Shown here piece by piece: positions 1-64,000 of a DNA stretch of 64,000 nucleotides. The position numbers were made by a program, and so were the translations under genes. Under the pieces are notes generated by a model that saw only the letters and a program-made list of their open reading frames with translations, did not search any database and was not told the DNA's origin. Where the stretch lies: contig NZ_CP071090.1 in the NCBI RefSeq assembly GCF_017301735.1, forward strand, positions 10,096,001-10,160,000, read 5' to 3'. Positions within the stretch are counted from its first letter, which is position 1. Each line of letters opens with the position of its first letter. This stretch comes from Pyxidicoccus parkwaysis (GTDB lineage Bacteria; Myxococcota; Myxococcia; Myxococcales; Myxococcaceae).

Positions 1-1
1 G

Positions 2-166
2 CGCGCGCTCTGGGTGTCCGCGGGGCTGTGCTTCGTGGGTGCCCTGGTCGCGCTGCTCACGATTCCGCGCGAGGCCGGCCGCGCGCGGAAGCAGGGTCCC
101 ACGCCGTCACATGTGTCACGCGAGCGGCAGCGGCACGGCGCCTCACCACGGGAGCAGCACGCGTAG
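2..166 (+). CDS. C-terminal end of an integral membrane protein, probably an MFS-type transporter
   Basis: Only the last 54 codons are in the window; the frame is open to the left edge and stops with TAG at 164-166. The first residues form a hydrophobic segment (LWVSAGLCFVGALVALLT) followed by a basic, Arg-rich cytoplasmic tail. That is how the last helix and tail of many major facilitator transporters look, but a single helix cannot prove the family. The tail runs into the first unit of a 66-bp tandem repeat that contains the stop codon, so the C-terminus may have been reshaped by the duplication. No start or upstream context is visible. Confidence 0.55.
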   Translation, partial: RALWVSAGLCFVGALVALLTIPREAGRARKQGPTPSHVSRERQRHGASPREQHA

Positions 167-251
167 GCACAGCGGCACGACAGGCGCGAGCGGCAGCGGC
201 ACGGCGTCTCGCCACGAGAGCAGCATGCGTAGAGGCAGCGGCACGACACGT
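120..251. repeat. 66-bp direct tandem repeat, two copies
   Basis: Units 120-185 and 186-251 align without gaps at about 57 of 66 positions. Both begin with GCGAGCGGCAGCGGCACGGC. The period is 22 codons, so the reading frame is kept. The stop codon of the upstream membrane protein (164-166) lies in unit 1 and an equivalent TAG lies in unit 2 (230-232). Confidence 0.8.
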
Positions 252-387
252 ACCGAATCACCACGGCACGTGCGCCAGCAACCGGGACAGCGTCAGACAC
301 GCGCGAGCCCCGAGCCGCGATGCAGAGCCGCCAGGACCGGGGACCTCCGAGGGCATGACGTCCACGCACCCCGGAGGACTCATTGAT

Positions 388-627
388 TCAGCGACGGCGC
401 TTGCTGTCGTCGCTGAGCGGGGGCGACTCGCGCGCGGGCGCGGTGCCCTTCTCGGCGCCGTAGCCGCCAATTCCCTTCTGGAGGATGCGGTCCTCGCCCA
501 CGTCCTCGTCCGTCACGTCACCGCGCTCTTCGCCCTTCTGGTGGCGTGCCTGCCGCTCCAATTCCTCGGCGCTCAGGGTGTCCGTCCGCTCGTCACCCCT
601 CACGGGGCTGCCCTTGTTCTCGGCCAT
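388..627 (-). CDS. small acidic hydrophilic protein, unknown function
   Basis: This 79-residue protein is rich in Glu, Asp, Lys and Arg, has no hydrophobic segment and no Cys, and looks intrinsically disordered, with charged repeats such as SAEELERQARHQKGEERGD. The ATG at 627 is chosen because GGAGGAG sits about seven bases upstream; a longer frame extends further but has no ribosome site. Its C-terminus ends in a basic KRRR. It follows the GNAT gene in the same direction, 133 bases downstream. I recognise no family. Small charged proteins like this are common in myxobacteria and may be stress or spore-associated, but nothing here shows that. Confidence 0.6.
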   Translation of the reverse strand: MAENKGSPVRGDERTDTLSAEELERQARHQKGEERGDVTDEDVGEDRILQKGIGGYGAEKGTAPARESPPLSDDSKRRR

Positions 628-760
628 GCGTCGTCTCCTCCTCTGGCGCCAAAGGTCCGAACCCGTCGCGAGTCGGACAAGGCACCGCCCGGGGCTCCAC
701 CGGCCGCCCCCTCCGGCAGGAGGCGGCTCGGCCCGGGAATGAGGTGACGCGGGCCCGGGG

Positions 761-1234
761 CTACGCCCCGCCGGGCTTCCACTCGAGCGCCATGGGGTTC
801 GGAGCGAAGCCCAGGCCCTCGTACAGCGGCCGGCCGTCCTCCGAGGCGTGCAGCCACAGCCGCCCCATGCCCGCCTCACGCGCGAAGGCCATGACTTCCG
901 CCATCAGCGCGCGGGACAGGCCGCGTTTCCGCCATGCGGGCACGGTGTACATGTTGAGGATGTAGCCCTCCAGGCCGCTCAGGTGGTTCGCCGCCGGGGG
1001 CCGCTCGAAGGGGGAGAGCCCGCTACACGCCACCGGCTCGCCTCCGGCGTATGCGAGCCACACGTGGAAGCGCCCCTCGGGCAGCGCCGTCGTCAGGTAG
1101 CGCCGCGTCGCTTCTTCCCACGCCTTGGCGTTGGCTTCCGTCAGCCCGCCGAAGATGACCATCAACTCCCGTCGCAAGCGGACGATGTCCTCGAGGTCGG
1201 ACAGCCCCGCCTTGCGGATGCTCCACGTGCTCAT
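761..1234 (-). CDS. GNAT-family N-acetyltransferase
   Basis: This 157-residue protein is the usual length of a single GNAT domain. It opens with the typical beta-strand IRKAGLSDLEDIVRLRREL. The acetyl-CoA binding motif A is near residues 95-125 (YTVPAWRKRGLSRALM, matching the V-x-x-x-x-R-x-x-G-x-G/S pattern), and the C-terminal LYEGLGF motif follows. The family transfers an acetyl group from acetyl-CoA to an amine; the substrate cannot be read from sequence. The ATG at 1234 has GGAGGG six bases upstream. It lies downstream of the redoxin gene on the same strand with an 87-base gap, so it may share its transcript. Confidence 0.88.
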   Translation of the reverse strand: MSTWSIRKAGLSDLEDIVRLRRELMVIFGGLTEANAKAWEEATRRYLTTALPEGRFHVWLAYAGGEPVACSGLSPFERPPAANHLSGLEGYILNMYTVPAWRKRGLSRALMAEVMAFAREAGMGRLWLHASEDGRPLYEGLGFAPNPMALEWKPGGA

Positions 1235-1321
1235 GGTGTCCCTCCACCGCGAAAAGCAGAAGGCCCCCGTCCCGCGCGAGGACGAGGGCCTCCAGCATCA
1301 TCCCACGCGGGAAGCCGTAGC

Positions 1322-1906
1322 CTAGCTGCTCTTGTACTTCACCGAGCACCCGTACGAGTTGCTGGTGGCGGTAGGCACCGGCTTGCCGGCGAGCAGCGCG
1401 TCCACCGCCGTCTTCACGTAGTTGGTCTTCTTCTCGTTCTTGCCGCGCGGGTCGTCGTCGATGGCGCCCGCGTAGCGAACGACGCCTTGCTCGTCGATGA
1501 CGAACATGTGCGGCGTCGTCTTCGCGCCGAAGGACTTGCCCACCGTGCCGCTCGCGTCCTGCAGCACCGGGTAGCTGAAGCCCTCCGTCTTCTTCCAGGC
1601 CGCGGACTTCTCCGGCGTGTTGTGCGCCGTGGAGTCCACCGCCAGCCACACCACCTTCTTCGCGTCGAAGCCCTTCAGCGTGTTGGCCATCGTGTCGGCC
1701 GAGTAGTGCCGCTGCACGAAGGGGCACTCGGGGTTGGTCCACTCGAGGACGACAATCTTGCCCTTGTACTGCGCCAGCGAGTGCTCCTTGCCGGACTCGT
1801 CCTTCAGGGTGAAGGTCGGTGCGGGCTTGCCCACCTCGGCGTCAGCGAAGGCGGGGGCACCCAGGAACATCGCGCCGAGCGCGAGAGCGGTGAAGACCTG
1901 CTTCAT
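1322..1906 (-). CDS. exported thioredoxin-fold redoxin (AhpC/TSA-like)
   Basis: The 194-residue product has a signal peptide (residues 1-22, cut after AFADA). It then has a redoxin fold beginning VGKPAPTFTLKDESGK and a reactive-cysteine loop WTNPECPFV at Cys61. A second Cys (Cys187, YGCSVKY) lies near the C-terminus and may act as the resolving cysteine. A cis-Pro-type TPHMFV follows. The CPFVxxHY arrangement fits periplasmic peroxiredoxin-like or TlpA-related proteins. The ATG at 1906 has GAGGAG upstream; the longer frame lacks a signal peptide at its N-terminus. The gene follows the DsbD-like gene by 52 bases, so electrons from DsbD could reduce it. That pairing is inference. Confidence 0.85.
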   Translation of the reverse strand: MKQVFTALALGAMFLGAPAFADAEVGKPAPTFTLKDESGKEHSLAQYKGKIVVLEWTNPECPFVQRHYSADTMANTLKGFDAKKVVWLAVDSTAHNTPEKSAAWKKTEGFSYPVLQDASGTVGKSFGAKTTPHMFVIDEQGVVRYAGAIDDDPRGKNEKKTNYVKTAVDALLAGKPVPTATSNSYGCSVKYKSS

Positions 1907-1958
1907 GGCGTTCCTCCTCAGACTTGGGACAGCGCGGAACCACGACGACAGCGACACC

Positions 1959-4277
1959 TCAGGGCCGTGGGAAGCCCACGGCACAGACGACGTTGGAGCC
2001 ATTCTTCCGGCGCGCGGGCGAGCACTCCGCCGCGCGCTTCACCGCGTCCACCACCAGGTCCGTGGTGAGCAGCTCCGACAGCACCTCCGGCTTGTCCGGA
2101 GCACCGGGGCTCAGCACCAGGTACATGGGCACACCGGCGCGGCCGTGCTCGGCCAGCTTGGCGGTGATTCGCGCGTCGCGGCGCGTCCAGTCGGCCACGA
2201 AGAAGGCGACCTGGTTCTCGGTGAAGGCGGCGCGGACCTCCTCACGCGACAGCACGGTGCGCTCGTTGAACTTGCAGGTGAGGCACCAGTCCGCGGTGAA
2301 GTCGATGAACACCGGCTGCCCGGCCTCCAGCGCCGCGGTGACAGCCGCCGGGTCCCACGGCTGCGTGCGCGCCACGGACGAGGACGCGCGCGCCTCAGGG
2401 GCCAGCCCGTCGAAGCGCAGCGACGCGACGCCCGCGCCCACCAGCACCACCGCCGCCAGCGCCACGCTGGCGAACCGGCGTCCTCCCTCCTGCGTCTGCG
2501 ACTGGCCGTAGAGCCACGTGCCCAGGCCCACCGCGACGAGGAAGGCCAGCAGCCGCGCCATGCCGTCCACGCCGGCCAGCCCGCCCATCACCCACACCAG
2601 CCACACCGTGGTGGCCAGCAGCGCGAAGCCCAGCACCTGCTTGAAGCGCTCCATCCACGCGCCCGGCTTCGGCAGCTTCTTGGCCAGCCCCGGCACCAGC
2701 ACCAGCACGCAGAAGGGCAGCGCGAGCCCAAGGCCCAGCGCGAAGAAGACGGCCAGCACCGTGAGCGGGCCCGCCGCGAAGGCGAAGCCCACCGCCGTGC
2801 CGAGCAGCGGCGCCGAGCACGGCGTGGCCAGCACCACCGCGAGCACACCCTCGCCCACGCTGTGCATGAGGCCGTGGCTCTGGTCCACCTTGCCCGCGAG
2901 CGCCGTGCCGTCCAGGCCCACGTTGAAGACGCCGAAGAGGTTGAGCGCGAAGGCCACCAGCACCGCGCTCACGGCGGCGACGAAGAGCGGCTCCTGGAAC
3001 TGGAAGCCCCAGCCCACGCTGGCGCCGCCCGCGCGCACCCCGAGCACCGTGCCGGCCAAGAGCAGCATGCTGCCGATGATGCCGCCCGCGTACGCCGCCG
3101 CGTGCGCGCCCACGCGGCCGTGCTCGTTCTGCACCATGCGCGTGAAGCCGTAGGCCTTGAGCGCCAGCACGGGGAACACGCACGGCATCAGGTTGAGCAG
3201 CGCGCCGCCGAAGAACGCGAACAGCAGCGCGAGCCCCAGGCTCACGGAGGACTCCGCGGCAGGAGCGGCCACCGGCGCCACGGCCACCGGCTTCACCGCG
3301 GCGATGCTGTCCTTCACGGAGGGCGGCTTCACCGCGACGGGCGCGGCGGCCACGGCGCCACCGACGGGCATCACGGGCGCCATCGGCACGTCCACCGAGA
3401 GCGCCTGGTAGCCCGACGCCGCCGTGCCCAGGCGCAGCACGCCCGCGAGACGCGGCTCGGAGCCCGGCGCGTCCGGCTCCATCTTGCCCTTCAGCTTGAA
3501 GCGGCCCGAGCCCACCGAGGTGAGGGACACGTCGGCCACGCCGGCGATGCGCTCGGGCGTGAAGAAGTCACCCTCCAGCGCGGGCAGCGCCGCGCCCTTG
3601 GGGCCCGTCACGGTAAGGGTGCCGGTGAACTCCTGGCCCGCGGTGAGCTGCTTCGAGTCCAGCGCGAGCTGCACGGTGTGGCCGGTGTCCGCCGTGGGGC
3701 GCGGCACCTTGGCCTGCGCCGCGTCGAAGGCGTGCGTGGCGTCCGCGTCTCGCAGCGTCTCGGGGCCCACGGGCACGTTGCGCGTGAGCATCAGCTCGGC
3801 GGGGATGCAGTGCACCTCGCACACCAGCGCGTTGGCGGCGGCGGAGAGCTGTAGCTGACCCGTGGCGTTCTCCGCCGCGCGTGCCTGCGCGAAGAGGAGC
3901 ACCTCGCCGTCATAGCCGTGCGTGACGATGAAGCCGTCCGACGTGCGGAAGGTGTGCGGGTAGGGCCACTGGAGCGGGCCCACGGTGGAGCCGGGCGTGT
4001 CCCACGTCACCTCGGTCTCCAGGCCCGAGTCGCCGGGGTTCTTCCAGTAGACGTGCCAACCCGGGTCCATGCGGAAGCGCACGCCCACGCGGAACGTGTC
4101 TCCCGGCTTCACCTGGGTGGCATCCACCAGGAGGGCCGCCTCGATGCGAGGATCGCCCTCGTCGGGCGCTCCCGTGGCGACAGCGGAAGGGGGCAGCTGC
4201 GCCCACGCCACCGAGGCCATGAGGACGACTCCGACAACTCCGGCTCGGCCGAGCCTCTTCGACTGCTGACGCGTCAT
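1959..4277 (-). CDS. dsbD: DsbD-type thiol:disulfide interchange protein (cytoplasm-to-periplasm electron carrier)
   Basis: This 772-residue protein has three parts. First, a signal peptide and a periplasmic DsbD N-terminal-like domain (residues about 40-200, with WHVYWKNPGDSGL). Second, a multi-helix membrane domain holding the two family cysteines in NLMPCVFP and TPCSAPLLG. Third, a C-terminal thioredoxin domain with WCLTC (Cys665, Cys668). The family passes electrons from cytoplasmic thioredoxin to periplasmic partners. The ATG at 4277 is preceded by GGGAGG and opens directly into a signal peptide (residues 1-26). The redoxin gene 52 bases downstream is a plausible client. A classical disulfide reductase for cytochrome c maturation is the other possible role. 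Confidence 0.9.
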   Translation of the reverse strand: MTRQQSKRLGRAGVVGVVLMASVAWAQLPPSAVATGAPDEGDPRIEAALLVDATQVKPGDTFRVGVRFRMDPGWHVYWKNPGDSGLETEVTWDTPGSTVGPLQWPYPHTFRTSDGFIVTHGYDGEVLLFAQARAAENATGQLQLSAAANALVCEVHCIPAELMLTRNVPVGPETLRDADATHAFDAAQAKVPRPTADTGHTVQLALDSKQLTAGQEFTGTLTVTGPKGAALPALEGDFFTPERIAGVADVSLTSVGSGRFKLKGKMEPDAPGSEPRLAGVLRLGTAASGYQALSVDVPMAPVMPVGGAVAAAPVAVKPPSVKDSIAAVKPVAVAPVAAPAAESSVSLGLALLFAFFGGALLNLMPCVFPVLALKAYGFTRMVQNEHGRVGAHAAAYAGGIIGSMLLLAGTVLGVRAGGASVGWGFQFQEPLFVAAVSAVLVAFALNLFGVFNVGLDGTALAGKVDQSHGLMHSVGEGVLAVVLATPCSAPLLGTAVGFAFAAGPLTVLAVFFALGLGLALPFCVLVLVPGLAKKLPKPGAWMERFKQVLGFALLATTVWLVWVMGGLAGVDGMARLLAFLVAVGLGTWLYGQSQTQEGGRRFASVALAAVVLVGAGVASLRFDGLAPEARASSSVARTQPWDPAAVTAALEAGQPVFIDFTADWCLTCKFNERTVLSREEVRAAFTENQVAFFVADWTRRDARITAKLAEHGRAGVPMYLVLSPGAPDKPEVLSELLTTDLVVDAVKRAAECSPARRKNGSNVVCAVGFPRP

Positions 4278-4483
4278 GCGCCTCCCGTTAACCCACCGGA
4301 GGCCGGGCCGCCAGCGAAGGGCACGTGTCTCCGACGTGAAACAACCATCCGGGCAGGCGTGCATTCCCCGCCGCTCCGTCGCCCGTCCCTCCCCTACGGA
4401 CGGAGCGTTCAGGAGGTTACGCGAGGGTAAGGGCGGGCAGGCAGGCGCTTCCGAGAGTCCTCGGACTTCCAGCGCACCAGCGC

Positions 4484-5740
4484 CTACTCCTCGCTCTTCC
4501 AGGGGACCAGTGCCGGCGCGGGCAGGGCGGGGCCCACGCGGCTCATGGTGATACGGGAAACCTCGGAGTGGGCGCGGCGCATCACCAGCGCCGGCACCTG
4601 CTGATTGGCGCGGCGCTCCAGGAAGCGGCGCAGGTCGGCCAGCCGCTCCACGTGACGATGCGGTGGAACCTCGGGCGAGCCCAACCGGGCCAGCTTGTAG
4701 AGGGCCATGTCGGCGGACTCGAGCGCGCGCTCGGCGGACTCCTGGTGACGGCGGCCCAGCGCCTTCCACGCGGTCGCCTCGGCGGCCACCAACTCCAGCT
4801 CCGCGGACACCGCGCGCACGTAGCGACCCTGCTCGCTGTCCGGAAGGATGCGCGTCAACGGCACCGTGACTCGACGCGTGTCGCCGTTCTCGGTGAAGGA
4901 CGAGGACACGCTCACGTTCCACTCCGCGTTGCCCAGCAGACCCGAGAAGAGCACGCGGCGCGGGAAGGCCTGCGACACGGCGCCCAGCGTGGCGCTCATC
5001 GCGTCGCCTTCGACGCGCGCGGGGTAGCGGTGGCGGCAGCGCAGGTCCGCGAAGCCCGTGGGCAGCACGTACACGCGCGCGTCGGACACCACTTCACCGA
5101 ACAGCTCCGCGCCGAGCTGCCCCACCGCCATGGGCAGACCCTCCGGGTCGTCCACGTGGACGAAGCCGGTACCGGACGGACTGGTGAGGGCCTCGAGGAT
5201 GTCGGGCAGGTAGTGCCGGCCCAGACCCAGCGCGTGCAGCATCACGCCGGACTCGGCGACGCGAGCGCCCAGGGTCTTGAAGTCGGCGAGCTGCGACGGG
5301 CCCACGGAGGGCTCGCCGTCGGTGAGCATCAGCACCTGCGGCCGGGCACCGGGAACGAGCACGCGGCGAGCGGCCTCGCATGCACGCTCGACGGCCTCGT
5401 GCAGGGCGGTGCCCTCGCCGGACTCCAGACGCGAGAGCACCTTGAGGAACTGGGCCTTCGCGTTGGGCTCCATGGCGCGCATGGGGAGCACCTGCTCGGG
5501 CTCGGCGTCGAAGGTGAGCAGGCCCAGGTAGTCGCGAGGGCTGGCGCGCTCCACCAGCGTCTGCGCGGCCTGCACGGCGGCGAGCAACGGCACGCCGCGC
5601 ATGGACGCGCTGCGGTCCAGGGCGAGATTGATGGCGACGGGAGCGCGGGGCGCCTCGGCGTCCGCCTCCAGCGTGACGAGGAGGAGCACCTCACGGCCGT
5701 GCTCGGCATCGCGCTCCACTGCCCAGGCCGTCTGCTTCAT
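4484..5740 (-). CDS. VWA-domain protein
   Basis: The 418-residue protein begins with a von Willebrand factor A domain (about residues 35-205). It carries a complete metal-ion-dependent adhesion site, DRSASM (Asp42, Ser44, Ser46), and a later LTDGEPS strand. The second half has a beta-rich segment and then a helical, Arg/Glu-rich tail. No signal peptide or membrane segment is visible, so it should be cytoplasmic, like VWA proteins that partner with MoxR-type ATPases; no such ATPase is nearby. The ATG at 5740 has GGGGGAG six bases upstream. It is followed after 206 bases by the DsbD gene in the same direction. Confidence 0.85.
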   Translation of the reverse strand: MKQTAWAVERDAEHGREVLLLVTLEADAEAPRAPVAINLALDRSASMRGVPLLAAVQAAQTLVERASPRDYLGLLTFDAEPEQVLPMRAMEPNAKAQFLKVLSRLESGEGTALHEAVERACEAARRVLVPGARPQVLMLTDGEPSVGPSQLADFKTLGARVAESGVMLHALGLGRHYLPDILEALTSPSGTGFVHVDDPEGLPMAVGQLGAELFGEVVSDARVYVLPTGFADLRCRHRYPARVEGDAMSATLGAVSQAFPRRVLFSGLLGNAEWNVSVSSSFTENGDTRRVTVPLTRILPDSEQGRYVRAVSAELELVAAEATAWKALGRRHQESAERALESADMALYKLARLGSPEVPPHRHVERLADLRRFLERRANQQVPALVMRRAHSEVSRITMSRVGPALPAPALVPWKSEE

Positions 5741-5950
5741 CCGAACTCCCCCGTGCTGTCACGAGGCATTGTGCCGTGAATCTCTCTGCGAGGAATGACG
5801 CCCCTCGCCGCCGGAAGTCTCATGGGCCACAACGCCCCGGGAGCGGGGGCTCCCGTGGGAAGGCTTCGGGGCATCAGAATGTCGGGAGTCTGGCTTTCCG
5901 GCAAGGGGGGCGGACCGAAGCCACACGCGGGGTCAGGGGCCGCGAAGACC

Positions 5951-6268
5951 TCAACGCGGCGTCCCACACGCGGCACAGTGACGCGCCTGGGGCGTGCGCA
6001 GGGGCTTGCCGCACTTCGTGCACGGCGGGCCGTACAGGCTGAGCCGGTGGTGCATCACCGCGTTGGGGTTCGTCTCGCGGAAGCCCGTCAGCCGCTCATA
6101 CTCCTCACACACTGGCGGGAGCACGGCCACCTCTCCGCGCTTCTTCGCGGCCTTGAACGCCAGAAGGTGCTTCGCGGATGCCATGTACAGCGGGGCCACG
6201 CGGGCGAACTCCTCCTCGTCCAGCATCGGGATGTCCATCTGGCAACGCCAGCACCACAGCACCTTCAT
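5951..6268 (-). CDS. small zinc-ribbon-like protein, unknown function
   Basis: This 105-residue protein carries two kinds of Cys pairs: CWRC near the N-terminus, and CTKC plus CAAC near the C-terminus (CAACGTPR at the end), consistent with one or two zinc ribbons. The middle is helical and charged with no hydrophobic stretch. The start at 6268 is preferred over one nine codons earlier because GAGGAGG lies five bases upstream. It stands alone, with 210 bases to the VWA gene. Proteins of this kind often bind RNA or protein partners, but I cannot name a family. Confidence 0.7.
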   Translation of the reverse strand: MKVLWCWRCQMDIPMLDEEEFARVAPLYMASAKHLLAFKAAKKRGEVAVLPPVCEEYERLTGFRETNPNAVMHHRLSLYGPPCTKCGKPLRTPQARHCAACGTPR

Positions 6269-6464
6269 CACGGCCTCCTCGTACCGGGGCCGCATGATGA
6301 CGCGAAGCAGGAGGAGAAGATGACGGCCACCGTGGAGAGGCCATCGGAAGCGCTTCAGGCCCGGGAGCTCACCGTGGAGGGAGCCGCCGCTCGGGCTTCT
6401 TGCCGCTCAATCACAAACGCAACTGGAATGCCCCCGCGCGTCCATGGGCCGCGGGGGCTCCGAC

Positions 6465-6629
6465 TCACTCCGCCGCCTGCCAGCCGCCCCACGACTCCTC
6501 GTTGTAGCCCCAGCGGCCGCCCGCCGAGCCGTCCATTTGAGGCACGCCCTCGGACTCGCCCTCGTCCTTGCGGTCCGCGTACGGCAGCCCCTCATCGTCC
6601 ATGTACGTGGTGTCGTCGTGCTGAACCAT
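6465..6629 (-). CDS. 54-residue acidic protein, unknown function
   Basis: A short ORF encodes a hydrophilic acidic peptide (MVQHDDTTYMDDEGLPYADR at the start) ending in a Trp/Gly-rich tail (WGYNEESWGGWQAAE). The ATG at 6629 has GGAG six bases upstream and the frame has typical GC-rich third positions. It points away from the large Fe-S oxidoreductase gene. I do not recognise it. The strong composition bias and ribosome site make it a likely real small gene, but without homologues it could be chance. Confidence 0.5.
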   Translation of the reverse strand: MVQHDDTTYMDDEGLPYADRKDEGESEGVPQMDGSAGGRWGYNEESWGGWQAAE

Positions 6630-7103
6630 GTCCGGCTCCTGTCGGGCGCTCCGCCTGGATGGAGATGGTCGGCCTCGCGGCTCGCCTCTCCTCGGGCACC
6701 CTGCCTGTCGGTCGACTCGGGCCCACCCCATGTAGTGCCCGACCACTCAAGCGTTGACCGATTTACTGACCATGTTGAGCATGTCGCCCCGCGTTGTAAA
6801 GCCCTTGGAGCATCAAAGTTGTTTGGATGTCCAACGGCCCACGCTCGCCCGCCTGCCCCACGCCAGCCAAGTACGTGATTACAACGACTTGACTCCCGTC
6901 GACCGTCCGACACTCCGCGCGGCAATCGTACAAGGTAGTCCTCGGGGGTGATTGACGGAAGCTCTACAGGTTTCACGCTGAGGCGATTTTCAGCGATGTC
7001 GTCCGAGGGCTGTCATGCCAGTAAATGCACGCAGCAGGTCGGTTCCCCACCAGCGCGCCATGGCTTCGTGCTTCACTGCCGGACACGCTGCACCGCACGG
7101 CGC

Positions 7104-7119
7104 TTGATTCGCGAATCAA
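7104..7119. promoter_or_regulatory. perfect 16-bp palindrome, putative operator
   Basis: TTGATTCGCGAATCAA is an exact inverted repeat ending 90 bases before the Fe-S oxidoreductase start. Its left arm could double as a -35 element (TTGATT), with a weak TAGGGT about 16 bases further on, which would suit a repressor site. The regulator is unknown. Confidence 0.5.
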
Positions 7120-7148
7120 CGCTGTTAGGGTTGACGTGAACTCGAGCT

Positions 7149-7165
7149 TTGCCGCGACGCGGCAA
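7149..7165. promoter_or_regulatory. perfect 17-bp inverted repeat (8-1-8), putative operator or leader hairpin
   Basis: TTGCCGCG-A-CGCGGCAA lies 44 bases before the oxidoreductase start and about 45 bases centre to centre from the palindrome at 7104-7119. It could be a second operator, or a hairpin only if the RNA pairs around a very small loop. Confidence 0.4.
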
Positions 7166-7209
7166 CCGGGCCTTCCGCCGCGCGCGTCCCCAGAGGTCCC
7201 CAGAGTCCC

Positions 7210-9417
7210 ATGAGCCCCATCATCACCGGCCTATTGCTTGCCGTCGCCGTACCCATCTTCGTGATGACCATGTCTGGTCGCGTGGGCGTGCTGCTCGCGA
7301 TGAGGAAGGAGAACCGGCTCGACAACATCCCCCTGCGCATCAAGCGCCTCGTGCTCTTCGGGCTCGGGCAGAAGCGCATGGTGGACCCGGAGGAGTTCAC
7401 CCCGGGCCTGATGCACGTCTTCATCTACGCCGCCTTCATGGTGCTGGCGCTACGCACCGTCATGATGTTCGCGATGGGCTTCTCGTCCACGGCGCTGGAC
7501 GTGCTGACGGACCTGAGCCACCCGGTCTGGGCGGACGTGCCGCCCCTGCTCGCCCTCTACAAGGTCTACCTGCTGGCCAAGGACAGCGTGGCCGCGCTGG
7601 CCCTGCTCGGCTGCGCCTACTTCGTCTGGACGCGCTGGAAGGTGAAGCCGGACCGCATGACGGTCTCCTGGGAGGCGTACCTCATCCTGGGCTTCATCTC
7701 CGGCCTGATGGTTACGGAGTTCATGTTCGGCGGCAGCCACATGGTGGCCCAGCACGCCGCGCAGGTGCCGGTGGGCGCCACCCAGGTGCCCGCCGCCCCG
7801 TCCGCCCTGGTGTGGTGGGAGCCCGTCACCAGCATCGTGGGACTGGCGATGATGCCGCTGGGCGTGACGGCCTCGCACGTGGTGGGCGTGGCGGGCTTCT
7901 GGATTCACCTCACCATCATCCTGTCGTTCCTGAACTTCCTGCCCATCGGCAAGCACTTCCACATCATCACCGGCCTGCCCAACGTCTTCTTCCAACGCAC
8001 CCACTCCACCGGCAAGCTGCCCACGCCGAATCTGGAGAAGGAGGAGTTCGGCACCGCGACGGTGAGGGACCTCACCTGGAAGAACGGCCTGGACCTGTAC
8101 TCCTGTACGGAGTGCGGCCGCTGCCAGACGCACTGTCCGACGTACATCACCGGCAAGCCGCTCACCCACAAGGGCGTGAACCAGGACCTGAAGCATTGGA
8201 TCTGGGACCACGAGCAGTGGGTGGAGGAAGGCTACGGCCCCGGCAAGGTGAAGGAGCCGCTGCCGGAAATCGTGGGCTCGGCGCTGAAGGCGGAGACGGT
8301 GTGGGCGTGCACGAGCTGCGGCTGGTGCGAGCAGGCCTGCCCGGTGTTCATCGAGAACGTCCCGCGCCTCATCGACATGCGCCGCTACCAGGTGCAGGTG
8401 AAGGCGGACTTCCCGCCCGAAATCCAGCGCGTGTTCGAGGGCATCGAGCGCCAGGGCAACCCCTGGGGCCTCGGCCAGGACCGTCGCGACGAGTGGGCGG
8501 AAGATTTGGCGCTGCCCACCTGGGGTGACGGCGGCGGCCCGTACGAGTACCTGTTCTTCGTGGGCTGCGCGGGCAGCTACGACGACAAGCAGAAGAAGGT
8601 CAGCCGCGCGCTGGTCAAAATCATGCGCGAGGCGGGCGTCTCCTTCGCCACGCTGTCCAAGCAGGAGATGTGCAACGGCGACTCCGCCCGCCGCATGGGC
8701 AACGAGTACCTGTTCCAGACGATGGCGAAGACGAACGTCGAGACGTGGAACTCGATGGGCGTGAAGGCCGTGATTACTCAGTGCCCGCACTGCTTCAACA
8801 CCATCAAGAACGAGTACCCGGAGTTCGGCGGTGAGTACCGCGTCATCAACCACACGCAGCTCATCAACGAGCTCTTGAACGAGAAGCGCATCAAGCTCTC
8901 GGCGGTGATGAACACGAAGCTCACGTACCACGACCCCTGCTACCTGGGCCGCCACAACGGCGTGTACGACGCGCCCCGCGAGGTGCTGAAGGCCATCCCC
9001 GGTCTGGAAGTGGTGGAGATGCAGCGCAGCAAGCGCGAGGGCTTCTGCTGCGGCGCGGGCGGCGGGCGCATGTGGATGGAGGAGCACATCGGCACGCGCA
9101 TCAACCACAACCGCCTGAACGAGGCGGCGCTGACGCTGAAGCACGCCGAGGACCCGTCCACGCCGTTCCCCGACGCCACGGACAAGAAGAAGCCGGGCAT
9201 GGTGGGCGACTACAAGGAGAAGGGCGGCACCGGCGTGGTGGCGGTGGCGTGCCCGTTCTGCTCCACGATGCTCAACGACGCGGTCAACGACACCGAGCGC
9301 GGCGAGAACATCAAGATCAAGGACATCACCGAGCTGGTGGCGGACTCGCTCGTCCAGACGCGCACCGGCGCGGCCACCGTGACGCCCGGCGTGACGGTGA
9401 GCGCCAAGCCGGAGTGA
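7210..9417 (+). CDS. membrane-anchored Fe-S oxidoreductase with CCG domains (FadF/heterodisulfide-reductase-like)
   Basis: The 735-residue protein starts with several transmembrane helices (about residues 1-250), resembling a nitrate-reductase gamma or HdrE-like cytochrome b module. A ferredoxin-like domain with two 4Fe-4S motifs follows: CTECGRCQTHCP near residue 299 and CTSCGWCEQACP near residue 367. It ends with two cysteine-rich CCG domains, the second containing GFCCGAGGGRMW near residue 610. Homologues act with electron-transfer flavoproteins, passing electrons from acyl-CoA dehydrogenases to quinone, or as heterodisulfide-reductase-like enzymes. The fatty-acid role is inference. It is transcribed alone, with two inverted repeats in its leader and a strong hairpin after its stop. 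Confidence 0.9.
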   Translation: MSPIITGLLLAVAVPIFVMTMSGRVGVLLAMRKENRLDNIPLRIKRLVLFGLGQKRMVDPEEFTPGLMHVFIYAAFMVLALRTVMMFAMGFSSTALDVLTDLSHPVWADVPPLLALYKVYLLAKDSVAALALLGCAYFVWTRWKVKPDRMTVSWEAYLILGFISGLMVTEFMFGGSHMVAQHAAQVPVGATQVPAAPSALVWWEPVTSIVGLAMMPLGVTASHVVGVAGFWIHLTIILSFLNFLPIGKHFHIITGLPNVFFQRTHSTGKLPTPNLEKEEFGTATVRDLTWKNGLDLYSCTECGRCQTHCPTYITGKPLTHKGVNQDLKHWIWDHEQWVEEGYGPGKVKEPLPEIVGSALKAETVWACTSCGWCEQACPVFIENVPRLIDMRRYQVQVKADFPPEIQRVFEGIERQGNPWGLGQDRRDEWAEDLALPTWGDGGGPYEYLFFVGCAGSYDDKQKKVSRALVKIMREAGVSFATLSKQEMCNGDSARRMGNEYLFQTMAKTNVETWNSMGVKAVITQCPHCFNTIKNEYPEFGGEYRVINHTQLINELLNEKRIKLSAVMNTKLTYHDPCYLGRHNGVYDAPREVLKAIPGLEVVEMQRSKREGFCCGAGGGRMWMEEHIGTRINHNRLNEAALTLKHAEDPSTPFPDATDKKKPGMVGDYKEKGGTGVVAVACPFCSTMLNDAVNDTERGENIKIKDITELVADSLVQTRTGAATVTPGVTVSAKPE

Positions 9418-9462
9418 GGTGAGCCGGCGGACGGGCCTTCGACGCCCGTCACCGTGAGCGAG

Positions 9463-9496
9463 GGCCCGGAGGCTTCCACCGCGAAGCCGCCGGGCC
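9463..9496. terminator. strong hairpin between convergent genes, probable bidirectional terminator
   Basis: The arms GGCCCGGAGGCTTC and GAAGCCGCCGGGCC pair over 14 bases with one mismatch around a six-base loop. It sits between the oxidoreductase stop (9417) and the end of the leftward DUF2378 gene (9505). It is followed by TTCGTCGTT rather than a clean T-run. Confidence 0.6.
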
Positions 9497-9504
9497 TTCG
9501 TCGT

Positions 9505-10062
9505 TCAGGGCCTCCACTCGACGAGGAAGGTGCAGCCGGGAGGCTCGTGGCGGAGCACCGTGATGCGGGACTCGCGCGCGCCCATCGCTCCGAGGACGGC
9601 CTCCAGCAGGCCCACGTAGTAGGTGGGCCGGTCCGCGATGTCGTTGATCCACAGCTCGCAGGCGTTCGGTCCCCGCTCCACCAGCACCCGCGTGCACTGG
9701 AAGTTGTTGGACGAGCGGAAGCCCCGGTCGAGCTGCGGCAGCCCCAGCCGGGGCCCCAGCGTGCGCGCGGCGGTGGCCATCACCCGGCCGAGCATGGTGC
9801 TCAGCAGCCCGTCGATGACGGTGCGGCCCAGCTTCCGGAACGCCTCGTCACGCGGCAGGTCAGGCCACACGTCGCGCAGGATGATGTCCTGCCAGCGCAG
9901 CCACGAGGTAAAGGCGTAGGCCGGCATCAGGTCCTGGTCCAGGTCCAGCCCCTCGGCACGAAGCGCCTCACGCGCGGCCGGGGACAGGCGCCCGCGCAGG
10001 GCGATGAGGAACAGGCCCTGCACGGCGCCGAGGTAGATGAGGCGCGTGTCCGGCGTCTCCAT
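9505..10062 (-). CDS. DUF2378 family protein (myxobacterial paralogous family)
   Basis: This 185-residue protein matches the DUF2378 (TIGR02265) family known almost only from myxobacteria. It has the family length, an N-terminal ETPDTRLIYLGAVQGLF-type start, a conserved central helical part with DLMPAYAFTSWLRWQ, and the C-terminal GYLEAVL-like segment (here VGLLEAVLGAMGA) before a final Cys-containing strand. The function of the family is not established; members occur in many copies per genome, often near signalling genes. The ATG at 10062 fits the family start better than one 19 codons upstream. No signal peptide is seen. It converges on the Fe-S oxidoreductase gene. Confidence 0.8.
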   Translation of the reverse strand: METPDTRLIYLGAVQGLFLIALRGRLSPAAREALRAEGLDLDQDLMPAYAFTSWLRWQDIILRDVWPDLPRDEAFRKLGRTVIDGLLSTMLGRVMATAARTLGPRLGLPQLDRGFRSSNNFQCTRVLVERGPNACELWINDIADRPTYYVGLLEAVLGAMGARESRITVLRHEPPGCTFLVEWRP

Positions 10063-10229
10063 GTCCACGGCTCCGCGACCCACGGAAGAGCGCTCCGGCC
10101 CAGCGCTCCCCAGCCACATGTCGGGCGGCCCGGGTGGGCGGACCGTCCACGAAAAGGGAGAAGAAACCCTGTTGCTGACGCAACCGGGTATGCCCTGAGG
10201 TACAGGAGTGTCCGCCAGCCGACGGAGGT

Positions 10230-10700
10230 TCAGCCCTTGCGGGACTTCTCCGCGCGCAGGGCGCGCTCCAGCCGCTTCAAGGGGCCCTCGTCGCCCAGCT
10301 TGCCGGCGACGTACGCGCCCGCGGAGGCGAGCTTGCGGTCCAGCTTGTCCGGAGCAGGGATGGACGGCTCGGAGCGCAGGTCGGTGATGCCCACGCCGGA
10401 CAGCAGCGTGCGCGCGAGGTCCCGCTCGTCGTCCTTGGCGTGAGGGAGGAGCAGCTTGCAGACCTCGGCGTGGCCGTGGGCGGCGGCCATGATGAGCGGC
10501 GTCTCGCCGATGCTGTCGGTGAGCTCGGGGTCCGCGCCGGACTCCAGCAGCAGGCGCACGATGTCGGCGCGTCCCGCGCGGGCGGCGGCCATCAGCGGCG
10601 TGCGTCCCTCGGCATCGAACGGGTCCGGGTGCGTCCCCGAGGCGAGCTGGGACTTCACGGCCTCACGGTCACCGGCGAGCACTGCATCGAACAGGGACAT
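10230..10700 (-). CDS. ankyrin-repeat protein
   Basis: The 156-residue product has two to three ankyrin repeats in its first half (residues about 1-85). Diagnostic pieces are GRTPLMAAARAGRADIVRLL and GETPLIMAAAHGHAEVCKLL, each followed by LESGADPE-like or LPHAKDDE turns. The second half is a charged helical tail ending in Lys/Arg. Ankyrin repeats bind other proteins; no catalytic domain is present. The start at 10700 is preceded by GGAGGTG; a second Met lies one codon upstream. It is transcribed in the same direction as the hydrolase gene upstream, with a 67-base gap, so a shared transcript is possible. Confidence 0.88.
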   Translation of the reverse strand: MSLFDAVLAGDREAVKSQLASGTHPDPFDAEGRTPLMAAARAGRADIVRLLLESGADPELTDSIGETPLIMAAAHGHAEVCKLLLPHAKDDERDLARTLLSGVGITDLRSEPSIPAPDKLDRKLASAGAYVAGKLGDEGPLKRLERALRAEKSRKG

Positions 10701-10767
10701 CACCCACCTCCAAGCGACAGCAGCATCGCCCCTCGCGAGCCAGGACGCCAGTTGCCCCGGGCGTGAC

Positions 10768-11562
10768 TCACTGCACCGGAGGCAGCGCGGCCAGCCAGGC
10801 GAGCATGGCCTCGCGCTCCGTGGGCTCCTTCAGGAGCCACTCGTGTCCCAGGTCGGAGACGACGCGGGTCTGGAGCGGGACGCCCGCCGCGCTCCACGTC
10901 TCCTGTGCCTTCCGCCACAGGGCGGGCCCGTCACCGTCGTCCTCCCCCACCACCGCCAGCATCGGCACGCGCGTGTATGCGGTCCCCCGGGGCGGAGTGA
11001 GCTCATCCCCGCGAGAGAAGCGCGGCGCCCCAGCCAGGAGCACCAGCCCGCTGAACGCATCCGGCCTCGCGGACCAGAGCTCCAGCGCCATCTGCGCGCC
11101 CGCGCTGAAGCCCAGCAGCACCGGCCGTCTCGCGTCCACGCCCGGCACGCGCGCCGCGTCCGGCAGCACCTTCGCCATCACCCGGTTGGCATCCGCGCCC
11201 TTCCAGTCGGCGAAGTTCTTCCGGGACAACGTCAGCAGCGCGAAGCCCCGCCGGACGAAGTCCTCCGCCAGCGGCTCCACCAACTCCAGCCCATCCGAAC
11301 CCGAGGGATGCAGCCACACCACGAGCCGTTGCGGATTGACCTCGCTGGACTCTCCCGAGACGAAGAGCCGGTAGGGCAGCCCGCCTTCCGGCTCGCCGGT
11401 GTGAGGCAGCACTCCGGGAGACGGCTCCGGGAGCACGCCGACCTCCCGGCGACAGCCCGTGGCCGGGAGCACGGCGCACAGTGCCAGGGCCCACGAGAGG
11501 ACCGCGCGCCGGATGGGGCCCGGCGACCTGCGCCTGCTCGGAGGTGGCTCCGCGAAGCTCAC
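10768..11562 (-). CDS. alpha/beta-hydrolase lipoprotein
   Basis: This 264-residue protein has an Arg-rich N-terminus, a hydrophobic core and a lipobox-like PATGC (Cys37), so it should be membrane-anchored after export. An alpha/beta-hydrolase domain follows: an oxyanion-type VVWLHPSGSDG, the nucleophile elbow GFSAG (Ser153), an Asp-rich VGEDDGDGP strand and a late LGHEWL histidine. It looks like the esterase/carboxylesterase branch (PHB depolymerase or dienelactone type); the substrate is unknown. The likely start is GTG at 11562, two bases after the stop of the upstream PD40 gene, which points to translational coupling with it. No Met start fits the signal peptide. Confidence 0.78.
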   Translation of the reverse strand: MSFAEPPPSRRRSPGPIRRAVLSWALALCAVLPATGCRREVGVLPEPSPGVLPHTGEPEGGLPYRLFVSGESSEVNPQRLVVWLHPSGSDGLELVEPLAEDFVRRGFALLTLSRKNFADWKGADANRVMAKVLPDAARVPGVDARRPVLLGFSAGAQMALELWSARPDAFSGLVLLAGAPRFSRGDELTPPRGTAYTRVPMLAVVGEDDGDGPALWRKAQETWSAAGVPLQTRVVSDLGHEWLLKEPTEREAMLAWLAALPPVQ

Positions 11563-11564
11563 GA

Positions 11565-12536
11565 CTACAGCGGTCCGTAGGACGGCTCCGCCGCGCTCGG
11601 CACCGCAAGCGTCACGGAGGACGGCGTGCCCGTGCCCGTCGTCGCCCGGTAGATGCCCGGCGTGCCACCGCTGGCGTCGTCGAGCAGGAACCCGACCTGG
11701 TTGGAGCGCGTCCACGTCGGCCACGTCTCCAGCACACCCGCCGAGGTCAGGTCCGTCACCCGCTGCAGGGCGCTCACCCCCGCCGTCCCGAACGAGGCCA
11801 CGTAGATGCGCACGCTGCCCGACGACAGCCGCCCGTCGAACGCCACCTGCGTGCCGCTCGGGGACACCGCCACGCGGTTCTCCACCGCGAGCACCTCATT
11901 CCCCAGCGAGCTGAACGTGGGCCCGGTGCCGTCGAGCGGCACGCGCGCAATCTGGTTGAGCTGGCGCAGCCCGCTGCCCGCCGGCGCCACCACCGCGCTC
12001 CCGTTGGGCACGAACGACGGCGCGCCGTAGGAGATGGTGGTGTTGGGCGTGAGCTCCACGAAGCCGCTGCCGTCCGTGTTCACCCGGCCCAGCGAGGTGA
12101 CGGAGCTGTTGTTCGTGGAGAACACGAAGACGACGCTCCGCCCGTCCGGGCTGAAGGTGGGCGTGCGGAAGTTGGTGCAGCCGCGCGGGCACGTGGAGTC
12201 CCCCGAGCTGAACAGCGTGGCCGTGGTGCCCCCCGACGTGGGCACCGTCCGCAGCGAGGTGGCAGTGCCGCTGCGCTGCACGAAGACGATGCTGCGCCCG
12301 TCCCTCGACACGGCGGGCCAGTACACCCCGCCCACCGTCGTCAGCTTCTGCGGATCGTTGGGGTCGCCGTCGTCGTCCACCACGTAGACGTTGCGGTCGT
12401 CCTCGCGCACGAAGGCGAAGCCCTGCGTGAAGAGGACGTCGCCCGTGGTGCCGCCACCGCCTTCGTCGGTGGGCTCGCACGCCCCCAGCAACCCCACTGC
12501 CAACACTCCACCGATGAACCACCGCATGCCCGTCAT
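11565..12536 (-). CDS. TolB-like/PD40 beta-propeller lipoprotein
   Basis: The 323-residue protein has a signal peptide with lipobox LLGAC, an acidic Gly-rich linker and then a series of WD40-like PD40 blades. Typical pieces are WPAVSRDGRSIVFV, PTFSPDGRSVVFVF and VAVSPSGTQVAFDG, recurring roughly every 50-60 residues. Such propellers usually bind proteins or peptidoglycan-associated partners in the periplasm. The start at 12536 is the first of two close Met codons (the second three codons later); neither has a strong ribosome site. The downstream hydrolase gene begins two bases after this stop, so both lipoproteins are probably made together. Confidence 0.82.
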   Translation of the reverse strand: MTGMRWFIGGVLAVGLLGACEPTDEGGGGTTGDVLFTQGFAFVREDDRNVYVVDDDGDPNDPQKLTTVGGVYWPAVSRDGRSIVFVQRSGTATSLRTVPTSGGTTATLFSSGDSTCPRGCTNFRTPTFSPDGRSVVFVFSTNNSSVTSLGRVNTDGSGFVELTPNTTISYGAPSFVPNGSAVVAPAGSGLRQLNQIARVPLDGTGPTFSSLGNEVLAVENRVAVSPSGTQVAFDGRLSSGSVRIYVASFGTAGVSALQRVTDLTSAGVLETWPTWTRSNQVGFLLDDASGGTPGIYRATTGTGTPSSVTLAVPSAAEPSYGPL

Positions 12537-12639
12537 CTCTGTCGCTCCGCTTTCCGGCCGCTTCGAGTGCCCCGTACTAGAGGGCGCACCGGGTCGGACG
12601 TCAACGCGTCACGGGAGATTCAACGGGGCACGTGGACTG

Positions 12640-13167
12640 TCAGCGGTTGAGCTTCTGAAGCTCGTTGCGACACACATTGCACAGCGACAACTGCTTGCGG
12701 TCCGTGTCCTGGGGCGTCTGGGCGAAGAACATGACGCACCGGGGGTCCTCACAGTAGGACAGCCCGAGCAGGTGCCCGGCCTGGTGCACCGCCTCCACCT
12801 GGACGCGGCGCCGCAACGGGTCTCCGTCCGCGCCCTGACGCAGGCGGAAGAGGCTCACCACCGCCGTACGGGACTCGCGGTCCGCCTCGCCGAAGACGAA
12901 GGGCGAGTCCGGGACGAACAGGTCCACGTCGGTGATGCCCATGACGGCGGTCTGGCCGGGCTCCAGCATCGGCGAGAGCCGCCGCATGATGGCGTTACAG
13001 TGGTACTGGCTCCGGTCCTTGTTGAAGGCGTAGGCCGGAGAGGGAAGGGCCGCCTTCGCTACCACCGACTGGACGCCCATGAGCGTCGCCAGCGGGTCCT
13101 GCAAGTCCCTCAGAAGGGAGGCCGGTGGGCTACCCACGGAGACCAGCAGGAGCGTCTTCTGCGGCAT
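12640..13167 (-). CDS. archaemetzincin-family protein with degenerate catalytic motif
   Basis: The 175-residue protein has the length and layout of archaemetzincin zinc proteases, whose motif is HExxHxxGxxH followed by four cysteines. Here the motif reads HQAGHLLGLSYC (from His128): the general-base Glu is Gln129 and the third zinc-ligand His is Tyr138. The four structural-zinc cysteines (Cys139, Cys144, Cys163, Cys166) and the Met after the second Cys are kept. It is therefore probably a pseudoprotease with an intact structural zinc site; that is inference. The start at 13167 has AAGGACGG upstream; another Met lies six codons earlier. It lies just downstream of the tRNA-Gln gene on the same strand. 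Confidence 0.85.
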   Translation of the reverse strand: MPQKTLLLVSVGSPPASLLRDLQDPLATLMGVQSVVAKAALPSPAYAFNKDRSQYHCNAIMRRLSPMLEPGQTAVMGITDVDLFVPDSPFVFGEADRESRTAVVSLFRLRQGADGDPLRRRVQVEAVHQAGHLLGLSYCEDPRCVMFFAQTPQDTDRKQLSLCNVCRNELQKLNR

Positions 13168-13195
13168 CGGGCCACCGTCCTTCATGCTTACGGAC

Positions 13196-13217
13196 GGACG
13201 CGCTTGCTACCGCGTCC
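13196..13217 (-). terminator. short hairpin after tRNA-Gln, possible terminator
   Basis: GGACGCG and CGCGTCC form a perfect seven-base stem around an eight-base loop, 14 bases beyond the tRNA 3' end and just before the archaemetzincin gene. No T-run follows, so it could be leaky and let the downstream gene share the tRNA promoter. Confidence 0.35.
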
Positions 13218-13230
13218 CCCCGGAGCGGAG

Positions 13231-13304
13231 TGGCTGGGGCGCAAGGATTCGAACCTTGATACTCAGAGTCAAAGTCTGATGTCCTGCCATTAGACGACGC
13301 CCCA
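13231..13304 (-). tRNA. tRNA-Gln (anticodon UUG)
   Basis: A complete 74-base tRNA is read on the minus strand. The acceptor stem is TGGGGCG/CGCCCCA with the U1-A72 pair usual for tRNA-Gln, discriminator G and an encoded CCA. The anticodon arm TCAGA-CTTTGAC-TCTGA gives anticodon TTG, and the T-arm contains GGTTCGAATCC. It reads CAA codons. It stands alone between the rtcB terminator and the archaemetzincin gene. Confidence 0.96.
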
Positions 13305-13334
13305 GCAGGTTCGCACGGTTGTTTCCGGTGCCCG

Positions 13335-13340
13335 ATTCTA
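13335..13340 (-). promoter_or_regulatory. putative -10 element for tRNA-Gln
   Basis: TAGAAT on the minus strand, about 31 bases before the mature tRNA 5' end, is one base off the consensus TATAAT. The -35 region is weak (TTTCCC-like at 18-base spacing). Confidence 0.35.
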
Positions 13341-13490
13341 CGGCATCCCGACGGGCACGGGAAACTACCCTGACATGGTTCCCGGGCCTTGTCCGGCATA
13401 TGACCCGGCCCAGGGCGCCGAGCCAATGAGGATCTGCCCGGAGGCCGGAAATCCGGGCCCGGCGTCGCTGCTGGCCTGGACTTCGAGTGA

Positions 13491-13530
13491 ACCCACGGGG
13501 GCCCGACCGGTCGCCGGGCCCCCGGGTGGG
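13491..13530 (-). terminator. GC-rich hairpin after rtcB
   Basis: ACCCACGGGGGCCCG and CGGGCCCCCGGGTGGG pair as a long stem with a small bulge around a short loop, starting eight bases past the rtcB stop. No T-run follows, as is common in GC-rich genomes. Confidence 0.55.
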
Positions 13531-13537
13531 GCGGCGC

Positions 13538-14695
13538 TCAGCCCTTGAGGACGGCCAGGGGCGTCAGCCGCAGGAGCGGGGTGACGAGGTCCGCCTCGTC
13601 CTCCAGCACCTCGGTGATGTCCCGGTAGACGGCGGGGGCCTCCTCGACGAGGGCGGCGGCGCGCTCCCTGTCGTACACGACGCGGCGCATGGCGTGCTCC
13701 AGCGCGGCCGGGCGGATTCGCGCACGGGCCTCGGTGCGGGTGAGGACGCGGCCGGCGCCGTGCGAGCAGGAGCGGAAGGCGCGCGGCTCACCCCGGCCCT
13801 CCACCACGTACGAGGCCGTGCCCATGGAGCCGGGGATGAGCCCCCGCTGTCCCGCCTCCAGGCTCACCGCGCCCTTCCGGTGGATGAGCAGCACGCGGCC
13901 TCCGTGCTCCTCGGGTACAACATGGTTGTGGTGCACGTCCACGGTGGACTCCGGGTCCGGGGACACGCCGAGCGCCTCGGCCACGAGGGGCAACACGCGC
14001 GCGGCGATGGCGTCCCGGTTGGCCCGGGCGAAGCGGAAGGCCCACTGGAGGTCGGCGAGGCACGCGGCGCCCTCGGGGGTGTCCGTGCTCAGCGCGGGCA
14101 GGCGGTCCTGTCCGAGCGCCCGCGCCGTGCGCACCTGGTGGCCGGCGATGGCGGAGCCCACGCCTCGGGAGCCCGTGTGCAGGAGCAGCCACACGTCACC
14201 GTCGGCGTCACGGTCCAGCTCGAGGAAGTGGTTGCCTCCCCCGAGCGTGCCCAGGTGTCGCGGCGCCAGCCGCTCCCAGGCGTGGCACAGCGCCTGGGTG
14301 GCCAGCGGCGGGGACTCCAGCTCCGGAGGCAGCGGCATGCCGCGCCCCCGGCGGATGGCGTCGCCCACCGGTATCTCCCGGGCGAACCGGGCCAGCAGGG
14401 CTCTCAGGACGTCGTGGTCCGGGAGATACGCCGGCTGGGGGAAGCGGTATGCGCTCACACCGCAGCCCAGGTCTCCCCCCAGCGCCTCGGGTACGACGTG
14501 GTGCTCGGTGGCAAAGACGGTGCCCACCGCGACGCCCCAGGCCACGTGGATGTCCGGCATGGCGGCCACGTGCTCGACGACGTAGGGCTGGGCGGCGATG
14601 TGGCGGAGCTGCTTCTCCGCCCCATCCGGCAGCGCGCGGGCCCAGACGAGGATGGGCACGGCGCCGGGCTCCGCGGCGAGGACGCGGGGCATCAT
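13538..14695 (-). CDS. rtcB: RtcB-family 3'-phosphate RNA ligase
   Basis: This 385-residue protein carries all family motifs in order: DLGCG (Asp75, Cys78), GNHFLEL (Asn155, His156), HTGSRG (His173), HHNH (255-258), GSMG and SHGAGR, where His312 matches the guanylated histidine. The family joins RNA 2',3'-cyclic phosphate or 3'-phosphate ends to 5'-OH ends with GTP and manganese, in RNA repair and tRNA splicing. It is somewhat shorter than the E. coli enzyme. Its ATG overlaps the stop of the rbfA-like gene by four bases (ATGA), so the two are co-translated. No RtcA, archease or sigma-54 RtcR regulator is seen in the window. Confidence 0.93.
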   Translation of the reverse strand: MMPRVLAAEPGAVPILVWARALPDGAEKQLRHIAAQPYVVEHVAAMPDIHVAWGVAVGTVFATEHHVVPEALGGDLGCGVSAYRFPQPAYLPDHDVLRALLARFAREIPVGDAIRRGRGMPLPPELESPPLATQALCHAWERLAPRHLGTLGGGNHFLELDRDADGDVWLLLHTGSRGVGSAIAGHQVRTARALGQDRLPALSTDTPEGAACLADLQWAFRFARANRDAIAARVLPLVAEALGVSPDPESTVDVHHNHVVPEEHGGRVLLIHRKGAVSLEAGQRGLIPGSMGTASYVVEGRGEPRAFRSCSHGAGRVLTRTEARARIRPAALEHAMRRVVYDRERAAALVEEAPAVYRDITEVLEDEADLVTPLLRLTPLAVLKG

Positions 14696-15108
14696 GACCC
14701 ACCTCCAGCCCCATCGCGCTCCGCCACGCCGATGTAGATGAAGCGCAGTTGCGGAACCCGCTTCAGGTCGAGGTGGCTTGCGAGCTGCGAGCGGATGTAG
14801 CCACTCGCGCGCTCGAGCGACTCCTGCACGGCGCGGGTGCCGGAGGCAGCGGCCTCGGGAGACAGCGTGTAGCCGATGCGGGCGGTACGGCCATCCGGGG
14901 ACAGCTCGAAGGACGACAGCGAGACGCCTTCGAGCCGTGGGTCGGACAGGCCGCCACGGAAGAGCAGGGACACCTCCTGGAACAGGGAGGACTGCACGCG
15001 CAGGTGACGCGCGGTTGGGTTTTCAGAGGGAGACAGCGAGGACGACGACAGCGAAGCACCCTCGCGTCGGCGGGACGCGCGGGGACGGCGATTCCTGGAA
15101 GAAGACAT
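14692..15108 (-). CDS. RbfA-like ribosome-binding factor
   Basis: The 138-residue product begins with a Ser/Arg-rich disordered segment (about 30 residues). A KH-like RbfA core follows, with the family pattern of an early helix (SLFQEVSLLFRGGLSDPRL), the strand VSLSSFELSPDGRTARIGYT, and the late RSQLASHLDLKRVPQLRFIY. RbfA helps mature the 16S rRNA 5' end of the small ribosomal subunit. The usual rbfA lies with nusA and infB; this copy is instead overlapped by rtcB, so it may be a paralogue tied to RNA or ribosome repair. The ATG at 15108 fits the family length; a longer frame upstream is not needed. Confidence 0.8.
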   Translation of the reverse strand: MSSSRNRRPRASRRREGASLSSSSLSPSENPTARHLRVQSSLFQEVSLLFRGGLSDPRLEGVSLSSFELSPDGRTARIGYTLSPEAAASGTRAVQESLERASGYIRSQLASHLDLKRVPQLRFIYIGVAERDGAGGGS

Positions 15109-15625
15109 GAGTGGACGGACGATTCCCAGCAGGCCGCGCGTGCGCCTCGTGAGACACGAAAGGGCACACGCCGGCCGATTGCACGGCGGCCAAGGCTCCG
15201 CGCACATGCGCTCCGGGAAGGGAGGAACCCGCTCCGTCCCGCTCAGTACCAAGACTCAGCGAGGGAGGAGCTCAGCCCCGGGCAGACACGCACGGCGAGG
15301 AGCAACCCGAGACACCGTTCATTACAGTCCCCATGGCACACCTCCCGCCGCGCACTGGCTCCGGCACGGACTGTCGCTCGTTCCAGGACAAGGTGCCTGC
15401 GCACCCCGCCCGCGTCAATCAGGGCCCGGACGTGCGGCCGCCGGGCATTCCTGACGTGTGTGTGCGACAGCGGTGTCCCGCCGAGACTCCTGAAGCGCAG
15501 CCCGTCACACCGGGGCAGATGTCATCTGGCTACCACCCGCTCTTTCCACCACCTGACGGGCACCCCACTGCTGGATTGGCCCGCACGCGCGCTCCGCCTA
15601 CGCCTCTCGCCACGGGGTGCGGACC
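15109..15625. other. 517-base divergent intergenic region
   Basis: It separates the leftward rbfA/rtcB pair from the rightward flavin reductase gene and should hold both promoters. I found no convincing ORF, no clear sigma-54 type -24/-12 element ahead of rbfA, and no strong inverted repeat. Confidence 0.5.
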
Positions 15626-17017
15626 ATGGCGGAAGCCTTCGATGTGGTGGTGATTGGCGCGGGGCCCACGGGTGAGAACGCGGGCGCGCGCGCCGCGGCG
15701 GCGGGACTGTCGGTGGCGCTGGTGGAGCAGGAACTGCTCGGCGGAGAGTGCTCGTACTGGGCCTGCATCCCCAGCAAGGCGCTGCTGCGTCCGGCGGAAG
15801 CGCTGTGGCTGGCGAAGCAGGCCCCCGGCGCGCGCGAGGCCATCAAGGGACCGCTCGTGGCGAGCGCCGTGCTGGAGCACCGCGACTACATGGTCGGCGG
15901 CTACCGCGATGACTCGCAGGTGAAGTGGGCCGAGGGCGCGAAGATGGCCGTGGTGCGCGGCAACGCGAGGCTCACGGGCCCGCGCAAGGTGCGCGTGGAG
16001 ACGAAGAACGGCACGGTGCGCGAGCTGGAGGCAAAGCGCGCGGTGGTGCTGGCCACGGGCAGCCGGCCTCGCATCCCGGACATCCCGGGCCTGAAGGAGG
16101 CGAAGCCCTGGGACAACCGCGAGGGCACCGGCGCGAAGGAAGTCCCCAAGCGCCTCATCGTGCTCGGCGGCGGCGCGGTGGCGGTGGAGCTGGCGCAGGC
16201 CTGGCGCTCGCTGGGCGCCGAGGTGACGCTGGCCCAGCGCGGCAAGAGCCTGCTGTCGCGCTTCGAGCCCTTCGTCGGTGAGCAGGTCGCGGACGCGCTG
16301 CGCGAAGAGGGCGTGAAGGTGCTGCTGGGCACCACGGCCGCGCGCGTGCAGCGGGCCGGAGACAAGGGCGAGGTGACGGTGACGCTCACCAACGGCGAGG
16401 AGGCCCGCGCGGACGCGCTCCTCGTCGCCATGGGCCGCGTGGCGCGCACGGAGAACATCGGCCTGGAGACGGTGGGCCTGCCGCCCGGCAAGCCCGTGGA
16501 GGTGGATGACCAGCTCCGCGCGAAGGGCGTGGAGGGCGGCTGGCTCTACGCGTGCGGCGACGTGAATGGCCGCAACCTCCTCACGCACATGGGCAAGTAC
16601 CAGGCGCGGCTGGTGGGCGACATCATCGCGGGGAAGAAGGCGCAGGCGTGGGCGGATACGAAGGCCACGCCGCAGGTCATCTTCACGCACCCGCAGGCCG
16701 CGAGCGTGGGTCTCACCGAGGCGAAGGCCCGCGAGGCGAAGCTGCCGGTGCGCACGGTGGAGTACGCGCTGCAGAACGTGTCCGGTACGGGGCTCCTCGG
16801 CCGGGGGCTCAAGGGCACCGCGAAGCTGGTGGTGGACGAGAAGCGCCGCATCATCGTCGGCGCCACCTTCACCGGGCCGGAGGTGGGCGAGATGCTCCAT
16901 GCCGCGACGATTGCCGTGGCCGGCGAGGTGTCGCTCGACACGCTCTGGCACGCGGTGCCGTCGTTCCCCACCATGAGCGAGGTGTGGCTGCGGCTGCTGG
17001 AGACCTACGGGCTGTAG
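15626..17017 (+). CDS. FAD-dependent pyridine nucleotide-disulfide oxidoreductase (mercuric reductase/lipoamide dehydrogenase-like)
   Basis: The 463-residue protein is typical of class I flavin disulfide reductases. It has an N-terminal FAD site VVIGAGPTGENAG, the redox-active pair CSYWAC (spacing C-x4-C, followed by IPSKALLR), and a second Rossmann motif VLGGGAVAVELAQ. The FAD-binding ACGDV segment and the C-terminal dimer motif HAVPSFPTMSE with the His-Glu pair are also present. There is no N-terminal metal-binding domain and no C-terminal Cys pair, so a mercuric reductase role is unlikely. Glutathione, lipoamide or a small-thiol substrate remains open. The ATG at 15626 begins directly at the FAD domain. 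Confidence 0.9.
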   Translation: MAEAFDVVVIGAGPTGENAGARAAAAGLSVALVEQELLGGECSYWACIPSKALLRPAEALWLAKQAPGAREAIKGPLVASAVLEHRDYMVGGYRDDSQVKWAEGAKMAVVRGNARLTGPRKVRVETKNGTVRELEAKRAVVLATGSRPRIPDIPGLKEAKPWDNREGTGAKEVPKRLIVLGGGAVAVELAQAWRSLGAEVTLAQRGKSLLSRFEPFVGEQVADALREEGVKVLLGTTAARVQRAGDKGEVTVTLTNGEEARADALLVAMGRVARTENIGLETVGLPPGKPVEVDDQLRAKGVEGGWLYACGDVNGRNLLTHMGKYQARLVGDIIAGKKAQAWADTKATPQVIFTHPQAASVGLTEAKAREAKLPVRTVEYALQNVSGTGLLGRGLKGTAKLVVDEKRRIIVGATFTGPEVGEMLHAATIAVAGEVSLDTLWHAVPSFPTMSEVWLRLLETYGL

Positions 17018-17042
17018 CCGTGCCCCTGGAGCGGGCTCGAGG

Positions 17043-17068
17043 ACGGCAACCATCCCCGGCGTTGCCGT
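17043..17068 (+). terminator. hairpin after the flavin reductase gene
   Basis: ACGGCAAC and GTTGCCGT form a perfect eight-base stem around a ten-base loop, 25 bases past the stop. It is followed by a GC-rich stretch, not a T-run. Confidence 0.45.
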
Positions 17069-17120
17069 GCGGGGAAGGGCGTGAAATGGTGCCGCCCCTT
17101 CCCCCCTTCCCTCCTCCTCG

Positions 17121-18359
17121 ATGAACGTCGCCGCACCGGGGCCCTCGCGTACCGAAAGTTCCTCTGACCGTTGGGCCGCGGGGTTCTGGTGGCTCGTGCT
17201 CGCGGTGCTCGTCGTGGCCGCGGTGGCCGTGGGCCAGCACCCCCGGCGCGGCGTGGACTTCCGCGTGTACCTCACCGCCGCCGAGCGGTTCCTCGAGGGC
17301 ACCGACCTCTACCGCGTCTCCGACGGCACCATGCCGTTCAAGTACGCGCCCGTCACCGCGCCCCTCTTCATCCCCTTCACCTTCGTCCCCGCGCGCGTCG
17401 CCGTCGCCCTGTGGAACCTCGGTTCCATCCTCGCGCTCGCCGCCGTGGCCCGGCTCACCACGCGCGTGACGCCCGGCCCCGGCGAGGCCACGCCCTGGGC
17501 CTGGGGTCCCTCAATCGCCACTGTCGCCCTGCTTCCCGCCTTCACGTTCGAGCTCTTCTACGGGCAGGTGGACGCGGTGCTGCTGCTCCTCATCGTGCTC
17601 TCCACGCTCGGTGCCGAGCGCGGCCACGTGTGGCGCCCCGCCGCCGCCTTCGCTCTGGCCTTCCTGCTCAAGCCACCGGCCGCGCTCGTGGGCCTGTTCT
17701 TCCTGTGGCGCCGGCACTGGCGCGTCATCGGTGCCACCGCGGCCATCGGCGTCCTGCTCGCGCTGCCCACCCTGGCTCGCTATGGCTGGGACGGCACGCT
17801 CGCGCAGATGCAACTGTGGAGCGAGACGCTCGCGCGCACCACGCCGCCGTGGGCGCTGGGTGCCAATCCGCAGGGCCTGCCCACGCTGCTGCTCTCGCTG
17901 GTGCTGCCCGCGGAGTCCATTCCTCCTCCGGGGAGCATGACGCTCGCGCAGGGGGTGGCCATCGCGCTCTTCCTCGCGGCCGTCGTGTGGGCCCGGCCTG
18001 GCCCCGCGGACCTGCTCGCCATGTGCTGTCTGGGAGTGACGCTCCTGTCGCCGCTCGCGTGGCGCGCCAACTACGTGCTCGCCTGGCCCATGGTGCGCGC
18101 CGCCGCCGAGGGCCGGTACAAGCCGAACCTCGCCCTCGTGGCGCTCATCGCGCTCACCGGCGTGCTCGTGTCCGACTCGGGGCTCGGGCCCGCGCTGTCA
18201 CATGACGTGCTGCTGTGGAGGCCGTTCGCCGTCGTCTACTCGGTGCTGCTGATTGCCCTCTTGTGGCAGGTGCGCCGCGCGGGAGCGCCTCGCGCGGTGA
18301 CGGCGGAGGGCGCGCTGTCACGACTGCCTCGCGCGTTGCCCGGCATGCGCGCGCCGTAA
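17121..18359 (+). CDS. GT87/DUF2029-type membrane glycosyltransferase
   Basis: This 412-residue protein has about nine to eleven transmembrane helices. The first loop carries the family pattern HPRRGVDFRVYLTAAERFLEG, with the Asp that is catalytic in GT-C enzymes, then YRVSDGTMPFKYAPVTAPLF. Related proteins are polyprenol-phosphate-mannose dependent mannosyltransferases and act on the outer side of the inner membrane. The C-terminal 25 residues are basic and cytoplasmic. The start has no visible Shine-Dalgarno site (only a pyrimidine-rich leader), so it is less certain. The gene stands alone between a hairpin and the Ton operon. Confidence 0.82.
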   Translation: MNVAAPGPSRTESSSDRWAAGFWWLVLAVLVVAAVAVGQHPRRGVDFRVYLTAAERFLEGTDLYRVSDGTMPFKYAPVTAPLFIPFTFVPARVAVALWNLGSILALAAVARLTTRVTPGPGEATPWAWGPSIATVALLPAFTFELFYGQVDAVLLLLIVLSTLGAERGHVWRPAAAFALAFLLKPPAALVGLFFLWRRHWRVIGATAAIGVLLALPTLARYGWDGTLAQMQLWSETLARTTPPWALGANPQGLPTLLLSLVLPAESIPPPGSMTLAQGVAIALFLAAVVWARPGPADLLAMCCLGVTLLSPLAWRANYVLAWPMVRAAAEGRYKPNLALVALIALTGVLVSDSGLGPALSHDVLLWRPFAVVYSVLLIALLWQVRRAGAPRAVTAEGALSRLPRALPGMRAP

Positions 18360-18568
18360 CGTTGCCGTCGCCAATCTGAAGGCGTCGTCACGCGACTCTC
18401 GCGCTCGCTTCGTGTCAGACCCGCAACGCTGAAGCCAGTGCCGTCACGAATGCGTCTCGCGCGGATGTGTGCCCGCGAGCCGTGACGCATCCGTCATTCG
18501 TTTGCGTGTGAAGTGTCACGGGCCCCGGACATCCACGAGACATGGCGCCGCTATACGCGCATGCAGCC

Positions 18569-19336
18569 ATGTTCGAAACGTTCGACAGCGCTACCGACGT
18601 CAGCTCCGCGCGACGGTTCGCGCTCTCCACCACCGCGTCCATCGGCGTGTTCGTGCTGATCGGCGTCGCCGTGGTGTCCGCGGCCAACAAGGTGCGCGAG
18701 GTCATCCAGGAGAAGAAGGGCGTGGACGTCGTCTTCCGTCCGCCTCCGCCTCCCGTCGTCGAGGTGAAGCCGCCGCCTCCGCCGCCGCCCCCTCCGCCCA
18801 AGCCGAAGCTGGCGCCGAAGCCCGCGCCGCCCGCCGCCAGCGCACCTCCCGCCGCGCCCACCGTCGCTCCCGCGCCGCTCGTCGCCCCCGACGCCGTTCC
18901 GCTGACGAAGCCCCCCGAGGCCGAGAAGGAGGTCGTCGCCGCCGCGCCCATCGCCGTGGGCGGCACCGGCACGCTCGTGCCTGGTGGCATCGTCGGTGGC
19001 ACCGGCACCGGTGAGGGACTTTCGGGCGGAGGCGGCCGCGCGGCCCCCATCAACCTCCCGGAGTCCGCGACTCCGCCGGAGCCGCTCGAGTCCAACCTCA
19101 TTCCCGAGTACCCCTCCGAGGCCCGCTCCAAGGGACTCGAGGGCATGGTCATCCTCAAGGGCGTCGTCGAGGTCGACGGCCGCGTCACCAACCTCAAGGT
19201 GATGCGCGGCGATGAGCCCTTCGCCAGCGCGGCCCTCGCCGCCGTGAAGACGTGGCGCTTCAAGCCCGCCGTCGTCTCCGGCCAGCCCACCGCCGTCTTC
19301 CGCATCTTCAAGGTTCCCTTCCGCCTCAAGTCGTAG
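18569..19336 (+). CDS. tonB: TonB-like energy transducer
   Basis: The product (255 residues) has a short cytoplasmic start, one transmembrane helix (about residues 20-42), a long Pro-rich spacer with a run of about ten prolines and KPKLAPKPAPP, a Gly-rich linker, and a C-terminal TonB domain. That domain contains LIPEYPSEARSKGLEGMV and the late VKTWRFKPA. TonB carries inner-membrane energy from ExbB/ExbD to outer-membrane receptors. The start could also be the Met at 18542, nine codons earlier; neither has a clear ribosome site. It is the first gene of a tonB-exbB-exbD-exbD run, 34 bases before exbB. Confidence 0.9.
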   Translation: MFETFDSATDVSSARRFALSTTASIGVFVLIGVAVVSAANKVREVIQEKKGVDVVFRPPPPPVVEVKPPPPPPPPPPKPKLAPKPAPPAASAPPAAPTVAPAPLVAPDAVPLTKPPEAEKEVVAAAPIAVGGTGTLVPGGIVGGTGTGEGLSGGGGRAAPINLPESATPPEPLESNLIPEYPSEARSKGLEGMVILKGVVEVDGRVTNLKVMRGDEPFASAALAAVKTWRFKPAVVSGQPTAVFRIFKVPFRLKS

Positions 19337-19370
19337 GTCTCACCCCGCCCTGCCCCCAGGAGCCCCCGTC

Positions 19371-20123
19371 ATGAATTTCAATCTCAGGGACATCTACAGC
19401 CACATGGGCGTCTTCGCCCTGGGCATTGCGTGGACCCTCGTCCTCTTCGCCATCGCGTCCCTCGCGGTGTTCATCGAGCGCCTCTTCGTCTTCTTCCGCT
19501 CGCGCTCCATCTCCAAGCGCTTCGCGGCGCGCGCCGGTCCGTTCCTCGTCCAGCACCAGCACGAGGCGCTGGTGAAGGAGGCCGAGGCGACGAAGGGCAG
19601 CCACCTCGCCATGCTGCTCGGCGGCGGCATGAAGACGTTCCTCGCGAAGTGCCGCGCGCCGGCCGGCAAGCTCGGCCCCGTGGAGCTCACGCGCCGCGAG
19701 ATGGTGCGCCTCAGCGAGCGCGTCAACGCCGACGTGCGCCGCGGCATGTCCGTGCTCGCCACGGTGGGCTCGGTGGCCCCGTTCGTCGGTCTGCTCGGCA
19801 CGGTGGTGGGCATCATCGAGGCCTTCGCCGGCATCGCGAAGGAGGGCTCGGGCGGCCTCGGCGCGGTGTCCGCCGGCATCGCCGAGGCGCTCGTCGTCAC
19901 CGCGCTCGGCCTGCTCGTCGCCATCCCCGCGGTGCTGATGTTCAACTTCCTGACCACCCGCGCGGACGCGCTCCAGCTCTCGCTGGACGCCGCCCGGAGC
20001 GAGTTCATGGACTACCTGGAGGACCTGGGCGCGGTGAAGCCCACCGCCGCGAACGGCGCCGCGGTCGCCACCGGTCCCGAGCTCGCCACCCACCGGGAGG
20101 GGCGCGATGTCCGCCCGGCGTAA
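19371..20123 (+). CDS. exbB: ExbB/TolQ-type proton channel subunit
   Basis: The 250-residue protein has the MotA/TolQ/ExbB layout: a first transmembrane helix (about residues 14-36), a long cytoplasmic loop, and two further helices. The third-helix region carries the family signature VGSVAPFVGLLGTVVGIIEAF and the ensuing GIAEALVVTALGLLVAIPAV. With ExbD it forms the proton-driven motor that energises TonB. Its last codons overlap the next exbD gene by 17 bases, which implies coupled translation. The C-terminal 25 residues are polar and poorly conserved. Confidence 0.93.
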   Translation: MNFNLRDIYSHMGVFALGIAWTLVLFAIASLAVFIERLFVFFRSRSISKRFAARAGPFLVQHQHEALVKEAEATKGSHLAMLLGGGMKTFLAKCRAPAGKLGPVELTRREMVRLSERVNADVRRGMSVLATVGSVAPFVGLLGTVVGIIEAFAGIAKEGSGGLGAVSAGIAEALVVTALGLLVAIPAVLMFNFLTTRADALQLSLDAARSEFMDYLEDLGAVKPTAANGAAVATGPELATHREGRDVRPA

Positions 20124-20514
20124 GGCCATCGTTCCCGAGATGAACGTGACGCCGTTGGTGGACGTGGTGCTCGTCCTCCTCATCATCTTCATGGTCGTCA
20201 CGCCGCAGATTGAGGCCGGCGCCTCCGTGGAGCTGCCCACGGCCGCGAACCCGGACAAGGAGAACAAGGAGCTGAAGCCCGTCACGGTGAGCCTGGCCTC
20301 CAACGGTGCCTTCTTCCTGGACCGCAAGGAGCTGAAGCGCGACGCACTCCTCACCGAGCTGAAGGCCCTGCACGAGAAGGACCCCGACGCGCCCGTCGTC
20401 CTCAAGGCGGACCGCGGCGCGCGCTACTCCGAGGTGCGCGGCCTCTTCAAGTCGATGCAGGACGTGGGCTTCCCCGGCATCAACCTGCAGGTCGTCGACA
20501 GGCCGAAGCACTAG
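20107..20514 (+). CDS. exbD: ExbD-type motor subunit, copy 1
   Basis: This 135-residue protein has a short cytoplasmic N-terminus, one transmembrane helix with the conserved acidic residue (Asp19 in MNVTPLVDVVLVLLIIFMVV) and a periplasmic domain ending in a peptidoglycan-facing fold. The Asp carries protons through the ExbB channel. It starts inside the end of exbB. A second exbD with an almost identical helix follows after 11 bases, so the motor may use a mixture of two ExbD proteins, as seen in other Ton or Tol loci of proteobacteria. Confidence 0.93.
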   Translation: MSARRKAIVPEMNVTPLVDVVLVLLIIFMVVTPQIEAGASVELPTAANPDKENKELKPVTVSLASNGAFFLDRKELKRDALLTELKALHEKDPDAPVVLKADRGARYSEVRGLFKSMQDVGFPGINLQVVDRPKH

Positions 20515-20525
20515 GAGGACACGCC

Positions 20526-20951
20526 ATGGCATTCGACGTCGGAGGCGGAAAAGGCGGGCTGCGCCCGTCCATGAACGTGACGCCGCTGGTGGACGTGGTG
20601 CTCGTTCTCCTCATCATCTTCATGGTCGTCACCCCGCTGCTCACGAAGCAGATGTGGATGACGGTGCCGGCGAAGAACGACAAGCAGGACCAGCCGCCGC
20701 CTCCTCCCGATGCACTGCCTCCGGTGGTGCTCACGGTGGACAAGACGGGCGTGCTGCGCATCAACCGCGAGGAGGTTGCTCGCGACCAGATGGTGGCCCG
20801 CCTGCAGCGCATGCTCAATGCGCGTCCGGACAAGATTGTGTTCTTCGACGCGGGTGATGACGTGCCGTACGGCGCGGCCATGGATGTCTTGGATTTGGCG
20901 CGCGGCGGGAACATCACCATCGGCGTGCTGCCGGACAAGCTCGCCGACTGA
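20526..20951 (+). CDS. exbD: ExbD-type motor subunit, copy 2
   Basis: The 141-residue product repeats the ExbD plan: a Gly-rich start, a transmembrane helix with Asp23 in NVTPLVDVVLVLLIIFMVV, and a periplasmic domain with a Pro/Asp-rich insert (PPPPPDALPP) not present in the first copy. The helix is almost identical to that of the upstream exbD while the periplasmic parts differ, suggesting an old duplication with separate contacts to the outer layers. AGGAGG lies about six bases before the ATG. It is followed by a hairpin and then the receptor gene. Confidence 0.92.
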   Translation: MAFDVGGGKGGLRPSMNVTPLVDVVLVLLIIFMVVTPLLTKQMWMTVPAKNDKQDQPPPPPDALPPVVLTVDKTGVLRINREEVARDQMVARLQRMLNARPDKIVFFDAGDDVPYGAAMDVLDLARGGNITIGVLPDKLAD

Positions 20952-20961
20952 AGCAGCCCAC

Positions 20962-20993
20962 GGCGGGCCGTGACGCCGAGTTTTCGGCCCGCC
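20962..20993 (+). terminator. hairpin between exbD2 and the receptor gene
   Basis: GGCGGGCC and GGCCCGCC form a perfect eight-base stem around a 16-base loop ending in TTTTC. It could partly terminate transcription after the motor genes, or act as an RNA processing site that sets receptor level apart from motor level. Confidence 0.45.
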
Positions 20994-21064
20994 GCCTGAA
21001 TCGTCACAGGTCATCCATTCAGACGCCATGCGTGTCGCGTTCTTTACGCGCGCTGACCGCCGGC

Positions 21065-21070
21065 AAGGAG
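21065..21070 (+). promoter_or_regulatory. ribosome binding site fixing a TTG start
   Basis: AAGGAG lies seven bases before TTG at 21078-21080. No ATG or GTG in frame nearby gives a signal peptide, so this site decides the start of the receptor gene. Confidence 0.75.
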
Positions 21071-21077
21071 ATTTCTG

Positions 21078-24000
21078 TTGTCTCGCAACGCCCTATCGCG
21101 CGCCTTCGTGGCAGCGCTCACCCTCCTCGTCACGCCCGTGCTCGCGCAGTCCGGCGGCACGGACGTCGCGGCTCCGACGCCCATCGGTCCGTCCGTCACC
21201 TCGCCGTCCTCCGCGCAGCCGTCTGGAACGAACGTTCCTTCCGCGTCCCCCGCGACTCCCGCGCCTGGAACGAACGTTCCTTCCGCCCAGACCGCCGCGT
21301 CCGAGGCCGGAACGAACGTTCCTTCCAGCGCGACCGCGCAGCAGCCCACGGCTCCGGCTGACGGCACCACCGCCGGGCAGGCCGATGCCGCCGCCCAGCC
21401 GGGTGACACCGCTCCGTCCGAGGCCACTGCCGCCGGCACCGACGCCTCCACCGACGAGGCCATGCTCGCGGAGTCCGCCACGCCGCCGGCCGGCTTCACC
21501 GGCATCTACGGCCGCGTGATTGACCAGGCCAACAGCGAGGGCCTCATCGAGGCCACGGTGAAGGTCGTCACGGGCGCGCAGAAGCAGGCGCTCACGGACC
21601 TCGATGGCAACTACCGTCTGGCCCTGCCGCCCGGCAAATACGACCTGCGCGTCTTCTACGACGTCTACCAGGGCCGCCGAATCACCGGCGTCGTGGTGAC
21701 GCAGGGCAAGGCCACGAAGCTCGACGTCGCGCTCAGCGCGGACGTGGGCGCGGTGCAGGAGGTCGTCGTCGAGGCCCGCGCCGACCGCCGCGCCGAGGGC
21801 GCCCTCCTCCAGGAGCGCAAGAAGGCCGCCGCCGTCTCGGATGCCATCAGCGCGCAGGAAATCGCCCGCACGCCGGACTCCAGCGCGTCCGACGCCGTGA
21901 AGCGCGTGGTCAGCGCCACCGTCGTCGACGGCCGCTACGTCCTGCTGCGCGGCCTCGGCGGCCGGTACAGCACCACGCTGCTCAACGGCGCGCTGCTGCC
22001 CAGCCCCGAGCCCGACGAGCCCAGCGTCCCGCTGGACCTCTTCCCCACCGCGCTGCTCGCCAACCTCAACGTCGTGAAGAGCTACACCGCCGACCTGCCC
22101 GGCACCTTCGGCGGCGGCACGCTCCTCATCGAGACCAACACCTACCCCAGCCAGTTCGAGTTCAAGCCGCGCATCACCCTCGGCGGCGACACCGTGACGA
22201 CGGGCCAGGAGCGCAACTCGCAGCAGGGCGGCGGCCTGGAGTGGCTCGGCTTCGCGAGCAGCCAGCGCCGGCTCCCCGAGGCCATCCCCACCAGCCACGA
22301 GCTCGGCGCCAACGGCGAGTCGGGAGAGGCGCTGGAGCAGCAGTGGGAGAGCTTCCCCAACGTGTGGCGCACGCAGCGCAAGACGGCTCTGCCCAACCTG
22401 GGCCTCAGCGCGTCCGTGGGTGACACGCTGCGCTTCGAGAACCGCCGCCTGGGCTACCTGGCGACCATCAACTACGGCCACAAGGAGTCCACGCAGGTCA
22501 ACAGCTTCGGCCGCGCCAGCTTCAACGAGAACGGCGAGTTCATCCGCAACGACGATGCCCAGGTCACGCAGGGCGTGGAGACGGCGAACCTCAGCGGCCT
22601 CGCCAGCGTGGGCTACCAGTTGGACCGCGACAACGAGCTGACCGCCTTCAGCCTCTACACGCGCGGCACCGACACGCGCACCGTCACCAGCACGGGCATC
22701 GACTCGCTGAAGGGCGACCGCTACGAGGGCAGCCGGCTCCAGTTCATCGTCCGCCAGCTCTCCTTCAACCAGCTCCGCGGCTTCCACCGTCTGGGCCTGC
22801 TCGGCGACGCCGAGGTGGACTGGCAGGCCAACCTGTCCCGCGTGGACCGCGACGAGCCGGACACGCGCGACTCGCTCTACAGCGACAGCCTCAGCACGCC
22901 CACGGGCTCCCTGTCCTTCCCCAACCAGGCCAACAGCGGCGAGCGCTTCTTCGCGGACCTCGGCGAGACGTCCGGCGGCGGCAGCCTCAACCTCACCATC
23001 CCCTTCACCGACGTGCGCCTCAAGGTGGGCGGCCTCACGCAGCTGTCCTCGCGCGACTTCCGCGCCCGCCGCTTCCGCTACAGCATCGTCCCAAGCCAGG
23101 AGGTGGACCGCACCCTCCCGCCCGAGCAGCTCTTCGGCCCCGAGCTGCTCGGCAACGGCATGCGCCTGCGCGAGGCCACCCGTCCGGACAGCGATGCCTA
23201 TGACGCGTCGCTCGCCATCTACGCCGGCTACGTGTCCGCGGACGTCACCCCCACCGACAAGCTGCGCCTGGTGGGCGGCGTGCGCTTCGAGGCGTCCCGT
23301 CAGGTGTTGACGGCGCTGGACCAGTTCTCCGGCGAAGAGGCCAACCGCAACGAGGTCAACTACGCGGACTGGCTGCCCGCCTTCAACGCCATCTACGCGC
23401 TCACCCCGACGGTGAACCTGCGCGCGGGCTACAGCTACACGCTGGCGCGCCCCACCTTCCGCGAGCTGGCGCCCTTCGCCTTCTACGACTTCATCCGCCG
23501 CCGCAACGTGTCCGGCAACCCCGCGCTGAAGCAGACGCGCATCCACAACGTGGACACGCGCGTGGAGTGGTTCGTTGGCGACAACGAGGTGCTCGCCGCC
23601 AGCGCCTTCTACAAGCGCTTCGAGAACCCCATCGAGCGTGTCATCAACTCCGAGGGCGCCGGTGACTTGAGCTTCGAGAACGCCGCGGGCGCCGACACCT
23701 ACGGCGCGGAGCTGGAAGGCCGCGCCTCGCTGGCCCGCCTCTCCGAGTCGCTGCGCGCCTTCCGCGTGGGCGCCAACCTCACCCTCATCCGCTCGCAAAT
23801 CGACCTGGGCGAGCTCCAGGGACTGCAGACGAACGCGAAGCGGCCGCTGCAGGGCCAGTCGCCGTACGTCATCAACGTCAACCTCGGCTACGAGCGCCCG
23901 GAGAGCGGCACCGAAGTCGCGCTGCTCTACAACGTCTACGGACGGCGCGTCAGCGAGGTGGGCACCAACGGCCTGCCGGACGTCTACGAGCAGCCCTTCC

Positions 24001-24167
24001 ACCGCGTGGACCTGGCGCTGACGCAGCGGCTCTCCGCCACCACGCAGCTGAAGCTCACCGCCTCCAACCTCCTCGACTCGAAGGTCACCCTGCAACAGGG
24101 CGACGTCTCCATCCTCCAGTACCGACCGGGCATCGCCTTCACGGCGCAGTTCGGCCTCTCCCTGTAA
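21078..24167 (+). CDS. TonB-dependent outer-membrane receptor with N-terminal carboxypeptidase-regulatory-like domain
   Basis: The 1029-residue protein starts at TTG and has a signal peptide (residues 1-24, cut near VLAQ). A low-complexity Ala/Thr/Pro linker with three 14-residue repeats (each starting GTNVPS) follows, then a carboxypeptidase-regulatory-like domain (about residues 140-225, GIYGRVIDQANSEGLIEATV). After it come a plug domain (EVVVEARADRR, then LLRGLGGRYSTTLLNGALLP) and a long beta-barrel ending in the aromatic-type AFTAQFGLSL. This is the plan of TonB receptors that import large or unusual substrates. The substrate is unknown. The motor genes lie upstream and a beta-helix lipoprotein follows after 26 bases. 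Confidence 0.92.
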   Translation: MSRNALSRAFVAALTLLVTPVLAQSGGTDVAAPTPIGPSVTSPSSAQPSGTNVPSASPATPAPGTNVPSAQTAASEAGTNVPSSATAQQPTAPADGTTAGQADAAAQPGDTAPSEATAAGTDASTDEAMLAESATPPAGFTGIYGRVIDQANSEGLIEATVKVVTGAQKQALTDLDGNYRLALPPGKYDLRVFYDVYQGRRITGVVVTQGKATKLDVALSADVGAVQEVVVEARADRRAEGALLQERKKAAAVSDAISAQEIARTPDSSASDAVKRVVSATVVDGRYVLLRGLGGRYSTTLLNGALLPSPEPDEPSVPLDLFPTALLANLNVVKSYTADLPGTFGGGTLLIETNTYPSQFEFKPRITLGGDTVTTGQERNSQQGGGLEWLGFASSQRRLPEAIPTSHELGANGESGEALEQQWESFPNVWRTQRKTALPNLGLSASVGDTLRFENRRLGYLATINYGHKESTQVNSFGRASFNENGEFIRNDDAQVTQGVETANLSGLASVGYQLDRDNELTAFSLYTRGTDTRTVTSTGIDSLKGDRYEGSRLQFIVRQLSFNQLRGFHRLGLLGDAEVDWQANLSRVDRDEPDTRDSLYSDSLSTPTGSLSFPNQANSGERFFADLGETSGGGSLNLTIPFTDVRLKVGGLTQLSSRDFRARRFRYSIVPSQEVDRTLPPEQLFGPELLGNGMRLREATRPDSDAYDASLAIYAGYVSADVTPTDKLRLVGGVRFEASRQVLTALDQFSGEEANRNEVNYADWLPAFNAIYALTPTVNLRAGYSYTLARPTFRELAPFAFYDFIRRRNVSGNPALKQTRIHNVDTRVEWFVGDNEVLAASAFYKRFENPIERVINSEGAGDLSFENAAGADTYGAELEGRASLARLSESLRAFRVGANLTLIRSQIDLGELQGLQTNAKRPLQGQSPYVINVNLGYERPESGTEVALLYNVYGRRVSEVGTNGLPDVYEQPFHRVDLALTQRLSATTQLKLTASNLLDSKVTLQQGDVSILQYRPGIAFTAQFGLSL
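21225..21350 (+). repeat. three 42-bp in-frame repeats with palindromic core
   Basis: GGAACGAACGTTCCTTCC starts at 21225, 21267 and 21309, exactly 42 bases apart, so the units are 14 codons each (GTNVPS plus eight variable residues). Each core contains the inverted repeat GGAACG-AA-CGTTCC. The units encode part of the linker behind the receptor signal peptide. Confidence 0.85.
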
Positions 24168-24193
24168 CGCCTCACCTGAAAGGAAGTCCTCTC

Positions 24194-25570
24194 ATGAAGC
24201 GGCTCCTCGCCTCCCTGCTGACCCTTTCCAGCCTGACCCTCGCCGCCGGTTGCGGTGACGACGACGACACCAAGAAGCCGGACGACCAGACTCCCGTCGA
24301 GCAGCCCGAGGTCGCGGACGTCAAGGAGAACATCACCCAGGACACCACCTGGAAGGCGGGCGGTACCTACACCCTGAAGAAGTACATCTTCGTGGAGAGC
24401 GGCACGCTCACCATCGAGGCGGGTGCCACCATCAAGGGCGATGAGGGCAGCGCGCTCGTCATCACCCGCAACGCGAAAATCAACGCGGTGGGCACCGCGG
24501 AGAAGCCCATCGTCTTCACCTCCTCCAAGCCCGTGGGCCAGCGCGAGGGCGGTGACTGGGGCGGCGTGGTGCTGCTCGGCAAGGCGAAGCTCAACGTCAC
24601 CGGCGGTGAGACGACGATTGAGGGTTTCTTCTCCACCAGCGGCAATGACCTGGTGAAGTACGGCGGCCAGGATGACGCGCACAACTGCGGCACCCTGAAG
24701 TACGCGCGCATCGAGTTCGCCGGCTTCGAGCTGGCGCCGAACAACGAGCTCAACGGCCTGTCCGTGGGCGGCTGCGGCAGCGCGACGAACATCGACTACG
24801 TGCAGGTCCACCAGGGCCTCGACGACGGCATCGAGATGTTCGGCGGCACCGCGCCGCTGAAGCACATCGTGATTACGCAGGCGGACGACGACGGCCTGGA
24901 CTACGACCTGGGCTACAGCGGCAAGGTGCAGTTCCTCATCGTGCAGCAGAGCGCCGCCCGCGGCGACCGCGGCATCGAGGCCTCCAGCAACAAGTCCACG
25001 CCGACGCAGGCGCCCATCTCCCTGCCGGAAATCTGGAACGCCACGTTCATCGGCGGTGGCGCCAGCACGGCCGCCAACCCCACGCAGGAGGCCATGGTGT
25101 TCAACACCGGCGCCGGCGTGAAGCTGCGCAACGCCATCGTCGCGCACTGGAAGAACCAGGCGGTGGACATCGACGGCACCGCGTCCGCGGCGCTCTTCAA
25201 CGAGACGGGTGACGCGCGCCTGTCCATCAAGAACACCTTCTTCTGGGACATCGCCGGCAGCAACACCGGCATCCCCTTCGCGCCCAACCCGGTGGTGAGC
25301 AACGGCACCACCACGGACCCGGACGTGACGAAGCTCGACGAGTCGCAGGTCATCCTGTCCACGGCCAACAACGTGCGCATGCAGGACCCGCAGCTGGAGG
25401 CCGCGACGAACCTCACCGCGCCGAACTTCGCGCCCCGCTCGGGCTCCGTGTCGCTCAACGCGGACGCCGCCCTCACGCCGCCCTCGGGCTTCGACACCAG
25501 CGCCCGCTTCATCGGCGCCATCGGCACCACGGACTGGACGAAGGGCTGGACGGCCTACCCGGAGAAGTGA
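24194..25570 (+). CDS. surface lipoprotein with predicted beta-helix fold, partner of the TonB receptor
   Basis: The 458-residue protein has a lipoprotein signal with lipobox LAAGC followed by an acidic DDDD stretch. It continues with a beta-solenoid-like body: [36 protein letters not shown] and repeated short strands with Asp-rich turns such as DDGIEMFGG and [12 protein letters not shown]. Related lipoproteins are found next to TonB receptors in several phyla. It has two paired Cys regions (NCGTL, GGCGS). It follows the receptor by 26 bases, so it may be the surface-exposed binding partner for the same substrate. That role is inference from position. Confidence 0.8.
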
Positions 25571-25627
25571 CGAACGCCTGCTGTCGTTGAGCCGCTCCGC
25601 CGCGAAGCACCCGCGGCGGCGCGACTC

Positions 25628-25691
25628 CCATGGCCCGGTTGCGTGTCTGCTCGCGGAGGGGGCTCCGGGGGCGCACGTGGCCGGGCCATGG
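25628..25691 (+). terminator. long inverted repeat after the Ton operon, possible terminator
   Basis: CCATGGCCCGG and CCGGGCCATGG form a perfect 11-base stem; inside it CGTG and CACG also pair. The loop is about 28 bases. It ends the Ton locus and precedes the SRPBCC gene. Confidence 0.4.
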
Positions 25692-25869
25692 CTTTCGAGG
25701 GGCACTGCCTTCGCCCGCCACCTCGCCGTGCCACGGGCCGCTCCAGCGCGAAGCCGCGCCGCCGGGTGTCGGACTTGTCCCCGGCCCCACCTCCCCCAAC
25801 GTTGCACGGAAGACGCCGGGCCGCCCCTGCCGGCAGCGTCCCGCCGTTGCACGAGGAGGCTTTGCGCCC

Positions 25870-26724
25870 ATGGCCGAAAAACCGCGGGAGTCCCAGGCTC
25901 CCCGCTCGCGGAGCACTCCGGGGGCCGTCCCCTTTACCGGGCCCTCCCGCGACTGGGACTGGCACGACATCGAAGCGAGGAAGGAGGGCGAGGGCCGTGC
26001 GGGCACGGAGAAGGTGGGCCGCGTGAGGCGAGCGGCTCGCGCCTTCCTGGGCGGAGCGCTCCTGGGCATGGGGCTTAAGAGTCGCTCGGTGGGAGGGATG
26101 GCGATGGCGTTCGCGGGAGGCAGGCTCATCGTCCGCGGCACCCGGGGGCACTCGCTCGCCGCGGGACTGCCGGGCCTCCGCAAGCGGGCCCTCACCGGAC
26201 GCGGGGCCCGTGAGGAAGGCGTAGTGACGGGCGGCACGGTGATGGAGCGCTCCATCACCATCCAGAAGCCGGGGCACGAGCTCTACCGCGAGTGGCGCGT
26301 GGCGGAGAACCTGTCCAGGGTGATGGGCCACTTCGCGGACGTCACCCGCACGGGCCCGGACGTCCTGCACTGGAAGGTGCAGGGGCCCTTCGGCCGGACT
26401 TTCGAGTGGGACTCGCACGTGGTGGAGGAACAGCCCGGCGAGTTCCTCCGCTGGGAGTCGTTGAAGGGCGCGCAGGTTCCCAACTCGGGCTGGGTGCGCT
26501 TCCGGCCCGCGCCGGGAGACTGGGGCACGGTGGTGACACTGCGCCTGTTCTTCAGCCCGCCGGGCGGAACCGCGGCGGACGCGGCGATGAAGCTCTTCGG
26601 CGAGGTGCCCACGGCGCTCGCGGCCAGGGCGCTCCGCCGCTTCAAGAGCCTCGTCGAGACGGGCGAAATCCCCACGACGAATCCCAACCCCGCCGCTCGC
26701 GATGGCGGCCAGTCTTCCTCCTGA
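25870..26724 (+). CDS. SRPBCC (cyclase/dehydrase-like) family protein
   Basis: The 284-residue protein has a polar start and a glycine-rich hydrophobic stretch (AFLGGALLGMGLKS, then GGMAMAFAGGRLI) that resembles a small membrane-associated glycine-zipper domain. A SRPBCC/START-like domain follows from about residue 125 (RSITIQKPGHELYREWRVAEN). It has the typical strand pattern FEWDSHVVEEQPGEFLRWES and the final amphipathic helix. Such domains bind hydrophobic ligands; enzymatic function is not assured. GAGGAGG lies nine bases before the ATG at 25870. It is followed after 11 bases by a zinc dehydrogenase gene, a pairing I recall from other bacteria. Confidence 0.85.
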   Translation: MAEKPRESQAPRSRSTPGAVPFTGPSRDWDWHDIEARKEGEGRAGTEKVGRVRRAARAFLGGALLGMGLKSRSVGGMAMAFAGGRLIVRGTRGHSLAAGLPGLRKRALTGRGAREEGVVTGGTVMERSITIQKPGHELYREWRVAENLSRVMGHFADVTRTGPDVLHWKVQGPFGRTFEWDSHVVEEQPGEFLRWESLKGAQVPNSGWVRFRPAPGDWGTVVTLRLFFSPPGGTAADAAMKLFGEVPTALAARALRRFKSLVETGEIPTTNPNPAARDGGQSSS

Positions 26725-26735
26725 GGGACACGTCG

Positions 26736-27908
26736 ATGCGCGCACTCTGCTGGAATGGAGTCAATGATTTGCGCGTGGAGACGGTGGCGGACCCGGCCAT
26801 CGTCAACCCACGCGACGTCATCCTGAAGGTGACGATGTCCACGACGTGTGGCTCGGACCTGCACTTCATCGACGGGTACATCCCGACGATGCGCGAGGGG
26901 GACGTCATTGGCCACGAGTTCATGGGCGAAGTGGTGGACGTGGGCCGCGACGTGAAGAAGGTGAAGAAGGGGGACCGCGTCGTGGTGCCCTCCTTCATCT
27001 GCTGCGGCAGTTGTTGGTATTGCCAGCACGACCTCTACTCGCTCTGCGACAACACGAACCCGAAGGCGGAGCTGCAGGAGCCGGTGTTCGGCTACCCGAC
27101 GGCGGGCATCTACGGCTACACGCACGCCTTCGGCGGCTACGCGGGCGCGCATGCGCAGTACGTCCGGGTGCCGCACGCGGACACGGACTGCTTCCTCGTG
27201 CCGGAGGGACTGAAGGACGAGCAGGTCCTCTTCCTCTCCGACGCGGCGCCCACGGGCTACATGGGCGCGGACTTCTGCAACATCCACCCGGGAGACACGG
27301 TGGCCGTGTGGGGCTGCGGCGGCGTGGGGTTGATGGCGATGAAGAGCGCCTTCCTGCTCGGGGCCTCACGGGTGATTGGCATTGACCGATTCCCCGAGCG
27401 GCTGGAACTGGCGCGCACGCGGGTGGGCGCGGAGACGCTCAACTACGCCGAGGTGGAGAGCGTCCTGGATTTGCTGAAGGAATTGACGGGAGGGCGTGGA
27501 CCGGACGCGTGCATCGACGCGGTGGGGATGGAGGCGCACGGCACGGGCGTGGAGTATGCGTATGACCGGACGAAGCAGGCGCTGCACCTGCACTCGGACC
27601 GGGGCGAGGCGCTGCGGCAGGCCATCCTCGCGTGCCGCAAGGGTGGGACGCTGTCGATACTCGGAGTCTATGGGGTGATGGACAAGTTCCCCATCGGGGC
27701 CATCATGAACAAGGGGCTCACGGTGCGCACGGCGCAGCAGCACGGGCAGAAGTACCTGCCGCGCCTGTTGGAGCACGTGAAGAAGGGTGAGCTGGACCCG
27801 TCGTTCCTGGCGACACACCGGTTCAACCTGGAGGGCGCGCCGCTCGGGTACGAGATGTTCAAGAAGAAGAAGGACGGGTGCGTTCGCGCGGTGTTCCTGC
27901 CGAATTGA
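26736..27908 (+). CDS. zinc-dependent alcohol dehydrogenase-like (formaldehyde dehydrogenase type)
   Basis: This 390-residue medium-chain dehydrogenase has the catalytic zinc ligands in STTCGSDLHF and GHEFMGEV. The structural-zinc cysteines are in the loop CCGSCWYCQHDLYSLC, and the NAD site is VAVWGCGGVGLMAMKSA with IGIDRF for the adenosine ribose. The long extra segment around residues 115-145 (NPKAELQEPVFGYPTAGIYG) and the C-terminal layout are those of glutathione-independent formaldehyde dehydrogenase-like enzymes. The substrate may be another aldehyde or alcohol. The SRPBCC gene lies 11 bases upstream and a strong hairpin lies after the stop. Confidence 0.93.
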   Translation: MRALCWNGVNDLRVETVADPAIVNPRDVILKVTMSTTCGSDLHFIDGYIPTMREGDVIGHEFMGEVVDVGRDVKKVKKGDRVVVPSFICCGSCWYCQHDLYSLCDNTNPKAELQEPVFGYPTAGIYGYTHAFGGYAGAHAQYVRVPHADTDCFLVPEGLKDEQVLFLSDAAPTGYMGADFCNIHPGDTVAVWGCGGVGLMAMKSAFLLGASRVIGIDRFPERLELARTRVGAETLNYAEVESVLDLLKELTGGRGPDACIDAVGMEAHGTGVEYAYDRTKQALHLHSDRGEALRQAILACRKGGTLSILGVYGVMDKFPIGAIMNKGLTVRTAQQHGQKYLPRLLEHVKKGELDPSFLATHRFNLEGAPLGYEMFKKKKDGCVRAVFLPN

Positions 27909-27927
27909 CGGACTGCTCGCGAACACG

Positions 27928-27961
27928 ACGGCCCGGAACCTCCACGGAGGCGCCGGGCCGT
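27928..27961. terminator. strong hairpin between convergent genes
   Basis: ACGGCCCGG and CCGGGCCGT pair over nine bases, with an inner CCTCC/GGAGG stem. It lies between the dehydrogenase stop and the end of the leftward AT-hook gene, so it may stop transcription from both sides. Confidence 0.6.
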
Positions 27962-27985
27962 GTGACTTCAGCGTGAGGCCGTGAC

Positions 27986-28510
27986 TCAGGCCGTAGGCAG
28001 CATGCCGTTGCCGGACTCGTGCGCGGCGGCGGCGAGCGCCTCGGGCGTGGCGCCGTCGGAGAAGAGCGTGCCGCCCGTGGCCGGACGGACCTTCGGCGGA
28101 CGGCCACGGCGCTTCGGCGCGTTCTCGTCGTTGCCCTGGGCCGTGGCCACCGGCTCGGCCGCCGTGCCTTCCGCGCGCGGGCTCTTGCGCGTCGCTCGCG
28201 GCAGGCTGATGCCCTCCAGCTTCGCGCTCAGCTCCGCGTTGTCCTCGGAGAAGACCCGCGCGTACGCCAGCGCTCGCTGGCCCTTCAGCAGGAGCGCGTC
28301 CTGGCTCTCGTGCAGCGCCTGGCGCGCGGCCTCCAGCGCGGCCTGCGCCTTCGCCACCAGCTCCGCCTTCTCACGCACCACCGCCGCCGCGTCGTCCAGC
28401 ACCTCGGCGTCCACGTCCGGGAAGCGAACCTCGTTCAGCTCCGTGGCGAACAGCTCGAGCAGCGCGCGCAGCGCCGGGGAAATGGGGTCGTTCTCGTTCG
28501 AATCGAACAT
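27986..28510 (-). CDS. coiled-coil protein with AT-hook-like motif
   Basis: The 174-residue protein has a helical N-terminal half with an Ala/Glu/Lys heptad-like stretch (AAAVVREKAELVAKAQAALE) that should form a coiled coil. A polar linker and the AT-hook motif KRRGRPPK near residue 138 follow. AT-hooks bind the minor groove of DNA, so it may be a small DNA-associated protein; such motifs are common in myxobacterial regulators such as CarD. The start at 28510 has GGAGG eight bases upstream. No enzymatic domain is visible. It converges on the zinc dehydrogenase gene. Confidence 0.75.
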   Translation of the reverse strand: MFDSNENDPISPALRALLELFATELNEVRFPDVDAEVLDDAAAVVREKAELVAKAQAALEAARQALHESQDALLLKGQRALAYARVFSEDNAELSAKLEGISLPRATRKSPRAEGTAAEPVATAQGNDENAPKRRGRPPKVRPATGGTLFSDGATPEALAAAAHESGNGMLPTA

Positions 28511-28669
28511 GGGCGGGCCTCCTGGCTCCGTGCGTGAAGGTCCGCCCATCTGCACATAGGTTCAGTGTCAGATCAAGAGGGTACGCTACCGGGCCGGAAA
28601 GTCGGCCCCGCGCGCGTTTTCAAGTCCACGGTGCCGGGCGCACTTCCGTTCAGTGGCATTGCACGCCAC

Positions 28670-29779
28670 TCAATCCACGCGCACCAGCGACACCTCGCGC
28701 AGCCCCTCGCTCGCGTCCACGTCCACCGCGAGGTAGTGCCGCCCCACTCCGTCGAACGTCTCCGGAATCGCGCCGCCGCCTCCGGAGATGAAGGCCGGGA
28801 TGCCCGCGTTGGTGAACGAGTAATACGAGTGGATGTGGCCATAGAGCGTGAGGTCCACGCCCTCGCGCGCGAGCTTGCCCACCAGCCCCGCCGCCTCACC
28901 CCGGCTCGCGAAGCCTCCGCCTCGCAGGCCCACCGGGTCCTGCGGCGGCACGTGCATGGCCACCACGTGCACTCCGTCCCGCGATGCCTGGAGCCACGTC
29001 TCGAGCTGCTCCTCCACCGACGGGTCCAGGGTTCCGTTGCTGGAGTCCACCACCGTGAAGCGCACGCCCCGGAAGGTGAAGCTCTGGCTGCCCCGGCCCA
29101 CGAGCGCGGTGTACTCCTCCGCGTCCTTCGCGAAGGTCTCGTGGTTGCCCAGCGTCGCGTACAGCGGAATCCGCGAGCCGGCCTCCAGCCGCTCCTGGAA
29201 CTCCAGCAGCTCCTCGCGGCTGCCTCCCTCCGTCAGGTCTCCGGCGAAGAGGATGAAGCGCAGCGTGTCGTCCTTCTGCATGCGCGCGTAGATGTCGCCC
29301 ACGCGCGGCAGAGCCTCCTGCACGTCGGCCAGCGCGGCGAAGCGGAAGGGCTCTCGCGTCTGCCAGTCCGGCGGCGCCACCGAGAGACGCGCCGTGGCGC
29401 CCGGGCGCAGGGACACGCGCCACTGCTTCACGGTGGGCAGCGCTTGCGGCAGGGCCTCCACGGAGAGGATTTCGCCTCCGTCGAGCTCGGCGGAGAGCTC
29501 CGCGTCCGGCATGGCGTTGCGCAAGGTGAGCACCCAGTCGGACGGTGCCTCCGCCGCGAGTGTGGCGCGCGCGGTGAAGGCCGGCGCGTTGCCCCAGAGC
29601 ATCAACGTCCCCGGAGCCACGTCGCGCACGGCGGCGAGCCCGTCCTCCACTTCGAGCGACAGACCTCCGCCCTCGGCGCGGCCCACCTTCGTGTCGCGGA
29701 TGGCGCGGTTCTCCGCGGGCCGCATGCAGCCGGAGAGAATCAGCGCGCCTACCGCGCCAATACCCAGTGCGCGCCTCAC
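28670..29779 (-). CDS. metallophosphoesterase lipoprotein
   Basis: The product (369 residues) starts at GTG with a short lipoprotein signal ending in LSGC. After a beta-rich domain of about 120 residues, a calcineurin-like phosphoesterase domain follows. It has AALADVQEALP (first metal motif, Asp-Val-Gln rather than the common Asp-x-His), FAGDLTEGG, LGNHETF, VVAMHVPP and YGHIHSYY. The family cleaves phosphoesters or nucleotides; the substrate is not known. Its GTG overlaps the stop of the 88-codon ORF upstream by four bases (GTGA), so it is the last gene of a coupled three-gene unit. GGGAG is placed four to five bases before the start. Confidence 0.85.
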   Translation of the reverse strand: MRRALGIGAVGALILSGCMRPAENRAIRDTKVGRAEGGGLSLEVEDGLAAVRDVAPGTLMLWGNAPAFTARATLAAEAPSDWVLTLRNAMPDAELSAELDGGEILSVEALPQALPTVKQWRVSLRPGATARLSVAPPDWQTREPFRFAALADVQEALPRVGDIYARMQKDDTLRFILFAGDLTEGGSREELLEFQERLEAGSRIPLYATLGNHETFAKDAEEYTALVGRGSQSFTFRGVRFTVVDSSNGTLDPSVEEQLETWLQASRDGVHVVAMHVPPQDPVGLRGGGFASRGEAAGLVGKLAREGVDLTLYGHIHSYYSFTNAGIPAFISGGGGAIPETFDGVGRHYLAVDVDASEGLREVSLVRVD

Positions 29780-30042
29780 CGCGCTCCCACCATGGCGAGG
29801 GCTGCCCGCATGGCGGCCTCGCGCGAATCGACTGTTTCGCCGAGCTGACTCCTCGCGCCCTGAGCTGGCGCTTCCGCAACCGTGTTGCGCTGGCTTCGCG
29901 CATCCCTCGCGGAGGCGTAGCCCCAGCGACGGCCGAGCTGCGCCCACTCCCTGGCGGAGGTGTCGTGCTGACCACCCGCGTGCCTCGTGGCCACGTAGCG
30001 CGGAGGAGGACCCATGCCAAACCAACTGTTCGCGCTCGTCAC
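29776..30042 (-). CDS. 88-residue protein of unknown function, coupled at both ends
   Basis: I do not recognise this protein. It is short and Arg/Ala/Gly-rich, has a Trp-Phe-Gly-Met-Gly start segment (NSWFGMGPPPRY) and no signal peptide or Cys. Support comes from its junctions: its GTG start overlaps the stop of the upstream gene by four bases (GTGA), and its own stop overlaps the GTG start of the phosphoesterase gene by four bases (GTGA). Such double overlap is how co-translated operon genes look, though chance cannot be excluded because no homologue is known to me. It could instead be an unused frame between two genes. Confidence 0.5.
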   Translation of the reverse strand: MTSANSWFGMGPPPRYVATRHAGGQHDTSAREWAQLGRRWGYASARDARSQRNTVAEAPAQGARSQLGETVDSREAAMRAALAMVGAR

Positions 30043-31676
30043 GACTCACCTCCCACCGCGTAGATAAGGGACAGACGTCCCACGATGGCGCCTCCCGCCT
30101 GCACCTCGGCGGCGACGCCCCAGTCTTTCGTCAGCAGCGCACGGCCTCGCAGGCCGAAGTTGCCCACCACTCCGCCGCCTCGCGTGCGCATGCCTCCCGC
30201 GAAGCCGTCCTTCCGGTGGTCGTAGTAGAGGAGCGCGTCGCCCCGCACCGGACCGCCGCGCCCCAGCCACACGCCGTAGCCGAACGTGAAGAGGAGCTGT
30301 TCATCCAGGTTCCCGTCACTCACCGCGCCCGGGTAGCTGTACCCCTGCAGCGACGTGCCGATGCTCGCCTCCGCGAAGGAGCCCGCCAGTGCCGGGCTCA
30401 CTCGCACCATGGCGTAGCGGCCTCGCAGGCCCACCTCGCCTCCGGCCATGGTGAAGCCTTCCGTCGGGTAGCGGTGGAAGAGGCCGTACAGCTCCGCATC
30501 CAATGACGTGCCGTCCGAGCCATTGCGCGCGCCCTCGGGCTCGCCGATGAGCCGGTACGCACCGCCGAAGCGCACCTGCGTGTTGCCCTCGCCTGGAGCC
30601 AGCCGCGCGGTGGCCTCCAGCTTCACCGAGTCCAGACGCGCCAGGGCGCCCAGCGAGATGAAGTGGCTGTACTCGAAGGCCGGGTCGTTCACGTACTGGT
30701 AGCCCATCTCCAGTTCCAGCGGCGGCAGCGACGACGCAGGCACGCCCGGGTCGAAGGCCGGCGACGTCACCGCGTAGAGGTTCGCGAGCGCCGAGATGCC
30801 GAACACGCTGAAGCCAGCCAGCGTCACCGCGTACAGCGGAGCAATGGTGCGCCGAGACGCACCCGTGAAGACGATGGGCACACCACCGGCCGCGATGAGC
30901 CCGAGGCCCGTGCCCTCCAGCGCCCAGAGCTGCTTCGCCGTATGCCCGTCCCCCGCGAGCCACGGGCCCAGTCCGTGGAACAGGAGCCCGGGCAACACCG
31001 AGGCGGCCACAGGCAGCGGCTGAAAGGTGCGCGGCGCCATCGGCGAGAGTGGCGTGAGGCCCGGAGACAGGACGTTGTCGCCAGCGCGTGGAGCGACTGG
31101 AGGAGAGAGCGGGCCCGACTCCGAGACAGCGGGCACCCCCTCTGCACCATCGCTCACCGCGAGCACGGTTGACGCCCGCGCGGCATCATCCCCCGCGCTC
31201 ACCTTCGAAGTCGTGGCAGCAGTTCCACTGCCGTCGAGCATCGTCGAAGCTCCGGCGGCAGCGCCGTCGCCCGCGCGCATCGTCGCGACCTCGGCAGCGG
31301 CCCCCTGCCCCGCGAGCACCGCTGAAGCTCCCGCCGCGGCACCATCCCCCGCGAGCGCCGCGCTGGCGCGCACCTCGGACTCGGGGACAGCGTGCGCGGC
31401 CGCCTCCGTCGCTTCCTCCCGCGACACCGGCGCGGCACCGCCAGGCCCCATCGCCCCGCGCGCCGCGAGCCCCTGCTCTCCACCCACCCGAATCGGCGGA
31501 ACGGACGCGGGCAGCCGCACCGGCACATCCCTCGGCACATCCAGCCCGCCCAGCTCCGGCCCCTGCGACAACAGGTCGAACGCGGACTGAGCCCGGGCCA
31601 TCGACGGCATCACCGCCAGCACCCACATCAAGGCCAGCGCGGTCCTCCGTGACCGCGGGGAGAGCTCGGACTCCAT
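30039..31676 (-). CDS. exported protein with low-complexity linker and membrane-barrel-like C-terminus
   Basis: The 545-residue product has a signal peptide (residues 1-30, ending ARAQ). A Pro/Ala/Gly-rich low-complexity region with imperfect repeats of the type AGDGAAAGAS and LDGSGTAATTS follows (about residues 90-190). After hydrophobic helices comes a long beta-rich C-terminal domain (about 300-545) with alternating aromatic and polar strands, such as LEMGYQYVNDPAFEYSHFIS and GVVGNFGLRGRALL. The C-terminal part looks like an outer-membrane barrel. Function is unknown. The start at 31676 has AGAGG about eight bases upstream. It heads a three-gene operon with four-base overlaps. Confidence 0.7.
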   Translation of the reverse strand: MESELSPRSRRTALALMWVLAVMPSMARAQSAFDLLSQGPELGGLDVPRDVPVRLPASVPPIRVGGEQGLAARGAMGPGGAAPVSREEATEAAAHAVPESEVRASAALAGDGAAAGASAVLAGQGAAAEVATMRAGDGAAAGASTMLDGSGTAATTSKVSAGDDAARASTVLAVSDGAEGVPAVSESGPLSPPVAPRAGDNVLSPGLTPLSPMAPRTFQPLPVAASVLPGLLFHGLGPWLAGDGHTAKQLWALEGTGLGLIAAGGVPIVFTGASRRTIAPLYAVTLAGFSVFGISALANLYAVTSPAFDPGVPASSLPPLELEMGYQYVNDPAFEYSHFISLGALARLDSVKLEATARLAPGEGNTQVRFGGAYRLIGEPEGARNGSDGTSLDAELYGLFHRYPTEGFTMAGGEVGLRGRYAMVRVSPALAGSFAEASIGTSLQGYSYPGAVSDGNLDEQLLFTFGYGVWLGRGGPVRGDALLYYDHRKDGFAGGMRTRGGGVVGNFGLRGRALLTKDWGVAAEVQAGGAIVGRLSLIYAVGGES

Positions 31677-32060
31677 CGGCTTCGCCTCTTTCTCCCGCGA
31701 AGGGCTGCCCACCCTCCACCCGCCGGCCCCGCCGGACGTGCCCGCCTACATAACGGCCAGCCCGTCGCGCGTCCCATACGCGGCATTTAAGAAGTGTGAA
31801 GCCAGCCGACAGCCCCGCTCACCCCACCCGAAATCCTCACGAATTCCAGCCGGTTGCACCGCCCTCCAGATACTTAACCCCCTCAACCAATCATTCTGAG
31901 ACGGGGCGGGGCTCACTCCGAGAGTCCCACTCCCCACCCGGAAAGCCCGGCGGTGTCTCGCGGCACCCGTTCACCCGGCCAAGAAGCTGATCCAAGCACT
32001 CCCAGCGAAAACTTCGCGTGCCGTGCGAGCGGGAACAACGACATTCTCCGGAACGGGAGT
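31677..32060. other. 384-base divergent intergenic region
   Basis: It lies between the leftward exported-protein operon and the rightward Ser/Thr kinase and must hold both promoters. It is less GC-rich than its surroundings, especially 31780-31900. I see no strong inverted repeat and no credible ORF. Confidence 0.5.
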
Positions 32061-34865
32061 ATGCTCAGCCTCCCTTCATCTTCTTCCTTTCCTGGCCCAG
32101 CACCCGTGGCGGAAACCAGCCCCCAGCAATTCGGCAAGTACGTCCTGCTATCGAAGATTGCCGCGGGCGGCATGGCGGTCACCTATCGCGCGCGCATGAC
32201 GGGTGCGGCCGGTGTCACCAAGCCGTGCGTCATCAAGCAGATCCTCCCGCACTTCGTCGATGACTCCGACTTCGTCGAGATGTTCATCGGCGAGGCGCGG
32301 CTGGTCGCGAGCATGAGCCACAGCAACATCGCCCAGGTCTTCGACTTCGGCGAGGTGGACGGCCAGTACTTCATCGCCATGGAGCTGGTGCAGGGCCAGC
32401 CCCTGTCCAAGGTGCTCCGCCGCGCGCAGAAGGCCGGCATGGGCTTCTTCCCGGAGCCGCTCGCGCTGCACATCGCCAGCAAGCTGTGCGACGGCCTGGA
32501 CTACGCGCACCGGCACGTGGGCGAGGACGGCATGGAGATGGGGCTCGTCCACCGCGACGTGTCCCCCGACAACGTCCTCATCTCCTACGAGGGCGAGGTC
32601 AAGGTCATCGACTTCGGCATCGCCAAGGCCACCAGCGTCGTCGAGGCGAAGACGTCCCCCGGCACCCTCAAGGGCAAGTACCCATACTTCTCCCCCGAGC
32701 AGGCGCAGGGACGGCAGGACCTGGACGCGCGCACGGACGTGTACGCCGCGGGCGTCGTCCTCTACGAGATGGTGTGCGGCAGGCGGCCCTACGAAGGCGA
32801 GTTCGTCGCCGTGCTGCCCCGCATCGTCAGCGGCGACTGCCTGCCTCCGTCGGCCGTCAACCCGTCGGTGAGCGCGGAGCTGGAGACGGTCATCTCCCAC
32901 GCGATGGCCATCGACCGCGACTCGCGCTACCAGACGGGGAAGGAGCTGAGCGAGTCGCTGGTGGAGCTGCTCTACCGCGACAACCCGCGCTTCACGCCGG
33001 CCATGCTGTCGCAGCTCATGGCCTACCTCTTCGCCGAGGAGCTGGCCGCGGAAGGGCGCAAGGCGCCGGAAGTCACCCCCGCCTTCAAGGAGCAGCTCGC
33101 GCTGTGGCAGACGGGTTACGCGGAGCCCTCGCAGGGCCGCGCGCGTCCGCTCTCCAGCAACTCGCAGCGCTCCTCACCCGGCAGCCCCGGCGTGCGCAAG
33201 CCGCCCAGCGACGGTGGAGGCCGCCCCACCAGCGAGCGCCGCTCTCCCACCAGCAACCCGGCCGTGCGCCGCGTCACCAGCTCCGGCGGCATGCGCCGGG
33301 TGACGAACCCCAACATGCCCCGCTCGGAGGGCGGCGCGCGCCGGCCCACCACTTCGGAGCGCTCCGCTCCGCCCGTGCCCGAGCTGCCCGACGAGCCGAG
33401 CACCGACGCCGGCCTCGTCGAGGGCGTCGTCCCCACGCTCGCCGCGCCGCGCGACACTCCGGTGGAGACGCCCGCCGTCGACATCTCGGCGATGATGCCC
33501 TCCGGCGCCGTCAACCGCCCTCCGCCCGCGCGCGGGCCCAACGGCTTCCGCACCGCCGCTGACGAGGCCCGCGACAAGCTGGCGGCGGAAGAGGCCGAGC
33601 GCGCCTCGAAGCGCCAGCAGCAGGTGCGCACGCTGAGCGTCTACATCTTCGGCTCCGCCGCCGTGCTGCTCGTCATCGGGCTGCTCTACAACTTCGTCTT
33701 CAAGTCGGACTGGGTGCCCGGCGAGTCCGAGGCCACCACCACGCTGTGGGTGACGTCCAAGCCCGCGGGCGCGCAGGTGAAGCTCAACAACCACGAGCTC
33801 GTCGGCCGCACGCCCCTCATGGTGGAGGGCGTCATCGTCGGCCAGGCCAACACGCTGGTGCTGACGCTGCCCGGCCACCTCGCGTGGACGCGGCGCTTCA
33901 CGCCCACCTCGAAGCTGGTGGAGCCCATCAACGCGGAGCTGCAGCCGCTCAACCCGCCCGCGACGCCGCCCGAGCTCCCGGTGGCCGCCAACCCCACCGC
34001 TGACGCGGGCACCGAGGCCCAGGCCGTCGCGACGCCGGACGCCGGAGCCGTGGTGGCCGCCGCCGAGACACCGGACGCGGGAGCCGAGGCCGCACAGGCC
34101 GGCGACGCGGAGCTGCGCGCGCTGCACGAGGTGGACTACCCCACGCGCGTGCTGGTGCTGCGGCCCATGTACAACGCCGCGCCCATTCCCGAGTACAACG
34201 CCGCGTCCATCGACCTGAACCCGGGCGCCGCGTACTCGGTGTGGACGGAGGGCAACGCCTCCCTCGCCGAGGGGCGCGGCACCGCGTCCGGCACGCTGGC
34301 CTATTACGCGGAGGGCGACCTGCCCGCGGACAACAGCTTCGGCCTGCTCAGCGCGAGCATGCGCACCATCAAGGGCGCGAAGAAGCTCTACGTGTTCGCC
34401 CTGGATGACAACGGGCCGGACGACAACAGCGGCACCATCCGCGTCAACCTCCGCCAGTCCGCGTACGTGCCGCCGCGCTCGTTCAACTTCGACGCGAAGA
34501 CGAACGCGGTGCAGCTCAAGCCTGAGCACCAGGTGGTGCTGCGTGGCCTCAACCCGCGCTCCACCTACCTGTTCACCGTGCGCGACGACTTCGCGGAGCT
34601 GCGCTCCTCGGCCAACGGCCGCGTGCGTCAGGTGCTGTGCGTGGAGCGCGGCCCCGACGCGGACTCGGTGCGCTCCACCCACCGCCTGCTGGAGACGGGC
34701 AAGCGCTACCAGGTCACCGGAGCCGAGGACCTGCGCTGCACCTTCCCCGACTCGAAGCTGACGGACAACCAGGGCGCCATCGAGGTGGATGTCGTCGACG
34801 TGACGGTGATGTCGCGCAAGGAGCGCGCAGAGGCGCTCAAGGGCTCACGTCGCTCCGAGCGATAG
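32061..34865 (+). CDS. membrane Ser/Thr protein kinase with PEGA-like extracytoplasmic tail
   Basis: This 934-residue Hanks-type kinase has its domain at about residues 25-300. Key parts are the Gly-rich loop KIAAGGMAVTYRA, Lys59 in VIKQ, catalytic Asp166 in HRDVSPDN and Asp184 in DFGIA, with YFSPEQ as the activation-segment motif. A Ser/Pro/Arg-rich linker follows, then one transmembrane helix near residue 530 (FGSAAVLLVIGLLYNF). Next come a PEGA-type domain (VTSKPAGAQVKLNNHELVGRTP), an Asp-Ala-Gly-rich linker and a beta-rich C-terminal sensor part. All catalytic residues are kept, so it should be active. The ATG at 32061 is chosen because it leads straight into the kinase; an earlier in-frame ATG lies at 31953. 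Confidence 0.9.
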   Translation: MLSLPSSSSFPGPAPVAETSPQQFGKYVLLSKIAAGGMAVTYRARMTGAAGVTKPCVIKQILPHFVDDSDFVEMFIGEARLVASMSHSNIAQVFDFGEVDGQYFIAMELVQGQPLSKVLRRAQKAGMGFFPEPLALHIASKLCDGLDYAHRHVGEDGMEMGLVHRDVSPDNVLISYEGEVKVIDFGIAKATSVVEAKTSPGTLKGKYPYFSPEQAQGRQDLDARTDVYAAGVVLYEMVCGRRPYEGEFVAVLPRIVSGDCLPPSAVNPSVSAELETVISHAMAIDRDSRYQTGKELSESLVELLYRDNPRFTPAMLSQLMAYLFAEELAAEGRKAPEVTPAFKEQLALWQTGYAEPSQGRARPLSSNSQRSSPGSPGVRKPPSDGGGRPTSERRSPTSNPAVRRVTSSGGMRRVTNPNMPRSEGGARRPTTSERSAPPVPELPDEPSTDAGLVEGVVPTLAAPRDTPVETPAVDISAMMPSGAVNRPPPARGPNGFRTAADEARDKLAAEEAERASKRQQQVRTLSVYIFGSAAVLLVIGLLYNFVFKSDWVPGESEATTTLWVTSKPAGAQVKLNNHELVGRTPLMVEGVIVGQANTLVLTLPGHLAWTRRFTPTSKLVEPINAELQPLNPPATPPELPVAANPTADAGTEAQAVATPDAGAVVAAAETPDAGAEAAQAGDAELRALHEVDYPTRVLVLRPMYNAAPIPEYNAASIDLNPGAAYSVWTEGNASLAEGRGTASGTLAYYAEGDLPADNSFGLLSASMRTIKGAKKLYVFALDDNGPDDNSGTIRVNLRQSAYVPPRSFNFDAKTNAVQLKPEHQVVLRGLNPRSTYLFTVRDDFAELRSSANGRVRQVLCVERGPDADSVRSTHRLLETGKRYQVTGAEDLRCTFPDSKLTDNQGAIEVDVVDVTVMSRKERAEALKGSRRSER

Positions 34866-35261
34866 CCTCGTCCCAGCGGGCTCGTGCCGCACCGAGCCAC
34901 CGAGTCATTTCCCAGGGTTCTCGCGCACCGGGCAATCGCCTCGTCTCCGAGGGCAGACGGCCGGGCGGGCGCCTTGCCTGCTCCCTGACGAGCGGGCCAT
35001 CATCAGGACAGTCTCTCGGGTGTCCGGCCTCACTCTCCCGCGTCAGGGGAGATGGCTAACCTATCCGCATCACCGCGAGGCCTTGGTGCACGCGGAGTTC
35101 CTTCGAAGCGGGCAGTGGTTGCCCGGTTCCTGCCGTAAGGGCCAGCGTGGGCCGCGGAGCATGGCGGCCCGGTTCGACAAGGACGGGAAAGGCGCGTGGG
35201 CGCGGGGCCGAGGCGGGCACCGGGCCCACGGGTCTTTTGGCCGCCCGCTTCGCGTCTCCCA
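34866..35261. other. 396-base convergent intergenic region
   Basis: It separates the end of the kinase gene from the end of the leftward PaiB-like gene. I see no gene, no tRNA and no clear strong hairpin, only GC-rich sequence with scattered short repeats. Confidence 0.5.
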
Positions 35262-35885
35262 TCAGCCCTCGCGCGAGCGCATCAGCGCCGCCAGCTCCCT
35301 GTCACCGTGCAGGGGGCTGCGCTCCAGCCCGGCGATGACGCCCTGGCGGTCCGCCTCGCCCTTGTTCTGGCTGAGCTTGAACTTGCCCTCCAGCCGGGAC
35401 ACGCGGACCTCGAAAGCGACGATGCCCGCCATCAGCCGGCGCACGTAGTCGTCCGCCTGCTCGGGGCTCCACGGTTGTGGGTTGCCTGCTTCATAGAGGG
35501 CCGCGGTGTCGCGCAGCACGCGCAGCACCGTTTCGGGCGACTCGACGATGTGGGGCCGGCCATAGGCGTGCACGTTGGCGTAGTTCCACGTGGGCACCTG
35601 CGGCGCCGTCGCGTACCACGTGGGGGACACGTAGCCGTGCGGCCCCTGGAAGACGACGAGCACGTCGCGCTCCGCGGCGAAGGCCTTCCACTGCGGATTG
35701 GGCCGGGCCATGTGCGCGAGCAGGCGGACCGGGCCTCCCGCGTCACGCTCCACGAGGAAGGGCAGGTGCGTGGCGAAGGGCGCGCCGTCCTCGCCCACCG
35801 TCACCAGCGTGGCGAAGGCGTGCTGCTTCATGAGCGCGAGGAGGCGCTCCGTGTCCTGCTCGTGGAAGTGGCGCGGGATGTACAT
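35262..35885 (-). CDS. PaiB-like FMN-binding protein (putative transcriptional regulator)
   Basis: The 207-residue protein matches the PaiB/FMN-binding split-barrel family. Matching features are the start MYIPRHFHEQD, the barrel segments FATLVTVGEDGAPFATHLPF and LVVFQGPHGYVSPTWY, the VPTWNYANVHAYG motif, and the C-terminal FKLSQNKGEADRQGVI that is highly characteristic of the family. In Bacillus, PaiB with PaiA negatively affects sporulation and protease genes; here the binding partner and target are unknown. A much longer frame runs upstream but has no protein-like features. The ATG at 35885 fits the family start exactly. Confidence 0.92.
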   Translation of the reverse strand: MYIPRHFHEQDTERLLALMKQHAFATLVTVGEDGAPFATHLPFLVERDAGGPVRLLAHMARPNPQWKAFAAERDVLVVFQGPHGYVSPTWYATAPQVPTWNYANVHAYGRPHIVESPETVLRVLRDTAALYEAGNPQPWSPEQADDYVRRLMAGIVAFEVRVSRLEGKFKLSQNKGEADRQGVIAGLERSPLHGDRELAALMRSREG

Positions 35886-36052
35886 GGCCCATGGTTGCCG
35901 CTGGAGCCACCGCACAGTCAACCCACGGTGGAGGGGAGCACAGCGAAGCAGCCTGGCACTCGGACCCGCGGCCTGAGTGCCCGACAAGACGGGGGCGGTG
36001 GCAACCGCTCCCTCGGGACTGCCGGCTGCTTCGCCAGCTCTGTCAGGCACTC

Positions 36053-38260
36053 TCAGTGGACGAAGGACTCCGCCTGGCGGATGGCGTCCACCGGCTCGTC
36101 GCGGAAGCCGGAGAGCAGGTCGCGGCGGATTTCGAGGACCTGCTTCACCTGCTCGAGCTCGCGGATGGGCCCCACCTTGAGGCTCGGCTTCTCCGGGAGG
36201 CCCAGCGGGTCGATGGGCACGACGCCCAACACGTCCTGGAGCTTGGGCAACAGCTCCGGGTGGAACACGGGCATCCGCACGCACGACGTGCACCACGCAA
36301 TCGCATACAGGCGCTGGAAGCGGCGCTCGAGGTCCGCGTAGCGCCACCGGGGCGCGACGTTCTGCCAGTCCGGCGACTCGTGGAAGCCGCCCGGGCCTCC
36401 GCCCGTGAGGAAGCGGGAGAGCTGCGCCGGGATGCCGGACTCCGGGTCCACGTGCGAGAAGAACGTGTCCGTCTCACCGGAGTGGCAGCCGTTGCACGTG
36501 TTGAGTGAGAAGTCGTGGCGCGCGCAGACGTCACGAGGCTGCGCCGGGTCGATGACCCACGACTCCCACGCATACGGCGACATGTGCGAGTGGCCGCCGC
36601 GGAAGGGCTGCCCCTGGAACGCATACGGGACGGAGTAGCTGGAGCGGCACCGGTCCGGCAGCGGGCCGAAGGGTGCCGCAATCCCCGTGCGCACAGCGCC
36701 CACCACGAAGGCATCCGTCGCGCTGTTGCCGGTGCTCGGGTACTGCGCGTCGTCCGGCGTCTGCGCCACCGTGTGCGGCCGCAGCAGGCCGTCGGACGGA
36801 ACGTCCGTGCCCCGCTCGGGCTTCTCGTCCGTCAGGGTGAACTCGCGCATCTCCCAGCCGTCGCCGGGCGTCGAGTCCACCAGCGCGTTCTCATTCGTGC
36901 GGAGCTGCTTGAGCGCGCTCTCGTTGCCCCGCTCGGGCGCGGCGCCCGAGCGGATGACCTCGTCCGTCAGTCCCTGGAGGTGCTCCAGGTACTCAGTGGT
37001 GAAGCCCGGGAAGGTGTTGAGCTGGGTCCACTCGCGAGCCCACTTCGCCACCCGCGCGCAGCCCGTCACCGGCACGCCGTACTCCAGGTTGAGGGTGAAG
37101 CGCTTGAGCTTGCACGTGGCCTCCGTGCGCTCGCCCTTCAGCGCGGGCTGCACCAGGCCGAAGACGAAGCGCAGCTCTCCCGCGTCCGTCGGCGCGCCCG
37201 TCGTCCCGCCACCGTAGCCGCCCAGCCCGCGCCCCACGCCTCCCAGGTCCAACCGGTTGACGATGGCCAGCAGGCGGAACGGCGCTTCGTCCAAATCCAG
37301 CGGCCCGTCGATGCTGACTTCACGGCCGTACTTGCCATCCACCAGCACGGCATTGGCGCCGCTCGCCCGGGCCCAGGGCACGATGACCTCGTCGAACATC
37401 GCCACGCGGGCTTCCACCCTGTCCCCGTTCACCGTGACGTCGTTGAGCCAGAGCGACAGCCACGAGAGCACGAACTCCTCCGCCGTGTACCCCGAGGCCG
37501 CAGCCGCCTCCCGCATCAGGTGAGCGAAGGTCCACACCCCGCCCTGCTTTCCCTTGTCCGTGCACGGGTCCCACGTCCGCGACTCGTCCTGCACCACCTC
37601 CTTCGCGGTGATGAACAGCGACTGGCCCCACGCCTGCTCCGTGGAGACCGGGAGCAACGGACAGAGATTGAGCCCCACCGGCAGGCCGGACTCGAACGAC
37701 TTGCGGTCGAACGCGACGCCGCGGCTCAGCGCCACGGGAGTCCTTCCCTCGAAGATGATGGCCTTTTCGGTCGTCTCGCCGAACTTGCCCGACGCGAGCA
37801 CCTCCTCCGCTTCCTGCCGCCGCTCCACCTCGGCGCCATCGAACTGGCCGAGCAGACCGAAGGTGTCCTCGCCCAGACTGTCGGAGAGGATGCCCAGCTC
37901 CTTCAGCGCATCGGAGCGAACGAGGAGCCGCGCGTCGTCCGGCTCACCAACGACGCGCACGAGGCTGTCCGCCAGCTCCTTGTTCTTCGGCGGCGGCAGC
38001 TTGACGAGCACCACCGAGTCCTCATCCAGACCCGCGGAGGACTCGAGCCGCTGGATGAAGCGCGAGGTGACCCTCTCCGGCTCCGTCTCCGGCAGCTTGT
38101 CCAAGGACTCGCGCCGGGATTGATGAGTCAGCGTTCGAGACTCACCGGATGACGGAGGAGCAGAGGCGGACGGCTCCTTCGAGCAGCCCGCGGACAACAG
38201 GAGGCTCCCCGCCAGCAATAGCGAGGACAGGGGACGGCGCGTGTCGTGGTGCATGTTCAC
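36053..38260 (-). CDS. large lipoprotein with CxxCH haem-type motif
   Basis: The 735-residue protein has a lipoprotein signal with lipobox LSAGC (Cys26). A long region with no family I recognise follows, and then, near the C-terminus, CNGCH (Cys589, Cys592, His593), a haem c attachment motif. Another CxxC (WCTSC) lies near residue 657. One haem site and no cytochrome-like surround of known type suggest a specialised cytochrome or a non-haem redox site. It starts at GTG, overlapping the stop of the propeller lipoprotein gene by four bases (GTGA); an ATG lies two codons later. It ends the protease/dockerin locus, so it is probably co-expressed with that lipoprotein. Confidence 0.8.
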   Translation of the reverse strand: MNMHHDTRRPLSSLLLAGSLLLSAGCSKEPSASAPPSSGESRTLTHQSRRESLDKLPETEPERVTSRFIQRLESSAGLDEDSVVLVKLPPPKNKELADSLVRVVGEPDDARLLVRSDALKELGILSDSLGEDTFGLLGQFDGAEVERRQEAEEVLASGKFGETTEKAIIFEGRTPVALSRGVAFDRKSFESGLPVGLNLCPLLPVSTEQAWGQSLFITAKEVVQDESRTWDPCTDKGKQGGVWTFAHLMREAAAASGYTAEEFVLSWLSLWLNDVTVNGDRVEARVAMFDEVIVPWARASGANAVLVDGKYGREVSIDGPLDLDEAPFRLLAIVNRLDLGGVGRGLGGYGGGTTGAPTDAGELRFVFGLVQPALKGERTEATCKLKRFTLNLEYGVPVTGCARVAKWAREWTQLNTFPGFTTEYLEHLQGLTDEVIRSGAAPERGNESALKQLRTNENALVDSTPGDGWEMREFTLTDEKPERGTDVPSDGLLRPHTVAQTPDDAQYPSTGNSATDAFVVGAVRTGIAAPFGPLPDRCRSSYSVPYAFQGQPFRGGHSHMSPYAWESWVIDPAQPRDVCARHDFSLNTCNGCHSGETDTFFSHVDPESGIPAQLSRFLTGGGPGGFHESPDWQNVAPRWRYADLERRFQRLYAIAWCTSCVRMPVFHPELLPKLQDVLGVVPIDPLGLPEKPSLKVGPIRELEQVKQVLEIRRDLLSGFRDEPVDAIRQAESFVH

Positions 38261-40548
38261 CTGGCTTGGAGTGAAGGCACTTCGGTGGTCACGGTGACGG
38301 CGTTGTTCATCCCCATCACCAGCCGTCCACCGGCGAAGGCGATGGAGCGCACGGCGGAGGGCGTCTCGTGGCGCGCGAGCACGGACATGTCATCGACGGC
38401 GAGCGCGATGACTCCGACGGGACGCGAGCTGAGGGCCAGCCACGCCACGCTCCCGTCGAAGGCGAGGATGCGCGAGACGTCGAGCGGGTCCGAGCCCTGC
38501 GACAGGTCCGCGTGCTCGAGGACGGCGATGCGCTCTCCCTCGTGTCCCAGCAGGTACACCTTGTGGCCGTTCTCGATGACCAGCGCCCTGTCCCGGGCGA
38601 GCGCCATCGCGGTGAACTGGTCGGTGGTGCCGAGCAGCTCTCCACGAGCGACGGTGCCGGAGGAGTCGCCGGGGAACCACGAGAACATGAGCCGCGAGGT
38701 GCCCGACGCGAGGTCGTAGAAGGTCTCCCCCTGCAGCAGGTCTCCCCGGTCCGCATCCGCCGTGAGCGCCCAGCCCGAGGGCGTCACGCTGTCCGGGTGT
38801 CCGCCCCGGACGATGTCCTCACGCTCGGGAGACAGCAGCGTCCCGTCACACTCGCGAGGCAGCGTGAAGTGCCGCACGCGGTACGAGCCCGAGGACAGCC
38901 GGGCCACCTGGACGAGCTGCCCCCTCGAGGACGCGAGCGCCGCAGGGCCACCTTCCACGCGCAGACTCCCACGCTCCTCCAGGAGTCCGGTGAGGCCCGG
39001 CCGCAGGCAGCTCAGCCGCGCGGTGCCTGCCTCCTGCGACACGCCGGGCTCACCCACGGAGACGGTCGCCAGCTCCCACGTGTCGTCCACGCCAGAGCGC
39101 GGAAGCAACCGGAGCCGCTGCGTCCCGGGCGTGAGCGCCATGCCTCCGCCGACGACGATGGGCCCATCCACGGGCTCGATGGCAAGGCGGTGCACGGCGA
39201 AGGGCCCCACCGCGGTGACGTCCCCGCTCGCCCCCACCCACAGGCGCTCCAGCGAGCCGTGTCCTACGCCGGTGAGGAAGCGCATCGCCCCGGACGCATC
39301 CACCTCCAGCACGCGGCGCCACGGCTGCACCACGGCATGGCGCCCACCCGCCGTCATCCCCAGCGGCGTGACGTGGAGCCCCACCTCGTCGCTCTCACGG
39401 AGCAGCAGCGTGCTCCGCACGTCCGAGACACTGGTGCCCGTGAGCGCGAAGGACTCCACCTCGTAGGCGCGCGTGGAGCCGCGCACGCGGAACCACTCCA
39501 CGAGCAGCCCCGCGTCGTTCACCACGAAGCCCACCGGGCTCTCCCAGATGGGAGTGGTGCGCGGGGCGAAGGTCTTCACGGGCACGGGGTCCGTCGTGCC
39601 ATTCAGGTCCGCCGCGCGGAACACGAGGATGCGGCCCATGCCGCCATAGGGAATGAGCTCCTGCGCCAACACGAGCGCGCCATGGGCCTGGACCTGGAAG
39701 AAGGCCTGCCGCGCGAAGTACTGACGGCCCACGACGGGCGGCGAGCGCGTCACATCCACGTTCACGAAGCCCCGCTGGGTGCTCACGAGCAGCCGCGTGC
39801 CATCCGGCGACAGCGCCAGCGAGCGGCACACTCCCGGCAGCACGAAGCTGCGCGTGGTGTCCGCGCTCAGCACGTTGCCGGGCCCCACGCGCCATGCCGT
39901 CACGTAGTAGCTGGAGCACGTCCAGAAGAGGTCTCCCCGGCCCGCGCCGGAGAGGATGCTGTCGCTGCTGGGGGGCAACGCGTAGCTCGACAGCGAGGAG
40001 ATTCGGTCTCCCTCCAGCCCCAGCAGCTCCAGGCGCTGCCGGCTCCCCACGACGACGACGCGGTCCGGTCCGATGGGAAAGAAGAAGGTGGAGAACCGGT
40101 CCGACCAGTCCCAGCTCCCGAAGTAGCGGTCCACGTACAAATCGAAGACGCGCTGGTCCAGCGTGCGCAGCCCGTCCGGGCCCGCGCGAACCAGTGAGAC
40201 GGACATGCCGACGCCGTCCAGCCGCTCGCCGAAGAGGATGCGACCATCGGACACGGACTCCGCCAGGCCCTCCAGCGGGGGACGTCCTCCCTCGGCCGGG
40301 TCCGCGCCGTAGCTGAGCACGGTGCCGGAGCCCCACGACACCGGAGTGGGCGCGTCCATGGCGCTAGCGTGCGACGCCTCCCGTGGCGCCTCGTCGATGG
40401 AAGGGGGTGCATCCGTGGCGCCAGTGAGCGCTTTCTCTCGTGGCGCCTCGTCAGCGGAAGGGAGCGCGCCCGCCGAGCACGCGCAGGACAGCAGGACCAG
40501 CAGGAGCACTCGGCTCCGCGACACCACGGGCGACATCACGTCGGGCAT
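38257..40548 (-). CDS. propeller-like lipoprotein B, paralogue of the gene at 42891-45359
   Basis: The 763-residue protein has a signal peptide with a Cys-rich lipobox (LLSCAC), a linker with repeated DEAPRE units, and a long beta-rich body. The body is built from short blades: repeated segments such as LALSPDGTRLLVS, FVLPGVCRSLA and late FDGSVAWLALSSRPVGVIAL. It has no catalytic motif I can see. Blade-like repeats suggest a seven- or eight-bladed propeller or two smaller ones. It aligns over almost its whole length with the 822-residue lipoprotein upstream, with matched words such as PPLEGLAESVSD and WTC. The start at 40548 has AGGGGGAC just upstream, right after a strong hairpin. Confidence 0.82.
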   Translation of the reverse strand: MPDVMSPVVSRSRVLLLVLLSCACSAGALPSADEAPREKALTGATDAPPSIDEAPREASHASAMDAPTPVSWGSGTVLSYGADPAEGGRPPLEGLAESVSDGRILFGERLDGVGMSVSLVRAGPDGLRTLDQRVFDLYVDRYFGSWDWSDRFSTFFFPIGPDRVVVVGSRQRLELLGLEGDRISSLSSYALPPSSDSILSGAGRGDLFWTCSSYYVTAWRVGPGNVLSADTTRSFVLPGVCRSLALSPDGTRLLVSTQRGFVNVDVTRSPPVVGRQYFARQAFFQVQAHGALVLAQELIPYGGMGRILVFRAADLNGTTDPVPVKTFAPRTTPIWESPVGFVVNDAGLLVEWFRVRGSTRAYEVESFALTGTSVSDVRSTLLLRESDEVGLHVTPLGMTAGGRHAVVQPWRRVLEVDASGAMRFLTGVGHGSLERLWVGASGDVTAVGPFAVHRLAIEPVDGPIVVGGGMALTPGTQRLRLLPRSGVDDTWELATVSVGEPGVSQEAGTARLSCLRPGLTGLLEERGSLRVEGGPAALASSRGQLVQVARLSSGSYRVRHFTLPRECDGTLLSPEREDIVRGGHPDSVTPSGWALTADADRGDLLQGETFYDLASGTSRLMFSWFPGDSSGTVARGELLGTTDQFTAMALARDRALVIENGHKVYLLGHEGERIAVLEHADLSQGSDPLDVSRILAFDGSVAWLALSSRPVGVIALAVDDMSVLARHETPSAVRSIAFAGGRLVMGMNNAVTVTTEVPSLQAR

Positions 40549-40578
40549 ACAGTCCCCCTTCACTCCAGCGAAGAACAG

Positions 40579-40616
40579 CCGCGGCCCGGGCAAAGACAGA
40601 CATGCCCGGGCCGCGG
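40579..40616 (-). terminator. perfect 14-bp hairpin between VWA-dockerin 1 and lipoprotein B
   Basis: CCGCGGCCCGGGCA and TGCCCGGGCCGCGG pair without mismatch around a ten-base loop. It starts 15 bases past the VWA stop and lies about 30 bases before the lipoprotein start. No T-run follows, so it could be a terminator, a partial stop or an RNA-stability element. Confidence 0.6.
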
Positions 40617-40630
40617 TGAGACACCTCGGA

Positions 40631-41635
40631 CTACTTCGCCGTCGTCGTGCAGCCGCGGCCGTAGTTCTGGAGCACCGTGTTGTGGTCGTAGATGTTCACG
40701 ATGCCGTCGCGGTTGAAGTCCGTCGGCGTGCCGGCGGGCACCGTCTGGCCGTACTGCGCGAGCACGGCCGAGCGGTCCGCGACGTTGACGCAGCCGTCGC
40801 CGGTGGCGTCACCCGGCACCGGAGTGGCCTGGGCCGGCGGCGTGGACGGGGTGATGCCCGCGTAGCGGCCGTGCGTCTCGTTGCTCAGCCCGCCGAAGAA
40901 GGCGGCGTCGGCGTTCACCGCCGCGGCCGAGGCGAAGCTGTTGCGGCTGTCGCGGACCTCCTTGTCCTCGGTGAAGGTGGTGGCCTGGAACGGGACGAAG
41001 TCATAGAGGTGGTCGATGTCCACGATGAGCGTCAGGCCCGCGGGAGGAATGCCGCCGGAGCAGGGGCCCGGGGTATTCGCGTTGCCCGTGCACGCCTTGT
41101 TGCGCACCTTCCACTGCCAGCTATTGGTGTCCAGCGACGGGTAGGGATTGGCGCTGCTGGGGCCCCAGCACTGGTCGGTGTTCGGCGTGGCGTTCTCCTC
41201 GCCGTCCGTCGCCATGTAGATGCGCTTGGAGTGGAACTGGTTGGGCAGGTAGTTGATGAGCGAGTCCACCGCCGCGCAGACCGACTTGGCCAGCGGCGTG
41301 TTGCCGCCCAGCACGGCCGCGTTGACCGCCGCCTTCACCTCCGCCGCCGTCTTGTTCTGGGCGAAGCTGAAGACCTCGACGTAGCCCGTGCCCTCGAACG
41401 TCCAGAAGGAATACTTCGACACCTGGGGCGGAACGATGTCCAGGAAGGCGTTGATGCGCTCCTTGGCCACCTGGAAGCGCGTCTTCCCGGGCACCGACTC
41501 GAGGCCCATGCTGCCCGTCCGGTCCAGCAGGACGAGCACGTGCTCATCCGCGCTCGCCACACCGGACGTCAATGCCGCCGCGCACGCCACGCTCATCGCC
41601 GCCCGAGGAAACAGTCGCTGAAAGACAGACTTCAT
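40631..41635 (-). CDS. secreted VWA protein with dockerin-like C-terminus, copy 1
   Basis: The 334-residue product has a signal peptide (residues 1-29), then a VWA domain with an adhesion-site motif DRTGSM (Asp38, Thr40, Ser42) and ATDGEEN. It also has a Cys-bearing loop with two CxG/GPC pairs and a dockerin-like tail (about residues 275-334). The tail has two calcium-loop repeats, GDATGDGCVNVADRSAVLAQ and DFNRDGIVNIYDHNTVLQN, and ends GRGC plus a few residues. VWA domains bind proteins via a metal ion. The start at 41635 has AGGGGG seven bases upstream. It lies 70 bases after the trypsin-fold protease gene and is the closest relative of the VWA protein at 45463-46479. Confidence 0.88.
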   Translation of the reverse strand: MKSVFQRLFPRAAMSVACAAALTSGVASADEHVLVLLDRTGSMGLESVPGKTRFQVAKERINAFLDIVPPQVSKYSFWTFEGTGYVEVFSFAQNKTAAEVKAAVNAAVLGGNTPLAKSVCAAVDSLINYLPNQFHSKRIYMATDGEENATPNTDQCWGPSSANPYPSLDTNSWQWKVRNKACTGNANTPGPCSGGIPPAGLTLIVDIDHLYDFVPFQATTFTEDKEVRDSRNSFASAAAVNADAAFFGGLSNETHGRYAGITPSTPPAQATPVPGDATGDGCVNVADRSAVLAQYGQTVPAGTPTDFNRDGIVNIYDHNTVLQNYGRGCTTTAK

Positions 41636-41705
41636 GTGGGTACCCCCTAGGATTGGCTGCTCATGCACTGCTTCGACTTCGCTTCGTTCACTGCCTACGG
41701 CGGGG

Positions 41706-42743
41706 CTACGGGCAACCCTGCCCGTAGTTCTGGAGGACGATGAGGCGGTCCTGGATGTTGATGATTCCGTCGCGCGTCAGGTCCAACGCGGGGTCGGCGG
41801 GAGGCACCGTCTGGCCGAAGGCCGCGGTGACCTGGTTCAGGTCCGTGTCATTCACGCAGCCGTCCGCATTCACGTCGCCGAACACGGTGACGGTGCCGGT
41901 GTAGCCGCGAATCCACGGCACGAAGCGGCTCACCCGCGCGAAGACGGTGTAGCTGCTGCACGTGCCGCCCACGCCCCAGCTGACGACGCCAATCTGCTCC
42001 CAGCCGCCGCTGAAGCGGCCGCTCTCCACGACGAGCGGCCCGCCGCTGTCGCCGTGGCAGCCACCGGACGTGCCGTTGACGAACCCGGCGCACACCATGC
42101 TGTCGCGCACCGTGAGGGGCAGCGTCCCCGCGTTGTTGCACGTGGCGGTGTCCTGCACCGGCAGCAGCGTCTCCATCAGCACGTCCGACGCGCCGCTCTG
42201 CGGATAGGTGTTGCCCCAGCCGCTCACGCGCGCGGTGGCCCCTACCGCGGCGTCCGTCGCGCGCAGGGCAATGGGCTGCACGCGCGGGGTGAAGGTCACA
42301 GGCGAGGCCAGCTCGAGCAGCGCGACGTCGTTCTCCAGCAAGCCGTTGAAGTTCGGGTGTCTCACGACGCGGCGCACGCCCCGCGTCTGCACATAGCTGT
42401 CCGGCGCGGAGCGCTGGTGCAGTCCCAGGCGGACGGTGAAGCTGCCCGCGCTGATTCCGTCCACGCAGTGGGCCGCGGTGAGCACCCAGTCATTGTCGAT
42501 GAGCGAGCCGCCGCACCAGTGCGAGTACCCCGGAATGGACAACTGCGCCTGCCACGGGTACTCGCCCACGTCCGCCGCGTTGCCGCCGATGATGTCCGAC
42601 TCCACGGAGGCCGTGGGCTCCACGGACACGTCCTCCGGCTCGGACGGCACACAGCCCACCTGTGGCACCGCCAATGCCAGACACAGCAGCACGCCCCCCG
42701 CCCCCAGACGCGACCATTTCGTCTCCACCGACTCCGTCTTCAT
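41706..42743 (-). CDS. secreted trypsin-fold serine protease with dockerin-like C-terminus
   Basis: The 345-residue protein has a signal peptide with possible lipobox-like QVGC (Cys31), an S1A activation site at IIGG (residues 51-54), and the triad His92 (TAAHC), Asp139 (NDVALL) and Ser233 (GDSGGP). The residue matching trypsin Asp189 is Gly227, so Arg/Lys specificity is unlikely; a small or hydrophobic pocket is more probable. A dockerin-like tail (about 289-345) follows with the loops GDVNADGCVN and DLTRDGIINI, ending GQGCP. The start at 42743 has AAGGAG seven bases upstream. It precedes the VWA-dockerin gene in the same direction. Confidence 0.9.
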   Translation of the reverse strand: MKTESVETKWSRLGAGGVLLCLALAVPQVGCVPSEPEDVSVEPTASVESDIIGGNAADVGEYPWQAQLSIPGYSHWCGGSLIDNDWVLTAAHCVDGISAGSFTVRLGLHQRSAPDSYVQTRGVRRVVRHPNFNGLLENDVALLELASPVTFTPRVQPIALRATDAAVGATARVSGWGNTYPQSGASDVLMETLLPVQDTATCNNAGTLPLTVRDSMVCAGFVNGTSGGCHGDSGGPLVVESGRFSGGWEQIGVVSWGVGGTCSSYTVFARVSRFVPWIRGYTGTVTVFGDVNADGCVNDTDLNQVTAAFGQTVPPADPALDLTRDGIINIQDRLIVLQNYGQGCP

Positions 42744-42890
42744 ATGGCGCTCCTTGTTGGGTTGTTCGCTGCAACGGCAGACACACGTCTCGCGCTCGCC
42801 TCGGGACATACCCGGGCGCTCAGGACAGACCTGGATGGCTTCAGCCCCTCTGACTGGAAACGGGAATGGCCTTACTTCTTCGTGCAAAAA

Positions 42891-45359
42891 CTAATTAACC
42901 TGAATTTCTCCGCAGACGGGTGTGGCGACGGTGAGCGCGTCATTCATGCCGAACACGAGCCACTCGCCGGAGACGACGAGCGAGCGCACGGCGGTGGGCG
43001 TGGTGTAGCGCGCGAGCACGGACAGGTCGTCCGCGCGCAGGGCGACGACACCGAAGGGTGACGAGGCGAGGGCGAGGTAGGCCACCGTGCCGTCGAAGGC
43101 GAGGATGCGCCGGACGTCCAGCGGCGCCGGGAGCTGGGACAGGTCCACGTGCTTGCGCGTGACGACCTGTGTGCCCTGGCGCTCCAGCAGATACACCTGC
43201 CGGCCGTTCTCGATGACCAGGGCGCGCCCCTTCGCGAGCGCGAGCGCGGTGAACTGGTCCGTCGTCCCGGACAGCACGCCGGTGGCGGCGTCTCCTCCCG
43301 TCCACGACGACCAGCGCAGCGACAGCCGCGAGGGGTCCCCGGGCGTTCCGAAGCGGACCTCGCCCAGCAGCACCTCCGAGCGCTCTCCATCCACCGCGAA
43401 GGCCCAGTCCGTGCGCGTCCCCGAGCCGCCGTCCAGGGTGAGAAGCTTTTCGTCCGCGGGCGCGAGCACGGCGCCCGTGCACGTCGTGGGCAGCGTGAAG
43501 CGGCGCAGCCGGTAGGCGCCCTGCGACGTGGCCGCCATCTGGAAGAGCTGCCCGTTCGTGGACATCAGGGCCGCCGGGCCTCCCGCGACGCTCACCTGGC
43601 CCGCCGGCTCCAGCAGCGCTCCGGCGCCGGGGCGCAGACAACTCAGCACCGCGGTGCCGTCCTCCTGGTGCACGTGGGAGCCGCTGACGGGCACCGTCAC
43701 CAACTCCAGGGGCCCCTGCCCCGAGACGGACGGCGCGAGCCGCAGCCTCCGCGTGTCCGCCGGCAGCAGCATGCCGCCCGTGGCGAGCGTGGGCTGCTCG
43801 GGATTCGTCAGGTCCACGCGGTGGGACTCGAAGGGCCCCACGGCCAGGAGGGTGCCATCCGCCGCCGCGCGCACGCGCTCCAGGGCGCCATGCGCGACGC
43901 CCGTCTTGAAGCGCATCACGCCGCCGTCCTCCAGCGTGAGCACGCGTCGCCACGGCTGCAGCACCGCGTGCCGCCCCGCGCCGGTGAGCAGCAGCGGCGA
44001 GAGGTGCAGCCCCACCTCCTCGCCCTCCCGCAGGAGGATGCTGCCCATCACCGAAGAGACGCCGCCCGCCGTCAGGCCGTGCCGCTCCACCGTGTACGAG
44101 CGCAGCGTGCCCACCAGGCGGAACCACTCAATCAACAGCTCGCCGTCCAGCAGCACGAAGCCCAGGGGACGCTCCCAGCGCCCCGCGCCCTCCATGGGAG
44201 CGAAGGTCGCCACCGGCGAAGGCGTCCCCGTGCCGGCCAGGTCCGCCGCGCGATACACGAAGATGCGGCCCAGCTCTCCGTAGCGGAGCAACTCGTGCGC
44301 GACGACGAAGTCGCCGCGCGCCTGCACGTGGAAGAAGGCCTGGGTGCCGAAGAGGGTGGGCCGGACGACGGCGCCCGTCGGCGAGGACACGTCCACCGGC
44401 ACGAGGCCCAGCGCGGTCGCCGCCCACAGCGTGCGGCCATCCGGAGAGAGGGCCAGCGAGCGGCACGTGCCTCCGGGAAGCTGGAAGCTCTGCGCGGCGT
44501 CCTGGCCGAGCGACGCATCCGCGCCCACGCGCCACGCTGTCACCACGTAGCCCGCGCACGTCCAGAAGCGCTCTCCGCGCCCCGCGCCGGAGACGATGCT
44601 GTCGCTGGTGGGCGGCAGCGTGTACCGCGACAGCGAGGCGAGGCGGTCTCCCTCCAGCCCGAGCAACTCCACGCGCTGCCGCGTCCCCACGGCGACGACG
44701 CGGTCCGCACCGAGGGGAACGAAGAACGTGGTGAAGCGGTCCGACCAGTCCCACGTCCCCAGGAAGCGCTCGGCGTACAGGTCCAGCACGCGCTGGTCCA
44801 GTCGCACCAGTCCCTCCGGGCCCACGCGCACCAGGGACACCGAGAGGCCGACACCGCCCAGGGGCTCGCCGAACAGGATGCGGTCATCCGAGACGGACTC
44901 CGCCAGCCCCTCCAGCGGGGGACCTCCATGCTCCGCCGGGTCCGCGCCGTGGCTCCACACGGTGCCGAACGTCGCGGCGGGACGGGTGAGGGGCTCGCCC
45001 TTGCATGCGCCACTCATGCAGCGGTCTCCCGTCGTGCACGCCTCGCCGTCATCACAGCCGGTGCCATCCGGCGCGGCGGGGTAGACGCACTGGCCGGACT
45101 CGTCGAGCCGCTCCGCCGTGCATGGGTTGTCGTCATGGCACACTCCCGCGTCGGGCTCTCCTACCGGGCCTGCGTCCGGCTCCCCGGCGTCGGGCCGTCC
45201 AGCGTCAGGCTCACCGGCATCGCGCGCTCCCGCATCCACCACGCCCGCGTCGTCGGAGGAGCCATCCTGGGGTGACACCCCCGGCGGCTCGCCCGCGCAG
45301 GCCATGAGCATCGCGACCAGCAGACCCACCGGTGCACGCGACCAGCCTGGAAGCAACAT
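42891..45359 (-). CDS. propeller-like lipoprotein A with DAG-rich linker, paralogue of the gene at 38257-40548
   Basis: The 822-residue protein has a lipoprotein signal ending LMAC (Cys21). A run of Asp-Ala-Gly units follows (residues about 33-70), then a Cys-rich segment of the myxobacterial type with DDNPCT and CDDGEACTTGDRC, and a long beta-rich body similar along its length to lipoprotein B. Shared words include DPAEHGGPPLEGLAESVSDD, SLALSPDGRTL, GTTDQFTALALA and AFDGTVAYLALASSP. No catalytic motif is visible. The extra linker and Cys-rich part are absent from copy B, so the two have diverged most at the N-terminus. The start at 45359 has AGGAAGG upstream. Confidence 0.82.
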   Translation of the reverse strand: MLLPGWSRAPVGLLVAMLMACAGEPPGVSPQDGSSDDAGVVDAGARDAGEPDAGRPDAGEPDAGPVGEPDAGVCHDDNPCTAERLDESGQCVYPAAPDGTGCDDGEACTTGDRCMSGACKGEPLTRPAATFGTVWSHGADPAEHGGPPLEGLAESVSDDRILFGEPLGGVGLSVSLVRVGPEGLVRLDQRVLDLYAERFLGTWDWSDRFTTFFVPLGADRVVAVGTRQRVELLGLEGDRLASLSRYTLPPTSDSIVSGAGRGERFWTCAGYVVTAWRVGADASLGQDAAQSFQLPGGTCRSLALSPDGRTLWAATALGLVPVDVSSPTGAVVRPTLFGTQAFFHVQARGDFVVAHELLRYGELGRIFVYRAADLAGTGTPSPVATFAPMEGAGRWERPLGFVLLDGELLIEWFRLVGTLRSYTVERHGLTAGGVSSVMGSILLREGEEVGLHLSPLLLTGAGRHAVLQPWRRVLTLEDGGVMRFKTGVAHGALERVRAAADGTLLAVGPFESHRVDLTNPEQPTLATGGMLLPADTRRLRLAPSVSGQGPLELVTVPVSGSHVHQEDGTAVLSCLRPGAGALLEPAGQVSVAGGPAALMSTNGQLFQMAATSQGAYRLRRFTLPTTCTGAVLAPADEKLLTLDGGSGTRTDWAFAVDGERSEVLLGEVRFGTPGDPSRLSLRWSSWTGGDAATGVLSGTTDQFTALALAKGRALVIENGRQVYLLERQGTQVVTRKHVDLSQLPAPLDVRRILAFDGTVAYLALASSPFGVVALRADDLSVLARYTTPTAVRSLVVSGEWLVFGMNDALTVATPVCGEIQVN

Positions 45360-45418
45360 GGCGGAAACCTTCCTGGGCTCCGGTGCCGGCTCCACCAGAA
45401 CCCTCCGGGACGAAGAGG

Positions 45419-45451
45419 CCACCGGGCGCGCAACGAGGCCACGCCCGGTGG
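45419..45451 (-). terminator. hairpin between VWA-dockerin 2 and lipoprotein A
   Basis: CCACCGGGCG and CGCCCGGTGG form a perfect ten-base stem around a 13-base loop, 12 bases past the VWA stop. It occupies the same relative place as the hairpin at 40579-40616 in the other module. Confidence 0.5.
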
Positions 45452-45462
45452 GTATAGCGGGG

Positions 45463-46479
45463 CTACTTCGTCGTGACGGTGCAGCCGCGGCCGTAGTTGT
45501 TCAGCACCGTCTGGTAGTCGGCGGAGTCGACCGTCAGGTTGCGGTTGAAGTCATACGGCGTGCCGGCGGGAACCGTCTTGCCGTACGCGGCCAGCACCAC
45601 CGAGCGGTCCGTGACATTCACGCAGCCGTCCAGGTTCGCGTCACCGGCCAGCGCGGTGGCCTGCCCCGCGGGCGTCGACGGGGTGATGGTCTGGTAGCGC
45701 CCCTTCGTGTCCTTGGTGAGGCCCTGGAAGAACGAGGCGTCGGTGGCCGCGGTTGCGCCCGCCGTGAAGCCCGTGGCCCACTCCGCGTCCTCGAGGCCTC
45801 CGGAGCGCGCCTCTCCATTGAGGGCGACGGTGAAGTCGAGGAGGTGGTCCACGTCCATGACCATCGTCAGCCCCGGCGGCCACGGAGGCGGGAGGGTTCC
45901 GCAGACGCCGGGCTCGGTGGCGATGCCGGTGCACGCCTTGTTGCGCACCTTCCACTGCCAGCTCCCCACGTCGAGGTTGGGCCAGGCATTCACGGTGTTC
46001 GGGCCGTAGCACTGGTCCGTGGTGGGCGTGGCGTTCTCCTCACCGTCGGTGGCCATGTACAGGCGCTTGTTGTGGAGCTGGGTGGGGAGGAAGTTCAGCA
46101 GGTGGTCGATGCCCGCGCAGATGGAGTGGGCCAGCGGAGTGTTGCCGCCAGCGACGGTGGCATTGACCGCGGCCTTTATCTCCGCCGCAGTCTTGTTCTG
46201 GGCGAAGGTGTAGACGGGCGTGGCGGCCGTCCCGGAGAACGTCCAGAACGAATACTTCGTGGGCGTGGTGGGCACGGCGTCCAGGAAGCTGTTGATGCGC
46301 TCCTTGGCCACCTGGAGGCGCGTCTTCCCGGGGATGGACAACGTGGACATGCTGCCCGTCACGTCGAGGAGGATGAGGACGTGGTCGTCCGCCATCGCCG
46401 CGCTGGAGGACAGCCCGCCCGCGCAGGCGAGCGCCACGGCGGTCCGGGAGAGGAGACGTCGTTGGGTTGCGTTGCTCAT
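45463..46479 (-). CDS. secreted VWA protein with dockerin-like C-terminus, copy 2
   Basis: This 338-residue protein is a clear paralogue of the VWA protein at 40631-41635. It has a signal peptide (residues 1-30), a VWA domain with DVTGSM (Asp39, Thr41, Ser43) and ATDGEEN, a Cys-bearing loop with KACTG and VCGTLPPP, and a dockerin-like tail (about 279-338). The first calcium loop is intact (GDANLDGCVN). The second is degraded: DFNRNLTVDSAD has Asn and Leu where Asp and Gly are usual. The tail still ends GRGC plus a few residues. It lies 33 bases after the subtilisin gene, so these two are almost certainly co-transcribed. Confidence 0.88.
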   Translation of the reverse strand: MSNATQRRLLSRTAVALACAGGLSSSAAMADDHVLILLDVTGSMSTLSIPGKTRLQVAKERINSFLDAVPTTPTKYSFWTFSGTAATPVYTFAQNKTAAEIKAAVNATVAGGNTPLAHSICAGIDHLLNFLPTQLHNKRLYMATDGEENATPTTDQCYGPNTVNAWPNLDVGSWQWKVRNKACTGIATEPGVCGTLPPPWPPGLTMVMDVDHLLDFTVALNGEARSGGLEDAEWATGFTAGATAATDASFFQGLTKDTKGRYQTITPSTPAGQATALAGDANLDGCVNVTDRSVVLAAYGKTVPAGTPYDFNRNLTVDSADYQTVLNNYGRGCTVTTK

Positions 46480-46512
46480 GTTTGAAGGACCTGTGTGTCG
46501 CGGGGTTGGGTG

Positions 46513-48987
46513 TTACGGGCAGCCCTTGCCGTAGTTCTGCAGGGCGATGTTGCGGTCGAAGATGTTGATGATGGCGTCGGCGTTGAGGTCCAACGCGGGG
46601 TCGGCGGGAGGCACCGTCTGGCCAATGGCCGCGGTGATGAGGTTGATGTCGTCGGCATTCACGCAGCCGTTGCCGTTGACGTCGCCCACCACGATGACGC
46701 CGCCGCTGACCACCAGGCCGTAGTCCGCGTCCACCGCCGTGGTCTCCACGTGGGAGTCCTGGACGATTTCGTCACCCAGCACCTCCACCTTCCACTTGCC
46801 GGCGGCGGGGTTCTGGATGAACACGTTCTCCACCGTGTCGATGGTGTTGGACGTGCCACCCGCCGTGGAGAAGTTGCCCGCCGTCAGGCCGTTGTTGCCC
46901 CAGTAGACGGTGCCGTTGGGAGCCGTCACCCGGAGCGACAAGTCATTGATGCGCGCCTGCGCCGCGCCGACGGTGCCCATCGGGTCCGTGAAGACGAGCG
47001 TGACGTTCAGCTCCGTCTCACCGGACAGGACGGTGACGTTGTAGGACTTGACGCCCAGCGGGGTGATGACGTCCGTCTCGTCGATGATGCTCGTCTTGGG
47101 CGCGCGGTCATACAGCCGGCGGATGTCGGAGGTGCCCCAGCCCTGCTTGTAACGGTCGATGTCCGAGTTGGAGCCGCCGGCCAGCCAGTTGTACCGATAG
47201 GCGTTGTTGATCATCAGCGCCTTGGCGGTGGCCATCTGCGGGCGGCTGGTGAACACGTCCGCCTTGCCGCCGAAGCCGCTCCAGACGCTCTCGTGCCACA
47301 TCTGGAAGAGCAGGCCGAAGTGGCCCGCCGTCTGCGGCGTGGCGGAGCTGGTGCCGCCGAACTGGGTGTAGTTGGTGTTGCCGCTGCCCGTGGCGGAGTG
47401 GATGGAGTCGTAGAAGTACGACAGGTCCGGCTTGATGCGGCCGTCCGCCGCGGGGCCGATGCTGCCGCTGAAGTTCCACTTGTCATCCGCGCGGGTGAGG
47501 GTGTTCTGGTGGTTGAACGCGCCCACGGAGACGATGTTCTTCGCCCACGCCTGCGGGCGTGAGTTGCGGTTGCCCGTGTTGCTCTGCGACTGCGTGCTGA
47601 GGATGGGGTGCTTGAAGAGGTAGTCATCCACCTCGGCGGAGACGGTGGTGTAGGCGGTGACCTGGGCGCTGCCCACGCTGGAGGTCTGGAACACGGCGCG
47701 GTAGGTCCCGGCCGGGTCCGTCAGCTCGCGGTTGATGTCGTAGCGGGACTTGGTGCCGCCGAACTGGGTGGACTCGCTGTAGCGGAAGTAGATGCCCTGC
47801 GCGCTGGGAATCATGCCGCGCGCGGCGGGCACGGCGCCCCGGGCGAAGATGTTGCTGTAGCAGCTCGTGCCGTGGAGCGAGCCCGTGGTGCCCGTGCTGT
47901 GGATGATGGGCGCGGTGTTGGAGAACTCCTGGTGCGTGGTGAGCAGCTCGGTGTCGAAGACCTCGCCGCGCACGCCCTGGCCCGTCCAGCCCTTGAGCCC
48001 CTCCAGGTAGTTGGCGCCGCCAATCTCGCGGACGATGTCCATGTCCACGCCGCCGGGGCCACCCCACCGGTCGATGAACTGCACCGCGTTGGAGCGGGCC
48101 ACCTCGCGCAGCTGGGCCGCGGTGAGCGTGGCCTCCACACGCAGGCCGCCCGGCTCGATGAGCTCCACCGTGCCGCCCAGCCGCTGCACCAGGCCGGCCA
48201 CCTGGCCCTGCCGCCGGGCACCACCCTCACCCAGCATGATGGAGTAGCGCTGCGGCGCCAGCTCCGGCGCCAGCCCCATCAGGGCGTCGCGCAGCTCACG
48301 CTCCAGCCGGTACTCGGGATGGTACGGCCCCACCCAGCGCACGTAGGGCAATTCCGCCACGCGCTTGCGAGCGTCCGCGTCCAATTCCACCAGGAAGGTG
48401 TGGTCCGTGAGGAAGCGCAGCACCTTGCCGCCGTCGCGCTCGATGGCCTCGCGGAACTCCGGCAGCGGCGTCCCGAGGAACTGCACCAGGTGCAGCGTGT
48501 TGTCCGAGTCCGCGGCGAGCTGGCTGCTGGCCAGCGGCTGCGTGCCCTGGAGCGGGTCGAACTGCGCCGAGTCGAGACGCACCAGGTAGCGCGTGTCCCT
48601 CACGCGGCCGAGCGTCTCCGTCCCGCCGCGTGTATACGCCGTGTAGGACTGACGCGTTCCGTCCTCCTGCAACTCCTGCCACGTATGGAGTTGGATGGCC
48701 GTGCCGGGGACCTGGATGGAGCGCAGCGCGGAGACAGGCCTGGCGGTGCGGTGAAACACCAGCCCGGCCGGAGTCACGAGCGAGTAATCCCTGGCGCTAC
48801 CCGAGAGCGCATCACGCGAGCCGGTGACGAGCTCCGCGGGAGGCAGCGCGGCAGCACGCGCCGGAACAGACGGCTTCGCGTTGGACGGGCCCGCGACGGC
48901 GGACAGAGGTGCAACGAAGACACAACCCACCATCAGGGCCCGCAGCGGACGCACTCCGCCCACGGCCCACGGCGACGACTTTCGCAT
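46513..48987 (-). CDS. secreted subtilisin-like (S8) protease with dockerin-like C-terminus
   Basis: The 824-residue protein has a signal peptide (about residues 1-32), a long propeptide-like region and then the S8 domain. The catalytic triad is Asp345 (GEVFDTE), His372 (LHGTSC) and Ser547 (GTSSATP), with an inserted loop between His and Ser. A beta-rich domain resembling a proprotein-convertase P domain (about residues 645-755, LSLRVTAPNGTVYWG) follows, then the dockerin-like tail (about 768-824, GDVNGNGCVN and DLNADAIINI, ending GKGCP). It heads the duplicated locus, with a candidate -35 TTGACA upstream. The next gene, VWA-dockerin 2, follows by 33 bases. Confidence 0.9.
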   Translation of the reverse strand: MRKSSPWAVGGVRPLRALMVGCVFVAPLSAVAGPSNAKPSVPARAAALPPAELVTGSRDALSGSARDYSLVTPAGLVFHRTARPVSALRSIQVPGTAIQLHTWQELQEDGTRQSYTAYTRGGTETLGRVRDTRYLVRLDSAQFDPLQGTQPLASSQLAADSDNTLHLVQFLGTPLPEFREAIERDGGKVLRFLTDHTFLVELDADARKRVAELPYVRWVGPYHPEYRLERELRDALMGLAPELAPQRYSIMLGEGGARRQGQVAGLVQRLGGTVELIEPGGLRVEATLTAAQLREVARSNAVQFIDRWGGPGGVDMDIVREIGGANYLEGLKGWTGQGVRGEVFDTELLTTHQEFSNTAPIIHSTGTTGSLHGTSCYSNIFARGAVPAARGMIPSAQGIYFRYSESTQFGGTKSRYDINRELTDPAGTYRAVFQTSSVGSAQVTAYTTVSAEVDDYLFKHPILSTQSQSNTGNRNSRPQAWAKNIVSVGAFNHQNTLTRADDKWNFSGSIGPAADGRIKPDLSYFYDSIHSATGSGNTNYTQFGGTSSATPQTAGHFGLLFQMWHESVWSGFGGKADVFTSRPQMATAKALMINNAYRYNWLAGGSNSDIDRYKQGWGTSDIRRLYDRAPKTSIIDETDVITPLGVKSYNVTVLSGETELNVTLVFTDPMGTVGAAQARINDLSLRVTAPNGTVYWGNNGLTAGNFSTAGGTSNTIDTVENVFIQNPAAGKWKVEVLGDEIVQDSHVETTAVDADYGLVVSGGVIVVGDVNGNGCVNADDINLITAAIGQTVPPADPALDLNADAIINIFDRNIALQNYGKGCP

Positions 48988-49535
48988 GTGTTGGTGCTCC
49001 TTGATGTTGCGTGCCAGTGCGCGTCCGTCGACGACGCGCCTCCCCCTACCGCACCCGCAGCACCGACAACCGCCACTGCCGAGCCAGTGCTCGTGTGCAG
49101 CCCGTCGCCTTGCTTCGTGCAGCCATCCACGTGATACCGGAAGAGTCTGACAATCCCGTGGAAGGCAGGAAGCATCTCTAAGGCAGACAACAATTACCTG
49201 TCAACCGATGCAACCATGTTCCATCAGCAACGTGGTTTTCTTTCCCGGCCACGCCAATTCCTCGCACCTCGCCCCTGGGTGTTAGTGGTTATCCCGTAGG
49301 CCACGAAAACACGGCCGTGACACATCGCCCGCAACAACGGTTTGCGGGAAAAGCCTTCGACGAATTGGAACGGTGTGTCGGAAGTGGCCGTCCGGGAGCA
49401 GCGCTCATACCGGGACGTGGCCGTGACATCGACTGCGCTGCGTCAGGAGGAGAGGCCCGCATCACGCTCGTGTATCGAGCGTTCCTCAGATGTGCCGCGG
49501 GCCCCGAAGTCTTCGCCCCGCGTGACAGGGCGGCG
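48988..49535. other. 548-base intergenic region upstream of the protease/dockerin locus
   Basis: No credible gene is seen; one short plus-strand ORF (49342-49548) lacks support and runs into the end of the dioxygenase gene. The part near 49165-49290 is clearly less GC-rich and probably holds the promoter of the subtilisin gene. Confidence 0.55.
49175..49204 (-). promoter_or_regulatory. candidate sigma-70-type promoter for the subtilisin/VWA operon
   Basis: A perfect -35 element TTGACA (49199-49204, minus strand) is followed after 18 bases by TAGAGA (49175-49180), which matches the -10 consensus at three of six positions. It would give a leader of roughly 180 bases. Confidence 0.35.
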
Positions 49536-50483
49536 TCAGCCGAAGTGAATCGCGGACAGCCGCACGCCCATGAAGGTGCCGTTATAGGCGACGGTGCCAG
49601 GGTCCGCGCCGGCCGCTCCGGCGATGACCATGAGGGGCAGCAGGTGCTCCTCGCGGGGATGGCTCTGGCGTGCGGCGGGCGCGGAGTCCCAGGCGAGCAG
49701 CCGGGCATCGCGAGCCTTCGGGTCGAGCGTGGCCGTCTCGCGCAGCCACGCGTCGAAGGCCTCCGATGCGCCCAGGGCCCCCGGGTGGAAGAAGGCCCGC
49801 AGGTTGTGGAACGTCATGCCGCTGCCGATGATGAACACGCCCTCGTCGCGCAGCGGCGCGAGCGCGCGGCCCAGGGCGAGGTGCTCCTCCGGGTCCAGCC
49901 CCTGCACGAGCGAGAGCTGCACCGTGGGGACGTCCGCCTCGGGGTACGTCAGCTTGAGCGGGACGAAGGTGCCGTGGTCATAGCCGCGCTGTGCATCCTC
50001 GGCGGTCTGGAAGCCCGCCGCGCCGAGCAGCTCGCGCACGCGTGCCGCGAGCTGGGGGTTTCCCGGCGCCGGCCAGGTGAGCTGATACGAGGCGGGCGGG
50101 AAGCCGTAGTAGTCGTAGAGCATGGGCGGCCGGGCGCTCGTCATGACGGTCGGCACCGGCTCCTCCCAGTGCGCGGAGATGACGAGCAGCGCCCTGGGCG
50201 GCGTCTTCGGCAGGGTGCGCACGGACTGGAGGTACTCTGTCAGCGCCGCCATGCCAGCCTTGTCGTCGATGCCCATGTCCACGAAGGGCCAGGGGCCTCC
50301 GCCGTGCGGCATGAAGACGACGGGCAGGCGCTCGCCGCTCGCCGGGCTCTTGCGAGGCTCGTCCGCTGAGGAGGATTGAGGCCCTCTCGTCGTCGCAGCC
50401 AGCGTGGCAAGCCCGGCCGCGCCCACCAGCCCACCCACCACCGCCGCGCGCCGCGTGACTCCGTCCGACTTGTCGCTGCTCAT
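49536..50483 (-). CDS. DODA-type extradiol ring-opening dioxygenase with Tat signal
   Basis: The 315-residue protein carries a twin-arginine type signal (VTRRAAVVGGLVGAAGLATL) and then the LigB/DODA fold. Features are MPHGGGP and SAHWEEP near the active metal, DYYGFPPASYQL, YDHGTFVPL and SGMTFHNLRAF, with late HPREEHLLPLMV. The family opens aromatic rings with iron, or is found as zinc/iron DOPA-type dioxygenases in bacteria and plants. Homologues are usually cytoplasmic, so the Tat signal is unusual and suggests a folded, metal-loaded periplasmic enzyme. The start at 50483 is preceded by GGAGAGG. Confidence 0.85.
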   Translation of the reverse strand: MSSDKSDGVTRRAAVVGGLVGAAGLATLAATTRGPQSSSADEPRKSPASGERLPVVFMPHGGGPWPFVDMGIDDKAGMAALTEYLQSVRTLPKTPPRALLVISAHWEEPVPTVMTSARPPMLYDYYGFPPASYQLTWPAPGNPQLAARVRELLGAAGFQTAEDAQRGYDHGTFVPLKLTYPEADVPTVQLSLVQGLDPEEHLALGRALAPLRDEGVFIIGSGMTFHNLRAFFHPGALGASEAFDAWLRETATLDPKARDARLLAWDSAPAARQSHPREEHLLPLMVIAGAAGADPGTVAYNGTFMGVRLSAIHFG

Positions 50484-50620
50484 GTGCCTCTCCTCCGGCG
50501 CGCGCGAAGCACCACGCCATGGAAGAGTATCTGCACGCCGGGCGCCCGGTTCGCCACGGAACCTGAGCAGCCCCGTGGATGCGGACGAAGGTCATGCCGT
50601 CCGCTCGGCCCCGGGAATGA

Positions 50621-51118
50621 CTACCGGAACGCGTTGACCACGAAGACCGACGCGCCGGAGTAGTCCAGGATGGCCGTGCCGGGCTTCGAATCGGGGCGTT
50701 TGCGCAGTTGCCCCTTTCCCAGCCGCGCCACCGCGCAGATGGGGACGACGTCTCCATCCGGGGGATGCGCTTCGTAGTACCGGACGACGACCTGCGGCCC
50801 ACCGGTCCAGACCCGCCCATACAGACGCGTTCCCGCTTCGAGCATCCCGAGCTGGCTGTCCAGGTAGCTCTCCACCGGCCCGTCGTAGAGCGTGATGGGC
50901 CTCGCGTCGATCTGGTTGGCGTCGAGCTCGACATCCGCGGAATCACTCACCCGCATCCGGAGAATGCGCATCGTCTTGAGCGCATCCTCCGAGCACTCCT
51001 GCGGTCCAGGCGACCCATCAGGCCGCAGTGACACGCCAGAAGCAGAGCAGCCCATGATGGCAAGGAGCAGGACCACGCAGGCCCGTTGTCCCCATCGTCG
51101 TGCTCGGTCTGGAGGCAT
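50621..51118 (-). CDS. small lipoprotein, unknown function
   Basis: The 165-residue product has a basic N-terminus, a hydrophobic core and a lipobox IMGC (about residue 24), then a mixed alpha/beta domain with two Cys (Cys42-type PQECSED and late VPICAV). It contains a serine/aspartate-rich strand SDSADVELDANQ. I do not recognise a family. It starts 11 bases after the DUF2381 gene, so they are probably one operon. Serine/threonine kinases often neighbour DUF2381 in myxobacteria, but none is next to it here. Confidence 0.65.
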   Translation of the reverse strand: MPPDRARRWGQRACVVLLLAIMGCSASGVSLRPDGSPGPQECSEDALKTMRILRMRVSDSADVELDANQIDARPITLYDGPVESYLDSQLGMLEAGTRLYGRVWTGGPQVVVRYYEAHPPDGDVVPICAVARLGKGQLRKRPDSKPGTAILDYSGASVFVVNAFR

Positions 51119-51129
51119 GACCGCCGCTC

Positions 51130-52038
51130 TTACTCACGCGCAAGGCGGTGATCCAGCAGAACGTACCCCTGCCGAAGTCCGTCATCGCGGAAGAACTCCA
51201 AGGCGAGGTCGGTGAAGCCGCCATCTGACTTGAAGGCGCTCCTGTCCGCGACAACGGCGAAGCGCCCGGATGCGCCGGGCGCAATGGAGTCCCGGTCCAT
51301 GCGCAGGGCAAACGGTCTGGCCTCTCCCGTGGTCGTCGATGACAGGCGGGCTTCCATGAGGCGCCACTGCTGCTCCGAGTTCCGATTCGTGATGTGGAAC
51401 ACGACAGCGGCTTTTGCCTTGCCCGAATAGACTCGGACGACCATCTCCACTCCGTCATCCCTGAGCACCCACTTCTGGTTCTCGATGAACGGGGTCTGCT
51501 TAGTAGACCCACTGACCAACAGTGAAGCCAGGGCATGGTCGGGTGAGGTCTCTTCCTTGCGGTACCGGGCGTTCTCCTCCCTGAGGGCCCGCTCGCGAGC
51601 GAGCGCATCTGACAAGGCCGCATGTACGGCCAGCGAGGCCTCGCGGTCCGTGAACACGTTCACCTGCTGGTCCCCGGCACCCTCTCGTGCGGTCACGATG
51701 AATGGAACTTCCGTTCCATCCGTGAGCTTCACCAGGAGCGGCAGACGGTCTTCAGGCTCGAGGTTCTGGAGCGGAACCAGGAGCACCGACATGCCACCGA
51801 CAACCGGTTGCTCGAAACGCCCTTCCCACCCCAAGAGCCTCGTGCCCTGCGAGTCACAGGCCTTCTCGAAGTGGAGCACGGTTGCGACCCGACCGGTGAC
51901 GTACACCTCGGACGCGGTGTTGTTCGGGTGGTCCGAGAGATAGATGTTCCGGACAACAGCTTCGCGCTCCCCGGCCGCAGCCACGGACGTTGCGAGGAGA
52001 ATGAGCAGGACACAACCGCCCGGCAGGAGCTTCCTCAT
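51130..52038 (-). CDS. DUF2381 family protein (myxobacterial envelope family)
   Basis: This 302-residue protein has a signal peptide (residues 1-22), then the beta-rich DUF2381 (TIGR02268) domain. Matching segments are RNIYLSDHPNNTASEVYVTG early, WEGRFEQPVVGG, VPLQNLEPEDRLPL, a helical linker around residues 140-165 and a C-terminal immunoglobulin-like part (LEFFRDDGLRQGYVLLDHR). The family is known from myxobacteria, with no established function. It lies between the ATPase/PIN pair (51-base gap) and the small lipoprotein gene (11 bases), on the same strand. Third positions look less GC-saturated than in the flanking genes. Confidence 0.82.
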   Translation of the reverse strand: MRKLLPGGCVLLILLATSVAAAGEREAVVRNIYLSDHPNNTASEVYVTGRVATVLHFEKACDSQGTRLLGWEGRFEQPVVGGMSVLLVPLQNLEPEDRLPLLVKLTDGTEVPFIVTAREGAGDQQVNVFTDREASLAVHAALSDALARERALREENARYRKEETSPDHALASLLVSGSTKQTPFIENQKWVLRDDGVEMVVRVYSGKAKAAVVFHITNRNSEQQWRLMEARLSSTTTGEARPFALRMDRDSIAPGASGRFAVVADRSAFKSDGGFTDLALEFFRDDGLRQGYVLLDHRLARE

Positions 52039-52089
52039 GATGAGCAGAGAACCTACCAGGGAGGGCTCAAAGCGACCAACCCAGGAACA

Positions 52090-52548
52090 TCACATCTCGG
52101 GAGGTCGGTCGTAGCTGGCGAGGTGCTCGTCGAGCGACCAGATGTAGACCCGGTGGCCGGGAGACAGTGCGCACTGATGCTCGTAGTCCTTCACGATGGA
52201 CAGGTCTCCAAACCCACTGCCCTGCAAGGTCCATTTGGGGAACTCGTCCAGCCACTTCGCCAGGGAATCCCGCGTCAGGAAGCGCGTAGGGGTGAAGGGT
52301 GACTGGCCATCCAGCGCCAGCTTGACCTGCTCCGTGAACCGCATTGCGGCGTGCCGCCGTGCATTGCCGTCCCCGTTCTGGCCGATGTGGTTTCCCGTCT
52401 CCAGGATGGTCGTCATCGGCAGAAGCAGGGTTTCATTCGCCTTGGTCTTCTCTCTGAACTGAGCAAACACCGCACCACGCTGTTGGCAGCGATTCGGCAC
52501 GGAGAGCAGGTTGCAGAAGATGCTCGTGTCGACGATGCAGACGGTCAC
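52090..52548 (-). CDS. PIN-domain protein (putative ribonuclease), coupled to an AAA ATPase
   Basis: The 152-residue protein matches a PIN fold: an N-terminal strand ending in Asp7 (CIVDTSIF), a second acidic residue Glu50 (TTILETGN), a third acidic site Asp115 (GSGFGDLSIVKDYE) and Asp140 (WSLDEHLASY). All four acidic positions of the family are present, so RNA cleavage with a metal is expected. The GTG start overlaps the stop of the ATPase gene by four bases (GTGA). PIN proteins are often toxins of toxin-antitoxin pairs or effector nucleases; here no small antitoxin is visible, and the ATPase takes that place. Confidence 0.82.
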   Translation of the reverse strand: MTVCIVDTSIFCNLLSVPNRCQQRGAVFAQFREKTKANETLLLPMTTILETGNHIGQNGDGNARRHAAMRFTEQVKLALDGQSPFTPTRFLTRDSLAKWLDEFPKWTLQGSGFGDLSIVKDYEHQCALSPGHRVYIWSLDEHLASYDRPPEM

Positions 52549-53885
52549 GGCTCTCTCGACGCAGATTCGAGCATCTCCAAGACCTTCTGGGCCTGAGCCG
52601 CCTTCTCCTCAGGTGTCTTCGGATGCTTGAGGTAACGCTCGAGGATGCCTCGCGTGACGAGCTGCCCAACGGGACCTTGCGCGACCAACTCCGGATAGTC
52701 CGGCAGGTCCCGCAGCGGCATCAACCGGCTGTCACCTTCCTTGGGGTCTCGGTAGCAGGCGACGACGTCGGGAATGGCATCGGTGGGGATGGCGTCGAGA
52801 AGAGCCGGGTTGTGCGTCGTGAGGAGCACGCGCAGCTTCCGCTCCCGAGCGACTCGCTGGATGTTGTCGAGCAGCAGCTTCGCCCGGGTGGGATGCACAC
52901 CGTTGTCGATCTCCTCGATGACTATGAGCGCGCCCTCGGGCACCGAGAGTAGGGCCGCCGCCACGGAGAGCACCCGCAAGGTGCCGTCGGAGAGGAGCGC
53001 CGCTTCGTAGGTTCGAGCCTTCCCACCGAAGCCTTCGGTGAGTTGCACCATGACCTCTTCTCGCGGCGTCTTGAGGAAGGTCACATCGAGGATGTCCTGC
53101 TCGGGCAGGGCACGCACGAAGTCCAGCACCTGCGCCTTGCGCTGCTGCCTCTCGCAGAGGTCATACAGGACAGCGGACAGGTTGTAACCGTCCCCCTGGA
53201 GCACACGGTCCACCGTGAAGCTGTACTCGCGCATCCGGCGCGGGACCGAGTCCAGGAAGAGGATGGACTCCAGCGTGGACTGGAGCGCCTTCGCCGCTTG
53301 AGGAATGTGATGCGCGCCATCCTCACTCCCAAAGCGCGCGGGCGTGGTCATTTGTGTGAAGAAGGCTTGTTGGTCCGAGCAGACAATCCCCTTCGCACCA
53401 CTGCCTTGACGAGTGTTGTACGCAACAGTGACATCGCCGCTATAGACACTGCGCCGCGACTCCAGCTCGCCGTCGTAAAGCCAATCTCCCTCTTCGAAAG
53501 GAGACGCTTCTGAGCGGGCTTCGAATGCGAAGGCCCTCTCATCTATGACATGGAGGCCATCTTCCCGCAGGCCGATGGCCACCTCCATGGCAACCCCGCG
53601 ATGAGATTCGGGCTCGGTGAGGATCCGGCAGCCGAGGTTAAACCGATCCTCGCCGCCGAATGCGAGCCGCGAGATGGGTCCACGAACGTCCAGTTGCCGC
53701 TCTTTCAGAGCGTAGAGAATTTCGGAGAGTCGCCGCCCCCGGGCAAGCCACGACAGGAACTGCAGCGCCTCGATGAGGTTGCTCTTGCCCGAGGCGTTGG
53801 CTCCGATGAGCACCGTGAGCTCCGCCAGTGGCAGTTCCGCCCTGAAGTAGCTCTTGAAGTTGTAGACCGTCAGCGCGGTCAACAT
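52545..53885 (-). CDS. AAA family ATPase (AAA_21/OLD-like), partner of the PIN protein
   Basis: The 446-residue protein has an SMC/RecF-like ABC fold: a Walker A GANASGKSN (from Gly28) after the start MLTALTVYNFKSYFRAE, a central helical insert, a signature-like LLSDGTLR, and a Walker B LIVIEEIDNGVHP, with LLTTHNP as the switch. It is not RecF: its layout is that of the AAA_21 or OLD-like group, whose members often pair with a nuclease. The PIN gene overlaps its end by four bases. The start at 53885 has GGGAGG upstream; a longer frame lacks features. The gene lies just after gyrB and is less GC-rich, which may reflect transfer. Confidence 0.85.
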   Translation of the reverse strand: MLTALTVYNFKSYFRAELPLAELTVLIGANASGKSNLIEALQFLSWLARGRRLSEILYALKERQLDVRGPISRLAFGGEDRFNLGCRILTEPESHRGVAMEVAIGLREDGLHVIDERAFAFEARSEASPFEEGDWLYDGELESRRSVYSGDVTVAYNTRQGSGAKGIVCSDQQAFFTQMTTPARFGSEDGAHHIPQAAKALQSTLESILFLDSVPRRMREYSFTVDRVLQGDGYNLSAVLYDLCERQQRKAQVLDFVRALPEQDILDVTFLKTPREEVMVQLTEGFGGKARTYEAALLSDGTLRVLSVAAALLSVPEGALIVIEEIDNGVHPTRAKLLLDNIQRVARERKLRVLLTTHNPALLDAIPTDAIPDVVACYRDPKEGDSRLMPLRDLPDYPELVAQGPVGQLVTRGILERYLKHPKTPEEKAAQAQKVLEMLESASREP

Positions 53886-53961
53886 GAAATCTGGTGCCTC
53901 CCGGGAGCCGTCCCGCTCGACCGGGCGGCCCACATTCTCGATGCGGGACAACCCACACCGC

Positions 53962-53986
53962 CCCCTCTCCCACGAGGAGAGAGGGG
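53962..53986 (-). terminator. hairpin after gyrB
   Basis: CCCCTCTC and GAGAGGGG form a perfect eight-base stem around a nine-base loop, 17 bases past the gyrB stop. Similar CCCTCTCC/GGAGAGGG hairpins occur as dispersed elements in many proteobacteria, so it may also be a mobile repeat. Confidence 0.5.
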
Positions 53987-54003
53987 ACGGTGACACGACA
54001 CAC

Positions 54004-57073
<3,070 letters not shown>

Positions 57074-57154
57074 GGGCGTTCGCGCACCCTACCCGCACCG
57101 CGCCTCCGGGTGCGCTCTTTTGCGCGGCGGGATGTTCTACGCTCCACGCGCTCC

Positions 57155-57910
57155 ATGACGAATGCCGAACTGACAACGCGCCTGCTCTCCCACGTCATCG
57201 CCTTCCGACACCTCCAGCGCCAACGGGGCCAGTTGCGCCACCTGGGACTTCCGGGGGTGGACGCCTTCTGCCTGCCCTACCTCGCGAGGGAAGTGCACTT
57301 CCAGCAGGCGTACTTCCAGGATGCGGAGGCGCTGGCCGCCGCGCTGCCCGCGTTGGAGGCGTTCTTCCGGAGCCATGGCGTGCCCGCGTGGCGCATGGTG
57401 GTGCCGCCCGGGTCCGCCGAGGGCGAGCGGGTGCTGGGGAGCGCGGGCTACCGGCCGGATGAGCGCCTCTCGGATGCCATGGGGCTGGTGCTGGCGGAGG
57501 TGCCGGACGTGCCGCCCTCGGTTCCCCTCGTGGCGCCCAAGACGCTGGCCGAGCTGGTGGAGCTCAACATCACGGCCTGGGGCGAGTGGAGCGGCACGCT
57601 GACGGTGTGGAACGAGGGGCCGCCGCTGCCGGTGCACACGCTGCTGGCGTGCGAGGCGGGCCGTCCGCTGGCGTGTGGCTTCACGCACGACGTGGGGGAC
57701 ACGGCGGGCGTGTTCATGGTGGCCACGGCGCCGGAGGCGCGGGGACGCGGGCTGGCGTCGGAGGTCATGCGCGGACTGCTCGCGGGAGCGCGGGCGCGGG
57801 GGATGGTGGCGTCCGTGCTCCAGGCCACGCCGCAGGCGAAGGCCATGTACCACCGGCTGGGCTACCGCGACTTGGGCGCCTGGGCGAACTGGGTGTACCG
57901 GGCGGACTGA
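57155..57910 (+). CDS. GNAT-family N-acetyltransferase
   Basis: The 251-residue product has a non-conserved N-terminal domain (about residues 1-140) followed by a GNAT domain. Motif A is VATAPEARGRGLASEVMRG, and the C-terminal MYHRLGYRDLGAWANWVYR is typical of the family. It uses acetyl-CoA; the target is unknown. The N-terminal half may be a degenerate second GNAT domain, as in tandem GNAT proteins. No ribosome site is visible before the ATG at 57155, so the start is provisional. Its stop lies four bases from the end of the convergent XRE-EIIA gene. Confidence 0.85.
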   Translation: MTNAELTTRLLSHVIAFRHLQRQRGQLRHLGLPGVDAFCLPYLAREVHFQQAYFQDAEALAAALPALEAFFRSHGVPAWRMVVPPGSAEGERVLGSAGYRPDERLSDAMGLVLAEVPDVPPSVPLVAPKTLAELVELNITAWGEWSGTLTVWNEGPPLPVHTLLACEAGRPLACGFTHDVGDTAGVFMVATAPEARGRGLASEVMRGLLAGARARGMVASVLQATPQAKAMYHRLGYRDLGAWANWVYRAD

Positions 57911-57914
57911 GCGC

Positions 57915-58733
57915 TCAGCGAAGCGACTCGAGCTCATCGAGGACGGAGAGCACCTCGCGCGGCTGCCGTGCGTCGAGCAGCCGGTCCGCGAGGCCGTGCG
58001 CGGACAGCCGTGCCACGTGCGCGAGTCGCACGAGCCGGGCATTGCTCCGGCGACCGTCTACCGTGGCCACCACGAGGCGCAGCGGCTGGCCATCCGGCGT
58101 ATCGACCTTGAGCGGCTTCGCCAGCGTCACCAGGGCCGCCACGGGCGGCGCGCCCGAGAAGACTGCGTGCGGCACGGCCACGCCTCCGCCCACCGCGCAG
58201 GAGGACTCCTCCTCACGCCGCTTCAATTCATCAACCAGCGCGCCCGCGTGGACGCCCGGTAGCGCGTCGCACAGGCGCCCGGCGATGACGTCGAGCACGT
58301 CATCCCAGCCCGAGCAGGACAGCCGCACCACGACACGCTCCGGGGCCAGCAACGGGCCCAGCGGAGGCACGTGCGCGCCACCGCGCTCGGCGCGCACGGG
58401 GAACTCCGCGTCCAGGAAGGCGCGCACCTTCGTGAGCTGCGCCCCCGAGAGCCGCCGCCGCGCGATTTCGAGGAAGAGCGTCCCCGCGCCGGGCACCTCC
58501 TCCAGGTAGCCCGCGACGTACGGGCTCACGCGCTGGGCCACGTCCATCAGCAGCGCGGGCGGAACGTCCAGCTCGCGGGCGATGGCGGCCAATCGCTCGG
58601 CGGTGGGCGGCGCATCGACTCCGTTCTCCACGCGACTGAGGTACGCGCTCGACACGCCGATGCGCCGGGCCATGTCCCGCAGGGACACGCCCGCATCCAC
58701 GCGCAGCAGCCGCAATGTGGCACCCAGGTGCAT
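57915..58733 (-). CDS. XRE helix-turn-helix regulator fused to an EIIA-like (PtsN-type) domain
   Basis: The 272-residue protein starts with an XRE helix-turn-helix (residues 5-60: LRDMARRIGVSSAYLSRVEN). A linker follows, then a C-terminal EIIA-type domain whose active-site histidine sits in VAVPHAVF, matching the phospho-histidine of PtsN. Such a fusion links phosphate signals to transcription. No PTS transport genes are in the window. An antiporter gene lies 99 bases upstream of its start region on the same strand, so it could regulate that gene, but the link is not shown. The ATG at 58733 is preceded by GAGAG. Confidence 0.82.
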   Translation of the reverse strand: MHLGATLRLLRVDAGVSLRDMARRIGVSSAYLSRVENGVDAPPTAERLAAIARELDVPPALLMDVAQRVSPYVAGYLEEVPGAGTLFLEIARRRLSGAQLTKVRAFLDAEFPVRAERGGAHVPPLGPLLAPERVVVRLSCSGWDDVLDVIAGRLCDALPGVHAGALVDELKRREEESSCAVGGGVAVPHAVFSGAPPVAALVTLAKPLKVDTPDGQPLRLVVATVDGRRSNARLVRLAHVARLSAHGLADRLLDARQPREVLSVLDELESLR

Positions 58734-58832
58734 GATGCTCTCTCAGCTCCTCACGGGCGCCACGCGGAGTGGAGCCCGCCTGTGGAATCCACGCGCCGAA
58801 TCAGTGCGGCGCGCGGGTATATGAATCCACCT

Positions 58833-60965
58833 TCAGCTCCTCACGGGCAGCGCGCGCTCCGCGTCGCTCGTGTCCTCGGTAGCGACCTCCGCGACGGTGG
58901 CGGGCTCCGGGTGGCGCACCACGAGCAGCGAGCCCGGCGCGTCGCGGACGATGCGCTCGCGCTGCAAGCCGAAGAGCCTGTCCTCCAGGCCCCACTTCGC
59001 GCCCAGGCCCACCACGATGAGGTCATAGCCGTTGCGAGCCTCCTCCAGCGCGGCCTCGTCCGGCGCCTCGTGCCGCACCACCTTCAGCCGCACGCCGCCC
59101 TCCTCCGCCGGGAACAGCTCCTCCACCTGCGCCCGCGCGCCGGTGCCGCCCAGGTCCGACGTCACGTGCAGCACCGTCACCTCCGCGCCCGCCTGCCGCA
59201 TCATCCGCCGCGCCAGCCCCAGCGCCGCCCGGTCATGCGGACTGCCGATGAACGGCACCAGCACGCGCTTCACATCCGTCAGCCCCCGGTCCACCAGCAC
59301 GCCCACCGTGCCGTTGGCCGCCTCCATCACCTCGTGCACCGTGCCACCCAGCACCGTCTGGCTGAACAGCGGCTTGTGCCATCCCAGCAGCACCAGGTCC
59401 GCGCGCCGCGCCTGCGCCGTGCGCACGATGTCCGTCGCCGGCTCCGTCGACACGAAGGACAAGGGCCGCACCGCCAGCCCCAGCTTCTCCGCCCGGCCCA
59501 TCAGCGGCGCCAGCGCCCCCTCCGACGGAGCGCTCTTCTCCGCCGCCAGCACCAGCGGCGCGCGCTCCGGCGGCACCAGGTGCAGCGCGTGCAGCTGCGC
59601 CTTCTCCCCGCCCACCAGCGCCCGCGCCACGGACGCCATGCCCGGCCCCGCCTGCCCGTGCGACACGCACATCAGCACGCTGTAGGGCGCAGGTCCCGGC
59701 TCCAGCGACACCACCGGGGCGAACCGGTCCTTCGCCAGCTCCTCCGTCGGGTAGAACCACTGCAAGAGCGGCGTGGTCATGAACGTCGTCACCAGCGCCA
59801 TGATGACCATCATCGTGAAGAGCTGCGGCGAGATGACGCCCAGGTCCAGGCCGATGTTGAGCACGATGAGCTCCATCAGCCCGCGCGTGTTCATCAGCAC
59901 GCCCACCGCGCCCGCCTCGCGCCAGCGCATGCCCGTCAACCGCGCCGCCACCGCGCTGCCGCCGAACTTGCCCACGACCGCCAGCAGGATGATGACGCCG
60001 CAGGTGACCCACGCCTCCACGCTGTTCAAGAGGCCAATCTGCGTGCGCAGCCCGCTGAAGGCGAAGAACACGGGCAGCAGCAGCACCACCGCGATGTCCT
60101 CCAGCTTCTCCGCGAGCGCCTCCGCCAGCCCACCCTCCTTGGGGATGACAGCGCCGAAGAGGAACGCGCCGAACAGCGCGTGGATGCCGATGAGCTCCGT
60201 CACCCACGCCGACGCCAGGAGCAGCACCAGCGTGCCCGCCACCACGTTCTGCGTCAGCCCTTCGCGGCTCGCCACCCGGGCGCCCAGCCGCGCGAGGAAG
60301 GGCTTCAGCACCACCAGCACGAAGCCGATGTAGAGCAGCGCGAACACCGTGGTGAGCGCCGCGTGCGCCAGGTCCGACGCGCGGACGATGGAGACGACGA
60401 AGGCCAGGAGGCACCACGCCGTCACGTCATCCACCGCGGCGCACGCAATGGCCACCGTGCCCACCTTCGACTGGAGCAGCCCCCGCTCGGTGAGGATGCG
60501 GGCCAGCACCGGGAAGGCGGTGATGCTCATCGACACGCCCATGAAGAGCACGAACGAGGAGAACGGCACCGACGGGTCCGACAGGCTCCGGTAGAACCAC
60601 AGCGCCCCCGCCGCCGCGCCCAGCGCGAAGGGGACGATGATGCTCGTGTGGCTGATGGCCACCGACGAGTGCCCCCGCCCCTTCAGCATTCGCGGGTCCA
60701 GCTCCAGGCCGATGAGGAACATGAACAGCACCAGGCCCACCTGGCTGAGCATGGTCAGCGCCGGCATGGACGACGCGGGGAACAGCGTCCCCATCACCCC
60801 AGGCGCCACCCAGCCGAGCAGCGACGGGCCCAGCGCGATGCCCGCCACCACCTCGGCTATCACCAACGGTTGGCCGAGCCAGCGCGCCCCCCGGCCAATG
60901 AGCCGCGAGACACCGACGATGACGATGAGCTGAACGAGGAGCAGTGTCAGCGCGTTGAAGTGCAT
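58833..60965 (-). CDS. CPA2-type cation:proton antiporter with C-terminal universal-stress domains
   Basis: This 710-residue protein has a CPA2/KefB-like membrane domain of about 12 to 13 helices (residues about 1-420). It contains GLVLFMFLIGLELDPRML, the acidic pair CAAVDDVTAWCLLA used for ion exchange, and LNIGLDLGVISPQLFTMMVI. Two universal stress protein-like domains follow (about 440-570 and 580-700) with nucleotide-type turns such as LVPFIGSPHDRAALGLARRM and SLLVVRHPEP. The arrangement resembles CHX-type exchangers of plants and some bacteria. GGAGG lies five bases before the ATG. It is downstream of the two-component operon but probably separate. Confidence 0.9.
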   Translation of the reverse strand: MHFNALTLLLVQLIVIVGVSRLIGRGARWLGQPLVIAEVVAGIALGPSLLGWVAPGVMGTLFPASSMPALTMLSQVGLVLFMFLIGLELDPRMLKGRGHSSVAISHTSIIVPFALGAAAGALWFYRSLSDPSVPFSSFVLFMGVSMSITAFPVLARILTERGLLQSKVGTVAIACAAVDDVTAWCLLAFVVSIVRASDLAHAALTTVFALLYIGFVLVVLKPFLARLGARVASREGLTQNVVAGTLVLLLASAWVTELIGIHALFGAFLFGAVIPKEGGLAEALAEKLEDIAVVLLLPVFFAFSGLRTQIGLLNSVEAWVTCGVIILLAVVGKFGGSAVAARLTGMRWREAGAVGVLMNTRGLMELIVLNIGLDLGVISPQLFTMMVIMALVTTFMTTPLLQWFYPTEELAKDRFAPVVSLEPGPAPYSVLMCVSHGQAGPGMASVARALVGGEKAQLHALHLVPPERAPLVLAAEKSAPSEGALAPLMGRAEKLGLAVRPLSFVSTEPATDIVRTAQARRADLVLLGWHKPLFSQTVLGGTVHEVMEAANGTVGVLVDRGLTDVKRVLVPFIGSPHDRAALGLARRMMRQAGAEVTVLHVTSDLGGTGARAQVEELFPAEEGGVRLKVVRHEAPDEAALEEARNGYDLIVVGLGAKWGLEDRLFGLQRERIVRDAPGSLLVVRHPEPATVAEVATEDTSDAERALPVRS

Positions 60966-61049
60966 TCGTCCTCCGGTGAGTGGGTGTTAAGTAACCCCTT
61001 ACCAATCGACTCACCGGAGCGTCAATTCACGCGGACTGTCCGTGCGGGC

Positions 61050-61418
61050 TCAGGCCCTCATGTGTTTACGAACGGCCTCCACGAGCGTGTCCACGTCCAC
61101 CGGCTTACGGAGGTGGCCGCAAGCGCCAATCTCCTCGGCCACCTGCCGGGCGTTCGCGGACGCGGAGAAGACGAGGATGGGGATGTCGCGCCACTGGGGC
61201 ATCTGGCGCATGGCGCGCGCGAAGCCGCCGCCGTCCATCACCGGCATCATCATGTCCAGCAGCACCAACCCCGGCTGCAGGGGCATGGCGCCCAGCACCT
61301 CCAGGGCATGTTTGCCATTGCTGGCGCCCAGCACCTCGTAGCCCGCGTCGCGCAGCACCTCTTCCAGGGCCTCGCGCAAATCCGCGTCGTCGTCCACCAC
61401 CAGCAACGGCCGGCTCAC
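61050..61418 (-). CDS. single-domain response regulator
   Basis: The product has 122 residues and starts at GTG. It holds only a receiver domain: the acidic pocket VVDDDAD (Asp10-Asp11), phosphoacceptor Asp55 in VLLDMMMPVMDG, the Ser/Ala switch in FSASANA and the Lys of LRKPVD. There is no output domain, so it passes phosphate to another protein or works by binding. The GTG overlaps the stop of the upstream sensor kinase by four bases (GTGA), and AAGGAGGAG lies before it. It is the last gene of the operon. Confidence 0.92.
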   Translation of the reverse strand: MSRPLLVVDDDADLREALEEVLRDAGYEVLGASNGKHALEVLGAMPLQPGLVLLDMMMPVMDGGGFARAMRQMPQWRDIPILVFSASANARQVAEEIGACGHLRKPVDVDTLVEAVRKHMRA

Positions 61419-63043
61419 GCACGCTCCTCCTTCTCCAACGGCAGCTCCAGGGTGAACCGCGCTCCGCCACCCTCCCGCGTCTGTGCCCAGGCGCGGCCTC
61501 CGTGGGCCTCCGCGGCCCGCCTCGCCAGGTACAGCCCCAGCCCCAACCCACCATACGAGCGCGAGCTTACCGCGCGCCCGAAGCGCTCGAAGATGCGCTC
61601 CAACTGCTCCTCCGGAATCCCGATGCCCCGGTCCAACACCTGCACGCGGCCCACCGGCCCCTCCCGCGTCACCTCCACCTCCACCGGCCGGCCCGGGCCG
61701 AACTTGAGCGCGTTGGACACCAGCGCCGCCACCGCCTGCTCCACCCGTGCCCGGTCCCACCGTCCCCACAGTCCGGGCCGGGCGGACACGCGCAGCTCGC
61801 AGCCCACGCCCTCCGCCTCCGCGGCGTAGCGCTCCACCACCGCGCGCACCGCCTCCGCCAGGTCGAAGCGCTCCGGCGACAGGCTCGGCTCCGCGCTGGT
61901 GAGGCGGGACACGTCCAGCAGCGACTCCACCAGCGTGCCCAGCCGCAGCACCTGGCGCATGCTGCGCTCCACCCGCGTCACCAGCTCGGGGGCGAGCTGG
62001 TCCTCGTTGGCATGGTGCAGGAGTGAACCCAGCTGCAGACGCAACGTGGTGAGCGGCGTGCGCAGCTCGTGCGCGGCCACGGTGAGGAACTCGTCGCGCA
62101 GGCGCACCGCGTCCTGCACCTCGCGGAACAGGCGCGTGTTCTCCAGCACCAGGCCCGCGCGCCGGGCCAGCTCCTCCGCGAACGACAGGTCCTCCGGCCC
62201 CAGGCGTCTCGGCCCGTCCATGGCCAGCGACAGCACGCCCAGGACACCGGAGCGGCCCCGGAGCGGCGCGTGCACCGCCGAGCGGAAGCCCAGCTCGCGC
62301 AGCACCTGCACGTACTCCGAGGCGTGGGTGACGGGACGCGGCCGTGCCAGCGCGTCCTCCACCAGCTCCGACTCACCGGTGCTCAGCACGCGCGCCGGCC
62401 CGAAGTCCATGTCCACCGTGAGCGGGCTGCGCTGGTCCACCTCCCACATGCGCGCGGCCCGCGCGGGTTCAGGGTGCGCCAGCGCCACGAGCCGCAGCCC
62501 ACCGAGCCCCTTCTCGTACAGGCGCAGCGTGCACCAGTCCGCCACCCTCGGCACCGGCAGCCACACCAGCCGGCGCAGCCGCTCGTCCAGGTCCTCCGGC
62601 TCCGTGAGCACCTCGCTGGCGAGCGCCAGGAGCGTCCTGTCCAGCTCCGAGCGCGCGCGCTCGCGCCGGGCGCGGGCCTCCGCCAACTCACGCTCCACGG
62701 CGGCGCCCAGCCGCACGAGCCGGTCCTTGGCGAAGTAGTCGCGCGCGCCGGCGCGCATGGCGTCCACCGCCTCGTACTCACCGATGCTGCCGGACACGAC
62801 GATGAAGGGGATGTCCCGCCCCGTCTCCTGGAGCACCTTCAGCGCCTCCAGCGCGGTGAAGGCGGGCATGGAGAAGTCGGAGAGGATGACGTCGAAGGCC
62901 CCACCCGCGAGCGCCTCCCGCATCGCCTCCGCCGTCTGCACGCGGAGGGCCTCCGGACGAAAGCCGCCGCGCCGGAGCTCCAGGAGCACCAGCGCCTCGT
63001 CATCCGGGTTGTCCTCCACCACCAGCACCCGCAGCGGCCTCAT
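61415..63043 (-). CDS. hybrid sensor histidine kinase with N-terminal receiver and GAF domain
   Basis: The 542-residue protein has a receiver domain first (Asp56 in ILSDFSMPA), then a GAF domain (about residues 150-300, VPRVADWCTLRLYEKG and FRSAVHAPLRGRSGVLGVL). After it come a HisKA domain with the phospho-histidine near residue 325 (AAHELRTPLTTLRLQL) and an HATPase domain with GIGIPEEQLERIFERFGR and GGLGLGLYLAR. No membrane segment is present, so it senses a cytoplasmic or received signal. Its start overlaps the stop of the response regulator gene upstream by four bases (ATGA). The next gene, a response regulator, overlaps its end by four bases. Confidence 0.93.
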   Translation of the reverse strand: MRPLRVLVVEDNPDDEALVLLELRRGGFRPEALRVQTAEAMREALAGGAFDVILSDFSMPAFTALEALKVLQETGRDIPFIVVSGSIGEYEAVDAMRAGARDYFAKDRLVRLGAAVERELAEARARRERARSELDRTLLALASEVLTEPEDLDERLRRLVWLPVPRVADWCTLRLYEKGLGGLRLVALAHPEPARAARMWEVDQRSPLTVDMDFGPARVLSTGESELVEDALARPRPVTHASEYVQVLRELGFRSAVHAPLRGRSGVLGVLSLAMDGPRRLGPEDLSFAEELARRAGLVLENTRLFREVQDAVRLRDEFLTVAAHELRTPLTTLRLQLGSLLHHANEDQLAPELVTRVERSMRQVLRLGTLVESLLDVSRLTSAEPSLSPERFDLAEAVRAVVERYAAEAEGVGCELRVSARPGLWGRWDRARVEQAVAALVSNALKFGPGRPVEVEVTREGPVGRVQVLDRGIGIPEEQLERIFERFGRAVSSRSYGGLGLGLYLARRAAEAHGGRAWAQTREGGGARFTLELPLEKEERA

Positions 63044-63507
63044 CCCGCCGTCCCGGGCGGGAGCACCGTGGGCGGCTCGTGGTTGAGCACCAGCCAGTAC
63101 AGGCCCAGTTGGCGCGCGGCCTCCACGAACTCCGTGTAGCTCACCGGCTTGCGCACGTAGCTGTTGGCCCCGCCGCCATAGCCGCGCATCAGGTCCGTGT
63201 CCTCCACCGACGAGGTAAGGATGACCACCGGCAACAGCCGCGTGCGCGCGTCCGAGCGGATGTGGCGCAGCACCTCGTGGCCGTCGATGCGCGGCAGCTT
63301 CAGGTCGAGCAGCACCACCACCGGCAGCGGCTGCTGGGCGCGCGAGGCGAAGGCGCCCCTGCCGTGCAGGTAGTCGAGCGCCTCCACTCCGTCCCGCGCC
63401 ACGTCCACGGGCCGGGTGATGCCCGCGCGCTTGAAGGCGCGAAGCGTCAGGTCCACGTCATCCGGATTGTCCTCCACCAGGAGGATGGGGCGTTCCGATT
63501 CAGTCAT
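63040..63507 (-). CDS. Rcp1-like response regulator
   Basis: This 155-residue protein is a single receiver domain of the Rcp1/phytochrome-partner type: LLVEDNPDDVDLT start, phosphoacceptor Asp68 in VVLLDLKLPRIDG, ILTSSVEDTD and YVRKPVSYTEF. Rcp1-like regulators usually receive phosphate from a phytochrome-type kinase. The upstream gene, open to the window edge, is such a kinase candidate. Its ATG overlaps the stop of that kinase gene by four bases (ATGA), and its own stop overlaps the hybrid kinase start by four. Confidence 0.93.
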   Translation of the reverse strand: MTESERPILLVEDNPDDVDLTLRAFKRAGITRPVDVARDGVEALDYLHGRGAFASRAQQPLPVVVLLDLKLPRIDGHEVLRHIRSDARTRLLPVVILTSSVEDTDLMRGYGGGANSYVRKPVSYTEFVEAARQLGLYWLVLNHEPPTVLPPGTAG

Positions 63508-64000
63508 GGGTGCGAGGCCTCCACGGTGAAGCGGAAGGTGGCTCCACCGTCGGGCACCGCCTCGGCGGAGATGTCTCCGCCATGGCGGTGGATGATGCGC
63601 TGCACGGTCGCGAGCCCGATGCCCGTGCCGGGGAACTCGCTGGGGTGGTGCAACCGCTGGAAGGGGGAGAAGAGCTTGCTCGCGTACGCCATGTCGAAAC
63701 CCACGCCGTTGTCGCGGACACAGTAATGGGGGTGCCCGTCACGGGACTCGATGAAAAATTCGATGCGGGCCCCGGAGCGCTGGCTGGTGAACTTCCAGGC
63801 ATTGCCGAGCAGGTTTTCCAGGACGACGCGGAGCAGCCGGGCGTCCCCATACGTCGTGAGGCCGGGGGCGATGTCGAAGGTCGTATCGCGGCCGGGCTCG
63901 CCGCGTTTCAGGCCTTCCGCCACCTCGCGGGCGAGCGCGCTCAGGTCCACGGGCTCCTGGCGCAGCTCGGCGCGGGAGAGGCGGGACAGGCGCAAGAGGT
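63504..64000 (-). CDS. C-terminal part of a sensor histidine kinase (5' end beyond the window)
   Basis: About 165 codons are visible, open to the window's right edge. They encode the end of the HisKA region and a complete HATPase domain: the N-box VLENLLGNAWKFTSQR, the G1 box DNGVGFDMAY, the F-box LFSPFQRLHH and the G2 box GTGIGLATVQ. The LFSPFQRLHHPSEFPGTGIG wording is typical of phytochrome-like kinases that pair with Rcp1-type regulators, and such a regulator follows immediately. The sensory part lies outside the window. Its stop overlaps the response regulator start by four bases. Confidence 0.9.
   Translation of the reverse strand, partial: LLRLSRLSRAELRQEPVDLSALAREVAEGLKRGEPGRDTTFDIAPGLTTYGDARLLRVVLENLLGNAWKFTSQRSGARIEFFIESRDGHPHYCVRDNGVGFDMAYASKLFSPFQRLHHPSEFPGTGIGLATVQRIIHRHGGDISAEAVPDGGATFRFTVEASHP

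Follow-up and report, generated by a model that had tools for sequence, protein, structure and literature searches.

Dockerin-type tails on proteases and VWA proteins in a six-gene module of Pyxidicoccus parkwaysis

Proteases fused to dockerins occur in cellulosomes (PMC3573020), and subtilisin-dockerin architectures have been listed (PMC2605481). In ANME archaea and their sulphate-reducing partners, dockerins have been proposed to act in cell-cell adhesion and are listed alongside S8 protease domains (PMC10553843). Myxobacterial surface VWA adhesins include PilY1.3 (PMC9109919) and CglB (PMC13104615). These statements follow the available parts of each source.

The window analysed here is a stretch of 64,000 nucleotides from Pyxidicoccus parkwaysis, positions 10096001-10160000 of a 13.2 Mb single-contig genome. 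Named relatives are Myxococcus sp. RHSTA-1-4 and Pyxidicoccus fallax DSM 14698. The window encodes two exported proteases and two VWA proteins with the same type of dockerin-like tail, next to two lipoproteins.

Layout and gene products

An initial annotation had described a run of seven minus-strand genes, and all were found as described and in the same order. The first six form the module (38257-48987), with intergenic gaps of 3 to 40 bases measured between longest frames. The genes are, in order:

46513..48987, minus strand: S8 (subtilase) protease, secreted, 824 aa, C-terminal dockerin-type tail (tail match 46519-46686); PF00082 33.5 bits; a tail-less paralogue lies elsewhere in the genome
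46519..46686, minus strand: dockerin-type tail of the S8 protease; tail profile 111.9 bits, PF00404 25 bits, above cut-off
45463..46479, minus strand: VWA-tail protein 1, 338 aa, secreted (by eye), MIDAS residues conserved; PF13519 32.5 bits; tail match 45466-45645
42891..45422, minus strand: lipoprotein A, likely start ATG at 45359, lipobox (by eye), DAG-rich linker, probable tandem beta-propeller from translation, AF2 model, Foldseek and VIA-align
41706..42887, minus strand: trypsin-fold (S1) protease, likely start ATG at 42743, C-terminal dockerin-type tail (tail match 41712-41879); PF00089 218.4 bits, PF00404 26.8 bits
40631..41668, minus strand: VWA-tail protein 2, likely start ATG at 41635; PF13519 30.4 bits; tail match 40634-40813
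38257..40593, minus strand: lipoprotein B, 57 % identical to lipoprotein A by translation and alignment
36053..38260, minus strand: CxxCH lipoprotein of a widespread family, a neighbour only; 4-base overlap with the end of the lipoprotein B gene

Pfam assigned S8, VWA_2 (twice) and trypsin domains to the module proteins. The catalytic motifs of both proteases are intact by eye (S8 Asp/His/Ser; trypsin His/Asp/Ser), so both enzymes should be active. In the VWA domains the MIDAS motif (DxSxS...T...D) is present, with D9, S13, T84 and D115 invariant in six of six aligned sequences and S or T at position 11, and metal binding is predicted. The AF2 model of a VWA-tail protein (pLDDT 35.8) was of no use for the fold. 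A promoter scan of the locus found no sigma-70-like site, and terminator-like sites numbered 4 against 4.3 expected.

The paralogue pairs noticed in the initial annotation are real: the lipoproteins share 57 % identity over 688 columns and the VWA proteins 61 % over 333. Its proteases of different clans carry the same tail, with 70 % identity between S8 and trypsin tails over 64 residues. Its inclusion of the CxxCH lipoprotein did not hold. That family has matches in 59 of 116 genomes, many without the module, and in one genome with a reduced module (G107) the best match lies on a different contig from the module; the gene was rejected as a module part.

Beyond the module (window 51130-56622), a DNA gyrase B gene (54004-56622) adjoins an AAA_21 ATPase gene (52545-53996), and a DUF2381 gene (51130-52038) lies further on.

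The window's lipoproteins have lipobox-like signal ends (by eye); lipoprotein B of genome G012 has no clear lipobox. The best match of the lipoprotein to PDB by sequence had E 0.26. An AlphaFold model of lipoprotein A from five sequences has a mean pLDDT of 57.7, with the middle part under 50. Residues 23-369, the first half, align with the WD40 propeller 6pwv_A (Z 18.8, rmsd 3.7, 268 aligned). Foldseek placed multi-propeller proteins first, the top match being 2hye_A (DDB1) at E 5e-12 with a TM of only 0.30. Lipoprotein A is thus a probable tandem propeller with an uncertain middle, and the propeller lipoprotein of the initial annotation gains backing from a predicted model of modest confidence that matches WD40 propellers.

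The dockerin-type tail

The tail is 55 to 58 residues long and has two dockerin-type loops. When a profile of 22 tails (A4) was compared with solved structures, dockerins ranked first (2y3n_B, E 2.3e-9) and both repeats were covered. By this comparison the tail belongs, in diverged form, with the type I dockerins of known structure. It has two calcium-type loops, would be expected to bind calcium, and contains two invariant cysteines. Ten columns are conserved in 50 or 51 of 51 tails from fetched loci. The loop aspartates at columns 2, 13, 33 and 44 and the first cysteine are present in 51/51, as is the final cysteine (read from the list of tails). The two cysteines may form a disulphide staple; the available part of one source describes a non-covalent clasp that joins the ends of some cellulosomal dockerins (PMC5934362).

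Curated models recover the tails in part. On whole proteins, Dockerin_1 (PF00404, cut-off 22.9) scored the trypsin protein at 26.8, S8 at 19.7, VWA1 at 16.6 and VWA2 at 14.2 bits. A six-frame PF00404 search of the genome (E<=0.001) found the trypsin tail (30.8 bits) and the S8 tail (25 bits), both above cut-off, with no other match in the genome. A profile built from the four module tails recovers all four, by construction, and one weak match elsewhere; tail profiles give five dockerin-type tails in the genome, four of them in the module. With the GC-type dockerin model NF041540 (cut-off 29 bits), the trypsin protein reached 20.5 and VWA2 15.2 bits, and S8 and VWA1 had no match at E<=0.1; the module tails therefore fail the curated cut-off (best 20.5 of 29 bits). 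At E<=0.05, seven of 14 tail proteins match NF041540, with a best E of 0.00047.

Two other dockerin-like proteins were seen. A secreted protein of the window's own genome (L074:6165-7139, contig 1 near 2.807 Mb) has a GC-type dockerin end scoring 36.7 bits with NF041540 and is unlinked to the module; relatives occur in L073 (37.3 bits) and in L077, in the same cluster. In G107, a thermolysin-like (M4) metalloprotease of 1408 aa (L075:6704-10930) has a weak C-terminal dockerin-like match (17.6 bits).

The tail was surveyed in 116 genomes drawn from the class, with a threshold of E<=0.001 and strong matches defined as 48 bits or more. Matches were found in 31/116 genomes: 23 have strong ones (53 in total) and eight have weak ones only (23 to 28 bits). 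Forty of the 53 strong tails are on one secreted VWA family, nine on S8 and four on trypsin proteins (coordinates matched by hand). Strong tails are limited to VWA, S8 and trypsin proteins in the genomes searched. At E<=1e-20 the 116 genomes hold 46 matches to the VWA family, and six of these lack a tail. When 195 genomes of the phylum were searched, strong tails (here at least 70 bits) were confined to the window's own taxonomic family, including two further genomes (G147 and G158); tail matches in two genomes outside that family score 25 to 42 bits. VWA-family relatives that lack the tail were seen at L094:5656-6426 and L093:6332-6958, and the one in L094 adjoins a very long frame that is YD/Rhs-like by eye.

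This restriction bears on a doubtful alternative, in which the tail acts by itself as a signal for sorting or surface retention, a GC-type dockerin 'anchor' read by machinery encoded elsewhere, and the operon merely co-regulates its genes without a propeller-dockerin complex. The related domain carries the NCBIfam name 'GC-type dockerin domain-anchored protein', and the genome has the unlinked member, at 36.7 against 29 bits. The tail is also C-terminal in the 51 listed tails: Gly-Cys or Gly-x-Cys closes it, and between 0 and about 20 residues come after. However, a general sorting signal ought to occur on many proteins rather than on VWA, S8 and trypsin proteins only, and the module tails stay at or below 20.5 bits on the NCBIfam model.

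Lipoprotein linkage and gene history

The lipoprotein occurs in 9/116 genomes, and in 9/9 it is adjoined by an S8-tail gene and at least one VWA-tail gene. The full six-gene module is present in G000, G074 and G078, and in G082 as far as the contig end. The layout in G012 is S8, VWA, lipoprotein, VWA, lipoprotein. G107 has S8, lipoprotein, VWA, lipoprotein, having kept lipoprotein A and lost its VWA gene. G015, G036 and G045 have a single S8, VWA, lipoprotein set. Co-occurrence in other genomes had been proposed in the initial annotation as the check on its module, and all nine lipoprotein genomes have VWA-tail and S8-tail neighbours. A chance cluster was rejected on this co-occurrence and on the flanking genes, which differ among the G000 group, G012, G107 and the three single-copy genomes. 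A pairing of tailed protease with tailed VWA protein in every genome proved wrong, as 14 genomes that lack the lipoprotein carry strong tails on VWA proteins alone.

In a lipoprotein tree of 14 rows, A and B split with full support; G012 is on both sides and the three single-copy genomes fall within A. Module VWA proteins also separate by position, with lower support (bootstrap 91 and 92). In the tail tree, trypsin and S8 tails group together against all module VWA tails (100/100), and the nine S8 tails form a group that excludes the trypsin tails (84/72, not strong). The gene trees are consistent with the duplication with protease exchange proposed in the initial annotation. They fit one old duplication of the three-gene unit, after which trypsin would have replaced the second S8 catalytic part with the tail kept, and G012, G107 and the single-copy genomes would have lost genes later. 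Alternatively, the trypsin may have captured its tail later. In ten genomes searched at E<=1e-30, nothing outside the module is closely related to the trypsin part, the next best match reaching 38 %.

Paralogues of the S8 part with 68-74 % identity are encoded elsewhere in nine of ten genomes searched (11 in total; none listed for G074). Nine of the 11 stop within about 10 residues of the position where the tail starts, and the other two continue into a different extension of about 340 residues. In the S8 tree the nine tailed copies cluster together (82/81, not strong). Since most paralogues end about where the tail begins and the tailed copies cluster, what most clearly marks the module's S8 copy is its tail. 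In the two long paralogues (L082:5056-8448 and L083:2899-6276), the extension of about 340 residues replaces the tail and is apparently made of two repeats (by eye).

A second context was found in 14 other strong-tail genomes, where VWA-tail genes belong to a different conserved set (15 loci, L057-L060 and L062-L072). Their partners are an RCC1 propeller protein, a cytochrome with four CxxCH (haem) motifs (by eye) and two secreted proteins of no assigned family. RCC1 was assigned by Pfam on one member, and a lipobox is visible by eye in most. All four partners were found by tblastn in 15/15 loci. In 14 of the 15 the RCC1 gene adjoins a VWA-tail gene; the exception is L072, where it lies at the set's far end, three genes from the VWA gene. 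One VWA-tail gene, in L061, stands without propeller genes or other partners. A tail-less M36-type metalloprotease adjoins the VWA pair in three second-context genomes (Pfam on one). One secreted partner, used as a marker, occurs in 15/116 genomes, 14 with a VWA-tail gene and the fifteenth (G039) without the other partners. The lipoprotein (9 genomes) and the marker (15) never coincide among the 116 genomes, yet this zero overlap is not in itself significant (about 0.3, by hand from the counts), and mutual exclusion of the two contexts was set aside.

A propeller gene is thereby present in 24/25 fetched VWA-tail loci. The 24 loci go back to two evolutionary events and do not count as 24 independent cases, and the propeller is a common fold. 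RCC1 and lipoprotein A/B profiles align over the signal-peptide stretch only (hhalign probability 0.5 %).

Docking partners and comparison with known systems

Our tentative reading is that the operon encodes a cell-surface protease/adhesin assembly whose tails dock to a receptor other than a classical cohesin, the propeller lipoproteins being the best candidates. The S8 and S1 proteases and two VWA proteins would be exported with the same family of tail, which is small, probably calcium-bound and disulphide-stapled. The tails would collect proteases and VWA proteins on the outer surface through a non-cohesin receptor, with the propeller lipoprotein genes next to each VWA gene supplying the best candidates. 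The VWA protein may then grip a prey, matrix or neighbour-cell protein, and the docked protease may cut it. This proposal draws on sequence and trees: the homology of the tails, their restriction to three protein classes, the tail-less S8 paralogue, the linkage to the lipoproteins and the absence of a recognised cohesin. Several observations speak against it: the VWA-tail gene of L061 that stands alone, the distant RCC1 gene in L072, the lipoprotein A kept without its VWA in G107 and the unclear lipobox of lipoprotein B in G012. A wider version, which we hold to be somewhat unlikely, is a cohesin-free docking system in which the tails bind outer-membrane beta-propeller lipoproteins, two unrelated propeller families serve as receptor, and proteases were added to a VWA surface complex by tail grafting.

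The cohesin model PF00963 had no match in the window's own genome at E<=1, nor in any of the 23 strong-tail genomes at E<=0.1, and the positive control, Methanosarcina acetivorans, was recovered both times. At E<=0.1 it matches five of 116 genomes (G032, G099, G105, G013 and G101), one above the cut-off and none with strong tails; these are taken as the same 116-genome draw as in the tail survey. None of the 23 strong-tail genomes thus had a recognised cohesin, the partner that the initial annotation had named for dockerins. These searches make it unlikely that a classical cohesin-dockerin system operates through a cohesin that has diverged strongly and lies in an unlinked gene. That alternative draws on the binding of cohesins by well-studied dockerins and on the escape of diverged jelly-roll domains from sequence models; PF00963 would miss a diverged cohesin.

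Loop positions 10-11 contact the cohesin in classical dockerins. Residues at these positions differ among S8, trypsin and VWA tails (by eye), which counts against a single common receptor. The same differences would be expected of partners, and most tails lie together as two to four neighbours, as if protease-VWA or VWA-VWA tails paired in a self-contained complex while the lipoproteins serve another role. Such pairing is very improbable: G028, G052 and G109 have just one tail each, and we know of no dockerins that pair with one another.

The tentative assembly narrows the general question of what dockerins bind in genomes without a cohesin to a small, testable case, with five tails in the genome, four of them in the module, and two candidate receptors next door. 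Closely related S8 proteases with and without the tail in one genome offer a natural control. If propellers do bind the tails, they would form a new protein-protein docking pair and a route for a predatory bacterium to load surface proteases.

No description of this module was found in searches of published papers open without subscription. Dockerin proteases, dockerins in adhesion and Myxococcus VWA adhesins are known; the module's combination of these with a missing recognised cohesin was not found described. In the available parts of the sources, cellulosomal proteases and serpins with dockerins (Clostridium thermocellum and Ruminococcus flavefaciens) resemble the module in the fusion of protease to dockerin. 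In contrast to the cellulosome, the module has no recognisable cohesin, and strong tails are on VWA proteins and two proteases only, with propeller lipoproteins adjoining. GC-type dockerins (NF041540) resemble the module tails in their C-terminal position, their terminal Gly-Cys and another cysteine close to the first repeat (by eye), whereas module tails score below cut-off and have their first cysteine inside the first loop (by eye). The adhesin sets of ANME archaea and their partners have cohesins, according to the available part of that source; none was recognised here. PilY1 and CglB, as far as their sources are available, share a surface VWA domain with the module. PilY1 combines a VWA domain and a calcium-binding propeller in one chain. 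Compared by architecture, the module places VWA, calcium-type loops and propeller on separate proteins and adds proteases, and in all 24 fetched loci holding both, VWA and propeller are separate genes rather than one protein.
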